DNA of 64,000 bases from NCBI GenBank assembly GCA_021826065.1, contig JAKADY010000002.1, forward strand, positions 1 through 64,000. The letters run 5' to 3'. The notes beneath the pieces were generated by a model. It worked only from the letters and a program-made list of their open reading frames with translations. It did no database searches and was not told where the DNA came from. This document shows, one piece after another, positions 1 through 64,000 of the stretch. Position 1 is the stretch's first letter. Each line of letters starts with the position of its first letter. Source of the stretch: Pseudomonadota bacterium. GTDB taxonomy: Bacteria > Pseudomonadota > Gammaproteobacteria > Burkholderiales > Thiobacillaceae. A program made the position numbers and the translations under genes.

Positions 1-123
1 CTCGATCCCCGCCCGGTCGAGCCACTGGGAGCCCTCCAGCTCTTCCAGGTAGGCGAGGGTGGGGCGGCGCATGATCGCCTCGTGCAGGGGATAGACCAAG
101 TGCCGGGCCAGGAAAGCATGCAT
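1..123 (-). CDS. Phenylacetate-CoA ligase-like (CapK-type) protein, N-terminal part
   Basis: Only the first 41 codons are present; the gene runs off the left edge. The translation starts MHAFLARHLVYPLHE and continues with RRPTLAYLEELEGSQW, which resembles the N-terminus of CapK-like members of the adenylate-forming phenylacetate-CoA ligase family found in capsule and exopolysaccharide clusters. No catalytic motif is in view. The ATG overlaps the stop of the upstream sulfotransferase (TGATG), so the two are translationally coupled. Assignment rests on the short N-terminus plus polysaccharide context and is tentative. Confidence 0.55.
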   Translation of the reverse strand, partial: MHAFLARHLVYPLHEAIMRRPTLAYLEELEGSQWLDRAGIE

Positions 124-964
124 CACAGTGCCTCCAGGACCATGAAACGCGCCATCAGGCCGGCGCAGGCCGCCTCCACCTCGGGCAGCAGGGTGGGCGG
201 TGGGGTCTTGCGCACGGAGCCGGCATGGATATAGCGGGTCATCCAGGGGCCGCAACCGGGTAGCCCCAGGAATCGGCACAGGCTGCCCAGTTTCGCCTCG
301 GGTGCGCCGACCCAGTCCTCATAGCGCAGCAGGGCAACGCGTGGATCCCGATCCAAGGCCTGCTCGAAGAACAGGACATTGCGGTAGTACCACATCATCG
401 CTGGCCATCCGCCTCGGTGGGGGACAGTTCCACGACCTGTCTGAGCAGGGACTGGGTGGCATCGCTCATCCCGCGTCCGCGCCAGGCATCCGAGGCCTTG
501 TCCTGCGCCAGGCGCCGCATCTGGGGCACGAAGTTGTCGAAGGAGCGCACCGCGGAGTAGGTGCTGTCGTGGTAATGGCGTACGATCCACACCGCCCGGG
601 CGGGCTCGAATCGGTCCATCAGAGACCCGATCCGGTCCAGTTCGCACAGGGATTTGATGACGAAGAAGGGGGCGGGGGAGGAGCGGGCCAGTGCCTCGAT
701 CACCTGAGGCACTCGCATCTCGTAGAGCGGGGTGAAGGCCCGGCGGTCGGTCTCGTGATAAACATCGGTATAGGGGCTCCACTCCAAGACCTCCATGAGC
801 ATGTTAGTGCCGGAGCGCTGCATACCGGCCACGAACACGTGGACGCGCGGCAGGCCCCGGCCGAATCTCTGGCGCAGGTGCTTGTAGCCTCGGAACAGGC
901 GCCGCTCAAGCCGTTCCCGCAGACAGCGCCGGTCATGGCCCGTGTGGGGGGTGGGCAGGCTCAT
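123..964 (-). pseudogene. Sulfotransferase family protein, split by a one-base frameshift
   Basis: Two overlapping frames together make a sulfotransferase of about 283 aa. The N-terminal frame (395-964, 189 aa) carries the PAPS 5'-phosphosulfate loop AGMQRSGTNML near residue 47 and the 3'-phosphate region IVRHYHDSTYS. It stops at a TGA at 395-397. The C-terminal frame (123 to about 407) resumes with MMWYYRNVLFFEQ and contains RVALLRYEDWVG, the conserved late motif of the family. The sequence at the junction reads CGATGATG, so the first stop overlaps a possible restart codon. A real mutation, sequencing error or reinitiation cannot be separated from sequence alone. The start overlaps the upstream glycosyltransferase stop (ATGA). 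Likely role: sulfation of a secreted polysaccharide. Confidence 0.7.
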
Positions 965-2157
965 GACCGGGTCGCCTCGCGAAAAACCTGCAACAGCCTG
1001 GTCACCCGCCCTTCCCAGTCGTTCTCGCGCGCATAGTCCAGGATGGCCTGCCGGTCCCAGTCCTGGTTGAGTGCCTCATCCAGGTCATCGCACAAGGCGG
1101 CCTGATCACCGAAGGGCACGATGCGGCCGAGCCGGGCGTCGGCCACCACCTCGCGGTTGCCCCCCACGTCGGTTGCCACCACCGGCAGCCCGCAGGCCAT
1201 GGCCTCCAGTATCACGTTCGCCCACCCTTCATTTAGTGTCGCCAGGACGAAGACATCGGCGGCGGAGAGCGGCCACTTGAGTTCATCGGGCGGGATGGGC
1301 CCCAGGAAGTGCACCCGCTCGTTCAGGCCGAGGCTTGCGACCTGCGCCCGCAGCGCCGCTTCCATGTTGCCCTCGGGGCTTGCCCCGCCGACGACCAGAT
1401 AGTGCAGGTTCGGATGTCGGACCAGCAGGGCCGGAATGCAGTCGATGACGCGGTGGAAGCCCTTGCGCTCCACCAGGGCGCCCACGGTGATCAAGACCTT
1501 GGCGTCAGCAGGCAGACCGAGACGGGCACGCGCAGCGGCGCGATCGACGGGCTGGAATTTCTGGGTGTCCACACCATTGCCGACCACGACGCCTTTCTCC
1601 TCAGGCATGCCCAGCTCCAACGCCAGGCGCCTCAACGAATCGGCAACCGCGATAACGCGGTCCGCCACACGCACCACGGTCTGCAGCCGGCGCCGAAGGC
1701 GCGGGTTGCGGCTGTGCGGGACCTCGGTGCCGCGCAGGGTGACGGTCACGGGCAGCTTGAGCCAGCGGCCGAGCAGCACGGCGGCATAGCCGTCCGGGTA
1801 GGCGAAATGGGCGTCGATCAGGTTGTGGCCCGATCGTTTCAGGCGGCGAAGGGTGAAATAACTGCTCAAGGCCATGGACAGACCATCGAGGCAGCGCAGG
1901 ATACCGGGCAGGGCGAGAAAGCGGGGGAAGAGCACGGTCACACCGTTTTGCTGCTCGATTCGCCCCGGCATGGGGCGGTAGTGGGGGCGAAAGATGCGTA
2001 TAAAGCCTTGGCCAGGAAACCAGGGCTTAGGCGAGACCACGGTAAGCGGCAGACGTTGAGCCACCCGTGCCATGCGCTCGCGGATGAAAAGCCCGGCATT
2101 GGGCTGGGCACGGTTCGGGTAGAGGCTGGAAAAGACCACCAGGCGGGGGTGTGACAT
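961..2157 (-). CDS. Group 1 (GT4-type) glycosyltransferase
   Basis: A 398-aa protein starting MSHPRLVVFSSLYPN at 2157. Longer in-frame starts run into the preceding aminotransferase tail and are rejected. The N-terminal half has the GT-B acceptor fold signature (NAGLFIRERM, then DAHFAYPDGYAAVLLG). The C-terminal half has the retaining-enzyme donor motif EGWANVILEAMACGLPVVA followed by TDVGGNREVV. It is expected to transfer a sugar from a nucleotide sugar to a growing polysaccharide or lipid-linked oligosaccharide on the cytoplasmic face. It lies in a minus-strand run of overlapping genes with the sulfotransferase and the CapK-like ligase; its stop overlaps the sulfotransferase start by 4 bp. 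The acceptor and sugar cannot be told from sequence. Confidence 0.88.
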   Translation of the reverse strand: MSHPRLVVFSSLYPNRAQPNAGLFIRERMARVAQRLPLTVVSPKPWFPGQGFIRIFRPHYRPMPGRIEQQNGVTVLFPRFLALPGILRCLDGLSMALSSYFTLRRLKRSGHNLIDAHFAYPDGYAAVLLGRWLKLPVTVTLRGTEVPHSRNPRLRRRLQTVVRVADRVIAVADSLRRLALELGMPEEKGVVVGNGVDTQKFQPVDRAAARARLGLPADAKVLITVGALVERKGFHRVIDCIPALLVRHPNLHYLVVGGASPEGNMEAALRAQVASLGLNERVHFLGPIPPDELKWPLSAADVFVLATLNEGWANVILEAMACGLPVVATDVGGNREVVADARLGRIVPFGDQAALCDDLDEALNQDWDRQAILDYARENDWEGRVTRLLQVFREATRS

Positions 2158-2158
2158 C

Positions 2159-2294
2159 TCACCGCAGCGCCGCCATGGGCTGTTCGATGACGCGGCTTTG
2201 CTGCGACTCCAGCCCGAGCCACAGCGGCAGGCGCACAAGCGGGTAGGACATCTCCTCAGTCACCTTCAATTCGTCATGAGTCTGCTCACAAACA
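2159..2294 (-). pseudogene. C-terminal fragment of a DegT/DnrJ/EryC1 (WecE-like) aminotransferase
   Basis: Reading the minus strand from the insertion-sequence boundary gives a tail ending EVTEEMSYPLVRLPLW then LGLESQQSRVIE and a stop at 2159-2161. The pattern VTE-x(6)-LVRLPLW-x-GL is the usual C-terminus of PLP-dependent sugar aminotransferases of this family. The rest of the gene is absent: the frame is cut at about 2294 by the insertion element, and the sequence beyond the element (after 3391) shows no matching aminotransferase frame. The insertion, perhaps with an adjacent deletion, has therefore truncated the gene. Confidence 0.7.
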
Positions 2295-3386
2295 TGCATA
2301 AGTTCAGAAACCTTTGGCACTCCTTCGGTGAAGGAGGAGTGTCATGCAGGTCCAGCGGATCGGATACGGTATCCGGGGGTTCTACCGGATAGCGCACTTG
2401 GGGCATCTTTGGGAGATGACCCCCAAAGACGCCCAACGACGACTCGAGATCCTGCGCTTTTGGGACAAGCACGGGCTGGCGGCCACCCAGGATGCCTTTG
2501 GTGTGTCACGCCGCACCCTGTACCGCTGGAAGGCCGCCTTGCGCGCAAGCGGCGGCAATCCGGCGGCCTTGGCCGCGAAGTCCTGTGCACCGAAGCGCAA
2601 GCGTACACCGAAGACCGATCCGAGGCTGGTGGCCGAGATCCGGCGGTTGCGCACCCTTGTTGACCCCAATCTCGGCAAGGACAAGCTCCACGTTCTTCTT
2701 GCTCCGTGGTGCGAAGCCCAAGGCATCCCCTTGCCCTCGGCCTCCACCCTCGGCCGCATCAAAAGCCCGCGCCCCGGACAAGATGCGTCATGCGCCCACC
2801 CGCCTCGACAGCAAAGGCCGCATAAGGCCTATCCGGCGCCAGAGCAAGCCGCGTAAGCCCAAAGGCGTGCATACCCAACCCCTTGAATGCCTGGCCACCG
2901 ATACCATCGAGCGTATCCGCGACGGCCTCAGGCGCTACCTGGTGACCTTCATTGACCCGACCAGCCGTCTGGCCTTTGCGTTGGCCGTGCAAAGCCAAGA
3001 GCAGCCGCCACACCCAAGCGGCGCTTCGCGCGACCCTGAGCCTGCTGCCCAAACCCCCGCAAATCCTGCTCTCTGACAATGGCAGCGAGTTCGAGGCAGA
3101 CTTTGCCCGAACCTTGCAAGAACGCGGCATCGCGCGCTGGTATACCTACCCCAAGTCGCCCCGGATGAACGCCCACCTCGAACGCTTCAACCGCACCCTC
3201 CAGGAGTCCTTCGTCGACTTCCACGAAGATCTCCTCTTTACCGACCTGTCCGCCTTCAACCAAAAACTCGCCGATTGGCTCGTCTTCTACAACACCCAGC
3301 GCCCACACCATGCCCTCAAAGATCAGTCTCCTCTACAATTCCTCCTTACCCAGCAACCCGAGTGCCAAAGGTACTGGACTCATACA
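2295..3386 (+). mobile_element. Insertion sequence, DDE transposase type (IS481-like), about 1.09 kb
   Basis: Imperfect terminal inverted repeats lie at 2295-2322 and 3360-3386 and share the perfect core CCTTTGGCACTC. A 5-bp direct repeat AAACA flanks the element on both sides (2290-2294 and 3387-3391) and looks like a target-site duplication. A single transposase gene, now broken, fills the interior. The element interrupts the 3' end of a sugar aminotransferase gene. The 260 bp after it (3392-3651) holds a short hairpin (CCAGCCGGGGCTGG near 3395) and no gene I can support. The family label is from the domain layout (N-terminal HTH then rve core) and is not a database match. Confidence 0.75.
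2344..3386 (+). pseudogene. IS transposase, broken by two frameshifts
   Basis: The gene starts at ATG 2344 behind a GGAGG. Frame one (2344 to about 2780) gives an N-terminal helix-turn-helix (DAFGVSRRTLYRWKAALR). Frame two (about 2780-3000) gives LECLATDTIERI, whose Asp is the probable first catalytic D, then YLVTFIDPTSRLAFALAV. Frame three (about 3000-3386) gives ILLSDNGSEFEADF (second D), SPRMNAHLERFNRTLQE (catalytic E) and the tail NTQRPHHALKDQSPLQFLL ending near YWTHT. Joined, the three pieces make a complete DDE integrase-core transposase of about 345 aa. As it stands the gene cannot make an intact protein unless frameshifting occurs. The third frame runs through the right terminal repeat without a stop. 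Confidence 0.78.
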
Positions 3387-3651
3387 AAACATGGCCAGCC
3401 GGGGCTGGTTTATGTAAATTACTCCCTGTGCGGTCGTTCTGGCATTTTTAAGCTTGAAGCAAACGCCATGCCCGTTCCTATTCCGGCCTCAGCCCGGCGG
3501 GTCAAGGTGGCCGGGAGGAATCCTCGCGCACCCGGTCATGGCCATATGCCTATTATCGACACTCTTGATGAAGAGTTGACGAATTTTTGTCGGGCCAGGC
3601 GTGCCGGTATGCTTCTTCCGGGGGTCGATCGACTGCACCTTTCAACCGGGC

Positions 3652-4032
3652 TCAGGGAGTTGCCATCGGCGGGCGCTCGGCCAGCCGGCGTGCCTCTCGC
3701 CACAGCCTGCGGTAGAAAGGCTGATCGCGGGTGGCTTCGACCTCCGCGGGGGTCAGCACGAGGAGGTCCACGGGGGCGGGGATGCGGTCGATCAGGTCCC
3801 TGTAATCCAACAGTCTATCCATCAGCCGCGGCCTCGCCGAACTGACGACGAGCAGCAGATCCACATCGCTGCGCGCGCCATAGTCGCCGCGGGCGCGCGA
3901 GCCGAACAGCCAGACGCCCAGCACCTCGGGGTGATCTTTGAGGGCGGCTTGTGCCGCCTCCATGAGGGCCTGATCCAGCCGGCGGTTATAGGCCGAGACG
4001 TCCGCGTACGAATTCCAGGACACGGCTGGCAT
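3652..4032 (-). CDS. MNT-type nucleotidyltransferase (antitoxin of an HEPN/MNT pair)
   Basis: A 126-aa minimal nucleotidyltransferase domain. The DNA polymerase beta signature is clear: GSRARGDYGARSDVD fits GS-x10-DxD, and a third acidic residue sits in PVDLLVLT. In described HEPN/MNT systems this protein neutralises its HEPN partner by AMPylating it or binding it. The HEPN gene lies directly upstream and overlaps it by 47 bp. I chose ATG 4032 (MPAVSWNSYADVS); an in-frame ATG at 4074 would add 14 residues that look unlike the family. The pair sits in an accessory stretch between an IS and a foldback repeat. Confidence 0.8.
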   Translation of the reverse strand: MPAVSWNSYADVSAYNRRLDQALMEAAQAALKDHPEVLGVWLFGSRARGDYGARSDVDLLLVVSSARPRLMDRLLDYRDLIDRIPAPVDLLVLTPAEVEATRDQPFYRRLWREARRLAERPPMATP

Positions 4033-4378
4033 GGTCGATGGCCTCGATGGCGTCTTTGTGCAAAAAATAGTCACCCGGTGCGCCCTGAGCGAAGCCGTTG
4101 GGGTAACGGGTGATGATGTAATAGCGGTCGAGCATCAAACCGGACTCGCGGATGTCGGGTGGGACCGTATCCTGCGGCGGCAGCGAGGCGAGCAGTTGGC
4201 TGACGCTGTGTCCCCAGCCTTCCAGCCCGCGCCGGAGCAAAAGCGCTTTGACAGCCTTTTCGGCGGCCTGCTGCGCGGCGAAGCAGGCCCATTCATGGTC
4301 CTGGTCGTCCAGGGCGTTACGGGCGTGCCGCAGGTCGCGCTCGGCCTGCGCAAACCAGTCGCGAGATCGTTCGGTCAT
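3986..4378 (-). CDS. HEPN domain protein (putative RNase toxin of an HEPN/MNT pair)
   Basis: A 130-aa all-helical protein that fits the HEPN domain: SRDWFAQAERDLRHARNAL at the N-terminus, then CFAAQQAAEKAVKALLL, then RYYIITRYPNGF. An R-x6-H pair (R50 to H57, RGLEGWGH) is compatible with the R-x(4-6)-H catalytic motif of HEPN RNases, although I cannot prove it is the active one. It is first in a two-gene operon with the overlapping nucleotidyltransferase downstream. Such pairs act as toxin-antitoxin or defence modules; members without RNase activity also exist. Start ATG 4378 begins MTERSRDWF. Confidence 0.8.
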   Translation of the reverse strand: MTERSRDWFAQAERDLRHARNALDDQDHEWACFAAQQAAEKAVKALLLRRGLEGWGHSVSQLLASLPPQDTVPPDIRESGLMLDRYYIITRYPNGFAQGAPGDYFLHKDAIEAIDHASRVLEFVRGRLGL

Positions 4379-4451
4379 GTGCGCGGTTGCCTAGAGAGAG
4401 GCCCCGTTGGCTGATCAGAATACAGGATAGCAGAGGCCGTTCGATCGCTTT

Positions 4452-4660
4452 AACCCGGATTTTCCATTGGAACGCGGAAGTATGGCGCAGCCGAGGGCGA
4501 ACAGATTTGCGCACGGGTGACGAGGCCATAGCCCAAGCCTAGGGCGAGGAGCACGGGCGCAAAGATGCCGCACGCAGGCCGCAAGACCGCGCGTAGGCCA
4601 AGCGCCAGGCTGTCCTCTCCTCCGGCGCAAGATAGGCCGGTCCAATGGAAAATCCGGGTT
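4452..4660. repeat. 209-bp foldback element with perfect 20-bp inverted ends
   Basis: The 20 bases at 4452-4471 and their exact reverse complement at 4641-4660 bound a 169-bp interior. There is no obvious target duplication outside. The interior has no gene I can support; a short minus-strand frame starting in the right arm (MNPDFPLDRPI) resembles no family I recognise. It occupies most of the 347-bp gap between the HEPN gene and the coiled-coil gene. It could be a MITE-like element or the remnant of a larger transposon. Confidence 0.65.
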
Positions 4661-4725
4661 CAATGGATGGCCGCGCGCATTCCGCCGGGTTAGCGGCTAT
4701 CATCCGAATATGCAAGGAGATCGCC

Positions 4726-5550
4726 ATGGGTAACACTACCGAACGCGTCGACCGTCTCGAAGAGGCGCTGATGAAGCTCGCCTACGCTCAGTTCAACACT
4801 GAGATGGAGATCCGCGAACTCAAGGGCGAGATGCTGGCGTTCAAGAACGAGATGGCCGACTTCAAGAACGAGATGGCCGAGTTCAAGAACGAGATGGCCG
4901 ACTTCAAGAACGAGATGCTGGCGTTCAAGGATGAGATGGCCGAGTTCAAGAACGAGATGTTGGCGTTCAAGGATGAGATGGCCGACTTCAAGAACGAGAT
5001 GCTCGCGTTCAAGGATGAGATGGTCGAGTTCAAGGATGAGATGCGCGTGTTCAAAGATGAAATGGCCCAGTTCAAGGATGAGGTGCGCCGCGATCAACGC
5101 GCGATGAACAAGCGCTGGGGCGAGATCTCCAACAAGATGGGGACCATCGTCGAGGACATCATCTACCCTTCGGTTCGCCGCATCGCCCGTGAGCACTTCG
5201 GCGCGCCTGAGGACATGGAGTTCGAGGGGCAGCGTATTAAACGCATGCGATTGGTGGGCGACCAGCGCGAATTCGACGGCGTCTTCGCCTGGCCTGGGCA
5301 TGTGCTGCTGCTGGAGGCCAAGGCGACGGTGCGGCCGGAGTACCTTGAGGCATTCGATCGCTTCGTGCAGGAGGGGGCCTTTTTTGCCTATTTCCCGGAG
5401 TACGCCGGCCGTCGCCTCATTCCCGTCTTCTCCGCCCTGGCCCTCTCAGAAGACGAGATCGCGTGGTTGACTCAGCATCGTCTGTACGCCGTGGCCATGG
5501 GCGAGGATGCCATGGAGCTGCTGAACGGCGAGGCGGTCGAGGCAGCGTGA
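4726..5550 (+). CDS. Coiled-coil protein with a PD-(D/E)XK nuclease-like C-terminal domain (DUF3782-like)
   Basis: A 274-aa soluble protein started at ATG 4726, eight bases after AAGGAG; the longer frame upstream runs into the foldback repeat. Residues 1-38 are helical. Residues 39-127 are thirteen near-perfect heptads of the form FK(N/D)EMxx, a continuous charged coiled coil. Residues 128-274 form a globular domain with GTIVEDIIYPSV, then D191 in REFDGVF and E204-A-K206 in LLLEAKAT, matching the D...ExK core of PD-(D/E)XK folds. Such proteins with a variable coiled coil and a nuclease-like fold are common in Chromatiales and cyanobacteria; their function is not established. No partner gene is evident. 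The heptad number should vary between strains. Confidence 0.72.
   Translation: MGNTTERVDRLEEALMKLAYAQFNTEMEIRELKGEMLAFKNEMADFKNEMAEFKNEMADFKNEMLAFKDEMAEFKNEMLAFKDEMADFKNEMLAFKDEMVEFKDEMRVFKDEMAQFKDEVRRDQRAMNKRWGEISNKMGTIVEDIIYPSVRRIAREHFGAPEDMEFEGQRIKRMRLVGDQREFDGVFAWPGHVLLLEAKATVRPEYLEAFDRFVQEGAFFAYFPEYAGRRLIPVFSALALSEDEIAWLTQHRLYAVAMGEDAMELLNGEAVEAA
4840..5104 (+). repeat. In-frame 21-bp minisatellite encoding heptads
   Basis: About 12-13 tandem copies of a 21-bp unit related to TTCAAGRAYGAGATG plus two variable codons. Most substitutions are AAC/GAT (Asn/Asp) at heptad position 3 and changes in the last two codons. Because the unit is a multiple of three, copy-number changes preserve the reading frame and lengthen or shorten the coiled coil by one heptad. 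Confidence 0.9.
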
Positions 5551-5551
5551 T

Positions 5552-5628
5552 CGGCGGCAAGGGATTGCCGCCCTACGGATGGTGCGGCCCGCTGCCGGCG
5601 CGCGTAGGGCGGGAATCCTTTCCCGCCG
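5552..5628. repeat. REPIN-like palindrome pair, copy 1
   Basis: Two REP-like hairpins in inverted orientation. The first is GGCGGCAAGGGATTGCCGCC (8-bp perfect stem). The second, near 5609-5628, is GGCGGGAATCCTTTCCCGCC. The reverse complement of the second matches the first at about 22 of 26 positions including the flanking CCCTACG, which is the arrangement of a REPIN. It begins one base after the stop of the coiled-coil gene and may serve as an mRNA 3' end structure. The 450-bp gap 5551-6000 consists mainly of this unit, its copy, and fragments of it. Confidence 0.75.
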
Positions 5629-5717
5629 CTCTTTGACTTGCCTAGCTCATGAACGGCTGGCCACGGGTGAGGATGCGATGACGCCCATGAACGGTGAAGT
5701 GGTCAAGGCGGCATGAT

Positions 5718-5794
5718 CGGCGGCAAGGGATTGCCGCCCTACGGATGGTGCGGCCCGCTGCCGGCGCGCGTAGGGCGGGAAACCTTTCCCGCCG
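5718..5794. repeat. REPIN-like palindrome pair, copy 2 (166 bp after copy 1)
   Basis: Nearly identical to copy 1, at an exact offset of 166 bp. The similarity continues to the left into a degraded copy of the last codons of the coiled-coil gene (GAGGATGCGATG ... GTCAAGGCGGCATGA at about 5668-5716) and to the right through CTTTGACTTGCCTAGCTCATGAACGGC. The repeat is therefore a tandem duplication of the gene 3' end plus its downstream REPIN. A single half unit follows at 5821-5843 and a shorter piece at about 5870-5893. Confidence 0.75.
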
Positions 5795-6000
5795 CTCTTT
5801 GACTTGCCTAGCTCATGAACGGCGGCAAGGGATTGCCGCCCTACAAGCGATGCGTCGTACCGCCGGTACCAAGGGATTGCCGCCCGGCGGCCGAGATCGT
5901 ATCTTTGCTGGATGATCATGGGGTGTGCTGCATTTCCGTGCGTCTATTCGCATCGGACGACCTCATCGATCGTCAGACATCCCTCAACCCTGGGCTTTCC

Positions 6001-7083
6001 ATGCAAACCCTGACCGTCGCGCTCGGCGAGCGCAGCTACCCCATTCACATCGGCCCCGGACTGCTCCGACAGGCCGGGCTGATCACTCCACACCTGACGC
6101 AGCTGCGTGTCGCGGTGGTGACCAACACGACGGTCGGGCCGCTATACCTGAAGACCCTGGCGGATGCCCTGCAGGCGGCCGGAATCGAGGTCATCCCCAT
6201 CACCCTGCCTGACGGCGAGCAATACAAGAATTGGGAGACCCTGAATCAGATCTTCGACGCCCTGCTGACGCACCGCGCCGAGCGCAAGACGACCCTGATC
6301 GCCCTAGGCGGCGGTGTGATCGGCGACCTGACCGGTTTTGCTGCCGCCTGCTACCAGCGCGGGGTGCCCTTCATCCAGGTGCCCACCACCCTGCTCGCGC
6401 AGGTGGACTCCTCGGTGGGGGGCAAGACCGGCATCAATCATCCACTCGGCAAAAACATGATCGGGGCCTTCTATCAGCCCAGGCTGGTGCTGGCCGACAC
6501 GGAGACGCTCAACACCCTGCCCGATCGGGAGCTGTCGGCCGGCCTGGCGGAGGTGATCAAGTATGGGTTGATCCGCGACCTGCCCTTCCTCACGTGGCTG
6601 GAGGCCAACATGGAGCGGCTCATGGTGCGGGATGCGCAAGCGCTCACTCACGCCATCTACCAGTCCTGCCGCAACAAGGCGGAGGTGGTGGCAGCGGACG
6701 AACGCGAAAGCGGGCAGCGGGCGCTGCTCAACCTGGGACACACCTTCGGCCATGCCATCGAGGCGGGTATGGGCTACGGCAACTGGCTGCACGGCGAGGC
6801 GGTGGCGGCGGGGACCCTGCTGGCGGCCGAGCTTTCCCGGCGCCTGGGCTATCTGACGGACGCGGACGTGGGCCGCATCGCTGCCCTGTTCGAACGGGCG
6901 CGGCTGCCGGTCAAGGCCCCGGCCCTGGGGGTGGAGACCTACCTCGCCTATATGGGGGTGGACAAGAAGGTGGAGGGCGGGCGCCTGCGCTTCGTGCTGC
7001 TCAGACGCCTGGGCGAGGCCTTCGTCACGGCAGACGTGCCGGCAGACGTCTTGCGGGCCACCCTGGTCGAGGCGACGGCTTGA
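6001..7083 (+). CDS. aroB: 3-dehydroquinate synthase
   Basis: A 360-aa protein, the usual family length, starting [18 protein letters not shown] at ATG 6001. It converts DAHP to 3-dehydroquinate in the shikimate pathway using NAD and a divalent metal. Visible signatures are the NAD-binding [19 protein letters not shown], the substrate region [18 protein letters not shown], and the metal ligands in LAEVIKYG and [12 protein letters not shown] followed by LHGEAVAAG. The in-frame extension upstream is REPIN-derived sequence and is not coding. aroK, the common neighbour, is not here. dgt, another common follower of aroB in gammaproteobacteria, is separated from it by about 1.8 kb of inserted toxin-antitoxin genes and repeats. 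Confidence 0.97.
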
Positions 7084-7251
7084 CCGAGTGGTCAGTCCCG
7101 CCCGTAGTGGATCGGATCTCGCACCTGTTGGAGGCCGTGATCGGCACGTTGTACACCTGTTTAGACCTGCATCGCTGTCCAACTGGTCAGGCTGCAACAA
7201 GGCGTGTGGGTTTTTGTCCGATACAGATGCGTTGGAATTCGAGCTACACAC

Positions 7252-7364
7252 TTAACCCGGCAACAACATTCCGTCGCTCCCGCGAAGGCCGGAGCCCAGA
7301 CACAACGCTGGATTCCGGCCTACGCCGGAATGACGATCGTGCGGTATTTGACTGCCGGATCAAT
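7252..7364 (+). repeat. 113-bp interspersed repeat, copy A
   Basis: Runs from TTAACCCGGCAACAAC through CTGGATTCCGGCCTACGCC and GGAATGACGAT to GACTGCCGGATCAAT. It is about 88 percent identical to copy B at 10966-11077. The core CTGGATTCCGGCCT...GGAATGACGAT is also inside the MITE at 8503-8612. It sits in the 314-bp gap between aroB and the DUF433 gene; nothing else was recognised in that gap. Confidence 0.8.
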
Positions 7365-7397
7365 ATATAACTCGTGATGTGCTGGTAGGAGGTTATG

Positions 7398-7622
7398 ATG
7401 GATTATCGCGATCGCATCACCATCGAGCCCGGCAAACGGGGTGGCAAACCGTGTATCAGGGGCATGCGCATCACGGTCTACGACGTCCTGGGCTATCTTG
7501 CGGCAGGCATGTCGATCGAGCAGATCCTCGATGACTTTCCCTATCTCGAAAGGGAGGACATTCAAGCCTGTCTGGCGTATGCGGCCGACCGTGAGCGCCA
7601 TCAGTTCAGCCTCGCGGCATGA
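7398..7622 (+). CDS. DUF433 family antitoxin
   Basis: A 74-aa protein of the DUF433 winged-helix family: ITIEPGKRGGKPCIRGMRITVYDVLGYLAAG then EQILDDFPYLEREDIQACLAYAA. DUF433 proteins are generally found directly before DUF5615 PIN-like toxins, as here. I chose ATG 7398, five bases after AGGAGG (7387-7392); the ATG at 7395 is too close to it. The last codon overlaps the start of the next gene (ATGA). The gene lies in a segment bounded by aroB and a relic copy of the aroB 3' end. Confidence 0.88.
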   Translation: MDYRDRITIEPGKRGGKPCIRGMRITVYDVLGYLAAGMSIEQILDDFPYLEREDIQACLAYAADRERHQFSLAA

Positions 7623-7957
7623 AACTGCTGTTCGATCAAAACCTGTCGCCCAAGTTGGTTGGCATGCTGGCTACGCAATATCCCGGATCAAGCCACGTCT
7701 CTCTTTGCGGGCTTGATCGTGCGCAGGATGCGGCGGTCTGGGAATTCGCCCGTCAACAGGGCTACATATTGGTGACCAAGGATTCTGATTTCGAGGAGCT
7801 CAGCCTGCTGCGCGGTGTGCCGCCCATGGTCGTCTGGCTGAGACTGGGCAATTGCACGACGGGAAGGATCGAGGAGGTCTTGCGACAGCATGCCGATGAG
7901 ATAAAGGCGCATGCAGCCAGCGGGCAGACAGGGTGTCTGGTGATTCATGATCGATGA
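7619..7957 (+). CDS. DUF5615 PIN-like toxin
   Basis: A 112-aa protein of the DUF5615 family, a compact PIN-like nuclease fold. The first acidic residue is in MKLLFDQNLSPKLV and the central acidic cluster in ILVTKDSDFEELS, followed by PPMVVWLRLGNCTT. These acidic residues are the expected metal ligands. The start overlaps the DUF433 stop by 4 bp, so the two are co-translated. Predicted role: RNase toxin held in check by the upstream DUF433 protein. RNase activity is inferred from the fold. Confidence 0.88.
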   Translation: MKLLFDQNLSPKLVGMLATQYPGSSHVSLCGLDRAQDAAVWEFARQQGYILVTKDSDFEELSLLRGVPPMVVWLRLGNCTTGRIEEVLRQHADEIKAHAASGQTGCLVIHDR

Positions 7958-8058
7958 CGGCATGCCGCTCAAACCCTTGGTTATCTGTACGCTCCGAGTA
8001 GGACCCCTATGCTGCCTGGCCGTCCTAAACGCGCGTGCGGCGCTATTTCGGGCTAGCA

Positions 8059-8102
8059 GCAGATGTCTTGCGGGCGACGCTGGTCGAGGCGACGGCTTGA
8101 CT
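8059..8102 (+). repeat. aroB: Relic copy of the aroB 3' end
   Basis: 44 bp that match the last codons of aroB (7042-7085) at 40 positions, including the encoded end [12 protein letters not shown] and its TGA stop. No further aroB homology is visible upstream. It lies at the other side of the DUF433/DUF5615 pair from the intact aroB, so the pair is bracketed by direct repeats about 1.0 kb apart. Confidence 0.8.
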
Positions 8103-8154
8103 GAACAATCGGTGGGAATCATAGTGGGACCAGAACTTAGTCAAGGACTGAACC

Positions 8155-8910
<756 letters not shown>

Positions 8911-8911
<1 letters not shown>

Positions 8912-10035
8912 TGCACCCGATCGCCCCCTACGCCGCAGACCCGGCGAGAACACGTGGCCGGCGCTATCCCGAACCGCCGGCCACGCCACGCAGCGAATAC
9001 CAGCGCGACCGCGACCGCATCGTCCATTCCACCGCCTTCCGGCGGCTGGAGTACAAGACCCAGGTCTTCGTCAACCACGAGGGCGACCTCTTCCGCACGC
9101 GGCTCACCCATAGCCTGGAGGTGGCCCAGATCGGCCGCACCCTGGCGCGCATGCTGGGGCTCAACGAGGACCTCACCGAGACCATCGCACTCGCCCACGA
9201 CCTGGGCCACACCCCCTTTGGCCATGTCGGACAGGATGCCCTGAACGACTGCATGCGTGAACACGGCGGCTTCGAGCACAACCTGCAGTCCCTGCGCGTG
9301 GTGGATGAGCTCGAGCAGAAATACGCCGAGTTCGAGGGGCTGAACCTCACCTTCGAGGCCCGCGAGGGCATCCTCAAGCACTGCTCGCGCCAGAACGCCG
9401 AGCGGCTGGGCGAGCTGGGCCGGCGCTTCCTGGAGGGATTGCAGCCCAGCCTGGAGGCGCAGATCGCCAATCTGGCCGACGAGATCGCCTACAACAACCA
9501 CGACGTGGACGACGGCCTGCGCTCGGGGCTGATCACCCTGGAACAACTGGAGGCGGTGCCAATCTTCGCGCGGCATCTCAGCGAGGTGCGGCGGCTGTAC
9601 CCCCAGTTGAACGACCGGCGTCTGATCCATGAGACCGTGCGGCGCATGATCAACACCCTGGTGGTGGACCTGTTGGCCGAGACCCGCCGCCGCCTGGACG
9701 AACACCGGCCCGAGAGCCTGGAGGACGTGCGTCGCTGCCCGCCGCTGGCCGGCTTCAGCGAGCAGGTGCGGGCAGAGCACCTAGAGCTCAAGCGTTTCCT
9801 GTTCCACAACCTCTACCGCCACTACCGGGTGGTGCGCATGAGCGAGAAGGCGCGCCGGGTGGTGCGCGAGCTGTTCGAGGCCTTCGTCAGCGAGCCCCGG
9901 CTGCTGCCACCGGAATACCAAAAGCGTGCCCAGGACGGGCTGCACCGCACGGTGTGCGACTACATCGCCGGCATGACCGACCGCTACGCCATCCGCGAGC
10001 ACCGGCGCATCTTCGACATCGAGGAGTTGGCCTGA
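8911..10035 (+). CDS. dgt: Deoxyguanosinetriphosphate triphosphohydrolase-like protein (HD domain)
   Basis: A 374-aa metal-dependent phosphohydrolase that is expected to convert dNTPs, mainly dGTP, to the nucleoside and triphosphate. The signature [20 protein letters not shown] leads into the HD-domain ligands: H in [15 protein letters not shown] in [13 protein letters not shown], and D in [16 protein letters not shown]. Length and motifs match the shorter, widely distributed dGTPase-like type. I chose ATG 8911, which overlaps the toxin-gene stop (TGATG); ATG 8902 would add three residues and cannot be excluded. Confidence 0.93.
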
Positions 10036-10087
10036 GTCAGGGGTGTGCTAAATAAGAATTATCACAACCCAGCGGACGGAGGGGGCC

Positions 10088-10276
10088 ATGAACGATCGAA
10101 CCGACGCTGCCTCTGCTGCGGCTCAGCCCAACGTTGCCGTGTCTTACGAAAAACAGCACACCGGGGTGGGGTTCACCCTCTATCTGGCCCTGGGGCTGAT
10201 CGCCCTGACCCTGCTGATGCTGGTGCTCGCCATTGCCATGATCGGGTTTACCGGGCCCCTGGGCGAGCCTTATTAA
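10088..10276 (+). CDS. Small single-pass membrane protein, unknown
   Basis: A 62-aa protein behind a strong GGAGG at about 10079. The first 27 residues are polar, then about 24 hydrophobic residues (FTLYLALGLIALTLLMLVLA and on) form one transmembrane helix, followed by a short tail GFTGPLGEPY. I do not recognise a family. It lies 52 bp after dgt in the same direction and may be in its operon. Coding is supported by the ribosome site, codon use and hydrophobic layout only. Confidence 0.6.
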   Translation: MNDRTDAASAAAQPNVAVSYEKQHTGVGFTLYLALGLIALTLLMLVLAIAMIGFTGPLGEPY

Positions 10277-10317
10277 CCCGGCTCCCAAATAGGCTGTGTT
10301 GCGTCATGTCCTGGACA

Positions 10318-10419
10318 CCTTCCCCCTGGAGGGGGGAAGGCCGGGATGGGGGTGAACAGCCATCGAGATCGGCACAGCGTACCACCCCCACCCCAACCCT
10401 CCCCCATCAAGGGGGAGGG
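10318..10419. repeat. Two GC-rich palindromes in the dgt-comF gap
   Basis: CCTTCCCCCTGGAGGGGGGAAGG at 10318-10340 (written here in two arms, CCTTCCCCC and GGGGGGAAGG) and CCCTCCCCCATCAAGGGGGAGGG-type arms at 10397-10419. Sequence between them is also roughly inverted. This is an interspersed palindromic unit; the 429-bp gap 10277-10705 otherwise contains only the REPIN at 10487 and no gene I can support. Confidence 0.6.
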
Positions 10420-10486
10420 AGCCAGGAATCGCAGGCACCGGGGTATTGGGCCGCTTAAATATGCACTCTTGGTGGAACCAATTCGG

Positions 10487-10556
10487 GTAGGAGCGGCGAG
10501 AGCCGCGACCTGTGATCGCTCGCTGGGGAGGAGGTCGCGGCTTTTGCCGCTCCTAC
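10487..10556. repeat. REPIN of the GTAGGAGCGG type
   Basis: Two inverted 24-bp REPs, GTAGGAGCGGCGAGAGCCGC plus GACC on the left and its reverse complement (22 of 24 matches) on the right, separated by about 22 bp. A single half of the same REP is found between nuoA and nuoB (61073-61096). Similar GTAGGAGCGG...AGCCGCGACC REPs are known from many gammaproteobacteria. Confidence 0.8.
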
Positions 10557-10705
10557 AGTTGCCGCGCCAGTGCACGCGGTCATCGCCGCTCTCGCTGCGC
10601 CGATAAGTTGCAAACAGAATAACACTAGAAGTTCACGCCCAAGACAGCGGGCGAGGGGCGCTTCGAGATCGGCTGCGCTGACTGTACTCCGGGGGTGAGT
10701 GTGTG

Positions 10706-10921
10706 TCAGGCGGATTGCAGCTCAAGGCCGATGCTGTCGAACAGCTTCCTGTCTTTGTCGCCGGAGCGCTTGGAGGCGTCGAGCACCTCGATCCCGACCA
10801 ACAGGCCGTCTTCGTCATAGTCGAGTATGACACCCTCGGCGACCTCCTCACTGCTGTCGATGGTCTTGCCCGTGAGATCCAGGTAAATGGCATCAGCGGA
10901 TTTGTCGAGTCTCACACGCAT
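10706..10921 (-). CDS. DUF2283 family protein
   Basis: A 71-aa protein with the DUF2283 pattern: MRVRLDKSADAIYLDLTG, then EEVAEGVILDYDEDGLLVGIEVLDAS. Start ATG 10921 follows CAGGAGAAAGCC. A longer frame upstream runs into the interspersed repeat and is rejected. DUF2283 proteins often pair with DUF4258 toxin-like proteins; no such partner lies next to this gene, so it may be an orphan. The 3' end ELQSA with a TGA at 10706-10708 looks complete. Confidence 0.82.
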   Translation of the reverse strand: MRVRLDKSADAIYLDLTGKTIDSSEEVAEGVILDYDEDGLLVGIEVLDASKRSGDKDRKLFDSIGLELQSA

Positions 10922-10965
10922 GGCTTTCTCCTGTCGAGACTGGGAATCGTACGGGACGGTAAACG

Positions 10966-11077
10966 TTAACCCGGCAACAACGTCCCGTCGCTCCGGCGCA
11001 GGCCGGAGCACAGACACACCGCTGGATTCCGGCCTACGCCGGAATGACGATTCTGCGGCATTAGACTGCCGAATCAA
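10966..11077 (+). repeat. 113-bp interspersed repeat, copy B
   Basis: Same orientation and nearly the same length as copy A at 7252-7364, with about a dozen substitutions. It lies between the divergent-side DUF2283 gene and the end of comF, immediately upstream of the DUF2283 start. Confidence 0.8.
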
Positions 11078-11088
11078 TAGCAGCCGGC

Positions 11089-11814
11089 TCAATCGCGCAG
11101 CGTGCGCGCCACCACCCAGGCCTCGACGCGGGCGGCGCCCGCCTGGCGGGCGGCCTGCGCGAGCGCATTGAGACTGGCCCCGCTGGTCATCACGTCATCG
11201 AGCAGGGCGATATGCCGGCCGCGCAGTGTCTGGCCGCAGGCAAAGGCGCCGCGGAGGTTGCGCTGCCTGGCTGCGTGGTCCAGGCCGACCTGGGCGGGGG
11301 TGTCGCGTGTGCGGCGGCAATCGGCCAGCAGTAGGGGGATGCCCAGCCGTTGGGACAACCGCCGGCCGATCTCCACCGCCTGGTTGAAGCCGCGCTCGGC
11401 CAACCGCCGGGGATGCAGCGGCATGGGCAGGACGGCGTCGGGCAGGTCCTCGTAGTCGATCTCTGGTAAGAGCAATTTGGCGAGGAAACCGGCCAAGGCC
11501 AGCTCGCCGCCGTACTTCAGCCGCTGAACCAGGATGTCGGCCGGCGGGGCATAGGCCAGGGCCGCGCGGCAGCGCTCGAAGGCCGGCGGCCGTTTGAGAC
11601 AGGCGCCGCAGGTCTCACCGCCCGGGGTCGGGCGGGCGCAGGTGGGGCAGCGCGGGGCGGCGAGCCGCGGCAGGTCACGCAGACAGCCCGGGCACAGGGG
11701 CCGGCCCAACGCGCGGACACCACACAGAAGGCAGGGTTGTGAGAACAGCCGGGTGCAGCGATCTTGCACAAGATTTGTGCAGTCGTTCAAAATCGAACGC
11801 ATCGAATTTGACAA
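11089..11814 (-). CDS. comF: ComF family phosphoribosyltransferase-like protein
   Basis: A 241-aa protein with the ComF layout. The N-terminal part has zinc-binding cysteine pairs (CLLCG, CPGC, CPTC, CGAC). The C-terminal half is a type I phosphoribosyltransferase fold with VLPMPLHPRRLAERGFNQA and the PRPP loop IALLDDVMTSGAS. ComF proteins aid uptake of transforming DNA; the exact reaction is not known. It is transcribed away from the biotin cluster. The 97-bp gap to the divergent membrane-protein gene must hold promoters for both. Start ATG 11814 is the farthest; ATG 11802 is an alternative. Confidence 0.9.
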   Translation of the reverse strand: MSNSMRSILNDCTNLVQDRCTRLFSQPCLLCGVRALGRPLCPGCLRDLPRLAAPRCPTCARPTPGGETCGACLKRPPAFERCRAALAYAPPADILVQRLKYGGELALAGFLAKLLLPEIDYEDLPDAVLPMPLHPRRLAERGFNQAVEIGRRLSQRLGIPLLLADCRRTRDTPAQVGLDHAARQRNLRGAFACGQTLRGRHIALLDDVMTSGASLNALAQAARQAGAARVEAWVVARTLRD

Positions 11815-11911
11815 CGCGCGTGTCCTCCCCGATGATAGCCGCCCATAGGCCTTTTAACATCGACCACGCCATCGATCGGCCATCGCCCGCCGACGCCCAC
11901 CCTTGCACACG

Positions 11912-12355
11912 ATGACTGCCCCCCGTGTCCTCACGGCCGCCGCCTGTCGGCGTAGCGCGCAGCTCTTCAACTGGCTCGCCGTCGGCACCACGCTGCTTTC
12001 CATCGCGCTCTTCAGCGTGGGACAGATGCTACCCAACAAGAAGATGGCCTTCCTGCCCATGGCCATGAGCCTGCCGCCGATCATGATCTGGCTGGCGGCC
12101 TCCATTTTCGTCTATGCCAGCATCGCCCACCACCCCGACGCGCGCGTGCGGCATTACAACAAGTGGGCGGGCTACCGCTACTACGGGCTGGTCGGTTTCA
12201 TGACCATCTTCGCCAACGACCTGGCACACCTGCCTGGCGGCTGGTGGCTGGTGTGGGGGGTGTTCTTCCTGGTGCTGGTGCCCTGGTCGCTGTGGGACAT
12301 CTGGCGCGCCGGCCGGGAGGATTGGCACGACATCACCCTGGAGGCCGGGACATGA
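11912..12355 (+). CDS. Conserved inner-membrane protein before bioB
   Basis: A 147-aa protein with three probable transmembrane helices ([58 protein letters not shown]). I do not recognise a named family. Its stop overlaps the bioB ATG (ATGA at 12352-12355), so it is translated with the biotin genes. No role in biotin synthesis is implied by its sequence. Start ATG 11912 has no obvious ribosome site; a TTG at 11903 is in frame. Confidence 0.65.
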
Positions 12356-13347
12356 ACGATCTGAGCCGTATCCCGGGAGAGACTCCGGCCTGGACCACCG
12401 AGGCGGTCGAGGCCCTTTATGCGCTGCCCTTCAACGACCTGATCTATCAGGCGGCCAGCGTGCACCGGGCACATTTCGACCCCAACACGGTGCAACTGTC
12501 CACCCTGCTGTCGGTCAAGACCGGTGGCTGCTCCGAGGACTGCGGTTATTGTGCCCAGTCGGCCCGCTATGACACCGGGCTCAAACGCGAGCGGCTGCTC
12601 GCGGTGGACGAGGTGGTGGCGGCGGCGCGGGCCGCCAAGGAAAGCGGCGCCACCCGCTTCTGCATGGGGGCGGCCTGGCGTGGCCCGAAGGACCAGGACC
12701 TCGAGACGGTGGCGGCGATGGTGCGGGCGGTCAAGGACCTGGGCCTGGAGACCTGTGTGACCCTGGGGATGCTCAAACCCGGCCAGGCCGAGCGGCTCAA
12801 GGCGGCGGGGCTCGACTATTACAATCACAACCTGGACACCGGCTCCGATTACTACGGCGAGGTCGTCACCACCCACCGCCACGCCGACCGGCTCGACACC
12901 CTGGCCCAGGTGCGCGCTGCCGGCATCCACGTCTGCTGCGGCGGCATCATCGGCATGGGCGAGAGCCGGCGCGTGCGCGCCCAGCTCATCGCCGAGCTGG
13001 CCAGCCTCGATCCCCAGCCCGAGTCGGTGCCCATCAACCTGCTGGTGAAGATCCCCGGCACGCCGATGGCGGCGCGTGACGATCTGGACCCCCTGGAGTT
13101 CGTGCGCACCGTGGCCTGCGCCCGCATCACCATGCCGCGCGCGCACGTGCGTTTGTCGGCCGGGCGGCGTGAGCTGGGCGAGGCCGTTCAGGCCCTGTGC
13201 TTCCTGGCCGGGGCCAACTCCATCTTCTATGGCGACAAGCTGCTCACCACCGGCAACGCCGAGGTGGAGGCCGATCGCCAGCTCTTTGCCAAGCTGGGGC
13301 TCAAGCCCGAATCCACCGAGGGGCGCCGCTGTGCCGGCGCCGGCTGA
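12352..13347 (+). CDS. bioB: Biotin synthase
   Basis: A 331-aa radical-SAM enzyme that inserts sulfur into dethiobiotin in the last step of biotin synthesis. The radical-SAM cluster motif is CSEDCGYC (C-x3-C-x2-C) near residue 59, followed by the BioB-typical [27 protein letters not shown] and YYNHNLDTG are further family signatures, with [12 protein letters not shown] near the C-terminus. It starts inside the stop of the membrane protein gene and overlaps bioF by 17 bp. Confidence 0.98.
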
Positions 13348-14500
13348 GCTCGGCGCACGCCTGGCCGAGATCGAGGCGCAGGGGCTCAAGCGCCGACGAC
13401 GCGTCCTCGAAGGGGGGCAGGGCGCGCATGTGCGCGTGGATGGGCGCGAGCTGCTCTCCTTCGCCAGCAACGATTACCTGGGCCTGGCCAATAACGCCGA
13501 ACTGGTCGCGGAAGCGCAGCTCGCCGCCGGCCGCTTTGGCGTGGGGGCGGGGGCCTCACACCTGCTGACCGGTCACCATGCCCTGCACGAACGGCTGGAG
13601 GTCGAACTCGCCGCCTTCGTCGGCCTGCCGGCGGCGCTGCTCTTCGCCTCCGGCTACATGGCCAATCTGGGCGTGCTGGGCGCACTCCTCGGCCGCCATG
13701 ATGCCGTCTTCGCCGACCGCCTCAACCACGCCTCGCTGGTCGATGCGGCACTGTTGAGCCGGGCGCGCCACCACCGCTATCCCCACCTCGACCTCACGGC
13801 GCTCGACCGCATGCTCGGCGAGAGCCCGGCGCGCGTGAAGCTCATCGCCACCGACGCGGTGTTCAGCATGGACGGCGACATCGCCCCGCTGGCCGAGCTG
13901 CTCGACCTCGCCCAGCGGCACGATGCCTGGCTGTACGTCGACGACGCGCACGGCTTCGGCGTCCTGGGCCGGGAGGGCCGCGGCAGCCTCGAACACGCCT
14001 CATCGCTCACCCCTCACCCCTCACTCATCTACATGGCCACCCTCGGCAAGGCCGCCGGCGTGTTCGGTGCCTTCGTCGCCGGCAGTGAGGCCCTTATCGA
14101 CTGGCTCATCCACAAGGCGCGCCCCTATGTCTACACCACGGCCAGTCCGCCCATGCTGGCGGCGGCGGTGTCGCGCAGCCTCAGGCTCATCCGCGCCGGC
14201 GAACGGCGGCGCGAGCGGCTGGCGGCCCTGATCGCACGACTCAAGTCGGGCGTGGCGGGGCTGCCCTGGCGGCTGCTCCCCTCCGACACCCCCATCCAGC
14301 CCCTGGTCGTCGGCGGGAATGCGGAGGCCGTGCGCCTGTCCGAGGCCTTGCTCGCGCGCGACATCCTGGTGCCGGCCATCCGGCCCCCCACGGTGCCCGC
14401 GGGCACGGCGCGCCTGCGTATCTCGCTCTCCGCCGCCCACACCGAGGCGGATGTCGACCGGCTGCTGACCGCCTTGCACGAGATCGCGTGCGGCGACTAA
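13331..14500 (+). CDS. bioF: 8-amino-7-oxononanoate synthase
   Basis: A 389-aa PLP enzyme that condenses pimeloyl-ACP with alanine. It starts at GTG 13331 ([18 protein letters not shown]), inside the bioB gene; an earlier frame start would cover half of bioB. Signatures: [48 protein letters not shown] and the PLP lysine in MATLGKAAG. Just before the lysine, the stretch [12 protein letters not shown] (DNA 14006-14029) is a CTCACCCC repeat that recurs in bioH and, in degraded form, in bioC. The fold should tolerate this loop. Confidence 0.97.
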
Positions 14501-14525
14501 AGCTGCCAGGCCGGCCGGCATCGCC

Positions 14526-15458
14526 ATGTCACCTCACCCCTCACCCCTCACGCCTGACGCTCCGCCCCTCGTCTGCCTGCACGGCTGGGGGCTCAACGGC
14601 CATGTCTGGGACGACCTGCGGTTGCGGCTGTCTCTGGGCGCGCCAGATGACGCACCCGCACGCGCAGGTCGGCAATCCGTTGCCGACGCTGTCGGTGCAG
14701 AGCCCCCTGACGCGGTCTGGCGATATGGGAATGCCGCCCTACGACGTGAAGATGATGATCGCGGCACGGTGCTGCTGTGCATGGCCGATGGCCCACCGGC
14801 CCTGTATACCCCCGACCTGCCCGGCTATCGCGGCGACCCGCTGCCGGACCCCTACACCGCCGAGACCCTCGCCGATCGGCTCGCGGCGACCCATCCCATG
14901 CCCTGCAGCGTCCTTGGTTGGTCCCTGGGCGGCATGGTGGCCCTGGCCTGGGCGGCGCGCCACCCACAACAGGTCCGGTCGCTCATCCTGGTGGGCACGA
15001 CCCCGGTCTTCGTCAACCGCGCGGACTGGGCCTTGGGGTTGGACGCCGAGGTGCTGGACGGTTTCGCCCAGGCCCTGATGCAAGACCCGCGCGCGACCCT
15101 TTTACGCTTTCTCGCGTTGCAGGCGCGCGGGGGCGACGAGGCCCGGTCGGTGGTCACCCGCCTGCGCACGCTGCTGCTGGCGCAGCCACTGCCCGAGCGC
15201 GCCACGCTCGCCGCCGGCCTGCAATTGTTGCGCACGGTGGATTTGCGCCCCTCGGTGTCCGCGGTGCGCTGCCCCGCCCTCGTCATCCATGGCGCATACG
15301 ATGCCTTGTGCCCGCTGGCCGCCGGCCGTTGGCTCGCCCAGCACCTGCCGGCGGCCCGGCTGGCGCTCAACGCGCGGGCGGCGCATGCCCCCTTCCTGTC
15401 CCACCCCGTGTGGTTCGCCGAGACGCTGCGCCGCCATCTCGCCGAGCTCAATGGATAA
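14526..15458 (+). CDS. bioH: Pimeloyl-ACP methyl ester carboxylesterase with an internal insertion
   Basis: A 310-aa alpha/beta hydrolase that should release pimeloyl-ACP from its methyl ester, ending the BioC-initiated pathway. The oxyanion motif VCLHGWGLNG, nucleophile GWSLGG, catalytic Asp in HGAYDALCP and His in RAAHAPFLSHP are present. It is about 50 aa longer than usual: residues 36 to about 90 (DNA about 14631-14800) interrupt the segment between HVWDDLRLRL and YTPDLPGYR. The insert DNA holds a perfect hairpin GTCGGCAATCCGTTGCCGAC (14668-14687) and GGGAATGCCGCCCTACG, one base different from part of the REPIN at 5552. The N-terminus is also a CTCACCCC repeat (MSPHPSPLTP). Confidence 0.9.
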   Translation: MSPHPSPLTPDAPPLVCLHGWGLNGHVWDDLRLRLSLGAPDDAPARAGRQSVADAVGAEPPDAVWRYGNAALRREDDDRGTVLLCMADGPPALYTPDLPGYRGDPLPDPYTAETLADRLAATHPMPCSVLGWSLGGMVALAWAARHPQQVRSLILVGTTPVFVNRADWALGLDAEVLDGFAQALMQDPRATLLRFLALQARGGDEARSVVTRLRTLLLAQPLPERATLAAGLQLLRTVDLRPSVSAVRCPALVIHGAYDALCPLAAGRWLAQHLPAARLALNARAAHAPFLSHPVWFAETLRRHLAELNG

Positions 15459-16356
15459 ACGCGCCATCCGCGCCGCCTTCGAGCGCGCCGCCCCACACTA
15501 CGAGCAGGCCGCGCAGCTGCAGCAGGAGGTGGCGCGGCGTCTGGACGAGCGCCTGGAGGTCATGAAGATCGCCCCGGCGCTGATCCTTGACGCCGGCTGC
15601 GGCACGGGCTTCGGGGTGCCGCTACTGCGTGCGCGCTACCCTGAAGCCCGCCTGATCGGGCTCGATCTCGCCCTGGCGATGCTCAAGCAGACCCGGGCGC
15701 GCCACGGCCAGGCACGCGGCTGGCGTGCCTGGCTCTCCCGCCTCACGCCGCACGCCTCCCCCCTCACCCTCGTCTGCGGCGACATCGAACGGCTGCCGCT
15801 GGCGCGCGACAGCGTGGACCTGGTCTGGTCCAACCTCACCCTGCAGTGGGTGGGCGACCTGCCGGCCACCCTGCGCGAGGTGCATCGGGTCATCCGCCCG
15901 GGCGGGCTGTTCGCCTTCAGCACCTTCGGCCCCGACACGCTCAAGGAGCTGCGCCAGGCCTTCGCCGGGATCGACGGCTACGCCCACGTCAACCGCTTCA
16001 TCGACATGCACGACATCGGCGACATGCTGGTGTATGCGGGCTTTGCCCACCCGGTCATGGAGATGGAAATGATCACCCTCACCTATGCCGACCTCAGGAC
16101 GATGCTGCGCGAGCTCAAGGCGATTGGCGCCGACACGGTGCTTGAGGGACGGCGGCCGGGCCTGATGGGGCGGCAGATGTGGCAGCGGCTCAGCGACAAC
16201 TACGAGCGGCTGCGTCGCGACGGCCGGCTGCCCGCCACCTTCGAGGTCATCTACGGCCATGCCTGGGCCGGGCGCAAGGACAAACTGGAGGACGGCCGGC
16301 AGGTGATCGAGCTGAAGATCCAGCACCGTCGATCGGGACAGCGCGGCGGCGGTTGA
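15451..16356 (+). CDS. bioC: Malonyl-ACP O-methyltransferase
   Basis: A 301-aa SAM-dependent methyltransferase that caps malonyl-ACP to start pimelate synthesis. The N-terminus RAIRAAFERAAPHYEQAAQ is typical of BioC. SAM motif I is LILDAGCGTGFG; later motifs are CGDIERLPLARDSVDLVWSN and VIRPGGLFAFSTFGPDTL. A short insert (WLSRLTPHASPLTL, DNA 15741-15770) of CTCACGCC-type repeat lies before motif II. ATG 15451 overlaps the bioH stop by 8 bp. bioD and bioA are not in the window. Confidence 0.95.
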   Translation: MDKRAIRAAFERAAPHYEQAAQLQQEVARRLDERLEVMKIAPALILDAGCGTGFGVPLLRARYPEARLIGLDLALAMLKQTRARHGQARGWRAWLSRLTPHASPLTLVCGDIERLPLARDSVDLVWSNLTLQWVGDLPATLREVHRVIRPGGLFAFSTFGPDTLKELRQAFAGIDGYAHVNRFIDMHDIGDMLVYAGFAHPVMEMEMITLTYADLRTMLRELKAIGADTVLEGRRPGLMGRQMWQRLSDNYERLRRDGRLPATFEVIYGHAWAGRKDKLEDGRQVIELKIQHRRSGQRGGG

Positions 16357-16416
16357 GGCCCTGGGGCCGGCGTCGCTCAGCCGGAGGGCGTCACTATGCA
16401 ATTCGGCGGGGGCCGT

Positions 16417-16447
16417 TATAATCGGACAAACGACTCTTTAGGAGTTG
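16417..16447 (+). promoter_or_regulatory. Putative promoter and operator of the Rrf2-family gene
   Basis: TATAAT at 16417-16422 is a consensus -10 box; the -35 is weak. Just downstream, the imperfect dyad CGACTCTTTAGGAGTTG (16431-16447) covers the Shine-Dalgarno AGGAG. A dyad of ACTC/GAGT is a plausible site for autoregulation by the encoded Rrf2 protein, or a hairpin masking the ribosome site. Confidence 0.5.
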
Positions 16448-16450
16448 CAT

Positions 16451-16906
16451 ATGGTTTTGTCCCGCACCAGCCAGTACGCCGTCCAGGCGCTCATCTACAT
16501 CGCCACCCAACCGCCGGGCGAGCCGGTGCTCAACCGCGACATCGCCGAGCGTCTGAACGTGCCTGCGGCCTATCTGGCCAAGATCCTGCAGAACCTGTGC
16601 AAGCAGGGGCTGCTCGATTCCTTCCGCGGCCGGCTGGGTGGTTTCTGCCTGCGCGAGGGGATGCACAAGACCAACCTGATGCAGGTGCTGCTGCTCACTG
16701 AGGGGCCGGACTTCACCAAGAGCTGCATCCTGGGCCTCAAGGAGTGCTCCGACGCGACGGCCTGTCCCATGCACTTCAAGTGGATCCCGGTGAAGAAGAA
16801 GATCATCAGCCTGCTGCAGGGTATGACCCTGGAGGAGCTGGCGCGGGCAGTGCAGACGGGCAAATACCGTTTGTCCGACCTGCCCTCTGTGATGGTGGCG
16901 CATTGA
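16451..16906 (+). CDS. Rrf2 family Fe-S transcriptional regulator
   Basis: A 151-aa regulator with the Rrf2 winged helix (VLSRTSQYAVQALIYIA, then AERLNVPAAYLAKILQNLCK and LLDSFRGRLGGFCL). Three cysteines in KSCILGLKECSDATACPMH form a C-x6-C-x5-C pattern suited to a [2Fe-2S] cluster, as in IscR, NsrR and relatives; which signal it senses is not clear. ATG 16451 lies six bases after AGGAG; a TTG at 16445 is in frame but too close. Its stop is overlapped by the TTG of the SCO1-like gene, and the cbb3 oxidase follows, so it may control respiration genes in response to oxygen, NO or copper. Confidence 0.88.
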   Translation: MVLSRTSQYAVQALIYIATQPPGEPVLNRDIAERLNVPAAYLAKILQNLCKQGLLDSFRGRLGGFCLREGMHKTNLMQVLLLTEGPDFTKSCILGLKECSDATACPMHFKWIPVKKKIISLLQGMTLEELARAVQTGKYRLSDLPSVMVAH

Positions 16907-17526
16907 GGACGTTCATCCCCCGTCTGTCGGCCTTCGGGTCAGTCCTGTTACTCGTATTGGCGTTGGGTTTTGCCGCCGGCTGCGGCGAGCAGGGCCCGGA
17001 GCCGGCGTACAAGGGCACGGACATCACCGGCGCCGACTTCGGCCGAGATCTGCAACTCAACGACCACGACGGCAAACCGCGCAGCCTCGCCGACTTCCGC
17101 GGCAAGGTCGTGGTGCTGTTCTTCGGCTACACCCATTGCCCGGATGTCTGTCCGACGACGCTGTCCGACATGGCGCAGGCCCTGAAGCTGCTGACGCCCG
17201 AGCAGGCCCGGCGCGTGCAGGTGCTGTTCGTCACCGTCGATCCGGAGCGGGACACGCCGGAGATGCTCAAGGGGTTCGTCACCTACTTCCACCCCAGCTT
17301 CCTCGGTCTGCACGGCACCCCCGAGGCGGTGGCGCGTGCCGCGCGTGAATTCAAGGTGACCTACCGGCGCCACACCGAGCCCGGCGCCACCGATTATCTG
17401 ATCGACCACACCGCGGGCAGTTATGTCCTGGATGGGCGGGGGCGGCTGCGCTTGTACCTGCCCTACGCGCATCCCCCCGCCGACATCGCCCACGACCTCG
17501 CCCTGCTCATGCAATCGGGCGGTTGA
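16903..17526 (+). CDS. SCO1/SenC copper chaperone lipoprotein
   Basis: A 207-aa thioredoxin-fold protein that delivers copper to cytochrome oxidases. It probably starts at TTG 16903, overlapping the regulator stop (TTGA). Residues 1-27 form a signal with the lipobox LGFAAGC, so the mature protein is membrane-anchored in the periplasm. The copper ligands are the CPDVCP motif and the His in LIDHTAG. FVTVDPERDTPEML is a further family signature. It lies between an Fe-S regulator and ccoN, which supports a role in cbb3 assembly. Confidence 0.93.
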   Translation: MRTFIPRLSAFGSVLLLVLALGFAAGCGEQGPEPAYKGTDITGADFGRDLQLNDHDGKPRSLADFRGKVVVLFFGYTHCPDVCPTTLSDMAQALKLLTPEQARRVQVLFVTVDPERDTPEMLKGFVTYFHPSFLGLHGTPEAVARAAREFKVTYRRHTEPGATDYLIDHTAGSYVLDGRGRLRLYLPYAHPPADIAHDLALLMQSGG

Positions 17527-17552
17527 GGCGCGGTCGGGGGAGGGCGGTTCGG

Positions 17553-17582
17553 TTGCAGGGGCCTGCGCTTTGCCGCTATACT
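17553..17582 (+). promoter_or_regulatory. Putative promoter of the cbb3 operon
   Basis: TTGCAG (17553-17558) and TATACT (17577-17582) are separated by 18 bp, a fair sigma-70 pair about 130 bp before ccoN. The leader after it shows no FNR-type site that I could recognise with confidence. Confidence 0.45.
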
Positions 17583-17710
17583 GCAACGCCTTTCCGGACC
17601 GTCTTGTCCGATCTGCGGCCGCAGCGGCGATCCTGCCTCGGCCTGTATCGCTGGACGGTCGCAGGGCGGCGTGAGTGCAGGTGAGCGCAGTATCGCGAGC
17701 AGGAGGTGTC

Positions 17711-19159
17711 ATGGCGACAGGCCAATCCCAGGTTGCAGTGCAATACGATTACGACATCATCAAGAAATTCGCCGTCATGTCCCTGGTGTGGGCGGTTGTG
17801 GGCATGGCGGTGGGCGTCTACATCGCCTCGCAGCTCGCCTGGCCCGTCCTCAACTTCGACATCCCCTACATCACCTTCGGCCGCTTCCGCCCGGTGCACA
17901 CCAGCGCGGTGATCTTCGGCTTCGGCGGCTCCGCCCTGTTCGCCACCTCCTACTACGTCGTGCAGCGCACCTGCCAGACCCGGCTGTGGGCCCCGGGGCT
18001 CGCCACCTTCACCTTCTGGGGCTGGCAGGCGGTCATCGTGCTCGCCGCCTTGTCCTATATGATGGGCTTTTCCCAAGGCCGTGAGTATGCCGAAATGGAG
18101 TGGCCCATCGACCTGCTGATCCTGTTCGTGTGGGTGGCCTACCTGGCGGTCTTCCTGGGCACGCTGATGAACCGCAAGCAGCCGCACATCTATGTGGCGA
18201 ACTGGTTCTATCTGGCCTTCATCCTCGCCACGGCGCTGCTGCACGTCTTCAACAACCTGGCGATGCCGGTCGGGCTCTTCTCGATGAAGTCCTACAGCCT
18301 GTTCTCCGGCGCCCAGGACGCCATGACCCAGTGGTGGTACGGCCACAACGCCGTGGGCTTCTTCCTGACCGCCGCCTTCCTCGGCATGATGTATTACTTC
18401 GTGCCCAAACAGGCCGGCCGTCCGATCTATTCCTATCGCCTGTCCATCGTCCACTTCTGGGCGCTTTCCTTCATGTACATGTGGGTGGGCACCCACCACC
18501 TGCACTGGACGGCGATCCCCGACTGGACCTCGACCCTGGGCGCCACCTTCTCCATCATGCTGCTGCTGCCGTCCTGGGGTGGCATGATCAACGGGATCAT
18601 GACCTTGTCGGGGGCCTGGGACAAGCTGCGCACCGACCCCATCATGCGCTTCATGATCGTGGCACTGTCCTTCTACGGCATGTCCACCTTCGAGGGGCCG
18701 CTGATGAGTCTCAAGGACGTCAACGCGCTGTCGCACTACACCGACTGGACGGTGGGCCACGTGCATTCGGGGGCGCTCGGCTGGGTGGCGATGATCTCCT
18801 TCGGCGCGCTCTATCACATGATCCCGCGCCTGTGGAACACCCAGCTCTATAGCGAGCGCCTGGTCAACGTGCACTTCTGGCTGGCCACCATCGGCGTGCT
18901 GCTCTACATCACCGCCATGTGGATCTCGGGGATCTCCCAGGGTCTCATGTGGCGCGCCTTCGATGAGTACGGCAACCTGCAATACTCCTTCGTCGAGTCG
19001 GTGGCCGCCATGCATCCCTTCTACGTGATGCGTGCCATCGGCGGCGCCTTCTTCCTCAGCGGCATGTTGGTCATGGCCTACAACTGCTACATGACCATCC
19101 GCCAGGGCGTGCGCAGCGCGCGCCTTGCCCCGGCCCAGACCCGTGCGGCCGTGGCCTGA
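17711..19159 (+). CDS. ccoN: Cytochrome c oxidase, cbb3 type, subunit I
   Basis: A 482-aa multispanning protein, the catalytic subunit of the high-affinity cbb3 oxidase in the inner membrane. It has about 12 transmembrane helices. The histidine ligands are in [17 protein letters not shown] (low-spin haem b), [14 protein letters not shown] (copper B), [10 protein letters not shown] and [16 protein letters not shown] (haem b3 side). ATG 17711 lies after AGGAGG at 17701. First gene of ccoNOQP. Confidence 0.98.
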
Positions 19160-19176
19160 GCGCAAGGAGACGAGCG

Positions 19177-19920
19177 ATGTTCAAATTCAAGCACGAGGCC
19201 CTGGAGACCAACACGGGACTGCTGCTGGTCGCCACCATGATGGCCATCAGCGTCGGCGGCCTGGTCGAGATCGCGCCGCTGTTCCTCATCGAGGACACCA
19301 TGGAGAAGGTGGAGGGGGTACGCCCCTACACCCCGCTCGAGCAGATGGGGCGCGACATCTACATCCGCGAAGGCTGCTATACCTGTCACTCGCAGATGGT
19401 GCGGCCGTTCCGTGACGAGCAGCTGAGGTATGGTCACTACTCCCTGGCGGCGGAGTCGAAGTATGACCACCCCTTCCAGTGGGGCTCCAAGCGCACCGGC
19501 CCCGACCTCGCGCGGCTGGGCGGCAAGTACTCGAACGAATGGCACGTACAACACCTGATCGCCCCGCGTTCGGTGGTGCCCGAGTCGGTGATGCCCAACT
19601 ATCCTTGGCTGATGGAGAACCGCCTCAACTACGCCGACATCGGCCAGCGCATGCGGGCCCTGCGCGCCGTAGGCGTGCCGTATTCCATCAACCAGGAGGA
19701 ATACGAGCGGAACGTGAAGGACTTCGGGCCGGAGATGGCGGCGCAGTTCCACATCCCCAACGCGCGCGAGAGCCTGGTCGCCCAGGTCAGGGCGGGCAAC
19801 TACGACGGCGATCCGAGCTATGTGAGCGAGATGGATGCCCTGGTGGCCTATCTGCAGGTGCTGGGCACCATGGTGGACTTTAGCCAAATCAAGCCCGAGG
19901 AGCTGGTGAAGTTCCGTTAG
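19177..19920 (+). CDS. ccoO: Cytochrome c oxidase, cbb3 type, monohaem subunit II
   Basis: A 247-aa membrane-anchored cytochrome c. One N-terminal helix ([21 protein letters not shown]) is followed by the haem site [15 protein letters not shown] and the axial-Met region SVMPNYPWL. It passes electrons from CcoP to CcoN in the periplasm. RBS AAGGAGACGAGCG precedes ATG 19177. Standard length for the family. Confidence 0.97.
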
Positions 19921-19967
19921 GATGAAACGCCTCCCGTTCCCATCGGGGTGGCTCGGCGCGTGACGAC

Positions 19968-20153
19968 ATGCTCGAATGGCTGGCGGATGCGGGGAACGCG
20001 AAGTCCCTCGGACTAGTAATCTTTTTCGTGACCTTCTGCCTGATCGTGTTGTGGGTGTACGGCAGCAAGAAGCGCGGTGCGCGGCTGGAGGAACACAAGC
20101 ACATCCCCTTCCTGGATGATGCGGACGACGTGAAGGAAGACAAACATGGCTGA
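19968..20153 (+). CDS. ccoQ: cbb3 oxidase small subunit
   Basis: A 61-aa protein with one transmembrane helix (LGLVIFFVTFCLIVLWVYG) and a charged tail, the size and layout of CcoQ, which stabilises the cbb3 complex. It overlaps the start of ccoP by 8 bp. Position between ccoO and ccoP supports the call. Confidence 0.9.
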   Translation: MLEWLADAGNAKSLGLVIFFVTFCLIVLWVYGSKKRGARLEEHKHIPFLDDADDVKEDKHG

Positions 20154-21066
20154 ATCGCAAGAAAAACCCCAAGGTCCGCAGACCACCGGACACGTCTGGG
20201 ACGGCGACCTGCAGGAGTACAACAATCCGCTGCCGCAGTGGTGGATATACGGCTTCTATGTGACCATCCTCTTCGCCCTGGTCTACTGGATCGTCTACCC
20301 CTCCTGGCCGGTCGGTCAGGGCTTTCTGACCGGGATCAACACGATCACCTATGTCAACAGCCAGGGTCAGGAGGAGACCTGGCACTGGAACACCCGCGCC
20401 AAGCTGCTGCGCGAGATGCAGGAGGCGGCCGCCCAGCAGCGACCCTGGTTCGAGCGCATCGCGCAGATGCCCTATGAGCAGATCGTCAAGGACCCCGAGC
20501 TGATGGGCTTCGTCCGCTCGGCGGGACGGGCGCTCTTCACCGACAACTGCGCCGGCTGTCACCAGGTCGGTGGCGGCGGCAAGATCGGCCACTACCCCAA
20601 CCTCACCGACGACAACTGGATCTATGGCGGCACCTTCGACAAGATCCGCGAGACCATCGTCCAGGGCCGTCACGGCTACATGCCCCCCTTCGCCGAGGCC
20701 TTAAGCCGTGCCCAGATCGATGCCCTGGCCCACTATGTCCTGTCACTGGCGGGCGAGCCGCACGATGCGACCCAGGCCGCCGAGGGCAAGAACCTGTTCC
20801 ACAGCCATACCGCCGCCTGTTACTACTGTCACGGCGACGATGCGAAAGGCCGCCAGGACCTGGGTTCCGCCAACCTGACCGACCGTATCTGGCTTTGGGC
20901 CGACGTCCCCAGTGCGACGGACGTGCCGTCCAAGGTGGCCTTGGTGCGGCAGATCATTGCCGGCGGGCTCAACCGCGGCAACATGCCCGCCTGGGAGGGA
21001 CGTCTCAGCGAGGAACAGATCAAGGTCCTGACCGTCTATGTCCATCAGCTGGGCGGCGGCCAGTAA
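20146..21066 (+). CDS. ccoP: Cytochrome c oxidase, cbb3 type, dihaem subunit III
   Basis: A 306-aa dihaem cytochrome c. The N-terminus has the CcoP signature (TGHVWDGDLQEYNNPLPQWW) and one transmembrane helix. Haem sites are DNCAGCHQVGGGG and AACYYCHGDDAKG, with axial methionines expected in YMPPF and NMPAWEG. It receives electrons from soluble cytochromes. A strong terminator follows 22 bp after the stop. Confidence 0.97.
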   Translation: MAESQEKPQGPQTTGHVWDGDLQEYNNPLPQWWIYGFYVTILFALVYWIVYPSWPVGQGFLTGINTITYVNSQGQEETWHWNTRAKLLREMQEAAAQQRPWFERIAQMPYEQIVKDPELMGFVRSAGRALFTDNCAGCHQVGGGGKIGHYPNLTDDNWIYGGTFDKIRETIVQGRHGYMPPFAEALSRAQIDALAHYVLSLAGEPHDATQAAEGKNLFHSHTAACYYCHGDDAKGRQDLGSANLTDRIWLWADVPSATDVPSKVALVRQIIAGGLNRGNMPAWEGRLSEEQIKVLTVYVHQLGGGQ

Positions 21067-21088
21067 GTCCCTCCTAACGCTGGGCGGC

Positions 21089-21113
21089 AAACCCCGGTCC
21101 GCCGGGGTTTTTT
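21089..21113 (+). terminator. Rho-independent terminator after ccoP
   Basis: A 9-bp stem AAACCCCGG / CCGGGGTTT with loop TCCG, followed by a run of six T. It separates ccoNOQP from ccoG. Confidence 0.92.
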
Positions 21114-21162
21114 GTTTGAAGGTCGCGCCGCGCCGCGGCTGATACGTGCGAAGGTAGTCATT

Positions 21163-22590
21163 GTGGATTCCCAGACCCAGGAGCTGCAGCTCTACGCCAA
21201 GCGGGCGACCGTGGTGCCCCGCTCGATCAAGGGCACTTTCCGCAACTTCAAGACGGCGGTGCTGTTGCTGGGCTTCAGTGTGTATTTCGGCCTGCCCTGG
21301 CTGCCCTGGACGCGCGCGGATGCACCCGCCCAGGCGGTGTTGTTCGATATCCCGGGCCGCCGCTTCCTCATCTTCGACCTGACCATTTATCCGCAGGACA
21401 TCTTCCTGTTGTCGCTCTTGCTCTTCATCGCCGCGGCCCTGCTGTTCTTCGTCACCGCCCTGGTCGGGCGCGCCTTCTGCGGTTACTTCTGCTTCCAGAC
21501 GCTGTGGACAGATGCCTTCATCTGGCTCGAGCACTGGCTGCAAGGCGAGCGGCCGCAGCGCCTGAAGCTGGCCAAGGCACCCTGGAGCAACGGCGAGAAG
21601 CTGCTCAAGGTGGGGGCGACGCGCCTGGCCTGGCTGCTGCTGTCCTTTTGGACGGCAATGACCTTCGTGCTCTATTTCGGCTATGCCCCGGAGCTGCTCG
21701 CCCGCTTCTTCCAGGGCGAGGCGGCGACCGCCGCCTACATCGCGGTGGCGACCCTGACCGTCACGACCTTCATGGCAGCGGGGCTGCTGCGCGAGCACGT
21801 GTGCATGTTCATCTGCCCCTACGGGCGTTTCCAGAGCGCTATGTATGACCCGGAGACGCTCACCGTGCACTACGACCGCCGCCGCGGCGAGGGCACAGCC
21901 GGCCGCGCACCCGCGCGCACCGGGCTGCGCACGCGCGAGGAGCGGCAGGCCAAAGGGCACGGCGACTGTATCGACTGTGGCCTGTGCGTGCAGGTCTGCC
22001 CGGTCGGTATCGACATCCGCAACGGGCTGCAGTACTCGTGCATCGCCTGCGGGCTGTGCATCGACGCCTGCAACCAGATCATGGACAAGATGGGCTATCC
22101 GCGCGGCCTCATCCGCTACGACTCGGAGGTCAACCTGGCGCGGCCCCAGCCCGCACCCCCGCGGCTGGACTGGCGGCGGCTCAAGGTGATGGGCTATGGC
22201 CTCGCCCTGGTGCTGATGACCGGTTTCATGGCCTACGACCTGACACACCGGCGCAGCTTCGAACACAGCATCCAGCAGGTGCGGCAACCCCTCTACGTGG
22301 TCCTGTCCGACGGCAGCATCCGCAACCGCTACGAGATCCGGCTCACCAACCTGTCCGGTGCCGAGGACACCTACACCGTCAGCGCGCGCGGACTGCCGCC
22401 TGGCGCCCTGGACCTGGGCAATTTCGAGCGGGTCACCGTGCGCAATGGCAAGAGCGTCACCGTGCAGGCGAGTGTGAAATTGGATCCGGAAACGGCCGCC
22501 CGCACCACTGAATTCGAGTTCGTCATCCGCAACCGCCGCGGCGAGACCGTGGTCGATACGGCGCATTTCTTCACACGGAAGACCGGGTGA
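21163..22590 (+). CDS. ccoG: Cytochrome c oxidase accessory protein CcoG (FixG/RdxA)
   Basis: A 475-aa membrane ferredoxin-like protein needed for cbb3 maturation, probably in copper handling. It has about five transmembrane helices, CGYFCFQTLW and CMFICPYGRFQ motifs, and two ferredoxin clusters (CIDCGLCVQVCP and CIACGLCIDACN). The C-terminal half is an Ig-like FixG domain. The open frame extends to a TTG inside the terminator at 21112; I prefer GTG 21163 (VDSQTQELQLY) after AAGG. The stop overlaps the next gene (GTGA). Confidence 0.94.
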   Translation: MDSQTQELQLYAKRATVVPRSIKGTFRNFKTAVLLLGFSVYFGLPWLPWTRADAPAQAVLFDIPGRRFLIFDLTIYPQDIFLLSLLLFIAAALLFFVTALVGRAFCGYFCFQTLWTDAFIWLEHWLQGERPQRLKLAKAPWSNGEKLLKVGATRLAWLLLSFWTAMTFVLYFGYAPELLARFFQGEAATAAYIAVATLTVTTFMAAGLLREHVCMFICPYGRFQSAMYDPETLTVHYDRRRGEGTAGRAPARTGLRTREERQAKGHGDCIDCGLCVQVCPVGIDIRNGLQYSCIACGLCIDACNQIMDKMGYPRGLIRYDSEVNLARPQPAPPRLDWRRLKVMGYGLALVLMTGFMAYDLTHRRSFEHSIQQVRQPLYVVLSDGSIRNRYEIRLTNLSGAEDTYTVSARGLPPGALDLGNFERVTVRNGKSVTVQASVKLDPETAARTTEFEFVIRNRRGETVVDTAHFFTRKTG

Positions 22591-23366
22591 GCCTGTTCGC
22601 AACGCTCTTCGGCGGCATGCTGGTTACCGCCCTGCTCTATGGGCTGGGACGCCGGCTGCGCCTGTCGAACTTCTGGTCGGCGGTGAGCGCCGCTGGCCTC
22701 ACCTCGGTGGCCTATGCCGCGCAGGTCGTCGCCACCCGCCCTGGACTGGACGTCATCACCCTGCACCTGGTGGCCTACCCGACCGTGGCCCTGCTGCTGT
22801 ACCAGCTCTACGGCGACAAGGTGCGCCATGCCCGCGCCATCCATTGGGTGCCCAAGCTGCTGCTGGGGTTCTTCACTGTGCTGACCGTGCTCTACGGCGG
22901 TTTCATCTATGTCGCCGGTCACGGTCTGCCGCCCGCCCTGGCTGGCTGGCTGCTGCCCGGCACACAGGGCAAACCGGTGTATACCGGCTTTGCCGGCGTG
23001 GTGGAGCACAACCAGGCGGCGGCGAAGGGCATCGCGCAGCACCTCAAGATGGAGGACCGCCTCGCCCGTCAGGGCTGGCGTCTCGAGATCAGTGGGCTCA
23101 CCGACGTGCGCGCCGACCGACCACAGCTGGTGACGGTGCACGTCTACGACCGCAGCGGCCGCGGCGTGGACGGCGTCGACATCCGCCTTGCCACCGGCCG
23201 TCCCGGTCAGCCCGCGCCGCCGGCCGTGCGTCTGGAGGGTGATGGCAGCGCCGGCTACCATACCACCCTCGCGCCTATGCCGGCGGGTAGCTGGGTGGCC
23301 TATCTCAGCCTACACACGGCGGACGGTAGCCCGGTCCTGCTGGAACACACCCTGGTCGTCCAGTAG
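22587..23366 (+). CDS. FixH-like protein with an N-terminal membrane domain
   Basis: A 259-aa protein starting GTG 22587 within the ccoG stop. Residues 1-75 contain two or three hydrophobic helices (LFATLFGGMLVTALLYGLG; TVALLLYQLYG), a third lies at LLGFFTVLTVLYGGFIYVAG. Residues about 165-259 (GWRLEISGLTDVRADRPQLV to HTADGSPVLLEHTLVV) resemble the FixH periplasmic domain that assists oxidase copper assembly. Usual FixH is about 150-170 aa; the extra N-terminal helices are unusual. Function in cbb3 assembly is inferred from position after ccoG. Confidence 0.75.
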   Translation: MSLFATLFGGMLVTALLYGLGRRLRLSNFWSAVSAAGLTSVAYAAQVVATRPGLDVITLHLVAYPTVALLLYQLYGDKVRHARAIHWVPKLLLGFFTVLTVLYGGFIYVAGHGLPPALAGWLLPGTQGKPVYTGFAGVVEHNQAAAKGIAQHLKMEDRLARQGWRLEISGLTDVRADRPQLVTVHVYDRSGRGVDGVDIRLATGRPGQPAPPAVRLEGDGSAGYHTTLAPMPAGSWVAYLSLHTADGSPVLLEHTLVVQ

Positions 23367-23572
23367 CTCTGCAGACCGAAAGAATATCCCGGCTTCGTCT
23401 AGCCAGGATTCGGGCGGGCTCTGGTATATTTTAAAAATTCGACCCAACGATCTGGGTTCAATCGCGTTTTCCGCTTGCCGTGCCGTAAATGGGCCAGTGG
23501 GCAGGATGGACCCGAGGTTGGGTTTTGACATGGGGGTGTCCGGGCGTGGAGGAACGGATTGCAGCTGAGCGG

Positions 23573-24790
23573 ATGGTATCCGGCAAGCGTGCGCCCTTGC
23601 TCGCTGCCAGTGCACGTGGCGAACGCTTCTGGCTGGCAATCGGTTTCGCCGTCCTGCTCGGGCTCATGGCCCTACAGACCTTCCTGAGCCTGCGCCAGAT
23701 CGAACATCAGCGCGAGCAGCTCAAAAACGTCATCGAGATCGGGCTGACGAAGTTCAATCTGGTCGGACGTATGCATGCAGCGGGGCGCGAGCGCATCCTG
23801 CTGTTGCAGCGCCTGTTCATGACCGACGATCCGTTCGAGCAGGAGGGCTTGCGCGAGGCCTTCGGTGGCCAGGCCGAGGTCTTCATCCAGGCCCGGCAAG
23901 CCCTGCTCGCGCTACCGTTGAGCGAGGCGGAACGCGCCCTGATCGAGCGGCAGGGTGCCCTCTCGCGTCGTTTTCATGAGATCAATCTCAAGGTGTTCGA
24001 TCTCCTCAGCCAGGGACAGCGTGACGAGGCTGTACGTCTCTTCAACGAGCGCCTGCTGCCCACCCAATATGCCGTGCTCTCCAGCTTGACCGAGCTCTAT
24101 GAGCTGCAACAGGGTAGGGCGCGCGAGATCTGGACGCATTCCGATCGCCTGCAGCGGGAGGCGCGCCGTCTGTTACTGGTTGTGGCGGCATTGGTCTTTC
24201 TCATTGCCCTCGCCGTCGCCTATGTCGTCTTTAAGCGGGTGCATGAGGCCAGCACGGCGCGGGAGCGACTGGCCACCTATGATCTGCTCACGGGGCTGCC
24301 CAACCGCCTGCTCATCGGCAAGCTGCTCAACCAGGCGATCGCCCGCGCCCAGAGACATGGCCAGCCTTTGGCGGTAATGTTCGTCGATCTGGATGGCTTC
24401 AAGGCGGTCAACGATACCTTGGGTCATCATGCTGGAGACCTGCTGCTCGTCGAGGTCGCCCGCCGTCTGGAGAAGAGTGTGCGCAAGAGCGATACGGTCG
24501 GACGCCTGGCCGGTGATGAATTCGTCGTATTGCTCGAGGACATAGGCACGCGCGAGGAGGTCTTGTCTGTTGCGGAGAAAATCCGCACTGCCCTCGTCAG
24601 GCCCATAACGGTCGCTGGCCGTGAGGCGCGAGTGTCCGCCTCCATCGGTATCGCCCTCTACCCTGAAAACGGTCAGTCCGCGGAGGAGCTGCTGCACAAA
24701 GCGGATGCAGCGATGTACGCGGTGAAACAGGCCGGGCGTGACGCCTTTCAGTTGGCGGACGACAGCGGTGATAAGGCAGCATCCCTGTGA
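23573..24790 (+). CDS. Membrane-bound diguanylate cyclase (GGDEF domain)
   Basis: A 405-aa sensor enzyme predicted to make c-di-GMP. One transmembrane helix near residue 20, a periplasmic helical domain (about 40-205) of the four-helix-bundle type, a second helix (LLLVVAALVFLIALAVAYVVF) and a C-terminal GGDEF domain. The active site reads AGDEF (RLAGDEFVVLL) with substrate motif DLDGFKAVNDTLGHHAGD. The inhibitory I-site RKSD lies exactly five residues before AGDEF, so product feedback is likely. Many AGDEF proteins are active. Start is uncertain: ATG 23573 or GTG 23546. It is not obviously linked to neighbours. Confidence 0.88.
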   Translation: MVSGKRAPLLAASARGERFWLAIGFAVLLGLMALQTFLSLRQIEHQREQLKNVIEIGLTKFNLVGRMHAAGRERILLLQRLFMTDDPFEQEGLREAFGGQAEVFIQARQALLALPLSEAERALIERQGALSRRFHEINLKVFDLLSQGQRDEAVRLFNERLLPTQYAVLSSLTELYELQQGRAREIWTHSDRLQREARRLLLVVAALVFLIALAVAYVVFKRVHEASTARERLATYDLLTGLPNRLLIGKLLNQAIARAQRHGQPLAVMFVDLDGFKAVNDTLGHHAGDLLLVEVARRLEKSVRKSDTVGRLAGDEFVVLLEDIGTREEVLSVAEKIRTALVRPITVAGREARVSASIGIALYPENGQSAEELLHKADAAMYAVKQAGRDAFQLADDSGDKAASL

Positions 24791-24871
24791 CAGACGGCCC
24801 AGGGCTCTGTCGGCTCAGCCCCCGATACACACCAAGGCCTGTTTTTGCACGATAATGACGCTATCCTCTAG

Positions 24872-26002
<1,131 letters not shown>

Positions 26003-26041
26003 ACATGTTAGAATTTCAAAATTTCCCGCTGGAGTTTTCGC

Positions 26042-26362
26042 ATGCTGATCCCCCCCGCCTACGCCGCGCCGGCCGAACAGCCGGACCCCTTTCTGAGCTT
26101 CCTGCCGCTCATCGTCATCTTCGTCATCTTCTGGTTCCTGATCATCCGGCCGCAGATGAAGCGCGCCAAGGAGCAGCGCAAGATGCAGGAGGCCCTGCAA
26201 AAGGGCGACGAGGTGATCACCTCCGGCGGCCAGCTCGGCCGGGTGGTGGATCTTAAAGAGCAGTACGTCACCCTGGAGATCGCCAAGGGGGTGCACACCG
26301 TCTTCCAGCGGGGTGCCGTACAGGCCGTCTTGCCCAAGGGCACGATGAAAGACATCCAGTGA
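26042..26362 (+). CDS. yajC: Preprotein translocase auxiliary subunit
   Basis: A 106-aa single-pass membrane protein of the SecDF-YajC complex. The helix LPLIVIFVIFWFLIIRPQMKR and the following KGDEVITSGGQLGRVV are family hallmarks. It is found 74 bp before secD, as in most gammaproteobacteria. Confidence 0.97.
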   Translation: MLIPPAYAAPAEQPDPFLSFLPLIVIFVIFWFLIIRPQMKRAKEQRKMQEALQKGDEVITSGGQLGRVVDLKEQYVTLEIAKGVHTVFQRGAVQAVLPKGTMKDIQ

Positions 26363-26435
26363 GGCATCGGGGCCTGGGTGTGAGCTCGCTTCACCCTCGT
26401 TTTCATCCCTCACGCCTCGCCCCTCACCCGAGAAA

Positions 26436-28265
26436 ATGAACCGCTACCCGCTCTGGAAATACGTCGTCATCGCCGTTGCCCTGCTCATCGGCTTCCTCTA
26501 CACCCTGCCCAACTTCTACGGTGAGGTCCCGGCCGTACAGGTCTCGCCGGTGCGGACCACCCAGAAGGTGGACAGGGCCCTGCTCGAGCGGGTGGAGGCG
26601 GCGCTCGCGCAGGCGGGGGTCAAACCCACGGGCATCGCCCAGGACGAGCGCAGCATCAAGCTGCGCTTCGCCGACACCGACACCCAGCTCAAGGCCAAGG
26701 ACGTCCTGCAGCAGGCGCTGGGGCAGGGCTACACCGTGGCGCTCAATCTGCTCTCCGCCTCGCCGCAGTGGCTCGCCTCGATCGGGGCCCTGCCCATGTA
26801 CCTGGGCCTCGACCTGCGTGGCGGCGTGCACTTCCTGCTGCAGGTGGACATGCCCCGCGCACTCGAGCGCGCCGCCGAGCGCTACCAGGGCGACATCCGC
26901 ACGCTGCTCAGGGAGAAAAAGATCCGCTACGCCAGCCTTTCGCGCGAGCGCGACGTGGTGACCCTGCGCTTCCGCGAGGCCGCTGCCCGCGACGAGGCAC
27001 GCCAGGCGATCAGCCAGGCCTATCCCGAGCTGGAGTTGCGCGAGGGTGGCAGCGGCGAGGACCTCCTGCTCAACGTCACCCTGAGCAAGCCGGCCCAGGT
27101 CAAGGTGCAGGAGAACGCGCTACAGCAAAACCTGCTGACGTTGCGCAACCGGGTCAACGAGCTGGGTGTAGCCGAGCCGGTCATCCAGCAGCAGGGCGTG
27201 GACCGCGTGGTGGTGCAGCTGCCGGGCGTGCAGGACACCGCCAAGGCCAAGGAGATCCTCGGCCGCACCGCCACCCTGGAGATCCGTATGGTGGACGAGG
27301 AGGCGATGCAGGACCCGGCCCGGCTGCAGGCCGCCGTGGTGAGCGGCCAGGTCCCCTTCGGTGCGGAGCTCTATTATGAGCGCAACGGCCAACCCATCCT
27401 GGTGAAAAAGAGCGTGGTGCTCACCGGCGAATACATCACCGATGCCCAGGCCGGCTTCGACCAGAACAACCAGCCCGCCGTGCACATCAATCTGGACGGC
27501 CGCGGGGCGCGCATCTTCAAGAACGTGACGCGCGAGAACGTGGGCCGCCGCATGGCCATCCTGCTCATCGAAAAAGGCAAGACGGAGGTGGTCACCGCTC
27601 CGGTGATCCGCGAGGAGATCGGCGGCGGCCGGGTGCAGATCACCGGCATGGACTCCGTGGAGGAATCGCGCGACGTCGCGCTGCTGCTGCGCGCGGGCGC
27701 GCTTGCTGCGCCGATGGAGATCGTTGAGGAGCGCACAGTCGGCCCCAGCCTGGGCCGCGACAACATCGAGAAGGGCTTCAACGCCACCCTCTACGGCTTC
27801 GCCGCCGTGGCCGTGTTCATGGTGGTGTATTACCAGCTCTTCGGGTTGATCTCCATCCTGGCGCTGACCACCAACCTCTTCCTGCTGGTGGCCCTGCTGT
27901 CCATGTTGCAGGCCACCCTGACCCTGCCGGGCATCGCCGGTATCGCCCTGACCTTGGGCATGGCCATCGACGCCAACGTGCTGATCGCCGAGCGCATCCG
28001 CGAGGAGCTGAGGAATGGCATGAGCCCGCAGGCGGCCATCGCCGCCGGTTACGAGCGCGCCTGGGACACCATCCTGGACGCCAACATCACCACGCTGATC
28101 GCCGGCATCGCCCTGTTCTGGCTCGGATCCGGGCCGGTGCGCGGGTTTGCCGTGGTGTTGTGTCTGGGCATCCTCACCTCCATGTTCAGCGCGGTGATGG
28201 TCTCCCGTGCCATGGTCAACCTCACCTACGGTCGCGCCAAGCGGCTGACCAAGGTGTCGATCTAA
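26436..28265 (+). CDS. secD: Protein translocase subunit SecD
   Basis: A 609-aa inner-membrane protein that uses the proton gradient to help pull proteins through SecYEG. It has an N-terminal helix, the large periplasmic P1 domain (starting LGLDLRGGVHFLLQVDM) and five C-terminal helices with GIALTLGMAIDANVLIAERIREEL, the conserved D-containing RND-like segment. The 5' leader contains CTCACGCCTCGCCCCTCACCC, another case of the low-complexity repeat seen in bio genes. Confidence 0.97.
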   Translation: MNRYPLWKYVVIAVALLIGFLYTLPNFYGEVPAVQVSPVRTTQKVDRALLERVEAALAQAGVKPTGIAQDERSIKLRFADTDTQLKAKDVLQQALGQGYTVALNLLSASPQWLASIGALPMYLGLDLRGGVHFLLQVDMPRALERAAERYQGDIRTLLREKKIRYASLSRERDVVTLRFREAAARDEARQAISQAYPELELREGGSGEDLLLNVTLSKPAQVKVQENALQQNLLTLRNRVNELGVAEPVIQQQGVDRVVVQLPGVQDTAKAKEILGRTATLEIRMVDEEAMQDPARLQAAVVSGQVPFGAELYYERNGQPILVKKSVVLTGEYITDAQAGFDQNNQPAVHINLDGRGARIFKNVTRENVGRRMAILLIEKGKTEVVTAPVIREEIGGGRVQITGMDSVEESRDVALLLRAGALAAPMEIVEERTVGPSLGRDNIEKGFNATLYGFAAVAVFMVVYYQLFGLISILALTTNLFLLVALLSMLQATLTLPGIAGIALTLGMAIDANVLIAERIREELRNGMSPQAAIAAGYERAWDTILDANITTLIAGIALFWLGSGPVRGFAVVLCLGILTSMFSAVMVSRAMVNLTYGRAKRLTKVSI

Positions 28266-28400
28266 CCGTTCATGGCCGATGGGCCACACCTAACGATGAA
28301 TGCGCACATACCACCCATGAACGGTTCCCTCACCCCTCGCCCCTCTCCCGCAAGCGGGCGAGGGGAGATTCGTGATCGGCTGCGCCGATTTTCACGGTAA
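28263..28400 (+). repeat. 138-bp intergenic repeat, copy 1 (secD-secF)
   Basis: It opens with AACCGTTCATGG (28264-28275), reversed exactly at 28315-28326 (CCATGAACGGTT). A GC-rich hairpin (CCCCTCTCCCGC / GCGGGCGAGGGG, 28340-28365) and CTGCGCCGATTTTCACGG TAA follow. The same arrangement, with about 75-80 percent identity over most parts, recurs at 46652-46788. It fills the gap between secD and secF; co-transcription could still pass through the hairpin. Confidence 0.8.
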
Positions 28401-28410
28401 AGGTCCCGAC

Positions 28411-29346
28411 ATGAGCCTCGAACTCTTCCGCCTCAAGCGCGACATCCCCTTCATGCGCTGGGCGCGCTCGACCATCTTTTTCTCGGTGGCCTTCATCCTC
28501 GCCTCGATCGTCCTGCTCGCCACCCGCGGGCTCAACCTGGGGGTGGATTTTACCGGGGGTACGGTGATGGAGATCGGCTACCCCACGGCCGCCGACATCC
28601 CGGCCATCCGCGCGCATCTCGCCAAGAATGGTTATGGCGACGCCCAGGTGCAGACCTTCGGCCGCGCCTCCGACGTGCTCATTCGGCTGCCGGTCAAGGC
28701 AGGGGTGACCTCGGCCCAGCTCTCCGAGCAGGTGATCGTCGTGCTGCGGGCGCAGGCGCCGCAGGCGGAACTGCGCCGGGTCGAGTTCGTCGGCCCGCAG
28801 GTTGGGCGCGAGTTGTTCGAGGACGGCGCGCTGGCGCTACTGGTGGTGTCCATCGGCATCGTTATCTATCTGGCCCTGCGCTTCGAGTGGCGCTTTGCCG
28901 TCGGCGCCATCTTCGCCACGGCGCACGACATCTTCATCGTCCTGGGGATATGGTCGTTGTTTCAATGGGAGTTCTCGCTCACCGTGCTGGCGGCCATCCT
29001 GGCCCTGCTGGGCTACTCGGTCAACGACACGGTGGTGGTGTTCGACCGCATCCGCGAGAACTTCCGCAAGACGCGCATGACCGACGTGGCCGCCATCATG
29101 GACAACGCCAAGACCGCCACCCTCTCGCGCACCGTCATCACCAGCGGCACCACCTTGATGATGGTCCTGGCCATCCTGTTCTTCGGCGGCGAGGTGCTGT
29201 GGGGCTTCGCCATGGCCCTGGCCATCGGCATCGTCGTCGGCACCTATTCCTCGGTGTTGGTGGCGAGCCCCATCGTCCTGTGGCTGGGGGTGTCGCGCGA
29301 GGACTTCATCAAGCCGCCCAAGCCGGAGAGTGGGGCGGTGGTCTGA
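28411..29346 (+). CDS. secF: Protein translocase subunit SecF
   Basis: A 311-aa partner of SecD. The N-terminus (LFRLKRDIPFMRWARSTIFF), the GVDFTGGTVMEIGYP motif and the late LLGYSVNDTVVVFDRIRENF are characteristic. Six helices are expected. ATG 28411 is preferred because upstream in-frame sequence belongs to the intergenic repeat. Confidence 0.97.
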   Translation: MSLELFRLKRDIPFMRWARSTIFFSVAFILASIVLLATRGLNLGVDFTGGTVMEIGYPTAADIPAIRAHLAKNGYGDAQVQTFGRASDVLIRLPVKAGVTSAQLSEQVIVVLRAQAPQAELRRVEFVGPQVGRELFEDGALALLVVSIGIVIYLALRFEWRFAVGAIFATAHDIFIVLGIWSLFQWEFSLTVLAAILALLGYSVNDTVVVFDRIRENFRKTRMTDVAAIMDNAKTATLSRTVITSGTTLMMVLAILFFGGEVLWGFAMALAIGIVVGTYSSVLVASPIVLWLGVSREDFIKPPKPESGAVV

Positions 29347-29379
29347 ACCCGCGGCACCGGTTCATCGCGGAGGTTAGCC

Positions 29380-30267
29380 ATGCGTTGCTCACGCCTCATC
29401 TTCTTCCTGCTGGCCCTGTTCGTCACCTCATCGGCCCGGGCGGCCAGCGCCGTGCTCGACAAGGTGATCGCCGGCTTCGCCTCGCCCGAGAGCGTGGTGG
29501 TGGCCGGCGACAGCGTCTTCGTCTCCAACGTCGGCGAGAAGCTGGAGCCCTTCGCCAAGGACGGCGATGGCTTCATCTCCCGGCTCGACCGTCAGGGCAA
29601 TGTGCGCGAGCTGAAGTGGAAGAGTGGGTTGAACGCGCCCAAGGGCATGATCGCGCACAACGGGGTGCTCTACGTGGCCGACATCGACCGCGTCCTGGGC
29701 TGGCGGATCAGCGACGGCCGGCAGGTGTTCGAGCTGGACCTCTCGCCGACCGGGGTGCGCTTCCTCAACGCCTTTGCCGCCTTCAGCGGTCACCGGCTGC
29801 TGCTTTCCGCCACCGATCAGAACAAGGTCTATGTGATCCACACGCGGCATCCGCGTTACGAAGCACTGCAGTTCGACACGCCGCCGCGCGGTCCCAATGG
29901 CCTGGCGCTCGATGGTCAGGTCCTCACCGTGGCGGAATGGGGAAGCGACGACAAGCCCAACGGCATGCTGCGGCAATATCGCCTCACGGGCAATCAGGCC
30001 ACACAGACGCGGACCTACGAGATCACGCCGCCCGGGTATTTCGACGGGGTGGTCGGATTGGGTGGCCAGCGCTACATCGTCAGCAACTGGGTCCGTTTCG
30101 AGCCGGCCGGAATCCTGCACTGGGTTGATGCCCGCACCGGCCAGGTGACGCCGGTGCGCGCGCCGGTCATGGGCGGTCCTGCCGATCTCACCCTGGATGG
30201 GACGGTGTTGTGGGTGCCGGCCATGCTGGAAGGCAAGGTCTATCGACTGAACCTCCAGAGCCGCTGA
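29380..30267 (+). CDS. Secreted beta-propeller (SMP-30/NHL-like) protein
   Basis: A 295-aa protein with a signal peptide (residues 1-22, FFLLALFVTSSARA) and no other membrane segment, so it should be periplasmic. Repeating blades SPESVVVAGDSVFVSNVGE, APKGMIAHNGVLYVADIDRV, GPNGLALDGQVLTVAEWGS and GPADLTLDGTVLWVPAMLEG are typical of six-bladed SMP-30/gluconolactonase or NHL propellers. Substrate is unknown. It starts 33 bp after secF in the same direction with GGAGG near 29370. Confidence 0.75.
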   Translation: MRCSRLIFFLLALFVTSSARAASAVLDKVIAGFASPESVVVAGDSVFVSNVGEKLEPFAKDGDGFISRLDRQGNVRELKWKSGLNAPKGMIAHNGVLYVADIDRVLGWRISDGRQVFELDLSPTGVRFLNAFAAFSGHRLLLSATDQNKVYVIHTRHPRYEALQFDTPPRGPNGLALDGQVLTVAEWGSDDKPNGMLRQYRLTGNQATQTRTYEITPPGYFDGVVGLGGQRYIVSNWVRFEPAGILHWVDARTGQVTPVRAPVMGGPADLTLDGTVLWVPAMLEGKVYRLNLQSR

Positions 30268-30406
30268 GGCGGCAGCCGCGACTGTCGCCTGACGGCAACA
30301 TTCAGCGCCGGCCTGCGGCGACCCCGCCTCGGGGGACGATCCGACCCCTTGAGCCGTGGGTGGGGTTTGAGTGAAATATCCCGTGTCACTCGATCGTGCC
30401 CATGCC

Positions 30407-31129
30407 ATGCGCCCGCTGCTCATCGCCAAGACCGGCCAGACGCTGGAGGATTGCGCCCGGCGCTGCGGCGACTTCGAGCACTGGTTCGTGCGCGGCCTGG
30501 CGCTCGATGCAGCCGAGGTGCAGGTGGTCGATCTGCCGCGCGGCGAGCCCCTGCCGCCGCATCGGGCGGTGAGCGGTGTCGTCATCACCGGTTCGCACGC
30601 CATGGTGACCGACCGCGCCCCCTGGAGCGAGGCGCTCGCCGACTGGCTGGCAGAGGCGGTGCCCATGGGTATGCCGGTGCTGGGGGTGTGCTACGGCCAC
30701 CAGCTCCTGGCGCACGCCTTGGGCGGTGAGGTCGACTACCATCCGGCAGGACCGGAGGTCGGCACCGTGCCGGTGCGGCTCACACCCGCGGCACGCAGCG
30801 ACCCCTTGCTCGCCCGGCTACCCGAGGCCTTTCACGCGCACGCCACGCATGCGCAGTCGGTGGTGCGTCTGCCGGCCGGTGCCGTGCACCTGGCCGGCAA
30901 CGACTACGAGCCGCATCATGCCTTCCGCGTGGGTGAGCGGGCCTGGGGGGTGCAGTTCCATCCCGAGTTCGACACCGACATCATGCACACCTATGTGCAG
31001 GTGCGCGCCGCCCGCTGCGAGCGGCCGGAGCGTGACTGGGCGGCCATCCGCGCCGGGGTGCGGGACACCCCCGAGGCGGCCCGCGTGCTCAGGCAGTTCG
31101 CCGAGATCGTGCGCACGGCCGAGTGGTGA
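30407..31129 (+). CDS. Class I glutamine amidotransferase (GMP synthase-like)
   Basis: A 240-aa stand-alone amidotransferase. The nucleophile is Cys in VLGVCYGHQLLAHALGG, with the catalytic His in WGVQFHPEFD and Glu two residues on. The N-terminal LLIAKTGQTLEDCARRCGDF matches the subgroup annotated as GMP synthase-like or glutamine amidotransferase, which may act on gamma-glutamyl compounds. I prefer ATG 30407; GTG 30371 would add 12 less typical residues. Its acceptor is unknown. Confidence 0.85.
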   Translation: MRPLLIAKTGQTLEDCARRCGDFEHWFVRGLALDAAEVQVVDLPRGEPLPPHRAVSGVVITGSHAMVTDRAPWSEALADWLAEAVPMGMPVLGVCYGHQLLAHALGGEVDYHPAGPEVGTVPVRLTPAARSDPLLARLPEAFHAHATHAQSVVRLPAGAVHLAGNDYEPHHAFRVGERAWGVQFHPEFDTDIMHTYVQVRAARCERPERDWAAIRAGVRDTPEAARVLRQFAEIVRTAEW

Positions 31130-31174
31130 GCGGCTGAGGCCGACCACGACGGCGCCGACGCCCGGCGCCTCTTC

Positions 31175-32287
<1,113 letters not shown>

Positions 32288-32322
32288 ATGTTTTGTTTAC
32301 GAGCTTTTTCTATGCCACGCTA

Positions 32323-33717
32323 TTATCCCTCGGGATGTGTCGGCCCTACGCCGCCCCCCAGGGCCTGGTAGAGCCGCACGGCGTTGGCCTGCAGGGCACG
32401 GGTGAGCTGCACCACGCCTTGTTTGGCGGCGTAGAGGTCGCGCTGGGCATCGAGCACTTCGAGGAAGTTGGTGAGTCCCGCCCGGTAACGCGCCTCGGCC
32501 AGGTGCAGACGCTCCGACTGGATGCGCACCTGTTCCCGTTGCGCCGCGAGCTGCTCCTGCAGGCGCTGGCGTGCGGCGAGGCGGTCGGCCACCTCGCGGA
32601 AGGCGACCTGGATGCTGCGCTCGTATTCGGCCACGGCGGCGAGCATGCGCGCCTCGGCGAGCGCCACGCCGATGCGGCTGCGGCCGGCGTCGAACAGGGG
32701 GTAGCGGATGGCGGGTTGGAACAGCCAGGTGCCGCTGGCGGCGTCGAACAGGCCGGCCAGCGCGCTGCTCGCCAGACCCAGGGCACCGGTCAGCGTGATG
32801 CGGGGGAAGAGGGCGGCGCGCGCGCTGTCGACGTCTGCCTGCGCTGCGCGCAGGCGGGCCTCGGCCGCACGGATGTCGGGGCGCTCGAGCAGGACCTCGG
32901 CGGGCAGGCCGGGCTGGATGTCGGCGACCAGGTCGAGTGCGGACAAGGCACGCCCGGATGGCAGTGGCCCCGGATCGGTGCCGACCAGCAGACTGAGGGC
33001 GTTGTCGGCCGCCGCCTGCTGACGCCGTAGGTTGGCCAGCTCGGCACGCACCAGGGTGAGCGCGCCCTCGGCCTGCAGGACGTCGAGCGTGTTGGCCAGG
33101 CCCACGTCGCGCCGTCGGGCGACGATGTCGCGGGTCTCGGCGCGGGTGGCCAGGGTCGCCTCGGTCAGGCGCAGGCGCTCGACGAGCTCCAGCTGCAGCA
33201 GATAGGCCTCGGCCACGTCGGCGATCAGGGCAAGCTGCACGGCGCGCGCCGCCTCCTCGCTGGCGAGCAGCCTCTGGCGCGCCGCCTCGTCGGCGCTGCG
33301 CAGGCGGCCCCAGAGGTCCAGCTCGAAGGCGGGTAGCTGCAGCCCCAGTTCGAAGCGGCGCGAGACGTCGCCGTCGGTGCGGCGGGCGGCGGCAGCGCCG
33401 GCCAGGTCAATGTCGGGGCTCAGGGCGGTGTGCACCAGGCGCAATTGCGCCCGCGCCTCTTCGATGCGGGCAAGCGCAAGCCTCAGGTCGCGGTTGTGTT
33501 CGAGGGCCGTCTCGATCAGGGCCTGCAGCCGCGCATCCGGGTAGGCCGCCCGCCAGTCCACCGGCAGCTGCGGCGCGGCGGTCGACTCGCTGGCGGCCGA
33601 GGCGGGCCACTGTGCCGGCACCGGCGGGGTCGGCCGCTGAAAGGGGGTGAACTGGGTGCAGCCGGCGAGGCCCAGCCCCAAGGTCAGCAGCAGGGCCGGC
33701 AGCGCCTTACTGGGCAT
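32323..33717 (-). CDS. Outer-membrane efflux lipoprotein (NodT family)
   Basis: A 464-aa TolC-like channel of the RND efflux outer-membrane factor family. The signal ends in the lipobox LGLAGC. Two coiled-coil repeats with ALEHNRDLRLALARIEEARAQL and GLTNFLEVLDAQRDLYAAKQ are characteristic. It overlaps the upstream pump gene by 11 bp, so the pump and channel are co-translated. Confidence 0.93.
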   Translation of the reverse strand: MPSKALPALLLTLGLGLAGCTQFTPFQRPTPPVPAQWPASAASESTAAPQLPVDWRAAYPDARLQALIETALEHNRDLRLALARIEEARAQLRLVHTALSPDIDLAGAAAARRTDGDVSRRFELGLQLPAFELDLWGRLRSADEAARQRLLASEEAARAVQLALIADVAEAYLLQLELVERLRLTEATLATRAETRDIVARRRDVGLANTLDVLQAEGALTLVRAELANLRRQQAAADNALSLLVGTDPGPLPSGRALSALDLVADIQPGLPAEVLLERPDIRAAEARLRAAQADVDSARAALFPRITLTGALGLASSALAGLFDAASGTWLFQPAIRYPLFDAGRSRIGVALAEARMLAAVAEYERSIQVAFREVADRLAARQRLQEQLAAQREQVRIQSERLHLAEARYRAGLTNFLEVLDAQRDLYAAKQGVVQLTRALQANAVRLYQALGGGVGPTHPEG

Positions 33718-36700
33718 GCACGCTCCCCTCGTGCGGCCGGCGCTCGGGGAAGAGCCGCCGCACCATGACGTAGAACACCGGCACCAGGAAGATCGCCAGC
33801 AGGGTGGCGGCGAGCATGCCGCCGATCACCCCCGTTCCCACCGCATGGCGGCTGGCCGCGCCGGCCCCGCTGGAGATGGCCAGGGGCAGCACACCCAGGA
33901 TGAAGGCGAAGCTGGTCATGAGGATGGGGCGCAGACGCAGCCGGCAGGCCTCGAGGGTGGCGGCCGTGAGCTCCATCCCCTGCTGGTGCAGCTGGCGGGC
34001 GAACTCGACGATCAGGATGGCGTTCTTGGCCGAAAGGCCGATGATGGCGACCAGCCCCACCTTGAAGAAGACGTCGTTGGGCAGGCCGCGCAACTCCACG
34101 GCCAGCACCGAGCCGAGCACCCCCAGCGGCACCACCAGGATCACCGCGAAGGGCACCGCCCAGCTCTCGTACAGCGCGGCCAGGGCCAGGAAGACCACCA
34201 GCAGCGACAGGGCGAAGAGCAGCGGCGCCTGGGCGCCGGCCAGGCGTTCCTCGAAGGAGGTGCCCGACCACTCGAAGCCGAAGCCGGGCGGCAGACTGGC
34301 GGCGAGCTGCTCCATGGCCTGCATGGCCTCGCCGGAGGAGCGGCCGGGCGCGGCCCCGCCGGCGATCTTGAGCGAGGGGTTGCCGTTGTAGCGGTCCAGC
34401 CTCGGCATGCCGACGATCCACTCGGGCTGGGCGATCTCGCCCAGAAGGACGATCTGGCCCAGCCGGTTGCGCACGGGCAGGCGCAGCAGGTCGTCGGGGG
34501 TGGCGCGCAGGTCGGCGTCGGCCTGCATCTGCACGCGCAGGATGCGGCCCTGGCGCACGAAGTCGTTGACATAGGCCACACCCACGGCGGCGCTGAGCGT
34601 CTCGTTCAACTCGGCCATATCGATCTGCAAGGCCTGGGCCTTGATACGGTCGATGCGCAGGAAGACCTGAGGCCCGGGCTCCTGGCCCTCGGGCCGCACG
34701 CCGGCGAGCCGCGCGTCCTGGCTGGCCATGCCGAGCAGTTGGTTGCGCGCTTCCATCAGCGCCTCGCGCCCCAGGCCCGAGCGGTCCAGCAGGCGAAAGT
34801 CGAAGCCCCCCACCGCGCCCAGCTCGGGGATGGGCGGCGGGTTGACGGCGAAGATCATCGCCTCCTTGATGCGCGAGAATTCGCCCATGGCCCGCCCGAT
34901 CAGCCCACGCGCCGACTGCTCCGGGCGCGGGCGCTCGGACCAGTCCTTGAGCCGCACGAAGGCGAGCGCCGCGTTCTGACCGCGGCCGAAGAAAGAGAAG
35001 CCGACCACACCGACCACGCGCTCGACCTCCGGCTGCTTGAGGTAGAACTGCTCCACCTGCGACAGCACCTCGACCGTGCGCGCCTGGGTGGCCCCGGCGG
35101 GCAGCTGCACCTCGGTGATGAAGTAGCCCTGATCCTCCTCGGGCAGGAAGCTGCCGGGCAGGCGCGTGAACAGCCAGCCGGTGGCGACCACCACGGCCAG
35201 ATAGACCACCATCCAGCGTCCGCCGCGCCGCAGGATGCGCGCGGTGAGCCCCACATAGCCCTGGCGCATCCATTCGAAGCCGCGATTGAACAAACGCTTG
35301 CGGTCCTTCTCGGGGTCGCCCGGCTTGAGGAAGGTGGCGCACATGGCCGGGGTGAGGGTGAGCGCCATCAGCACGGAAAAGCCCATGGTCAGGATCAGCG
35401 TGGCGGCGAACTGGCGGTAGATCGCCCCCACCGAGCCGCCGAAGAACAGCATGGGCATGAACACGGCGGAAAGGACCACGGAGATGCCCAGGATCGCCCC
35501 CAGGATCTGGTCCATCGCCTTGAGGGTGGCGGGCAGGGGCGCCAGGCCCTCCTCGCGCATGATGCGCTCGACGTTCTCCACGACGACGATGGCGTCGTCG
35601 ACCAGGATGCCGATGGCCAGCACCATGGCGAAGAGGGTGAGCACGTTGATCGAGTAGCCGAAGGCGTAGAGCCCCGCAGTGGCCCCGGCCAGCGCCACCG
35701 GCACCACCACCGCGGGGATCAGCGTGGTGCGCCAGTGCCCCAGGAAGACGTACATCACCAGGAAGACCAGGATCATCGCCTCGACCAGGGTCTTGACCAC
35801 CTCGAAGATGGAGATCTCGACGAAACGCGAGGTGTCGTAGGGCACGGTCCAAGCGATGCCCTCGGGGAAGAAGCGTGCGAGCTCCTCCATGCGCGCCTTC
35901 ACCGCGCGGGCCACGTCCAGGGCGTTGGCGCCGGGGGCGGCGCGAATGGCGATGGCGGCGTTGGGCTGGCCGTCGAGGCGCGCGTAGCGCTCGTAGTTCT
36001 CCGCCCCCAGCTCGACCCGCGCGACGTCCTTCACCCTCACCGTCGCGCCGTTGGGCAGCGCCCGCACCACCACCTCGCCGAACTCCTCCGGCGTGGTGAG
36101 CCGCCCGCGCGTGACGATGACGGCGTTGACCTCGGCACCGGCGGCGGCCGGCGCCTGGTTGAGCTCACCGGTGGCGAGCTGGACGTTCTGCGCCTGCAGG
36201 GCCCGGCGCACGTCGCCGGGCGTGAGGCCATAGGCGGTGAGCTGTTCCGGTTTGAGCCAGATGCGCATGGAATACTCGGTGCCGAACAGGATGGCCTCGC
36301 CCACCCCCGGCACCCGGCGCAGGGACTCCAACACGTTGGCGGCGGCGTAGCTACCCAGGTCGATCGCCGTCTTGCTCTTGTCCGGCGAGAAGATCGACAC
36401 GAACAGCAGGTAGTTGCGTTGCGGCTTGGTCACCGTCACGCCCAGCCGGCGCACCTCCTCGGGCAGCCGCGCCTCGATGCGGCGGTAGCGGTTCTGCGCC
36501 TCGACGCTGGCGAGGTCGATGTTGGTGCCGGGCTCGAAGGTGAGCGTCACCGTGCCGAAACCCAGCTCCGAGGCCGCCTCCATGTACAACAGCCGCTCGA
36601 TGCCGTTCATCTCCTGCTCGATCAGCCGCACCACCGTGTCCTCCACCACCTGGGCGGAGGCGCCGGGGTAGGTCACGTTGAAGGCGATCTGCGGCGGCGC

Positions 36701-36814
36701 CACCTGCGGATACTGCGACACCGGCAGGTCCCGGAGCGCCAGCGCCCCGGCGAGCAGGATCAGGATGGCGATGACCCAGGCGAAGATGGGGCGGTGGATG
36801 AAGAAGCGGGGCAT
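33707..36814 (-). CDS. RND multidrug efflux transporter (HAE-1 family)
   Basis: A 1035-aa AcrB/MexB-like proton-driven pump. The start MPRFFIHRPIFAWVIAILIL is typical. The proton-relay region AIGILVDDAIVVVENVERIM in helix 4 has the double Asp, and the usual large periplasmic loops are present. It lacks the last few residues beyond RRLFPERRPHEGSVHAQ typical for the family, so it looks complete. It forms a tripartite system with the downstream channel and the fusion protein, whose gene is 371 bp upstream beyond a repeat-rich gap. Substrate is unknown. No regulator is adjacent. Confidence 0.96.
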   Translation of the reverse strand: MPRFFIHRPIFAWVIAILILLAGALALRDLPVSQYPQVAPPQIAFNVTYPGASAQVVEDTVVRLIEQEMNGIERLLYMEAASELGFGTVTLTFEPGTNIDLASVEAQNRYRRIEARLPEEVRRLGVTVTKPQRNYLLFVSIFSPDKSKTAIDLGSYAAANVLESLRRVPGVGEAILFGTEYSMRIWLKPEQLTAYGLTPGDVRRALQAQNVQLATGELNQAPAAAGAEVNAVIVTRGRLTTPEEFGEVVVRALPNGATVRVKDVARVELGAENYERYARLDGQPNAAIAIRAAPGANALDVARAVKARMEELARFFPEGIAWTVPYDTSRFVEISIFEVVKTLVEAMILVFLVMYVFLGHWRTTLIPAVVVPVALAGATAGLYAFGYSINVLTLFAMVLAIGILVDDAIVVVENVERIMREEGLAPLPATLKAMDQILGAILGISVVLSAVFMPMLFFGGSVGAIYRQFAATLILTMGFSVLMALTLTPAMCATFLKPGDPEKDRKRLFNRGFEWMRQGYVGLTARILRRGGRWMVVYLAVVVATGWLFTRLPGSFLPEEDQGYFITEVQLPAGATQARTVEVLSQVEQFYLKQPEVERVVGVVGFSFFGRGQNAALAFVRLKDWSERPRPEQSARGLIGRAMGEFSRIKEAMIFAVNPPPIPELGAVGGFDFRLLDRSGLGREALMEARNQLLGMASQDARLAGVRPEGQEPGPQVFLRIDRIKAQALQIDMAELNETLSAAVGVAYVNDFVRQGRILRVQMQADADLRATPDDLLRLPVRNRLGQIVLLGEIAQPEWIVGMPRLDRYNGNPSLKIAGGAAPGRSSGEAMQAMEQLAASLPPGFGFEWSGTSFEERLAGAQAPLLFALSLLVVFLALAALYESWAVPFAVILVVPLGVLGSVLAVELRGLPNDVFFKVGLVAIIGLSAKNAILIVEFARQLHQQGMELTAATLEACRLRLRPILMTSFAFILGVLPLAISSGAGAASRHAVGTGVIGGMLAATLLAIFLVPVFYVMVRRLFPERRPHEGSVHAQ

Positions 36815-36817
36815 TTT

Positions 36818-37215
36818 TCAGAGGACGGAGGACTGAGGACAGAGGACAGCTGATTTGCGCGCCGCTTTGCGGCGCGGAGTGCCACGCTTCTGAACACGCT
36901 TCTGAAGACTGAAGACAGAGGACGGAAGACGGTGATTGGCGAGCCGCTTGGCTGCGCGCCGCGGACAGTCCTCAGTCTTCAGTCCTCTGTCCTCAGAAGC
37001 CAATTGGAGGCGCGGCGCAGCCGCGCGGAAACTGACTGTCGGGCACCTCGAAAAACCTGCTCCGCGGCCGGATGGCTGCGTTGCGCGGTGCTCGCTCCCT
37101 CGCCTATCGACTTGATATGTCTCGGTCGCTGCGCTCCGTGCGCCTTGCCCTCCACCCGCTCGCGACGGTTTTTCGAGGTGCCCTGTCATCTGTCCTCAGT
37201 CCTCAGTCCTCTGAC
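36818..37215. repeat. Inverted arrays of a GAGGACTGA-type microsatellite in the efflux operon
   Basis: Four blocks of near heptameric GAGGACNGA repeats: forward at about 36821-36849 and 36907-36930, reverse complement (TCAGTCCTC) at about 36966-36999 and 37188-37213. The reverse array extends into the 3' end of the fusion-protein gene, where it encodes RGLRTEDR. Outer and inner blocks could pair as long stems. This 371-bp gap between pump and fusion-protein genes holds no gene; the MITE at 37041 lies inside it. Confidence 0.75.
37041..37183. mobile_element. 143-bp MITE with perfect 17-bp terminal inverted repeats
   Basis: The ends GGGCACCTCGAAAAACC (37041-37057) and GGTTTTTCGAGGTGCCC (37167-37183) are exact inverted copies. 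A 4-bp direct repeat TGTC flanks both sides (37037-37040 and 37184-37187), a likely target duplication. No coding capacity is apparent. It interrupts the GAGGAC-type repeat region between the fusion-protein and pump genes. Confidence 0.85.
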
Positions 37216-38304
37216 AACGACCACCATGCCCGGCCGGGCCTTCTGCAAGCCCTTGACGATGAGGGTCTCACCGCCGGCGAGCCCCTCCTCGATGATGAAG
37301 TCGGCCCCCGCCATGCTGCCAACCTTGACCGGGCGGGGTGTGACCTTGTTTTCCTCGCCGACCAGCAGCACATACTGCCCCTGCGGCCCGGATAGGACTG
37401 CCCGCTGCGGCACGCGCACCACGTCGCTCACGATGCCCTGCGGCATGCGCACGCGCACGAAGGTGCCCGGCAGCAGCTGGCGGCGCGGGTTGGGGAATTC
37501 GGCCTTGAGGGTGATGGCCCCGGTGGTGGGGTCCACCGTGGCGTCGCGGGTGATGAGCCGCCCCTTGTGCGGGTAGACGCTGCCATCCTCCAGGATCAGT
37601 TCCACCATCGGGCGTTCGCTGGGTCTCACCTGCCCGGCGGCGATGGCCGCCTGCAGGCGCAGCACCTCGGCGTTGGGCTGGGTGAACAGCACGTACACCG
37701 GGTCGAGCTGTTCGATCACCGCCATGAGGCTCGCCTCGCCGCGGCCGACCAGGGCCCCCTCAGTCACCTGGGCGCGGCCGATGCGGCCGGCGATGGGGGC
37801 GGGGACCGTGGTGTTCTCCAGGTCGAGCTGGGCGCGCGCGAGCTGCGCCTCGGCTTGTTTGAGCTGCGCCCGCGCAAGGTCCACTTCCTGCTGGCTCACC
37901 GCCTTCATCGGCAGCAGGGACTCCAGGCGGGCGAGCTGGATGCGCTTGACCTCCACCTCGGCCTCGGCCGCCTGGGCGGCGGCACGGTAGGGGCGGTCGT
38001 CGAGACGGAACAAGGCCTGCCCCGCGCGCACCTCGCTGCCCTCGGTGAAGAGACGGCGCTCGACGATGCCCTCCACCCGGGCGCGTACCTGGGCGGTGCG
38101 CACCGCCTCCACCCGGCCCGGCAGCTCCGGGGTGATCTGCGCATCGCCGCGGCTCACCTGGATCACCTCCACCTCCGGCGGCGGACCGCCGCCCGGACCG
38201 CCCGCGGCAGGACCACCGCCACGGGGTGGGTTCGGGCCTGCCTCGCCGCCGCAGCCTGCCACGGCCGCAAGCAGCATCATCAGGAACAGGCTTCTGGGAT
38301 TCAT
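37186..38304 (-). CDS. RND efflux membrane fusion protein
   Basis: A 372-aa AcrA/MexA-like adaptor. The signal MNPRSLFLMMLLAAVAGC ends in a lipobox, so it is likely a lipoprotein. The lipoyl domain half (PGRVEAVRTAQVRARVEGIV), the hairpin helices and the beta-barrel (ATVDPTTGAITLKAEFPNP, PGTFVRVRMPQG) are all seen. ATG 38304 follows GAGGAC; ATG 38322 is in frame. The last residues RGLRTEDR are read from the downstream microsatellite and may not be ancestral. First gene of the efflux operon. Confidence 0.93.
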   Translation of the reverse strand: MNPRSLFLMMLLAAVAGCGGEAGPNPPRGGGPAAGGPGGGPPPEVEVIQVSRGDAQITPELPGRVEAVRTAQVRARVEGIVERRLFTEGSEVRAGQALFRLDDRPYRAAAQAAEAEVEVKRIQLARLESLLPMKAVSQQEVDLARAQLKQAEAQLARAQLDLENTTVPAPIAGRIGRAQVTEGALVGRGEASLMAVIEQLDPVYVLFTQPNAEVLRLQAAIAAGQVRPSERPMVELILEDGSVYPHKGRLITRDATVDPTTGAITLKAEFPNPRRQLLPGTFVRVRMPQGIVSDVVRVPQRAVLSGPQGQYVLLVGEENKVTPRPVKVGSMAGADFIIEEGLAGGETLIVKGLQKARPGMVVVVRGLRTEDR

Positions 38305-38484
38305 GGGGCGTCCTCGATTCATTCGGGTCTGTCGGTACGCGGTTCGCGGCTGCTCGGCCGCTCAATGTCTGGCCGACTGCGCAGGTAAAGGTTCAATCTG
38401 TGGGATGGGCCCGCGTCCCGCAGACGCGCAGTATAACGCAGTATAAGCCAGCAGGACGGGAAGCCGGCGCACGAGGGCGGTGGA

Positions 38485-39801
38485 TCAAGGTGTGCGTCCG
38501 CTCCGGGTCCTTGTAAGACGCGCCGCCAGCCAGGTGAGGCCCACCGCCACGGCGAGCAGCCCGAAGGCCACCCCCACCCGACTGATCAGTTGCGGGGCCA
38601 CGAGCAACAGCGCCCCCAACCCCAGCATCATGAGCCCTGACATCAGCTTGAGCAGCCGCCCCTCGCGCTCGCTGAGTTTGCGTGCCCCCAGGGTGCGGGC
38701 GAAGACGATGACGATGGCGGCCAGGGGCAGTACGTAGATCAGGTTGTAGGCGGCGAGGTAGAGATAGCGCTGTGCCGTCGAGGGCTCCGACAGGGTCAGC
38801 ACGCGCGTGTAGACCATGGGGAAGCCGGCCGTGCAGAGCAGTTCGTAGAAATTGGCGGCCACGGCGAGAAACAGGGTGGCCGCCAGCATCGCCGGCAGGC
38901 TCTCCGCGTTGAGGATGGCGCGTGCGCGGCGGAACAGGTCCGGTTTCTTCGATTCCGGGATGGACAGCGTGAGCCCCCGCTGGAACAGGAAGAAGTCGTT
39001 GACATTCACCACGCCCACGAAGACCGCCAGGGCGCCTGCCGCCAGGGTCACCCAGTTCAGGTGCCCGAAGAGCTGGAAGACGTTGAGCCAGGCCGCCATG
39101 AAGGCGAAGTACATGAGCCCCGACACGGCGACGAATGTGCCGCCGATCAGCAGCATGCGCGCGGCGCTACGCTGATGGGTCAGCATGGACAGCAGGAACA
39201 GCAGCACGAAGAAGGCGCAGGGATTGAAGGCATCCAGACCCGCCAGCACCAGGGTCAGCACCGGCAGCGACAACCGGCCGGGCTCCACCTCGCCCAGGAG
39301 GGGCAGGCGCAGGGGCGCCCCGGTACCCATGGGCGTGGGTGTTGCAGCCGGTGAGCGGGCAGCCGTGGCGGCGGCCAGCGCGTGTGCACGGCAGTCATCC
39401 AGGCGCTGGCGCAAATAGGCCCCGGTGGTCGCGTCACCGTCCCAACCGACCACCATCTCGCCGCAGAACACAAAGGCCGGCACCGAGACGGCCTCCTGCC
39501 CCAGCAGGCCGGCCAGGTGCTGGTAGCGCGAGACGTTCTCCGGATGACGGGTGAGCTCCAGCGCATGCAGGCGCACCCAGGGCCGCGTCTGCGCGATCGC
39601 CTCGACATGGGGATGGGCGGCGGTGCAGTGCGGGCAGGTCAGGGCCCAGAAGAAATAGAGCTGCACCTCCGGTTGCCCGTCCGCGCCCGTGCGCACCCAG
39701 AGATCGTCGGCACGGGCGCAGAGGCTGCCGAGCAGCAGGCAGAGCGCAACACATGTTGCCATACGCTGAAGCTGCGGCTTGGCGTGAGTGGGTGGCGTCA
39801 T
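38485..39801 (-). CDS. Thioredoxin-domain and CcdA/DsbD-like membrane fusion protein
   Basis: A 438-aa protein. A signal peptide (to about LGSLCARA) is followed by a thioredoxin-fold domain with CPHC in FFWALTCPHCTAAHPH. The C-terminal two thirds has about seven transmembrane helices and GLDAFNPCAFFVLLFLLSML, the cysteine-bearing first helix of CcdA/DsbD-type reductant conductors; a second Cys is in ELLCTAGFPMVY. It may transfer electrons across the membrane to the periplasmic thioredoxin domain. The precise partner is unknown. Start may be ATG 39801, 39813 or 39762. Confidence 0.78.
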   Translation of the reverse strand: MTPPTHAKPQLQRMATCVALCLLLGSLCARADDLWVRTGADGQPEVQLYFFWALTCPHCTAAHPHVEAIAQTRPWVRLHALELTRHPENVSRYQHLAGLLGQEAVSVPAFVFCGEMVVGWDGDATTGAYLRQRLDDCRAHALAAATAARSPAATPTPMGTGAPLRLPLLGEVEPGRLSLPVLTLVLAGLDAFNPCAFFVLLFLLSMLTHQRSAARMLLIGGTFVAVSGLMYFAFMAAWLNVFQLFGHLNWVTLAAGALAVFVGVVNVNDFFLFQRGLTLSIPESKKPDLFRRARAILNAESLPAMLAATLFLAVAANFYELLCTAGFPMVYTRVLTLSEPSTAQRYLYLAAYNLIYVLPLAAIVIVFARTLGARKLSEREGRLLKLMSGLMMLGLGALLLVAPQLISRVGVAFGLLAVAVGLTWLAARLTRTRSGRTP

Positions 39802-39948
39802 GGCAATGTCCACGTTCTGCCAGGCGGGCCGTCGGTTAAGTGTCTATGCTTCAAGTCTAGACCCTCGCCTCAGGCGGGGAAGCCTCAGTTCACCCCTGTC
39901 GGCAAGGACAGTGCGACGCGTTGCGTACGACATGCTTGGAGCTCCGCC

Positions 39949-40224
39949 ATGCCCGCCACCGAAACGCTCCATGCCCTCGTCGGGCAGGCCTCGATGACCG
40001 CCGGGAAGGCACTGCAACGTGCCCTGCTCACGGGTTGTCGTCATGGGCTCCAGGCCTCCTACCTGAACCAGCCCATCCAGGTCGAGACCCTGCGTCCGCC
40101 GCTGCAAGCCCTGGCCGGCACTTCGGCGTTTCCGCAGATTTTGATGCGTTGGGGCCATCCGACCGACGTCCTGCCCGCCACCCCGCGGCGTCCGGTGGAT
40201 GCCGTGCTGGAGCGCTCGGCCTGA
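39949..40224 (+). pseudogene. C-terminal remnant of an Acg-like nitroreductase
   Basis: A 91-codon frame encodes AGKALQRALLTGCRHGLQAS followed by YLNQPIQVETLRPPLQ, FPQILMRWG and PPATPRRPVDAVLERSA-like sequence. This matches the C-terminal part of the Acg family of FMN-binding nitroreductase-like proteins as I know it. The N-terminal two thirds is missing and no upstream frame continues it. The remnant begins at an ATG by chance and is probably not expressed. Confidence 0.65.
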
Positions 40225-40248
40225 ACGTCCACGAGGGCGGGGGATCCC

Positions 40249-41094
40249 ATGCGGTGGTTGTTGTTCGGCTTGACGGGCCTGCTGGTCATCGCCATCGGTC
40301 TGTGGGGTCTCGGCCAGTGGCGCTGGGCCAAAAAGACCCAGGCGCTGCTGGCTGGATTGGAGTCGGCGCGCCTCCCTCTGCCGACCGAGCGCTTCGACCC
40401 GCAGGAACTCGAAACCCTCCCCGATCCCGTGGCGCGCCACCTGCGCCAGGCGCTGCCACCCGGAACCGCGATCATCCGCGCCGTCGATGTGATGCACAAG
40501 GGCGTCTTCAACATGGGCCTGGAGACCGAGCAATGGAAGCCCTTCACCTCGCGGCAGCGGGTGGTCACCCGCCGCCCCGGCTTCGTCTGGGATGGGCGGG
40601 TGTCCGTGGCGCCCGGTCTGGCCGTGCATGTGCACGACGCCTATGTCGCCGGCGAGGGCATCCTCGAGCCCGCCATCCTGGGGCTCATCCCCCTCGCGCA
40701 AATGCGCGACCGCGACGAGGTCGCGCGCGGCGAGCTGATGCGCTTCCTGGCCGAGGCCGCCTGGTACCCGACCGCCCTTCTGCCTAGCCAGGGCATGCGC
40801 TGGGCGCCCATCGACGCCAGGACCGCCCGCGCCACCCTGGTCGATGGCGCACTGACCCTGTCGATGACCTTTCACTTCGGAGCGGATGGCCTGATCGAGG
40901 CGATCCGGGCGGAGGCGCGCGGTCGCACGGTGGGCGGGAGGGTCGTTCCCACCCCCTGGGAGGCACGTCTATACAATTACCAGCGGCGCGAGGGTCTGCT
41001 CGTCCCCATTGAGGGTGAGGTCGCCTGGCTCACGCCCGACGGACGCCGGCCGTACTGGCGCGGTGTAGTCACCCACATCGCCTACCACAGGTGA
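40249..41094 (+). CDS. DUF6544-like membrane-anchored protein
   Basis: A 281-aa protein with one N-terminal helix (LLFGLTGLLVIAIGLWGLG). The rest is soluble, with LPDPVARHLRQALPPGT, GLETEQWKPFTSRQRV, RRPGFVWDGRV, LMRFLAEAAWYPTALLPSQG and YNYQRREGLLVPIEGEVAWL. These are motifs of the family labelled DUF6544/DUF6920. Function is not known. ATG 40249 is used. It follows the nitroreductase remnant by 24 bp. Confidence 0.78.
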   Translation: MRWLLFGLTGLLVIAIGLWGLGQWRWAKKTQALLAGLESARLPLPTERFDPQELETLPDPVARHLRQALPPGTAIIRAVDVMHKGVFNMGLETEQWKPFTSRQRVVTRRPGFVWDGRVSVAPGLAVHVHDAYVAGEGILEPAILGLIPLAQMRDRDEVARGELMRFLAEAAWYPTALLPSQGMRWAPIDARTARATLVDGALTLSMTFHFGADGLIEAIRAEARGRTVGGRVVPTPWEARLYNYQRREGLLVPIEGEVAWLTPDGRRPYWRGVVTHIAYHR

Positions 41095-41236
41095 CCGCGC
41101 TGCAACGCCAGCACTCGGCCTCGGTTTGCCTGCGTGTGGACTTCGGTTCAGACGTCGTTCTTCGGGGCGTCCTTCAGCGCCTCACCTCAACGCGTCTGAT
41201 GAGCGCTGTTCAGCGGCGATAGGCTGCGGGCCGACA

Positions 41237-41266
41237 TTGAGCCGCCCCCTGACAAAGGCGTATAAT
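41237..41266 (+). promoter_or_regulatory. Putative carAB promoter
   Basis: TTGAGC (41237-41242) and TATAAT (41261-41266), 18 bp apart, about 70 bp before the carA start. The -10 is consensus and the -35 good. Confidence 0.6.
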
Positions 41267-41281
41267 TACAGGAAAATTCCG

Positions 41282-41309
41282 AGCGGGATGGGCGCGAGCC
41301 TGTCCCGCT
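41282..41309 (+). promoter_or_regulatory. Leader hairpin in the carA 5' untranslated region
   Basis: AGCGGGA and TCCCGCT form a 7-bp stem with a 14-nt loop just after the likely transcription start. It has no U-run, and no leader peptide is evident. It could affect translation or message stability; an arginine or pyrimidine attenuator is not shown by the sequence. Confidence 0.45.
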
Positions 41310-41334
41310 TGTCGTATCCAGACCAGGAGCCGTC

Positions 41335-42468
41335 TTGTCCGCACGCACGCCCGCCATCCTCGCCTTGGCCGATGGGTCCGTCTTCAGGGGCTATTCCATC
41401 GGCGCCGAGGGCATTGGCGTGGGCGAGGTGGTGTTCAACACCGCCATGACCGGCTACCAGGAGATCCTGACCGATCCCTCCTATTGCCGGCAGATCGTGA
41501 CCCTGACCTATCCGCACATCGGCAACGTCGGGACCAACCCCGAGGACGCCGAATCGGCGCGGGTGCACGCCACGGGCCTGGTCATCCGCGACCTGCCCGT
41601 GCAGGCCAGCAATTTCCGCATGAGCCAGCCCCTGTCCGATTACCTGAAGGCGCAGGGGGTGACGGCGATCGCGGGGGTGGACACGCGTCGGCTCACCCGG
41701 TTGCTGCGGGAGAAGGGGGCGCAAAACGGCTGCATCATGGCCGGCCGCGTCGACGCGGCCGAGGCGCTCGCCCTGGCCCGGGCCTGCCCGAGCATGGCGG
41801 GGCAGGACCTGGCGCAGGTGGTGAGCTGCGCCGAGCCCTATGTCTGGACGGAGGGGGAGTGGGTCCTGGGACAGGGTTTCAAGGCCGCGGCCGAGACGCC
41901 GTTCCATGTGGTGGCCTATGATTTCGGCGTCAAGCGCAACATCCTGCGCATGCTGGCGGGCCGCGGCTGCCGGGTGACCGTCGTGCCGGCCAAGACGTCT
42001 GCGGGCGAGGTCCTGGCCTTGCGGCCGGACGGCGTGTTTCTCTCCAACGGCCCCGGCGACCCAGAGCCCTGCGACTACGCCATTCGGGCGATTCGGGAGA
42101 TCTTGGCGGCGCGCGTGCCCATCTACGGCATCTGCCTGGGCCACCAGCTCCTCGCCCTGGCCTCGGGGGCGAAGACGCTGAAGATGAAGTTCGGGCACCA
42201 TGGCGCCAACCACCCGGTGCAGGACCTCGACAGCGGCCGGGTGCTGATCACCAGCCAAAACCACGGTTTCGCCGTCGATGCGGCCAGCCTTCCCGACAAC
42301 CTGCGTGCGACCCATGTGTCGCTGTTCGACGGGTCCTTACAGGGCATCGCCCGCACCGACGTGCCGGCCTTCAGCTTTCAGGGGCACCCGGAGGCGAGCC
42401 CGGGGCCGCACGACGTGAGCTATCTGTTCGACCGCTTCATCCGTCTGATGCGGGAGCACAAGGCCTAA
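41335..42468 (+). CDS. carA: Carbamoyl-phosphate synthase small subunit
   Basis: A 377-aa glutaminase subunit that supplies ammonia to CarB for arginine and pyrimidine synthesis. It starts at TTG 41335 ([17 protein letters not shown]), six bases after CAGGAG, with no ATG option nearby. The amidotransferase domain has the nucleophile in [16 protein letters not shown] and His/Glu in [12 protein letters not shown]. One base separates its stop from carB. Confidence 0.97.
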
Positions 42469-42469
42469 G

Positions 42470-45673
<3,204 letters not shown>

Positions 45674-45703
45674 GGCCGTTATTCATTCGATTCGAGGAGG
45701 TCC

Positions 45704-46180
45704 ATGAGCAAGGTTCCATTGACCGTCGTCGGTGCGCAGAAGCTGCGCGATGAACTGCATCGTCTGAAGACCGTCGAGCGCCCGGCGGTGATCGCCGCCA
45801 TCGCCGAGGCGCGCTCCCATGGCGACCTCTCCGAGAACGCCGAATACGACGCCGCCAAGGAGCGGCAGGGCTTCATCGAGGGGCGCATTAAGGACCTGGA
45901 GGCCAAGCTGGCCAATGCCCAGATCATCGATCCCCGCCATCTCGATGCCGACGGGCGCGTGGTCTTCGGTGCCACCGTGGAGCTGATCGATGCGGAATCG
46001 GGCGAGACGGTGCGCTATCAGATCGTCGGCGATGACGAGGCTGACATCAAAGAGGGCAAGATCTCGGTCAGTTCCCCCATCGCCCGGGCATTGATCGGCA
46101 AGTACGCCGGCGACGTCGCCGACGTGCATGCGCCGGGGGGCGTGCGCCACTACGAGATCCTGGAAGTGCATTACATCTGA
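45704..46180 (+). CDS. greA: Transcription elongation factor GreA
   Basis: A 158-aa protein. The coiled-coil N-terminus [19 protein letters not shown] leads to the acidic loop [19 protein letters not shown], which reaches into RNA polymerase to stimulate cleavage of backtracked RNA. It follows carB, as in many gammaproteobacteria, behind GAGGAGG. Confidence 0.98.
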
Positions 46181-46198
46181 GCGCCCGGCGCCTCGGTC

Positions 46199-46654
46199 AT
46201 GAAACGCCTGCCGGACCTCCTAGCCCTCTGGGCGGTGACGCTGTGGGTTGGGGGGCTTTTCGCCATCGGCTACCTGGCCGCCCCGGTGTTGTTCTATCAG
46301 CTCGACGACCGGGCCCTCGCCGGCCTGCTGGCCGGGCGCATGTTCACCTACATCGCCTACGTGGGCATGGTCTGCGGCCTCTACCTGCTGCTGCACCGGC
46401 TGGTGCGCCACGGCGGCGCGGCCTTGAAGCAGGGCTTCTTCTGGATCGTCATGCTGATGCTGCTCCTCACCCTGGGCCAGCGCTATGGCATACAGCCGAT
46501 CATGGAGGGGCTCAAGGCCCAGGCCTGGCCGCAGGACGTGATGCAGAGCCTGTTCCGCGACCGCTTCCAGACCTGGCACGGGATCTCCAGCGCGGTCTAT
46601 CTGATCCAGTCGCTGCTGGGGCTCGCCCTGGTGGCGAAGATGAATTCAAGGTAA
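46199..46654 (+). CDS. DUF4149-type inner-membrane protein
   Basis: A 151-aa protein with four hydrophobic helices (LLALWAVTLWVGGLFAIGYL; YIAYVGMVCGLYLLLH; FFWIVMLMLLLTLGQRYG; YLIQSLLGLALVAK). The motif LWVGGLFAIGYLAAPVLF is typical of DUF4149. Function unknown. It starts 18 bp after greA. The 3' end abuts the intergenic repeat at 46652. Confidence 0.85.
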   Translation: MKRLPDLLALWAVTLWVGGLFAIGYLAAPVLFYQLDDRALAGLLAGRMFTYIAYVGMVCGLYLLLHRLVRHGGAALKQGFFWIVMLMLLLTLGQRYGIQPIMEGLKAQAWPQDVMQSLFRDRFQTWHGISSAVYLIQSLLGLALVAKMNSR

Positions 46655-46788
46655 CCGTTCATGGCCAATCGGCCGCCCCATCTCATAAAATGCGCCTATC
46701 GGCCATGAACAGTTCCCTCTCCCCCCCGCCCCTTCCCCGCTTGCGGGGGAGGGTAGCGTCGTGAGTCGCTGCGCGACTTTCACGGTAA
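46652..46788 (+). repeat. 137-bp intergenic repeat, copy 2
   Basis: It starts with TAACCGTTCATGGCC and contains CCATGAACAGTT (46703-46714), a one-mismatch inverted copy of the start. A CCCCTTCCCCGCTTGCGGGG-type hairpin and CTGCGCGACTTTCACGGTAA follow. It matches the copy at 28263-28400 in order and spacing. The yhbY stop codon lies within its last bases. Confidence 0.8.
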
Positions 46789-47073
46789 TTGGATCCGCGG
46801 CGGGTCGGCCGGACGGTAGAGCAGCAACAGCTTGCCGATGTGCTGCACTGGCGCGGCGCCGAGGGCCGCGCAGATCGTCTGCAGGAAGGCCTCCCGCTCG
46901 GCCCGGTCATCGTTCTGCACCCGGACCTTGATCAGCTCATGCGCTGCCAGCGCGCGCGCGGTCTCACGCAGCACGGCCTCGGTGAGGCCGGCGGCGCCGA
47001 TCATGACCACCGGCTTGAGCGGGTGTGCCAGTGATTTCAGGTGCTTGCGTTGTGCAGGGGTGAGGCTGAGCAT
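46780..47073 (-). CDS. yhbY: CRM domain RNA-binding protein YhbY
   Basis: A 97-aa single CRM domain protein bound to pre-50S ribosomes. Signature MLSLTPAQRKHLKSLAHPLKP then MIGAAGLTEAVLRETARALA and HELIKVRVQ. It is transcribed away from rlmE with 33 bp between starts. Its stop, TGA at 46780-46782, lies in an interspersed repeat, so the last residues IQLP may be repeat-encoded. Confidence 0.95.
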   Translation of the reverse strand: MLSLTPAQRKHLKSLAHPLKPVVMIGAAGLTEAVLRETARALAAHELIKVRVQNDDRAEREAFLQTICAALGAAPVQHIGKLLLLYRPADPPRIQLP

Positions 47074-47106
47074 GCGAAAGGCCCGGTGATTGAGACCCTA
47101 TCCTAC

Positions 47107-47730
47107 ATGAAACGCCAAGCCAAGACGCGCGCCTGGCTCCACAGGCATGTGCACGACCCCTACGTCCGCCAGGCCACGGCCCAGGGCTATCGCTCCCGTG
47201 CGGCCTTCAAGCTGATCGGCATCGATACCCGCGATCGCCTGCTCAAGCCGGGCATGACGGTGATCGACCTCGGCTGCGCGCCGGGCGGCTGGTGTCAGGT
47301 GGCGGCCGAGCGGTTGCAGGGGCGGGGCCAGGTGATCGGGGTGGATCTGCTGCCTATGGCCGCGCTGGCGGGCGTGCGTTTCATCCAGGGCGACTTCACC
47401 GCGGCGGATACACGCGCCGAAATCGAGTCAGCCCTCGGCGGGCGCAAGGCGGACCTTGTACTCTGCGACGCGGCCCCCAATATCTCCGGCGTGACGGTGG
47501 CCGACCAGGCCAGGAGCTATGCCCTGGCGGAAGAGGCCCTGGCCTTTGCCGTGGCGCATTTGCAACCCAAGGGCGCCTTTCTGGTCAAAGTTTTCCAGGG
47601 CAGCGGCTTCGAGGCGTTCGTCAGGCTTATGCGCGCCAGCTTCCAACAGGTGTTGGTGCGCAAACCGGAGGCCTCGCGGGATCGGAGCCGGGAGTTGTAC
47701 CTGTTGGGTCGCGAATTGCGGCAGAATTGA
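47107..47730 (+). CDS. rlmE: 23S rRNA (uridine-2'-O)-methyltransferase
   Basis: A 207-aa FtsJ/RrmJ-type methyltransferase for U2552 in 23S rRNA. SAM motif VIDLGCAPGGWCQVAAE, and K-D-K-E tetrad residues in SRAAFKL, LVLCDAAPNISG, FLVKVFQGSGF and SRELYLLG. ATG 47107 is preferred; the upstream frame overlaps yhbY. ftsH follows. Confidence 0.97.
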   Translation: MKRQAKTRAWLHRHVHDPYVRQATAQGYRSRAAFKLIGIDTRDRLLKPGMTVIDLGCAPGGWCQVAAERLQGRGQVIGVDLLPMAALAGVRFIQGDFTAADTRAEIESALGGRKADLVLCDAAPNISGVTVADQARSYALAEEALAFAVAHLQPKGAFLVKVFQGSGFEAFVRLMRASFQQVLVRKPEASRDRSRELYLLGRELRQN

Positions 47731-47793
47731 ACTTTCCGGGGCGCCGGCCGTTGATTCTGCTGTGCCGTCGCGTATGTGTCGAAAGGAGTCGAT

Positions 47794-49680
<1,887 letters not shown>

Positions 49681-49692
49681 CCCACCCCGGTG

Positions 49693-49720
49693 TGCGGCCC
49701 GCCGTCAGCGGCGGGCCGCA
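49693..49720 (+). terminator. Perfect GC-rich stem-loop between ftsH and folP
   Basis: TGCGGCCCGCCG and its exact reverse complement CGGCGGGCCGCA form a 12-bp stem with loop TCAG, just after ftsH. There is no T-run, so it may pause polymerase or stabilise the message and need not terminate. Confidence 0.5.
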
Positions 49721-49745
49721 TCACGTCCTAGCCACGGACTCGACC

Positions 49746-50564
49746 ATGTTCCAGTGCGGCCGCTTCCAGTTCAGCCTGGAGCGGCCGCTCATCATGGGTA
49801 TCGTCAACGTCACCCCGGACTCCTTCTCCGATGGGGGGCATTACCTCGACGCGCGCGCGGCGATCGAGCACGGTCTGCGTCTGATCGAGGCGGGGGCCGA
49901 CCTCCTCGATATCGGCGGCGAGTCGACGCGGCCGGGCGCTGCGCCCGTGCCCAGCGAAGTGGAGCTCGAACGGGTGATCCCGGTGGTCGAGGGGCTGCGC
50001 GGGACGGGCGTGGCGCTGTCGGTGGACACAATGAAACCGGCGGTCATGCAGGCGGCGCTCGCCGCCGGTGCGGACATGATCAACGACGTCAATGCCCTGC
50101 GCGCACCGGGGGCCTGGGCGGCCGTACGGGACAGTCCCTGCGGGCTTTGTCTCATGCACATGCGCGGCGAGCCGCGCACCATGCAGAACGCCCCCCACTA
50201 CAACGACGTGGTCGGCGAGGTGCGCGCCTTTCTGCGGCAGCGACTGGATGCGGCGCAGGCCGAGGGCATCGCCCGCGAGCGGCTGTTGATCGACCCGGGC
50301 TTTGGCTTCGGCAAGACCCTGGAGCACAATATCGCCCTGTTCAAGTCGCTGGCCGAGTTGGCCGATATGGCCCCCGTGCTGGTGGGCGTGTCGCGCAAGT
50401 CCATGCTGGGACAGATCACCGGCCGGCCGGTGGGCGAGCGCCTGGTGGCCAGCGTGACGGCCGCGGTGCTCGCCGCCCAGCGCGGCGCCGCGGTCATCAG
50501 GGTGCATGACGTGGCGGCAACGCGCGACGCCTTGCGCGTGTGGCAGGCTTTGGGAGGAGAATAG
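49746..50564 (+). CDS. folP: Dihydropteroate synthase
   Basis: A 272-aa TIM-barrel enzyme joining 4-aminobenzoate to dihydropterin pyrophosphate in folate synthesis. Signatures: [44 protein letters not shown] and [11 protein letters not shown] 49746 (MFQCGRFQF) is preferred over 49692. Standard order ftsH-folP-glmM. Confidence 0.97.
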
Positions 50565-50566
50565 CG

Positions 50567-51928
50567 ATGAGCAGGCGGTTTTTCGGCACCGATGGGGTGC
50601 GTGGACGGGTCGGCGAGGACCCCATCACGCCGGGGATGGTTATGCGCCTGGGCTATGCCGCCGGGCGGGTGTTGGCGGCCCAGGAGCACGACGCCCTGCA
50701 CGGCGAGCGGCCGGCGGTGTTGATCGGCAAGGACACCCGTGTCTCCGGCTACATGCTGGAGGCGGCGCTGCAGGCCGGTTTCACCGCCGCCGGGGTGGAC
50801 GTGCGCCTGACCGGCCCCATGACCACGCCCGGCGTGGCCTATCTCACCCGTGCCCTGCGCCTGCAGGCGGGGGTGGTGATCTCCGCCTCGCACAACCCCT
50901 ACGAGGACAACGGCATCAAGTTCTTCTCCGCCACCGGCACCAAGCTGCCCGATGCCGTCGAGCTGGCCATCGAGGCGGCGATGGAGCAGCCCATCCGCAC
51001 CGTCGGCCCCAAGCAGATCGGACGCTCCAAGCGGGTGGACGACGCGGCCGGCCGCTACATCGAGTTCTGCAAGAGCACCTTCCCCACCGACCTCGACCTG
51101 CGCGGCATGCGCATCGTCGTCGATTGCGCGAACGGCGCCGGCTACCACATCGCCCCGCACGTCTTTCATGAACTGGGGGCGGACGTCATCGCCATCGGCG
51201 CCGAGCCGGACGGGCTCAACATCAACCGTGAGTGCGGCGCCACCCACCCCGAGACCCTGGCGCGGGCGGTGCGCAAACACCGCGCGGATGTCGGGGTCGC
51301 CCTGGACGGCGACGGCGACCGCCTGATCATGGTCGACGGCAATGGCCAGATCGCCGACGGCGACCGTCTCATCTACACCATCGCCCGCCACCGCAAGGAA
51401 AGCGGCGAATTGAAGGGCGGTGTGGTGGGCACCCAGATGACCAACCTGGGCACCGAGCTTGCGCTGCGCCGTCTCGGCTGCGAGTTCGCCCGCGCCAAGG
51501 TGGGCGACCGCTACGTCCTGGAGCTGATGCAGGAGAAGGGCTGGCAGCTCGGCGGCGAGACCTCGGGCCACATCCTGTGCCTGGACAAGCACACCACGGG
51601 GGATGCCATCATCTCGGCGCTGCAGGTCCTGGCCGCCCTGCGCAGCACGCGGCGCACGCTGGCCGACTACGCCCAGGACTGCCCGGCATTCCCCCAGATC
51701 CTGCTCAACGTGCGCGTCGACAAGGGGTTCAAACTGAACGGCCAGGCCCCCATCACCGAGGCGGTGGCGGCGGCGGAGGCCGAGCTGGCCGACAGCGGCC
51801 GGGTCGTCCTGCGCCCCTCCGGTACCGAGCCCTTGATCCGCGTGATGGTCGAGGGCCGCGACGAGGCCCAGGTGCAACGCCTGGCGCAGCGCATCGCCGA
51901 CACGGTGCGCGCCGTCGCCGGCCAATGA
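50567..51928 (+). CDS. glmM: Phosphoglucosamine mutase
   Basis: A 453-aa enzyme turning glucosamine-6-phosphate into glucosamine-1-phosphate for UDP-GlcNAc. Starts [14 protein letters not shown]; active serine in [18 protein letters not shown]; magnesium loop [13 protein letters not shown]; phosphate-binding [15 protein letters not shown]. Start lies 2 bp after the folP stop, with GGGAGGAG before it. Confidence 0.97.
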
Positions 51929-51978
51929 GCCGCCGGCGCGCTTGGTTGAGTTGGGCGTCAGGGGAATTTGTAGCCTGT

Positions 51979-51996
51979 TTGTCATGAAACTGTAAT
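51979..51996 (+). promoter_or_regulatory. Pho box upstream of pstS
   Basis: TTGTCATGAAACTGTAAT closely matches the PhoB consensus of two CTGTCAT-like repeats spaced by four bases. It lies about 99 bp before pstS. A -10 site about 20 bp downstream (TAGGAT at 52006-52011) would suit a PhoB-activated promoter. Confidence 0.75.
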
Positions 51997-52094
51997 CTGT
52001 CCCCGCTAGGATGCAGCGGCATGGACATGGCGCGTCTGCGTCGTGCCAGACCACCTGATCGCAGCCGTTCAACCCCTAAAAGGAGCCTGATCGC

Positions 52095-53081
52095 ATGTTC
52101 ATGAAAAAACTCGTCCTCGCGCTGGGCCTTGCCGCCAGCACGGCCTTCGCCGCCCAAGGCGCCCTGGCCCAGGCGGTCCGCGTCGATCCCAACCTGCCCA
52201 CCTACCAGCGCACCACCGGCGTCTCCGGCAACTTCACCAGCGTCGGTTCCGACACGCTGAACAACCTGATGACCCTGTGGGCCGAGGCCTTCAAGCGTCA
52301 GTACCCCAATGTCAACATCCAGATCCAGGGCGCCGGCTCCTCCACGGCGCCGCCGGCCCTGATCGAGGGCGCGGCCAACTTCGGTCCGATGAGCCGCCTG
52401 ATGAACGCCAAGGAGGTCGAGGCCTTCGAGAAGAAGTTCGGCTACAAACCCCACCCCATCCCGGTGGCCATCGATGCCCTGGCCGTCTACGTCAACAAGG
52501 ACAACCCCATCCAGGGCTTGTCCATCCCCCAGGTGGACGCCATCTTCTCGGCCACCCGCAAATGCGGCGGCAAAGAGGACATCACCAGCTGGGGTCAGGT
52601 CGGCATGACCGGCGAGTGGGCCAACCGCACCATCGCCCTGTACGGTCGTAACTCGGTGTCCGGCACCTATGGCTACTTCAAGGAGAAGGCCCTGTGCAAG
52701 GGTGACTTCAAGCGCAACGTTGCCGAGCAGCCCGGTTCTGCCTCGGTGGTGCAGAGCGTGACCGGCCAGCTCAACGCCATCGGCTACTCCGGCATCGGTT
52801 ACAAGACCTCCGGCGTGCGCGCCCTGCCGCTGGCGCACAAGGATGGCGCGCCGTTCGTCGAGCCCGATGCCAAGCATGCGATCGACGGCACCTACCCGCT
52901 GGCCCGCGTGCTGTATGTCTATGTGAACAAGCGTCCCAACCAACCGCTGCCGCCGCTTGAGCGTGAGTTCGTCAAACTGGTGCTGTCCAAACAAGGTCAG
53001 GAGGTGGTGGTGAAGGACGGCTTCGTGCCGCTGCCCGCCACCTTGGCGGCCAAGGCGCTCGCCGACCTGGGCATCAACTGA
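52095..53081 (+). CDS. pstS: Phosphate-binding protein PstS
   Basis: A 328-aa periplasmic binding protein with signal peptide cleaved near AQGALAQA. Phosphate-binding signatures: [57 protein letters not shown] and [14 protein letters not shown]. It delivers phosphate to PstCA. ATG 52095 follows AAAAGGAG; ATG 52101 is an alternative. Confidence 0.96.
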
Positions 53082-53099
53082 GTCTGAACCCCGCCAGAA

Positions 53100-53131
53100 G
53101 GCGCGCGCAGGCCGTCCGGCCCGCGCGCGCC
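53100..53131 (+). other. Long stem-loop after pstS
   Basis: GGCGCGCGCAGGCC and GGCCCGCGCGCGCC form a 14-bp stem with one mismatch and loop GTCC. It has no T-run and may stabilise the abundant pstS message or reduce read-through. Confidence 0.55.
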
Positions 53132-53154
53132 CCAACCCAAGACGGAGATCCATC

Positions 53155-53778
53155 ATGCAGATGAAGCCCCAGCGTATGCAGCCCTTGGCACTGATCCTGG
53201 CAATGGGCCTGTTCAGCGGCTGCGCCACCAGCCAGACCGGGGAGCCCGCCAAGACGGAGGCAAAACCGGCGGCCCAGGCGACTGCAACGGCAGCGTCAGC
53301 CGCCCCCGCCAGTGCGCCGACCGAGTATTTCTTCATCGTCTATCACGAAAACGGCCGCATCTACCCTATTGCTGACGTCAAGAATTACCTCGGTTTCCTG
53401 GAGCACGACGAACTGACCTACACCCGCACCCGCATCGGTGAGGGGCCGGATGGTGCCACCCTGGTCTTCGGCATCGAGAAGAAAGAGGCCGACGAGCTCG
53501 GCAAGCCTTCCAAGGCCGAGCTGTTCTATGATGGCAAATATCAGCCCACCGGGTCGTTCTACGGCGAGGTGATGCTGGACGGCCGCTTCTACGTGTTCGG
53601 TACCTGGAAGGATTTCAAGGATTTCCTCGAACACAAGGAGGTGACCTACACCTTCACGGAGATCGGCGCCGGGCCCAAGGGCGAGACCGTGATCTATGCC
53701 CTCAACAAGGACACGGTCAAGGAGGGGCGGCCCGTCAAGCTGATCGAGGCCTTCAACAACCTCCGAAAATCCAAGTAA
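53155..53778 (+). CDS. Two-repeat lipoprotein within the pst cluster, unknown
   Basis: A 207-aa lipoprotein: signal ending LFSGC23, a Pro/Ala-rich linker (24-56), then two homologous units of about 55 aa. Unit A (57-111) reads YPIADVKNYLGFLEHDELTY then TRTRIGEGPDGATLVFGIEK. Unit B (134-188) reads YVFGTWKDFKDFLEHKEVTY then TFTEIGAGPKGETVIYALNK. I recognise no family. ATG 53155 follows GACGGAGATCC; the gene sits between pstS and pstC, with a terminator after it, so it is probably co-expressed with pstS under PhoB. It may help phosphate capture or anchor PstS at the envelope; that is inference. Confidence 0.8.
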   Translation: MQMKPQRMQPLALILAMGLFSGCATSQTGEPAKTEAKPAAQATATAASAAPASAPTEYFFIVYHENGRIYPIADVKNYLGFLEHDELTYTRTRIGEGPDGATLVFGIEKKEADELGKPSKAELFYDGKYQPTGSFYGEVMLDGRFYVFGTWKDFKDFLEHKEVTYTFTEIGAGPKGETVIYALNKDTVKEGRPVKLIEAFNNLRKSK

Positions 53779-53835
53779 GCCCGGGCCTGCGCCCGGGCCG
53801 GCAGGCGGGGGCTGAACCCAGGGTTCAGCCCTTTT
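53779..53835 (+). terminator. Tandem hairpins and T-run before pstC
   Basis: GCCCGGGCCTGCGCCCGGGC (53779-53798) is one hairpin. GGGCTGAAC and GTTCAGCCC (53809-53831) make a second, followed by TTTT. It should end most transcripts of pstS and the lipoprotein gene and limit pstCAB expression. Confidence 0.8.
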
Positions 53836-53922
53836 CGCATAGAATGCCCCGGCCACATTGTACCCTGTCCTCCCCGAGCGGTGGGTGAGGCGGGCGTTGG
53901 TCGGGCAAGCGTGTGGTGGGAC

Positions 53923-56199
53923 ATGGAAAAGATCGAAACCAACATCAGCAAGGTCGGCGGCTATACCGGGCGTCGTATGGCCAAGGACAAGCTGTTCAAG
54001 CACGTGATGACCTTTGGCGGTCTGAGCGTGATCATCGCCATCAGCGCCATCTTTTTCTATCTCGCCAGTGTCGTCCTGCCCATATTCATGCCGGCCAGCA
54101 TGGACGAGTTCAAACGGCTGCCCCTGCCGGCCGCGCAGAGTGGGGTGGTGCATTACGCGGCCGAGGAGCTGGCCGAGGTCGGCATGCGTTTCCAGGCCGA
54201 CGGCAAGGTGGATTTCTTCGATTTGCGCAACGGCAAGGCGCTCGGCGGCGACAGGATCACGCCGCCGGCGGGGGTGAAGATCACCACCTTCGCCGCGGGC
54301 GACCCCTCGCAGAAGGTCGTGGCCTACGGCATGGACAACGGACACATGCTGCTGGCCCGGCAGGCCTATCAGGTGAGTTTTCACCCCAATCCCAAGGACC
54401 CCACAAAGGATATCCGCAGCATCAAGCCGTCGATCGATCACCCCCTAGGTGAAGCGCCGATCGCGGTCGACCCCCAGGGGCGTGCCTTGAGGCTGCTCAC
54501 GGTACAAAGCTCCGACGAGGGCACGACGGCGATCGCCCTGACCGAGGACGGCCGGCTGGTGATGACCGCCATCACCAGCCGCACCAACCTCATCACCGGC
54601 GAGGTCAGCACCGAATCCGAGAGTGTGGAGCTGCCCCTGCCGCAAAACGGCGAGATCCGCCAGCTGCTGCTCGAGGTCAAGCAGCGCGACCTCTACGTGC
54701 TGCATGGCGACCGTCAGGTGTCGCACTACGACGTGATGAACAAGTCGAGTCCGCGTCTCGTGCAGACCGTCGAGGTGGCGCCAGCCGGCGAGCGGGTCAC
54801 GGCGGCGACCCTGTTGAGCGGCGGCTACTCCCTCATCTTGGGTACCGACAAAGGCAATCTCACGCAATGGTTCCAGGTGCGGGACAAGGACAACAACAAC
54901 CACCTCACGCGGATACGCGACTTCAAGCCAATGCGGCATGCCGTCACGGTCATCGCCCCGGAACACTTCCGCAAGGGCTTCATCGTCGGCGATGCCAAGG
55001 GCGATGTGGGGCTTTACTACGCCACCTCGCGCCGGCATCTGCTCACCCGCTCCAGCGGCAGCGAGCCGGTCCAGGTGCTCGCCCTGGCGCCGCGCGCCAA
55101 CGCCGCGCTGGTACAGAACACTGATGGCGCTCTGCAGACGGCCAGCATCAAGAACGATTACCCCGAGGTGTCTTTCTACGCGACCTGGCAAAAGGTCTGG
55201 TACGAGAGCTACCAGGAACCGGAATACGTCTGGCAATCGTCCGCCGCCACCTCCGACTTCGAGCCCAAGTTCAGCGTCGCCCCGCTGACCTTCGGCACCC
55301 TCAAGGCCGCCTTCTACGCGATGCTGGTGGCCATCCCCCTGGCGGTGATGGGGGCCATCTTCGCCGCCTACTTCATGTCGCCGCGCATGCGCAGCGTGGT
55401 CAAGCCCTCCATCGAGATCATGGAGGCGCTGCCCACCGTGATCCTCGGCTTCCTCGCCGGTCTGTGGCTCGCGCCCTTCGTCGACAACAACCTGGCCGGC
55501 ACCCTGTTGGCGATCTTCCTGTTGCCTTTCAGCTTCCTGCTGAGCGCCTACATCTGGCACCGCCTGCCGGTGAGCTTCACGCAGCGCGTCGGTCCGGGCT
55601 GGGAGGCGGCCTTGCTGATACTGCCCATCATCCTCACCATCTGGCTGGCCATCGAGCTGGGCCATACCATCGAGGCCGCCTTCTTCGGCGGCAACATGCC
55701 ACACTGGGTGACCAACGAGCTCGGCTGGACCTATGAGCAGCGCAACTCCTTGGTGGTGGGAATCGCCATGGGCTTTGCCGTCATCCCCAACATCTTCTCC
55801 ATCGCCGAGGACGCCGTCTTCAGCGTGCCGAAGCACCTGACCTCGGGCTCCCTGGCGCTGGGCGCCACACCCTGGCAGACCCTGTGGAACGTGGTCCTGC
55901 CCACCGCCAGCCCCGGCATCTTCTCCGCCATCATGGTCGGACTGGGCCGCGCCGTGGGCGAGACCATGATCGTGCTGATGGCCACCGGCAACACCGCGGT
56001 GATGGACCTGTCCATCTTCACCGGTTTCCGGACCCTTTCCGCCAACATCGGTGTGGAGATGCCGGAGGCGGCGGTGGGGACCACGCACTATCGCCTGCTG
56101 TTCTTCTCCGCCCTAGTCCTGTTCGCCTTCACCTTCCTGGTGAACACCGCTGCCGAGCTGGTGCGGCAGCGCCTGCGGGAAAAATACAGCACCCTGTGA
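53923..56199 (+). CDS. pstC: Phosphate ABC transporter permease PstC, long form
   Basis: A 758-aa permease; the usual E. coli-type PstC has about 320. A first helix (LSVIIAISAIFFYLASVVLP) is followed by about 340 residues of periplasmic WD40-like or propeller-like repeats (VSHYDVMNKSSPRLVQ, LILGTDKGNLTQWFQV). The C-terminal 270 residues form the binding-protein-dependent permease domain with the EAA loop ALGATPWQTLWNVVLPTASP. ATG 53923 (MEKIETNIS) is chosen. Long PstC forms are known in other gammaproteobacteria. It pairs with the long PstA. Confidence 0.93.
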   Translation: MEKIETNISKVGGYTGRRMAKDKLFKHVMTFGGLSVIIAISAIFFYLASVVLPIFMPASMDEFKRLPLPAAQSGVVHYAAEELAEVGMRFQADGKVDFFDLRNGKALGGDRITPPAGVKITTFAAGDPSQKVVAYGMDNGHMLLARQAYQVSFHPNPKDPTKDIRSIKPSIDHPLGEAPIAVDPQGRALRLLTVQSSDEGTTAIALTEDGRLVMTAITSRTNLITGEVSTESESVELPLPQNGEIRQLLLEVKQRDLYVLHGDRQVSHYDVMNKSSPRLVQTVEVAPAGERVTAATLLSGGYSLILGTDKGNLTQWFQVRDKDNNNHLTRIRDFKPMRHAVTVIAPEHFRKGFIVGDAKGDVGLYYATSRRHLLTRSSGSEPVQVLALAPRANAALVQNTDGALQTASIKNDYPEVSFYATWQKVWYESYQEPEYVWQSSAATSDFEPKFSVAPLTFGTLKAAFYAMLVAIPLAVMGAIFAAYFMSPRMRSVVKPSIEIMEALPTVILGFLAGLWLAPFVDNNLAGTLLAIFLLPFSFLLSAYIWHRLPVSFTQRVGPGWEAALLILPIILTIWLAIELGHTIEAAFFGGNMPHWVTNELGWTYEQRNSLVVGIAMGFAVIPNIFSIAEDAVFSVPKHLTSGSLALGATPWQTLWNVVLPTASPGIFSAIMVGLGRAVGETMIVLMATGNTAVMDLSIFTGFRTLSANIGVEMPEAAVGTTHYRLLFFSALVLFAFTFLVNTAAELVRQRLREKYSTL

Positions 56200-56210
56200 G
56201 GATCTGACCC

Positions 56211-57866
56211 ATGCGCGACTGGTTTAAGGGCGGCGAGCCCTGGATTTGGATGACCGCGGGGGCGGTGGCCCTGTCGCTGGTGATGGTCTATGCCGTGGTA
56301 TGGCTCACCGCCGCGCGCGGGCTGGTGCACTGGTGGCCGAAACCCGTGGTGGAGACGACCTACAAGGAGGCCGACGGTCGCGTCGTCCGCTTGATCGGTG
56401 AGGTGCGTGAGCGCGAGGAGGTGGCCGTCGTGCGCCTGCGCGAACAGGGCTACAACATCGACACCCAAGACGCCTACACCCATCGTTACCTGTTCAAGCT
56501 CGGCAACAAGGACATCACCGGTGTCGATTTCAAGTGGTTCCCGGCGCCCAATCTCGGCCAGTTCACCTATCCGCGCGATCTCATCACCATCGAGCGGCGC
56601 GAGTGGGGCAACTTCTATGGCCACCTCAAGGCGGTGAAGCAGGAGGGGCAGGTCGTGGCCGAGGGCGATGCGGCATGGGAGGAGGCGCAAAAGCGGCTCG
56701 AGCGCGGCACTGCCCTGTTCCGCGAGGCCCTGCGCCTGGAAAAGGTCGACATCGGTCGCATCAACTACCAGCTTGAGCGGCTGCGGCTACGTGAACGAAA
56801 ACTGATGTTGCAGGGGCGGCTTACGGAGGCGGACAAGGCCGAATTCGCCCGCCAGCGTGACAAGCTGAACGCCGATTACGGTGTCCTGCAGGAAAGGCTG
56901 GACCGGGTCCGACACGATCTGGAGCGCGACAGCCTGATGGTCGAGACCATGGAAGGGCAGGTGGTGGAGATCCCCTTCGCCAAGATCGCCGACCTGTACA
57001 TGCCCAATGCGATGAACACCCTGCAGAAGGCGGGTTTCTATGCCCGCAAATTCTGGGAGTTCATCAGCGACGACCCGCGCGAGGCCAACACCGAGGGCGG
57101 CATCTTCCCGGCCATCTTCGGCACCGTGATGATGGTGCTGTTGATGTCGGTCATGGTGACCCCGCTGGGCATCATGGCGGCGGTCTATATGCGCGAATAC
57201 GCCAAACAAGGGCCGCTCATCCGCACCATCCGCATCTCGGTGAACAACCTGGCCGGCGTGCCCTCCATCGTCTACGGCGTGTTCGGCCTGGGCTTCTTCG
57301 TCTACGTGCTGGGGGGCAGCATCGACGAGCTGTTCTTCCCGGAGGCCCTGCCCGCCCCCACCTTCGGCAGCCCCGGCATCCTCTGGGCGTCGCTCACCCT
57401 GGCCATCCTCACCCTGCCGGTGGTCATCGTCGCCACCGAGGAGGGCCTGTCGCGCGTGCCACGCTCCGTGCGCGAGGGCAGCCTCGCCCTGGGGGCGACC
57501 AAGGCCGAGACGCTCTGGCGCATCGTTTTGCCCATGGCCAGCCCGGCCATGATGACCGGCCTGATCCTGGCCGTGGCCCGTGCCGCCGGCGAGGTGGCCC
57601 CGCTGATGCTGGTGGGTGTGGTCAAGCTCGCGCCGAGCCTGCCGGTGGACGGCAACTTCCCCTTCATCCACCTGGAACGCAAGTTCATGCACCTGGGCTT
57701 CCACATCTACGACGTCGGCTTCCAGAGCCCCAACGTCGAGGCCGCCCGCCCGCTGGTCTATGCCACGGCCCTGCTGCTGGTCATCATCATCGTCGTGCTG
57801 AACCTGGCCGCCATCAGCATGCGCAACCACCTGCGCGAGAAGATGCGCGGCCTCGAAGGCGTCTGA
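56211..57866 (+). CDS. pstA: Phosphate ABC transporter permease PstA, long form
   Basis: A 551-aa permease, about 250 residues longer than E. coli PstA. One N-terminal helix is followed by a DUF3333-like extracytoplasmic region with a coiled coil (about residues 160-250: [20 protein letters not shown] then [19 protein letters not shown]). The permease domain contains [20 protein letters not shown]. It probably forms the channel with PstC. Confidence 0.94.
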
Positions 57867-57900
57867 GCCCGATCAGAATGCATTCACAAGGAAAAACCCT

Positions 57901-58725
57901 ATGAGCGACGCGCCCAAGTCCCACGCCATCAACCTCGGCGACATCACCCGCACCCCCATGGCCCACACCAGCGAGGTGGCCATCGAGGTGCAGAACCTGG
58001 ACCTGTACTACGGCAACGCCCAGGCGCTGAAGGGGATCAACATGAAGATCCCCAAGAAGCGGGTCACCGCCTTCATCGGCCCCAGCGGCTGCGGCAAGTC
58101 CACCCTGCTGCGCTGCTTCAACCGCATGAACGATCTGGTCGACAACTGCCGTGTCGAGGGCAAGATCCTCATGGATGGCAAGAACATCTACGACCGCGAC
58201 GTCAACGTCGCCCTCCTGCGCCGGCGGGTCGGGATGGTGTTCCAGAAGCCCAATCCCTTTCCCAAGTCGATCTACGAGAACGTGGCCTATGGGCTGCGCA
58301 TCATGGGGATCAACGACAAGAAGACCCTGGACACGACGGTGGAGAAGGCCCTGCGCGGCGCCGCCCTGTGGGACGAGGTGAAGGACCGGCTGCAGGACAG
58401 CGGCATGAGCCTGTCCGGTGGCCAGCAGCAACGCCTGGTCATCGCCCGCGCCGTGGCCCTCGAGCCCGATGTGCTGCTGCTCGACGAGCCGGCCTCGGCG
58501 CTCGACCCGATCTCCACCGCCAAGCTGGAGGAGCTGATCGACGAGCTCAAGGCCAACTACACCATCGTCATCGTCACCCACAACATGCAGCAGGCGGCGC
58601 GGGTGTCCGACTACACCGCCTTCATGTACCTGGGCGAGCTGATCGAGTTCGGCCCGACCGACGAGCTCTTCGTCAAGCCCAAGAACAAGCAGACGGAAGA
58701 CTACATCACCGGCCGCTTCGGCTAG
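57901..58725 (+). CDS. pstB: Phosphate ABC transporter ATP-binding protein
   Basis: A 274-aa ABC ATPase with Walker [10 protein letters not shown], signature LSGGQQQR and Walker [13 protein letters not shown]. It powers phosphate import. ATG 57901 follows AAGGAAAAACCCT. phoU, usually next to pstB, is absent from the window. Confidence 0.97.
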
Positions 58726-58784
58726 GTCGACACGCCACCGCCGTGGCAAGGACCGGACTGGATGGGGCTCGAGCCGTCACATCT

Positions 58785-58802
58785 CTGTCACGGAGATGTA
58801 AT
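58785..58802 (+). promoter_or_regulatory. Possible second Pho box
   Basis: CTGTCACGGAGATGTAAT matches a Pho-box pattern at about 12 of 18 positions and lies 78 bp before the small gene at 58880. It overlaps a hairpin CATCTC/GAGATG that may be incidental. Confidence 0.4.
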
Positions 58803-58879
58803 TTTTGACCGCCGGCTGTTTCGGTATCATTGCCCGCAGGAGCACAACGACCGAGACCAAGAGTCCAGGAGCCCAAGCC

Positions 58880-59128
58880 ATGGCCAATGCCGTCAAAGCC
58901 GTCGCAAAATTCGTCCGCAAGAACAAGGACGACGAGAGCGCCGTCATCTTGCGTGAACTGTGCGAGGCGCTCGAGACCGGCCAGCCCTTCGTGCTGACCC
59001 GGCTCTACGACATCCCGCCCAAGGCCTACGAGCTGGCCATCAAGCTGCTGACCGACTGGCGCTTCGACCGGCACCTGACCGAGCGGCGCTTCGCCAAATA
59101 CTTCGACCAGGACCAGGAAGAGGGCTGA
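58880..59128 (+). CDS. Small conserved-looking protein after pstB, unknown
   Basis: An 82-aa soluble, charged protein (MANAVKAVAKFVRKNKDDES, then RELCEALETGQPFVLTRLYD and LAIKLLTDWRFDRHLTERRF). The ATG lies nine bases after AGGAG; the frame upstream is not protein-like. No family recognised. Its position after pst and a possible Pho box suggest a phosphate-linked role, which is inference. Confidence 0.65.
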   Translation: MANAVKAVAKFVRKNKDDESAVILRELCEALETGQPFVLTRLYDIPPKAYELAIKLLTDWRFDRHLTERRFAKYFDQDQEEG

Positions 59129-59222
59129 GGCACGTCCCCAAGCCCGAGGTCACGGAACACGGCGTTTGACCCCATAGTCTTTCGCCGTTATCATCCAAAA
59201 TTTACGTATTGTCAGGTCACCC

Positions 59223-59969
59223 ATGCGTCGCAAATTCGTCGCCGGCAACTGGAAGATGCACGGCAACCTCGTCGACAACGACGCCCTGCTGACCGGCATC
59301 CTCGCCGGGATCGGGGAGGTCAGGGCCGAGGTCGCCGTTTGTGTGCCTTTCCCCTATCTGGCACAGGCCAAGGCCAAACTGGCCGGCTCCAAGGTCGCCT
59401 GGGGCGCACAGAATCTGAGCCAGCACGCCAAGGGCGCCTACACCGGCGAAGTGTCCGCCCTGATGCTCAACGACTTCGAGTGCAAGTACGTCATCGTCGG
59501 CCACTCCGAGCGGCGCGCCCTCTACGGCGAGAGCGATGCCATCGTCGCCGAGAAATATGCCGCGGCCCAGACCGCCGGCCTGGTGCCCATCCTCTGTGTG
59601 GGGGAGACCCTGGAGGAGCGTGAGGCGGGGATCACCGAGCAGGTGGTCGGGCGCCAGCTCGACGCCGTGCTGAACAAATCGGGGGTCATCTCGTTCGCCA
59701 ATGCCGTCATCGCCTACGAGCCGGTCTGGGCCATCGGTACGGGCAAGACCGCCACACCGGAGCAGGCGCAGGCCGTGCACGCCTTCATCCGCGCCAAGAT
59801 CCGCGCCCTCGACGCCGAGGTGGCGGAGCACCTGGTCATCCAGTACGGCGGCAGCGTCAAGGCCTCGAACGCGGCCGAGCTCTTCGCCCAGCCGGACATC
59901 GACGGAGGCCTGATCGGCGGCGCCTCGCTCAACGCCGAGGAATTCCTGGCCATCTGCCGGGCGGCCTGA
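59223..59969 (+). CDS. tpiA: Triose-phosphate isomerase
   Basis: A 248-aa TIM barrel that interconverts dihydroxyacetone phosphate and glyceraldehyde-3-phosphate. Lys in FVAGNWKMHGN, His in IVGHSERR, catalytic Glu in IAYEPVWAIGTG, and phosphate loop GGSVKASNAAE. secG follows 16 bp later. Confidence 0.98.
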   Translation: MRRKFVAGNWKMHGNLVDNDALLTGILAGIGEVRAEVAVCVPFPYLAQAKAKLAGSKVAWGAQNLSQHAKGAYTGEVSALMLNDFECKYVIVGHSERRALYGESDAIVAEKYAAAQTAGLVPILCVGETLEEREAGITEQVVGRQLDAVLNKSGVISFANAVIAYEPVWAIGTGKTATPEQAQAVHAFIRAKIRALDAEVAEHLVIQYGGSVKASNAAELFAQPDIDGGLIGGASLNAEEFLAICRAA

Positions 59970-59985
59970 GTCGAGAGGGGGCGGC

Positions 59986-60324
59986 GTGGAACTGATCGTC
60001 TGGATCCTGCACCTACTGGTCGCCGTCGGGATCATCGCCCTGGTCCTGCTGCAGCACGGCAAGGGTGCCGATATGGGGGCGGCCTTCGGCAGCGGGGCCT
60101 CGGGCAGCCTGTTCGGGGCGACCGGCTCGGCGAACTTCCTGTCGCGGACCACGGCCGTGTTGGCCACCCTGTTCTTCCTCACCAGCCTGGGGCTGACCTA
60201 TTTCTCCGCACAAAAGGTGGAGTCGGCCAAGCCGCTGCCGGTGCCCGTACAGCCGTCCGCGCCGGCTGCACCCGCCCCGGCCGCGCCGGGTCCAGGAGGC
60301 CAACCGGTCGAAATACCCAGGTAA
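59986..60324 (+). CDS. secG: Protein translocase subunit SecG
   Basis: A 112-aa protein with two helices (VWILHLLVAVGIIALVLLQ; TTAVLATLFFLTSLGLTYF) and the GKGADMGAAFGSGASGSLFG loop of SecG. It starts at GTG 59986 after GAGGGGGCGGC. The Pro/Ala tail is variable. Confidence 0.95.
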   Translation: MELIVWILHLLVAVGIIALVLLQHGKGADMGAAFGSGASGSLFGATGSANFLSRTTAVLATLFFLTSLGLTYFSAQKVESAKPLPVPVQPSAPAAPAPAAPGPGGQPVEIPR

Positions 60325-60383
60325 TTCGCGTGGTCGGCTCGTGGCGTCCCGGAGGCTGTCTGGGGGCGGCGAGTCTGTATCCC

Positions 60384-60411
60384 CCGCTGACGGGGACCGC
60401 TCAGCGGTTTT
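60384..60411 (+). terminator. Terminator after secG
   Basis: CCGCTGA and TCAGCGG form a 7-bp stem with a 10-nt loop, followed by TTTT. It lies 60 bp after secG and before the tRNA gene. Confidence 0.6.
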
Positions 60412-60450
60412 CACGCTAAAATAGTCAATCGCGCGACGAGCGCGCCACCT

Positions 60451-60535
60451 GCCGACGTGGTGGAATTGGTAGACACGCTGTCTTGAGGGGGCAGTGCGGA
60501 AACGCGTGCGAGTTCGAGTCTCGCCGTCGGCACCA
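60451..60535 (+). tRNA. tRNA-Leu (anticodon GAG)
   Basis: Acceptor GCCGACG pairs with CGTCGGC, and the encoded CA end reads ACCA. The anticodon arm CTGTC-TTGAGGG-GGCAG gives GAG, reading CUC/CUU leucine codons. A long variable arm (TGCGGAAACGCG) and the TTCGAGT T-loop complete the class II structure. The order secG-tRNA-Leu(GAG) is common in gammaproteobacteria. Confidence 0.97.
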
Positions 60536-60570
60536 TCAATAATCCTTATAGCCTCCAGCCTTGATTTAAT

Positions 60571-60595
60571 AACCCATTGATATCAATGGGTTTTT
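60571..60595 (+). terminator. Terminator after tRNA-Leu
   Basis: AACCCATTGAT and ATCAATGGGTT form a palindrome with a T-run, 36 bp after the tRNA. Confidence 0.85.
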
Positions 60596-60677
60596 GGTTT
60601 CGGCCTGGCTTGACACCGGCATGGGCAGCCGCATAGACTTCAAAAACCTACGAGCCACCGGGTGAACGAGCGCGCGC

Positions 60678-61034
60678 ATGCTGGAAAATTATTTCCCGAT
60701 CTTGTTGTTCATCCTGGTGGGGTTGGCCATCGGTATCGGTCCGATGCTGCTCGGTTGGGTGCTCGCCCCCAACCGCCCGGATGCCGAGAAGCTCTCGCCC
60801 TACGAGTGCGGCTTCGAGGCCTTCGAGGATGCGCGCATGAAATTCGACGTGCGCTACTACCTGGTGGCCATCCTGTTCATCCTGTTCGACCTGGAGATCG
60901 CCTTTCTCTTCCCCTGGGCCGTGGTGCTCGAGCAGATCGGCGCCTTCGGCTTCTGGTCCATGGTGGTCTTCCTGGCCATCCTGGTCGTCGGCTTCGTATA
61001 CGAATGGATGAAAGGCGCCCTGGAATGGGAATGA
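60678..61034 (+). CDS. nuoA: NADH-quinone oxidoreductase subunit A
   Basis: A 118-aa membrane subunit of complex I with three helices. The loop motif [20 protein letters not shown] is diagnostic. ATG 60678 is the first start. First gene of the nuo operon in the window. Confidence 0.97.
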
Positions 61035-61072
61035 TGTCATCCACACCAGCCTGTTTCTGCTCCGCAATCCCT

Positions 61073-61096
61073 GTAGGAGCGGTGAAAGCCGCGACC
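61073..61096 (+). repeat. Half REP between nuoA and nuoB
   Basis: GTAGGAGCGGTGAAAGCCGC plus GACC matches one arm of the REPIN at 10487-10556. Only one arm is present. It lies in the 90-bp nuoA-nuoB gap. Confidence 0.75.
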
Positions 61097-61124
61097 CGCA
61101 CAGGGGCACGCTGAGGGATAGACC

Positions 61125-61601
61125 ATGAGCATCGAAGGCATCCTGGAACGCGGCTTCATCACAACCACGGCGGACTCTGTCATCAACTGGGCCAAGACCG
61201 GGTCGCTGTGGCCGATGACCTTCGGGCTGGCCTGCTGTGCCGTGGAGATGATGCAAGCCGGCGCCTCGCGTTACGACCTGGATCGTTTCGGCATCGTCTT
61301 TCGCCCCAGTCCCAGGCAGAGCGATCTGATGATCGTCGCCGGCACGCTGACCAACAAGATGGCGCCAGCCCTGCGCAAGGTCTATGACCAGATGGCCGAG
61401 CCGCGCTGGGTGATCTCCATGGGTTCCTGCGCCAACGGTGGCGGCTACTACCACTATTCCTACTCCGTGGTGCGCGGCTGCGACCGCATCGTCCCGGTGG
61501 ACGTCTATGTGCCGGGCTGTCCGCCCACGGCCGAGGCCCTGCTCTACGGCATCCTGCAGCTGCAGAAGAAGATCCGCCGGACCAACACCATCGCCCGCTA
61601 A
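61125..61601 (+). CDS. nuoB: NADH-quinone oxidoreductase subunit B
   Basis: A 158-aa peripheral subunit that carries the N2 iron-sulfur cluster close to quinone. Ligands are the tandem cysteines in [11 protein letters not shown], with [18 protein letters not shown] and [14 protein letters not shown]. Normal length. Confidence 0.98.
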
Positions 61602-61613
61602 AGGAACACCAAC

Positions 61614-62219
61614 ATGCCGTTGACCGCGGAGGCCCTGGCTGCGCGCCTGCAGGACACCCTGGGCGACAAGATCACGCAAAGCCGCATCGCCCTGGGCGAG
61701 CTGACCATAGAGGTCGCGGCCGCAGACTGGCTGGAGGTCGCGCGCCGTCTGCGCGACGAGCCGGGGCTGGCCTTCGACATGTTGATCGATCTCGCCGGCG
61801 TGGACTATTCGGCCTACAAGGACGGTGCCTGGGCGGGGCGGCGCTTCGCCGTGGTCCTGCACCTGTTGTCGGTGGCCAAGAACCACCGCCTGCGCGTGCG
61901 CACCTTCTGCCCCGACGACGATTTCCCCGTGCTGCCCTCGCTCGTCGAGGTCTGGCCGGCGGCCAACTGGTTCGAGCGCGAGGCCTTCGATCTCTTCGGC
62001 ATCGTCTTCGAGGGGCATCCCGACCTGCGCCGGCTGCTCACCGACTACGGCTTCATCGGCCACCCCTTCCGCAAGGACTTCCCGCTCTCGGGCCACGTCG
62101 AGATGCGCTACGACCCGGAGCTCAAGCGTGTGATCTACCAGCCGGTGACGATCGAACCGCGCGAGGTCACGCCGCGCATCGTGCGCGAGGACACCTACGG
62201 AGACGTCGGCCGTGGCTGA
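61614..62219 (+). CDS. nuoC: NADH-quinone oxidoreductase subunit C
   Basis: A 201-aa peripheral subunit. The 30-kDa motif [21 protein letters not shown] and [20 protein letters not shown] are diagnostic. It is a separate gene from nuoD. Its last bases overlap an older nuoD start (see 62212-62364). Confidence 0.97.
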
Positions 62220-62364
62220 GATCCGCAACTACACGCTCAACTTTAGCTCCGGCCGCGCTGCGCGCTTAGCCTTTGCTGCGCAAAGGTTAGCCTGCGCTGA
62301 AATTCAGCTGCGCCCGGGTCTGCCCTTGGCCTGCCTTCGAGAAAGGCTGTGCGAGCATGGCTGA
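62212..62364 (+). other. Displaced nuoD start and inserted sequence (leader frame)
   Basis: GTG 62212 begins a frame whose first 11 codons encode (V/M)[10 protein letters not shown], the same residues as the real nuoD start at 62357. The 33-bp copies differ at five positions, all silent. Between them lie about 111 bp of non-homologous sequence with a CCTTTG/CAAAGG hairpin. The leader frame ends at TGA 62362-62364, overlapping the nuoD ATG by 8 bp, so ribosomes could be coupled to it. Confidence 0.8.
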
Positions 62365-63610
62365 AATCCGCAATTACACGCTGAATTTTGGGCCGCAGCA
62401 TCCGGCCGCGCATGGGGTGCTGCGCCTGGTGCTGGAGCTGGATGGCGAGGTGATCGAGCGGGCCGACCCGCACATCGGCCTGCTGCACCGCGCCACCGAG
62501 AAGCTGGCCGAGCACAAGACCTTCCTGCAGTCGGTGCCCTACATGGACCGGCTCGACTATGTCTCGATGATGTGCAATGAGCACGCCTACGTGCTGGCCA
62601 TCGAGAAGCTCTTGGGCATCACGCCGCCGCTCCGGGCGCAGTATATCCGCGTGATGTTCGACGAGTTGACGCGCATCCTCAACCACCTCATGTGGCTGGG
62701 GGCGCACGCCCTCGACATCGGCGCCATGACCGTGTTCCTCTACGCCTTCCGCGAGCGCGAGGACATCATGGACATGTACGAGGCGGTCTCCGGCGCGCGC
62801 ATGCACGCCGCCTATTACCGCCCGGGCGGGGTCTATCGCGACCTGCCGGATCGCATGCCGCAGTACGAGGTCTCGCCCTACAAGGACGCGGAGGAGGTCA
62901 AACGGCTCAACGAGAACCGCCAGGGCTCGCTGCTCGACTTCATCGAGGACTTCACCAACCGCTTCCCCACCTATGTCGATGAGTACGAGACCCTCCTCAC
63001 CGACAACCGCATCTGGAAGCAGCGCACGGTCGGCATCGGCGTGGTCTCGCCGGAGCGGGCCAAGGCCCTGGGCCTGACCGGCCCCATGCTGCGCGGCTCC
63101 GGCGTGGTGTGGGACTTGCGCCGGCACCAGCCCTACGAGGTCTACGACCAGCTCGACTTCGAGATCCCGGTGGGCAGGAACGGCGACTGCTACGACCGAT
63201 ACCTGGTACGCATCGAGGAGATGCGCCAGGCCAACCGCATCGTCCGGCAATGCGTCGATTGGCTGAAGAAGAATCCGGGGCCGGTCATCGTCGACAACCA
63301 CAAGGTGGCGCCTCCCTCGCGCGAGGCCATGAAGGCCAACATGGAGGAGTTGATCCACCACTTCAAGCTCTTCACCGAGGGCATGCACGTGCCCGAGGGC
63401 GAGGCCTATGCGGCGGTGGAACACCCCAAGGGCGAGTTCGGCATCTATCTCATCTCGGACGGCGCCAACAAGCCCTATCGCATGAAGATCCGTCCGGCCG
63501 GCTTCACCCACATGGCGGCATTGGACGAACTCGCCCGCGGCCACATGATCGCCGACGTGGTGGCCATCATCGGCACCATCGACATCGTCTTCGGGGACAT
63601 CGACCGATGA
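62357..63610 (+). CDS. nuoD: NADH-quinone oxidoreductase subunit D
   Basis: A 417-aa peripheral 49-kDa subunit lining the quinone site. [35 protein letters not shown] and [17 protein letters not shown] are diagnostic, and the C-terminus [17 protein letters not shown] is complete. It now starts at ATG 62357 behind a displaced copy of its own first codons. Stop overlaps nuoE (ATGA). Confidence 0.98.
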
Positions 63611-64000
63611 GCCTGCTCTCCAGCGAAGCCCTCGCGCAGATTGACCGCGAGATTGCCAAATATCCCCCGGAGCACAAGCAGTCCGCGGTGATGAGTGCGC
63701 TCAGGATCGCCCAGGTGGAAAAGGGCTGGATCTCCCCAGAGGTGATCGAGTTCGTGGCGCAGTACCTCGAGATGCCGCCCATCGCGGTGTACGAGGTGGC
63801 GACCTTCTACAACATGTACGACCTGAAGCCCGTGGGGCGGCACAAGATCACCCTGTGCACCAACCTGCCCTGCCAGCTGCAGGGGGCCGGCGAGATCGCC
63901 GAGCACCTCAAGAAGCGCCTGGGCGTCGACTTCGGCGAGACCACCGCGGATGGCCGTTTCACCCTGAAGGAGGGCGAGTGCATGGGGGCCTGCGGTGACG
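63607..64000 (+). CDS. nuoE: NADH-quinone oxidoreductase subunit E, N-terminal part
   Basis: A [2Fe-2S] thioredoxin-like subunit, 131 codons visible; it runs off the right end. [41 protein letters not shown] and the first cluster cysteines in [11 protein letters not shown] are present. The second pair of cysteines is in ECMGACGD at the edge of the window. Confidence 0.96.

Follow-up and report, generated by a model that had tools for sequence, protein, structure and literature searches.

The window, i.e. the whole 64,000-nucleotide stretch of DNA analysed here, encodes a lipoprotein between pstS and pstC, which we regard as a probable accessory of a subtype of the phosphate transporter Pst, namely the one whose PstC carries a large insertion; the protein would belong to the Pho regulon and would reach into the periplasm from an anchor that probably lies in the outer membrane. 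The Pst/Pho system is the textbook system for phosphate uptake and sensing, and the list of its components is commonly regarded as complete. A lipoprotein that is conserved, under Pho control and confined to a single Pst subtype would extend this list, and it would be a candidate and directly testable partner for long PstC proteins, whose large insertion on the periplasmic side is unexplained. Judged from its sequence and that of its homologs, the lipoprotein, which is found in some sulfur- and iron-oxidizing bacteria and their relatives, seems to be a component of phosphate scavenging in bacteria that has escaped notice. No Pst system is known to us, or described in the literature searched, that includes a separate outer-membrane-type lipoprotein, and a search of mainly open-access journal papers retrieved no description of such a gene between pstS and pstC.

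The pst cluster of the window

The genes are arranged in the order pstS-lipoprotein gene-pstC-pstA-pstB and are flanked by glmM and tpiA (Table 1). The lipoprotein gene starts 73 nt past pstS and ends 144 nt before the ATG of pstC at position 53923. It is embedded in an operon for a PstSCAB transporter (TIGR02136, TIGR02138, TIGR00974, TIGR00972) and lies behind the same Pho box; however, the cluster of the window differs from such operons in that it adds an outer-membrane-type lipoprotein and a PstC with a periplasmic insertion of ~400 residues. PstC and PstA (53923-57866) are both far longer than the E. coli types, and the periplasmic insertion of the long PstC appears to be little discussed in the literature searched.

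Table 1. Features of the pst cluster and of the lipoprotein gene in the window.
Feature	Position	Strand	Evidence
Pho box upstream of pstS	51979..51996	+	PWM score 17.9 (approximate), dinucleotide-shuffle p = 0.001
pstS, phosphate-binding protein, TIGR02136 type	52095..53081	+	NCBIfam TIGR02136 280 bits, Pfam PBP_like_2
Strong GC hairpin without T tract, pstS-lipoprotein gap	53099..53131 (approximate)	+	-34.1 kcal/mol, z -4.1
Two-unit lipoprotein gene, undescribed family	53155..53778	+	ORF, homologs, AlphaFold2
Unit 1, residues 56-113, strand-strand-helix-strand-strand	53320..53493	+	Internal alignment, secondary structure
Unit 2, residues 131-190, element order as in unit 1, followed by C-terminal helices	53545..53724	+	Internal alignment, secondary structure
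Terminator-like hairpin, lipoprotein gene-pstC gap	53809..53836	+	
Long pstC, ~758 aa, ~400-residue periplasmic insertion	53923..56199	+	TIGR02138; weak WDR-type beta-propeller profile matches
pstA, 551 aa, also extended	56211..57866	+	TIGR00974 257 bits
pstB	57901..58725	+	TIGR00972 421 bits

Architecture and family identity of the lipoprotein

The ORF encodes 207 aa and is a real gene, whose homologs in other genera are 53-69% identical; its GC3 of 0.83 is close to the values of the neighbouring genes (0.89-0.93). The protein starts with a signal peptide and the lipobox LFSG-C23, followed by an Ala/Pro-rich linker (residues ~24-55) and a globular domain (residues ~56-207). The lipobox cysteine, and with it the hallmark of a type II signal peptide, is kept in all homologs of a second collection of genome contigs but one. 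This exception (L088:3830-4423, +) carries the label of a Chlorobiaceae MAG and lies in a pst cassette of betaproteobacterial type, which may be due to misbinning or transfer.

The two units of the domain are 39% identical (MAFFT); in a local BLOSUM62 alignment they score 111, whereas none of 2000 shuffles exceeded 52, and of 44 core residues 20 are identical. In each unit, the part that is invariant throughout the family reads approximately GRxYxF...E...T..[IV]GxGPxGxT[VIL]. The unit is modular and occurs in one to three copies, since the relative L143 possesses a single unit and L111 possesses three. The former (L143:1414-1695, +) is a 93-aa lipoprotein encoded next to a uvrB-like gene in a genome with long PstC. 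In the latter (L111:6737-7441, -), which stems from a gammaproteobacterium and is encoded between pstB and phoU, the three tandem units are near-identical, which points to a recent repeat expansion. The first-pass annotation had described the protein as a two-repeat lipoprotein between pstS and pstC, and the ORF, the lipobox, the internal alignment and the confirmed neighbours bear this out. The pattern FLEH(D/K)E(L/V)TYT, which had been singled out as distinctive, turned out to be near-specific to the window sequence and is not a signature of the family, whose conserved core is GRxY...IGxGPxGxT.

The same annotation had called the protein undescribed, and database searches agree: with the window protein and divergent homologs as queries, no sequence match above the sub-threshold or low-complexity level was obtained in Pfam, NCBIfam, PHROG or the PDB. 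Homology to PstS, PstC, PstA, PstB or PhoU, as expected for a Pst core component, was not detected above the Pfam/NCBIfam cut-off. A tblastn search of plasmids and phages with the lipoprotein gave no match. Scattered PHROG and Pfam matches of L111 were rejected as a product of its near-identical repeats. A match to the YHS domain (PF04945), which was produced only by the homolog L102 and covers the GR-hairpin-helix part, stays below the cut-off (E 0.022; 15.2 bits versus 30.3 bits). One GRxY-containing stretch resembles tachylectin-type propeller lectins (1tl2, 3kif) in sub-threshold profile matches (E 0.015-0.06); however, the lipoprotein is predicted to consist of strand-strand-helix-strand-strand units and not of propeller blades. 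AlphaFold2 models the mature domain with a mean pLDDT of 93 and a pTM of 0.88. Structure searches of the PDB and of viral libraries returned nothing significant; the best PDB matches were weak with both Foldseek (E 0.056, prob 0.07) and VIA (Z 3.5, rmsd 4.8, 82 residues aligned). The modelled domain possibly adopts a new fold, a missing PDB match being no proof of this.

Transcript layout and linkage to pst genes

A Pho box (TTGTCATGAAACTGTAAT) begins 116 nt before the ATG of pstS; the position weight matrix (PWM) used here comprises nine textbook E. coli-type sites, and its scores are approximate. The GC hairpin in the gap between pstS and the lipoprotein gene is a probable mRNA-stabilizing stem. 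A T-tailed hairpin was found in this gap neither in the window nor in 26 of the 27 loci of the second collection. In the gap between the lipoprotein gene and pstC, the segment 53779-53850 folds at -44.6 kcal/mol and contains a terminator-like hairpin (GGGCTGAACCC-AGG-GTTCAGCCC-TTTT, also given as GGGCTGAACC/GGTTCAGCCC then TTTT), which is missing from a standard terminator scan because the scan demands five T. Equivalents of this T-tailed hairpin are present in 24 of 27 loci (18 of them strong), as compared to one of 27 for the gap behind pstS; this gap is shorter, which somewhat favours the gap before pstC in the comparison. The layout fits an abundant message that covers pstS and the lipoprotein gene and mostly ends before pstC. 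With the Pho box in front of pstS and no terminator behind it, the sequence lends support to the earlier proposals of a Pho-controlled message shared with pstS and of a terminator that separates the gene from pstC.

Within the order of the window, 16 homologs from whole genomes were aligned, all of which are encoded directly upstream of pstC, and pstS is located upstream of them wherever that side was read. In the second collection, which partly overlaps with the whole-genome set (G044, G056 and G057 are the same genomes), a single-sequence query found no homolog and an alignment query found the 27 loci, labelled mostly Thiobacillus, Hydrogenophilaceae, Gallionellaceae and Rhodocyclaceae. The order pstS-gene-pstC is seen in 26 of them, some of which begin or stop at a contig edge. 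The genes flanking the pst cassette vary by genome (glmM/tpiA in some, others not), which indicates that conservation extends to the cassette but not to its surroundings. Weak order-level matches (E ~0.001-0.01), which were obtained with a profile containing the signal peptide, extend over no more than the signal peptide and Ala linker and were not counted as homologs.

The picture changes in a sample of the class. Among the 11 homologs from outside the window, seven are encoded away from pst genes, three within pst clusters and one on a contig-end fragment. The order in L108 is again pstS-gene-pstC, and in L104 a gene for a PhoX-family phosphatase is followed by the lipoprotein gene and then by pstS. 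Genetic linkage as expected for a Pst accessory hence holds for all order-level homologs, but for only 3 of 11 class-level homologs from outside the window. The first-pass annotation had proposed a survey of this linkage, and had held that homologs found mostly away from pst genes would speak against its idea: linkage is near-absolute in the window's order (16/16; 26/27), whereas most homologs of the wider class (7/11) are indeed orphans. The meaning of this finding is, however, reversed by the Pho boxes of the orphans and by their co-occurrence with long PstC.

When 150-nt upstream regions were scanned, all seven orphan genes had Pho-box-like sites, which start 67-104 nt 5' of the gene, for instance CTGTCATCAAGCTGTTAT (G677), CTGTCATATTTCTGCAAT (G717) and TTGTCATATTAATGACAT (G611). 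Shuffle p values range from 0.001 to 0.024 for six of the seven, and the site of G819 is weak (p 0.087); combined, the seven give a Fisher p of 1.9e-9, and their upstream regions outscore those of 64 other genes from the same loci (p 1.7e-6), related genomes being treated as independent in these values. As a match to the consensus, a PhoB box is thus present in the controlling promoter of pstS in the window and of six of seven orphans, from which we infer Pho-dependent expression of the lipoprotein.

Two other explanations have to be weighed at this point. The cassette is patchy in its distribution and located at different chromosomal places, as would be expected if the lipoprotein gene were a passenger on a horizontally moving pst cassette and had no part in phosphate physiology. 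Since unlinked homologs have their own Pho boxes and the gene is kept over wide distances, we consider this highly improbable. The predominance of orphans with Pho boxes at class level would also suit an envelope lipoprotein of the Pho regulon that serves phosphate starvation outside Pst, for instance as a stabilizer or activator of a phosphatase in the periplasm or on the surface, as the gene order in L104 might suggest, or as a means of adapting the outer membrane. A precedent is ElpS of Caulobacter crescentus, an outer-membrane lipoprotein, which is made upon phosphate starvation and is associated with alkaline phosphatase activity (PMC2996285). Compared by description only, ElpS differs from the lipoprotein in that its gene neighbours a cluster for type II secretion and the protein is released from the surface (PMC2996285). 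A role outside Pst is unlikely in our view, given the strict restriction to genomes with long PstC and the order pstS-gene-pstC, which is fixed in ~26 loci.

Co-occurrence with long PstC

In a sample of 100 genomes of the family, long PstC is encoded in 13 genomes, and all 13 carry the lipoprotein gene; three congeners of the window genome possess neither. Exactly four of 399 genomes of the order carry the gene, and these are the ones with a close long PstC, while two genomes with a distant long PstC (25% identity) both lack it. At class level (369 genomes), the gene was found in 12 genomes, which include the window genome and G731, a weak first match confirmed by reading the locus. Long PstC is present in 12/12 of these versus a background of 119/369 (hypergeometric P 8.5e-7, an indicative value that treats related genomes as independent). 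A broader profile matched none of 80 genomes without long PstC and gave one single-unit relative in 80 genomes with it. Ordinary PstC is encoded in 35 of 70 checked genomes without long PstC; the association is therefore not simply one with having Pst. Taken together, the orphans with their own Pho boxes and the presence of long PstC in all gene-bearing genomes of the class argue for a role in phosphate physiology.

The lipoprotein gene is present in only ~10% of the class genomes with long PstC, which counts against an accessory of Pst and means that the lipoprotein is dispensable for transport. No replacement lipoprotein was found in the pstS-pstC gap of the examined long-PstC genomes without the gene. 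The divergence of the lipoprotein tracks that of the PstC insertion with an r of 0.86, a correlation that shared ancestry alone would give.

Co-occurrence and co-divergence with the insertion could also be read as signs of a periplasmic regulator, which acts on Pst-PhoR-PhoB signalling via PstC and reports the status of the outer membrane or of phosphate rather than aiding transport; the position of the three-unit relative between pstB and phoU would fit such a function. However, the lipoprotein is apparently made on the pstS message and not with the signalling subunits, and no sensor-like feature was identified in it, which makes a regulator improbable.

Predicted membrane location and proposed role

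According to the Lol rule of E. coli, a residue other than Asp at position +2 predicts localization of a lipoprotein in the outer membrane. In the homologs listed, the lipidated cysteine is always followed by A, T or V (mostly A or T) and never by Asp; by this sequence criterion of E. coli, the lipoprotein is probably located in the outer membrane. If it holds PstS near a membrane, as had been proposed, this would mean the outer and not the inner membrane.

As an accessory of Pst, the lipoprotein might act as follows. Under phosphate limitation, PhoB would drive a short and abundant message of pstS and the lipoprotein gene, which mostly stops before pstC, and the lipoprotein would thereby be made together with PstS and not with the membrane channel. 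After lipidation, the two-unit domain would extend into the periplasm on its Ala/Pro-rich tether. There it would most likely dock either PstS or the insertion in PstC, or might itself hold phosphate, conceivably via the paired Arg/Gly-rich (IGxGPxGxT) loops. Either activity could raise the efficiency of capture at low phosphate. It is tempting to speculate further that a new family, whose two-fold repeat possibly represents a new fold, acts as a relay of phosphate or PstS that is tethered to the outer membrane and, as a hitherto unrecognized component, connects this membrane with the long-PstC transporters of Proteobacteria; this wider reading is tentative and somewhat doubtful.

Additional observations

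A homolog in Desulfuromonas (L089:3866-4417, +) is 35% identical in the domain and encoded outside pst; it follows genes for a phosphorylase and a phosphomannomutase/phosphoglucomutase and is preceded by a candidate Pho box (p 0.006). In the window, a small conserved ORF (58880-59128, +) lies between pstB and tpiA. It encodes 82 aa from an internal ATG (MANAVKAVAKFVRKN...), is without a Pfam match and has 51-56% identical copies at the same place in two relatives.
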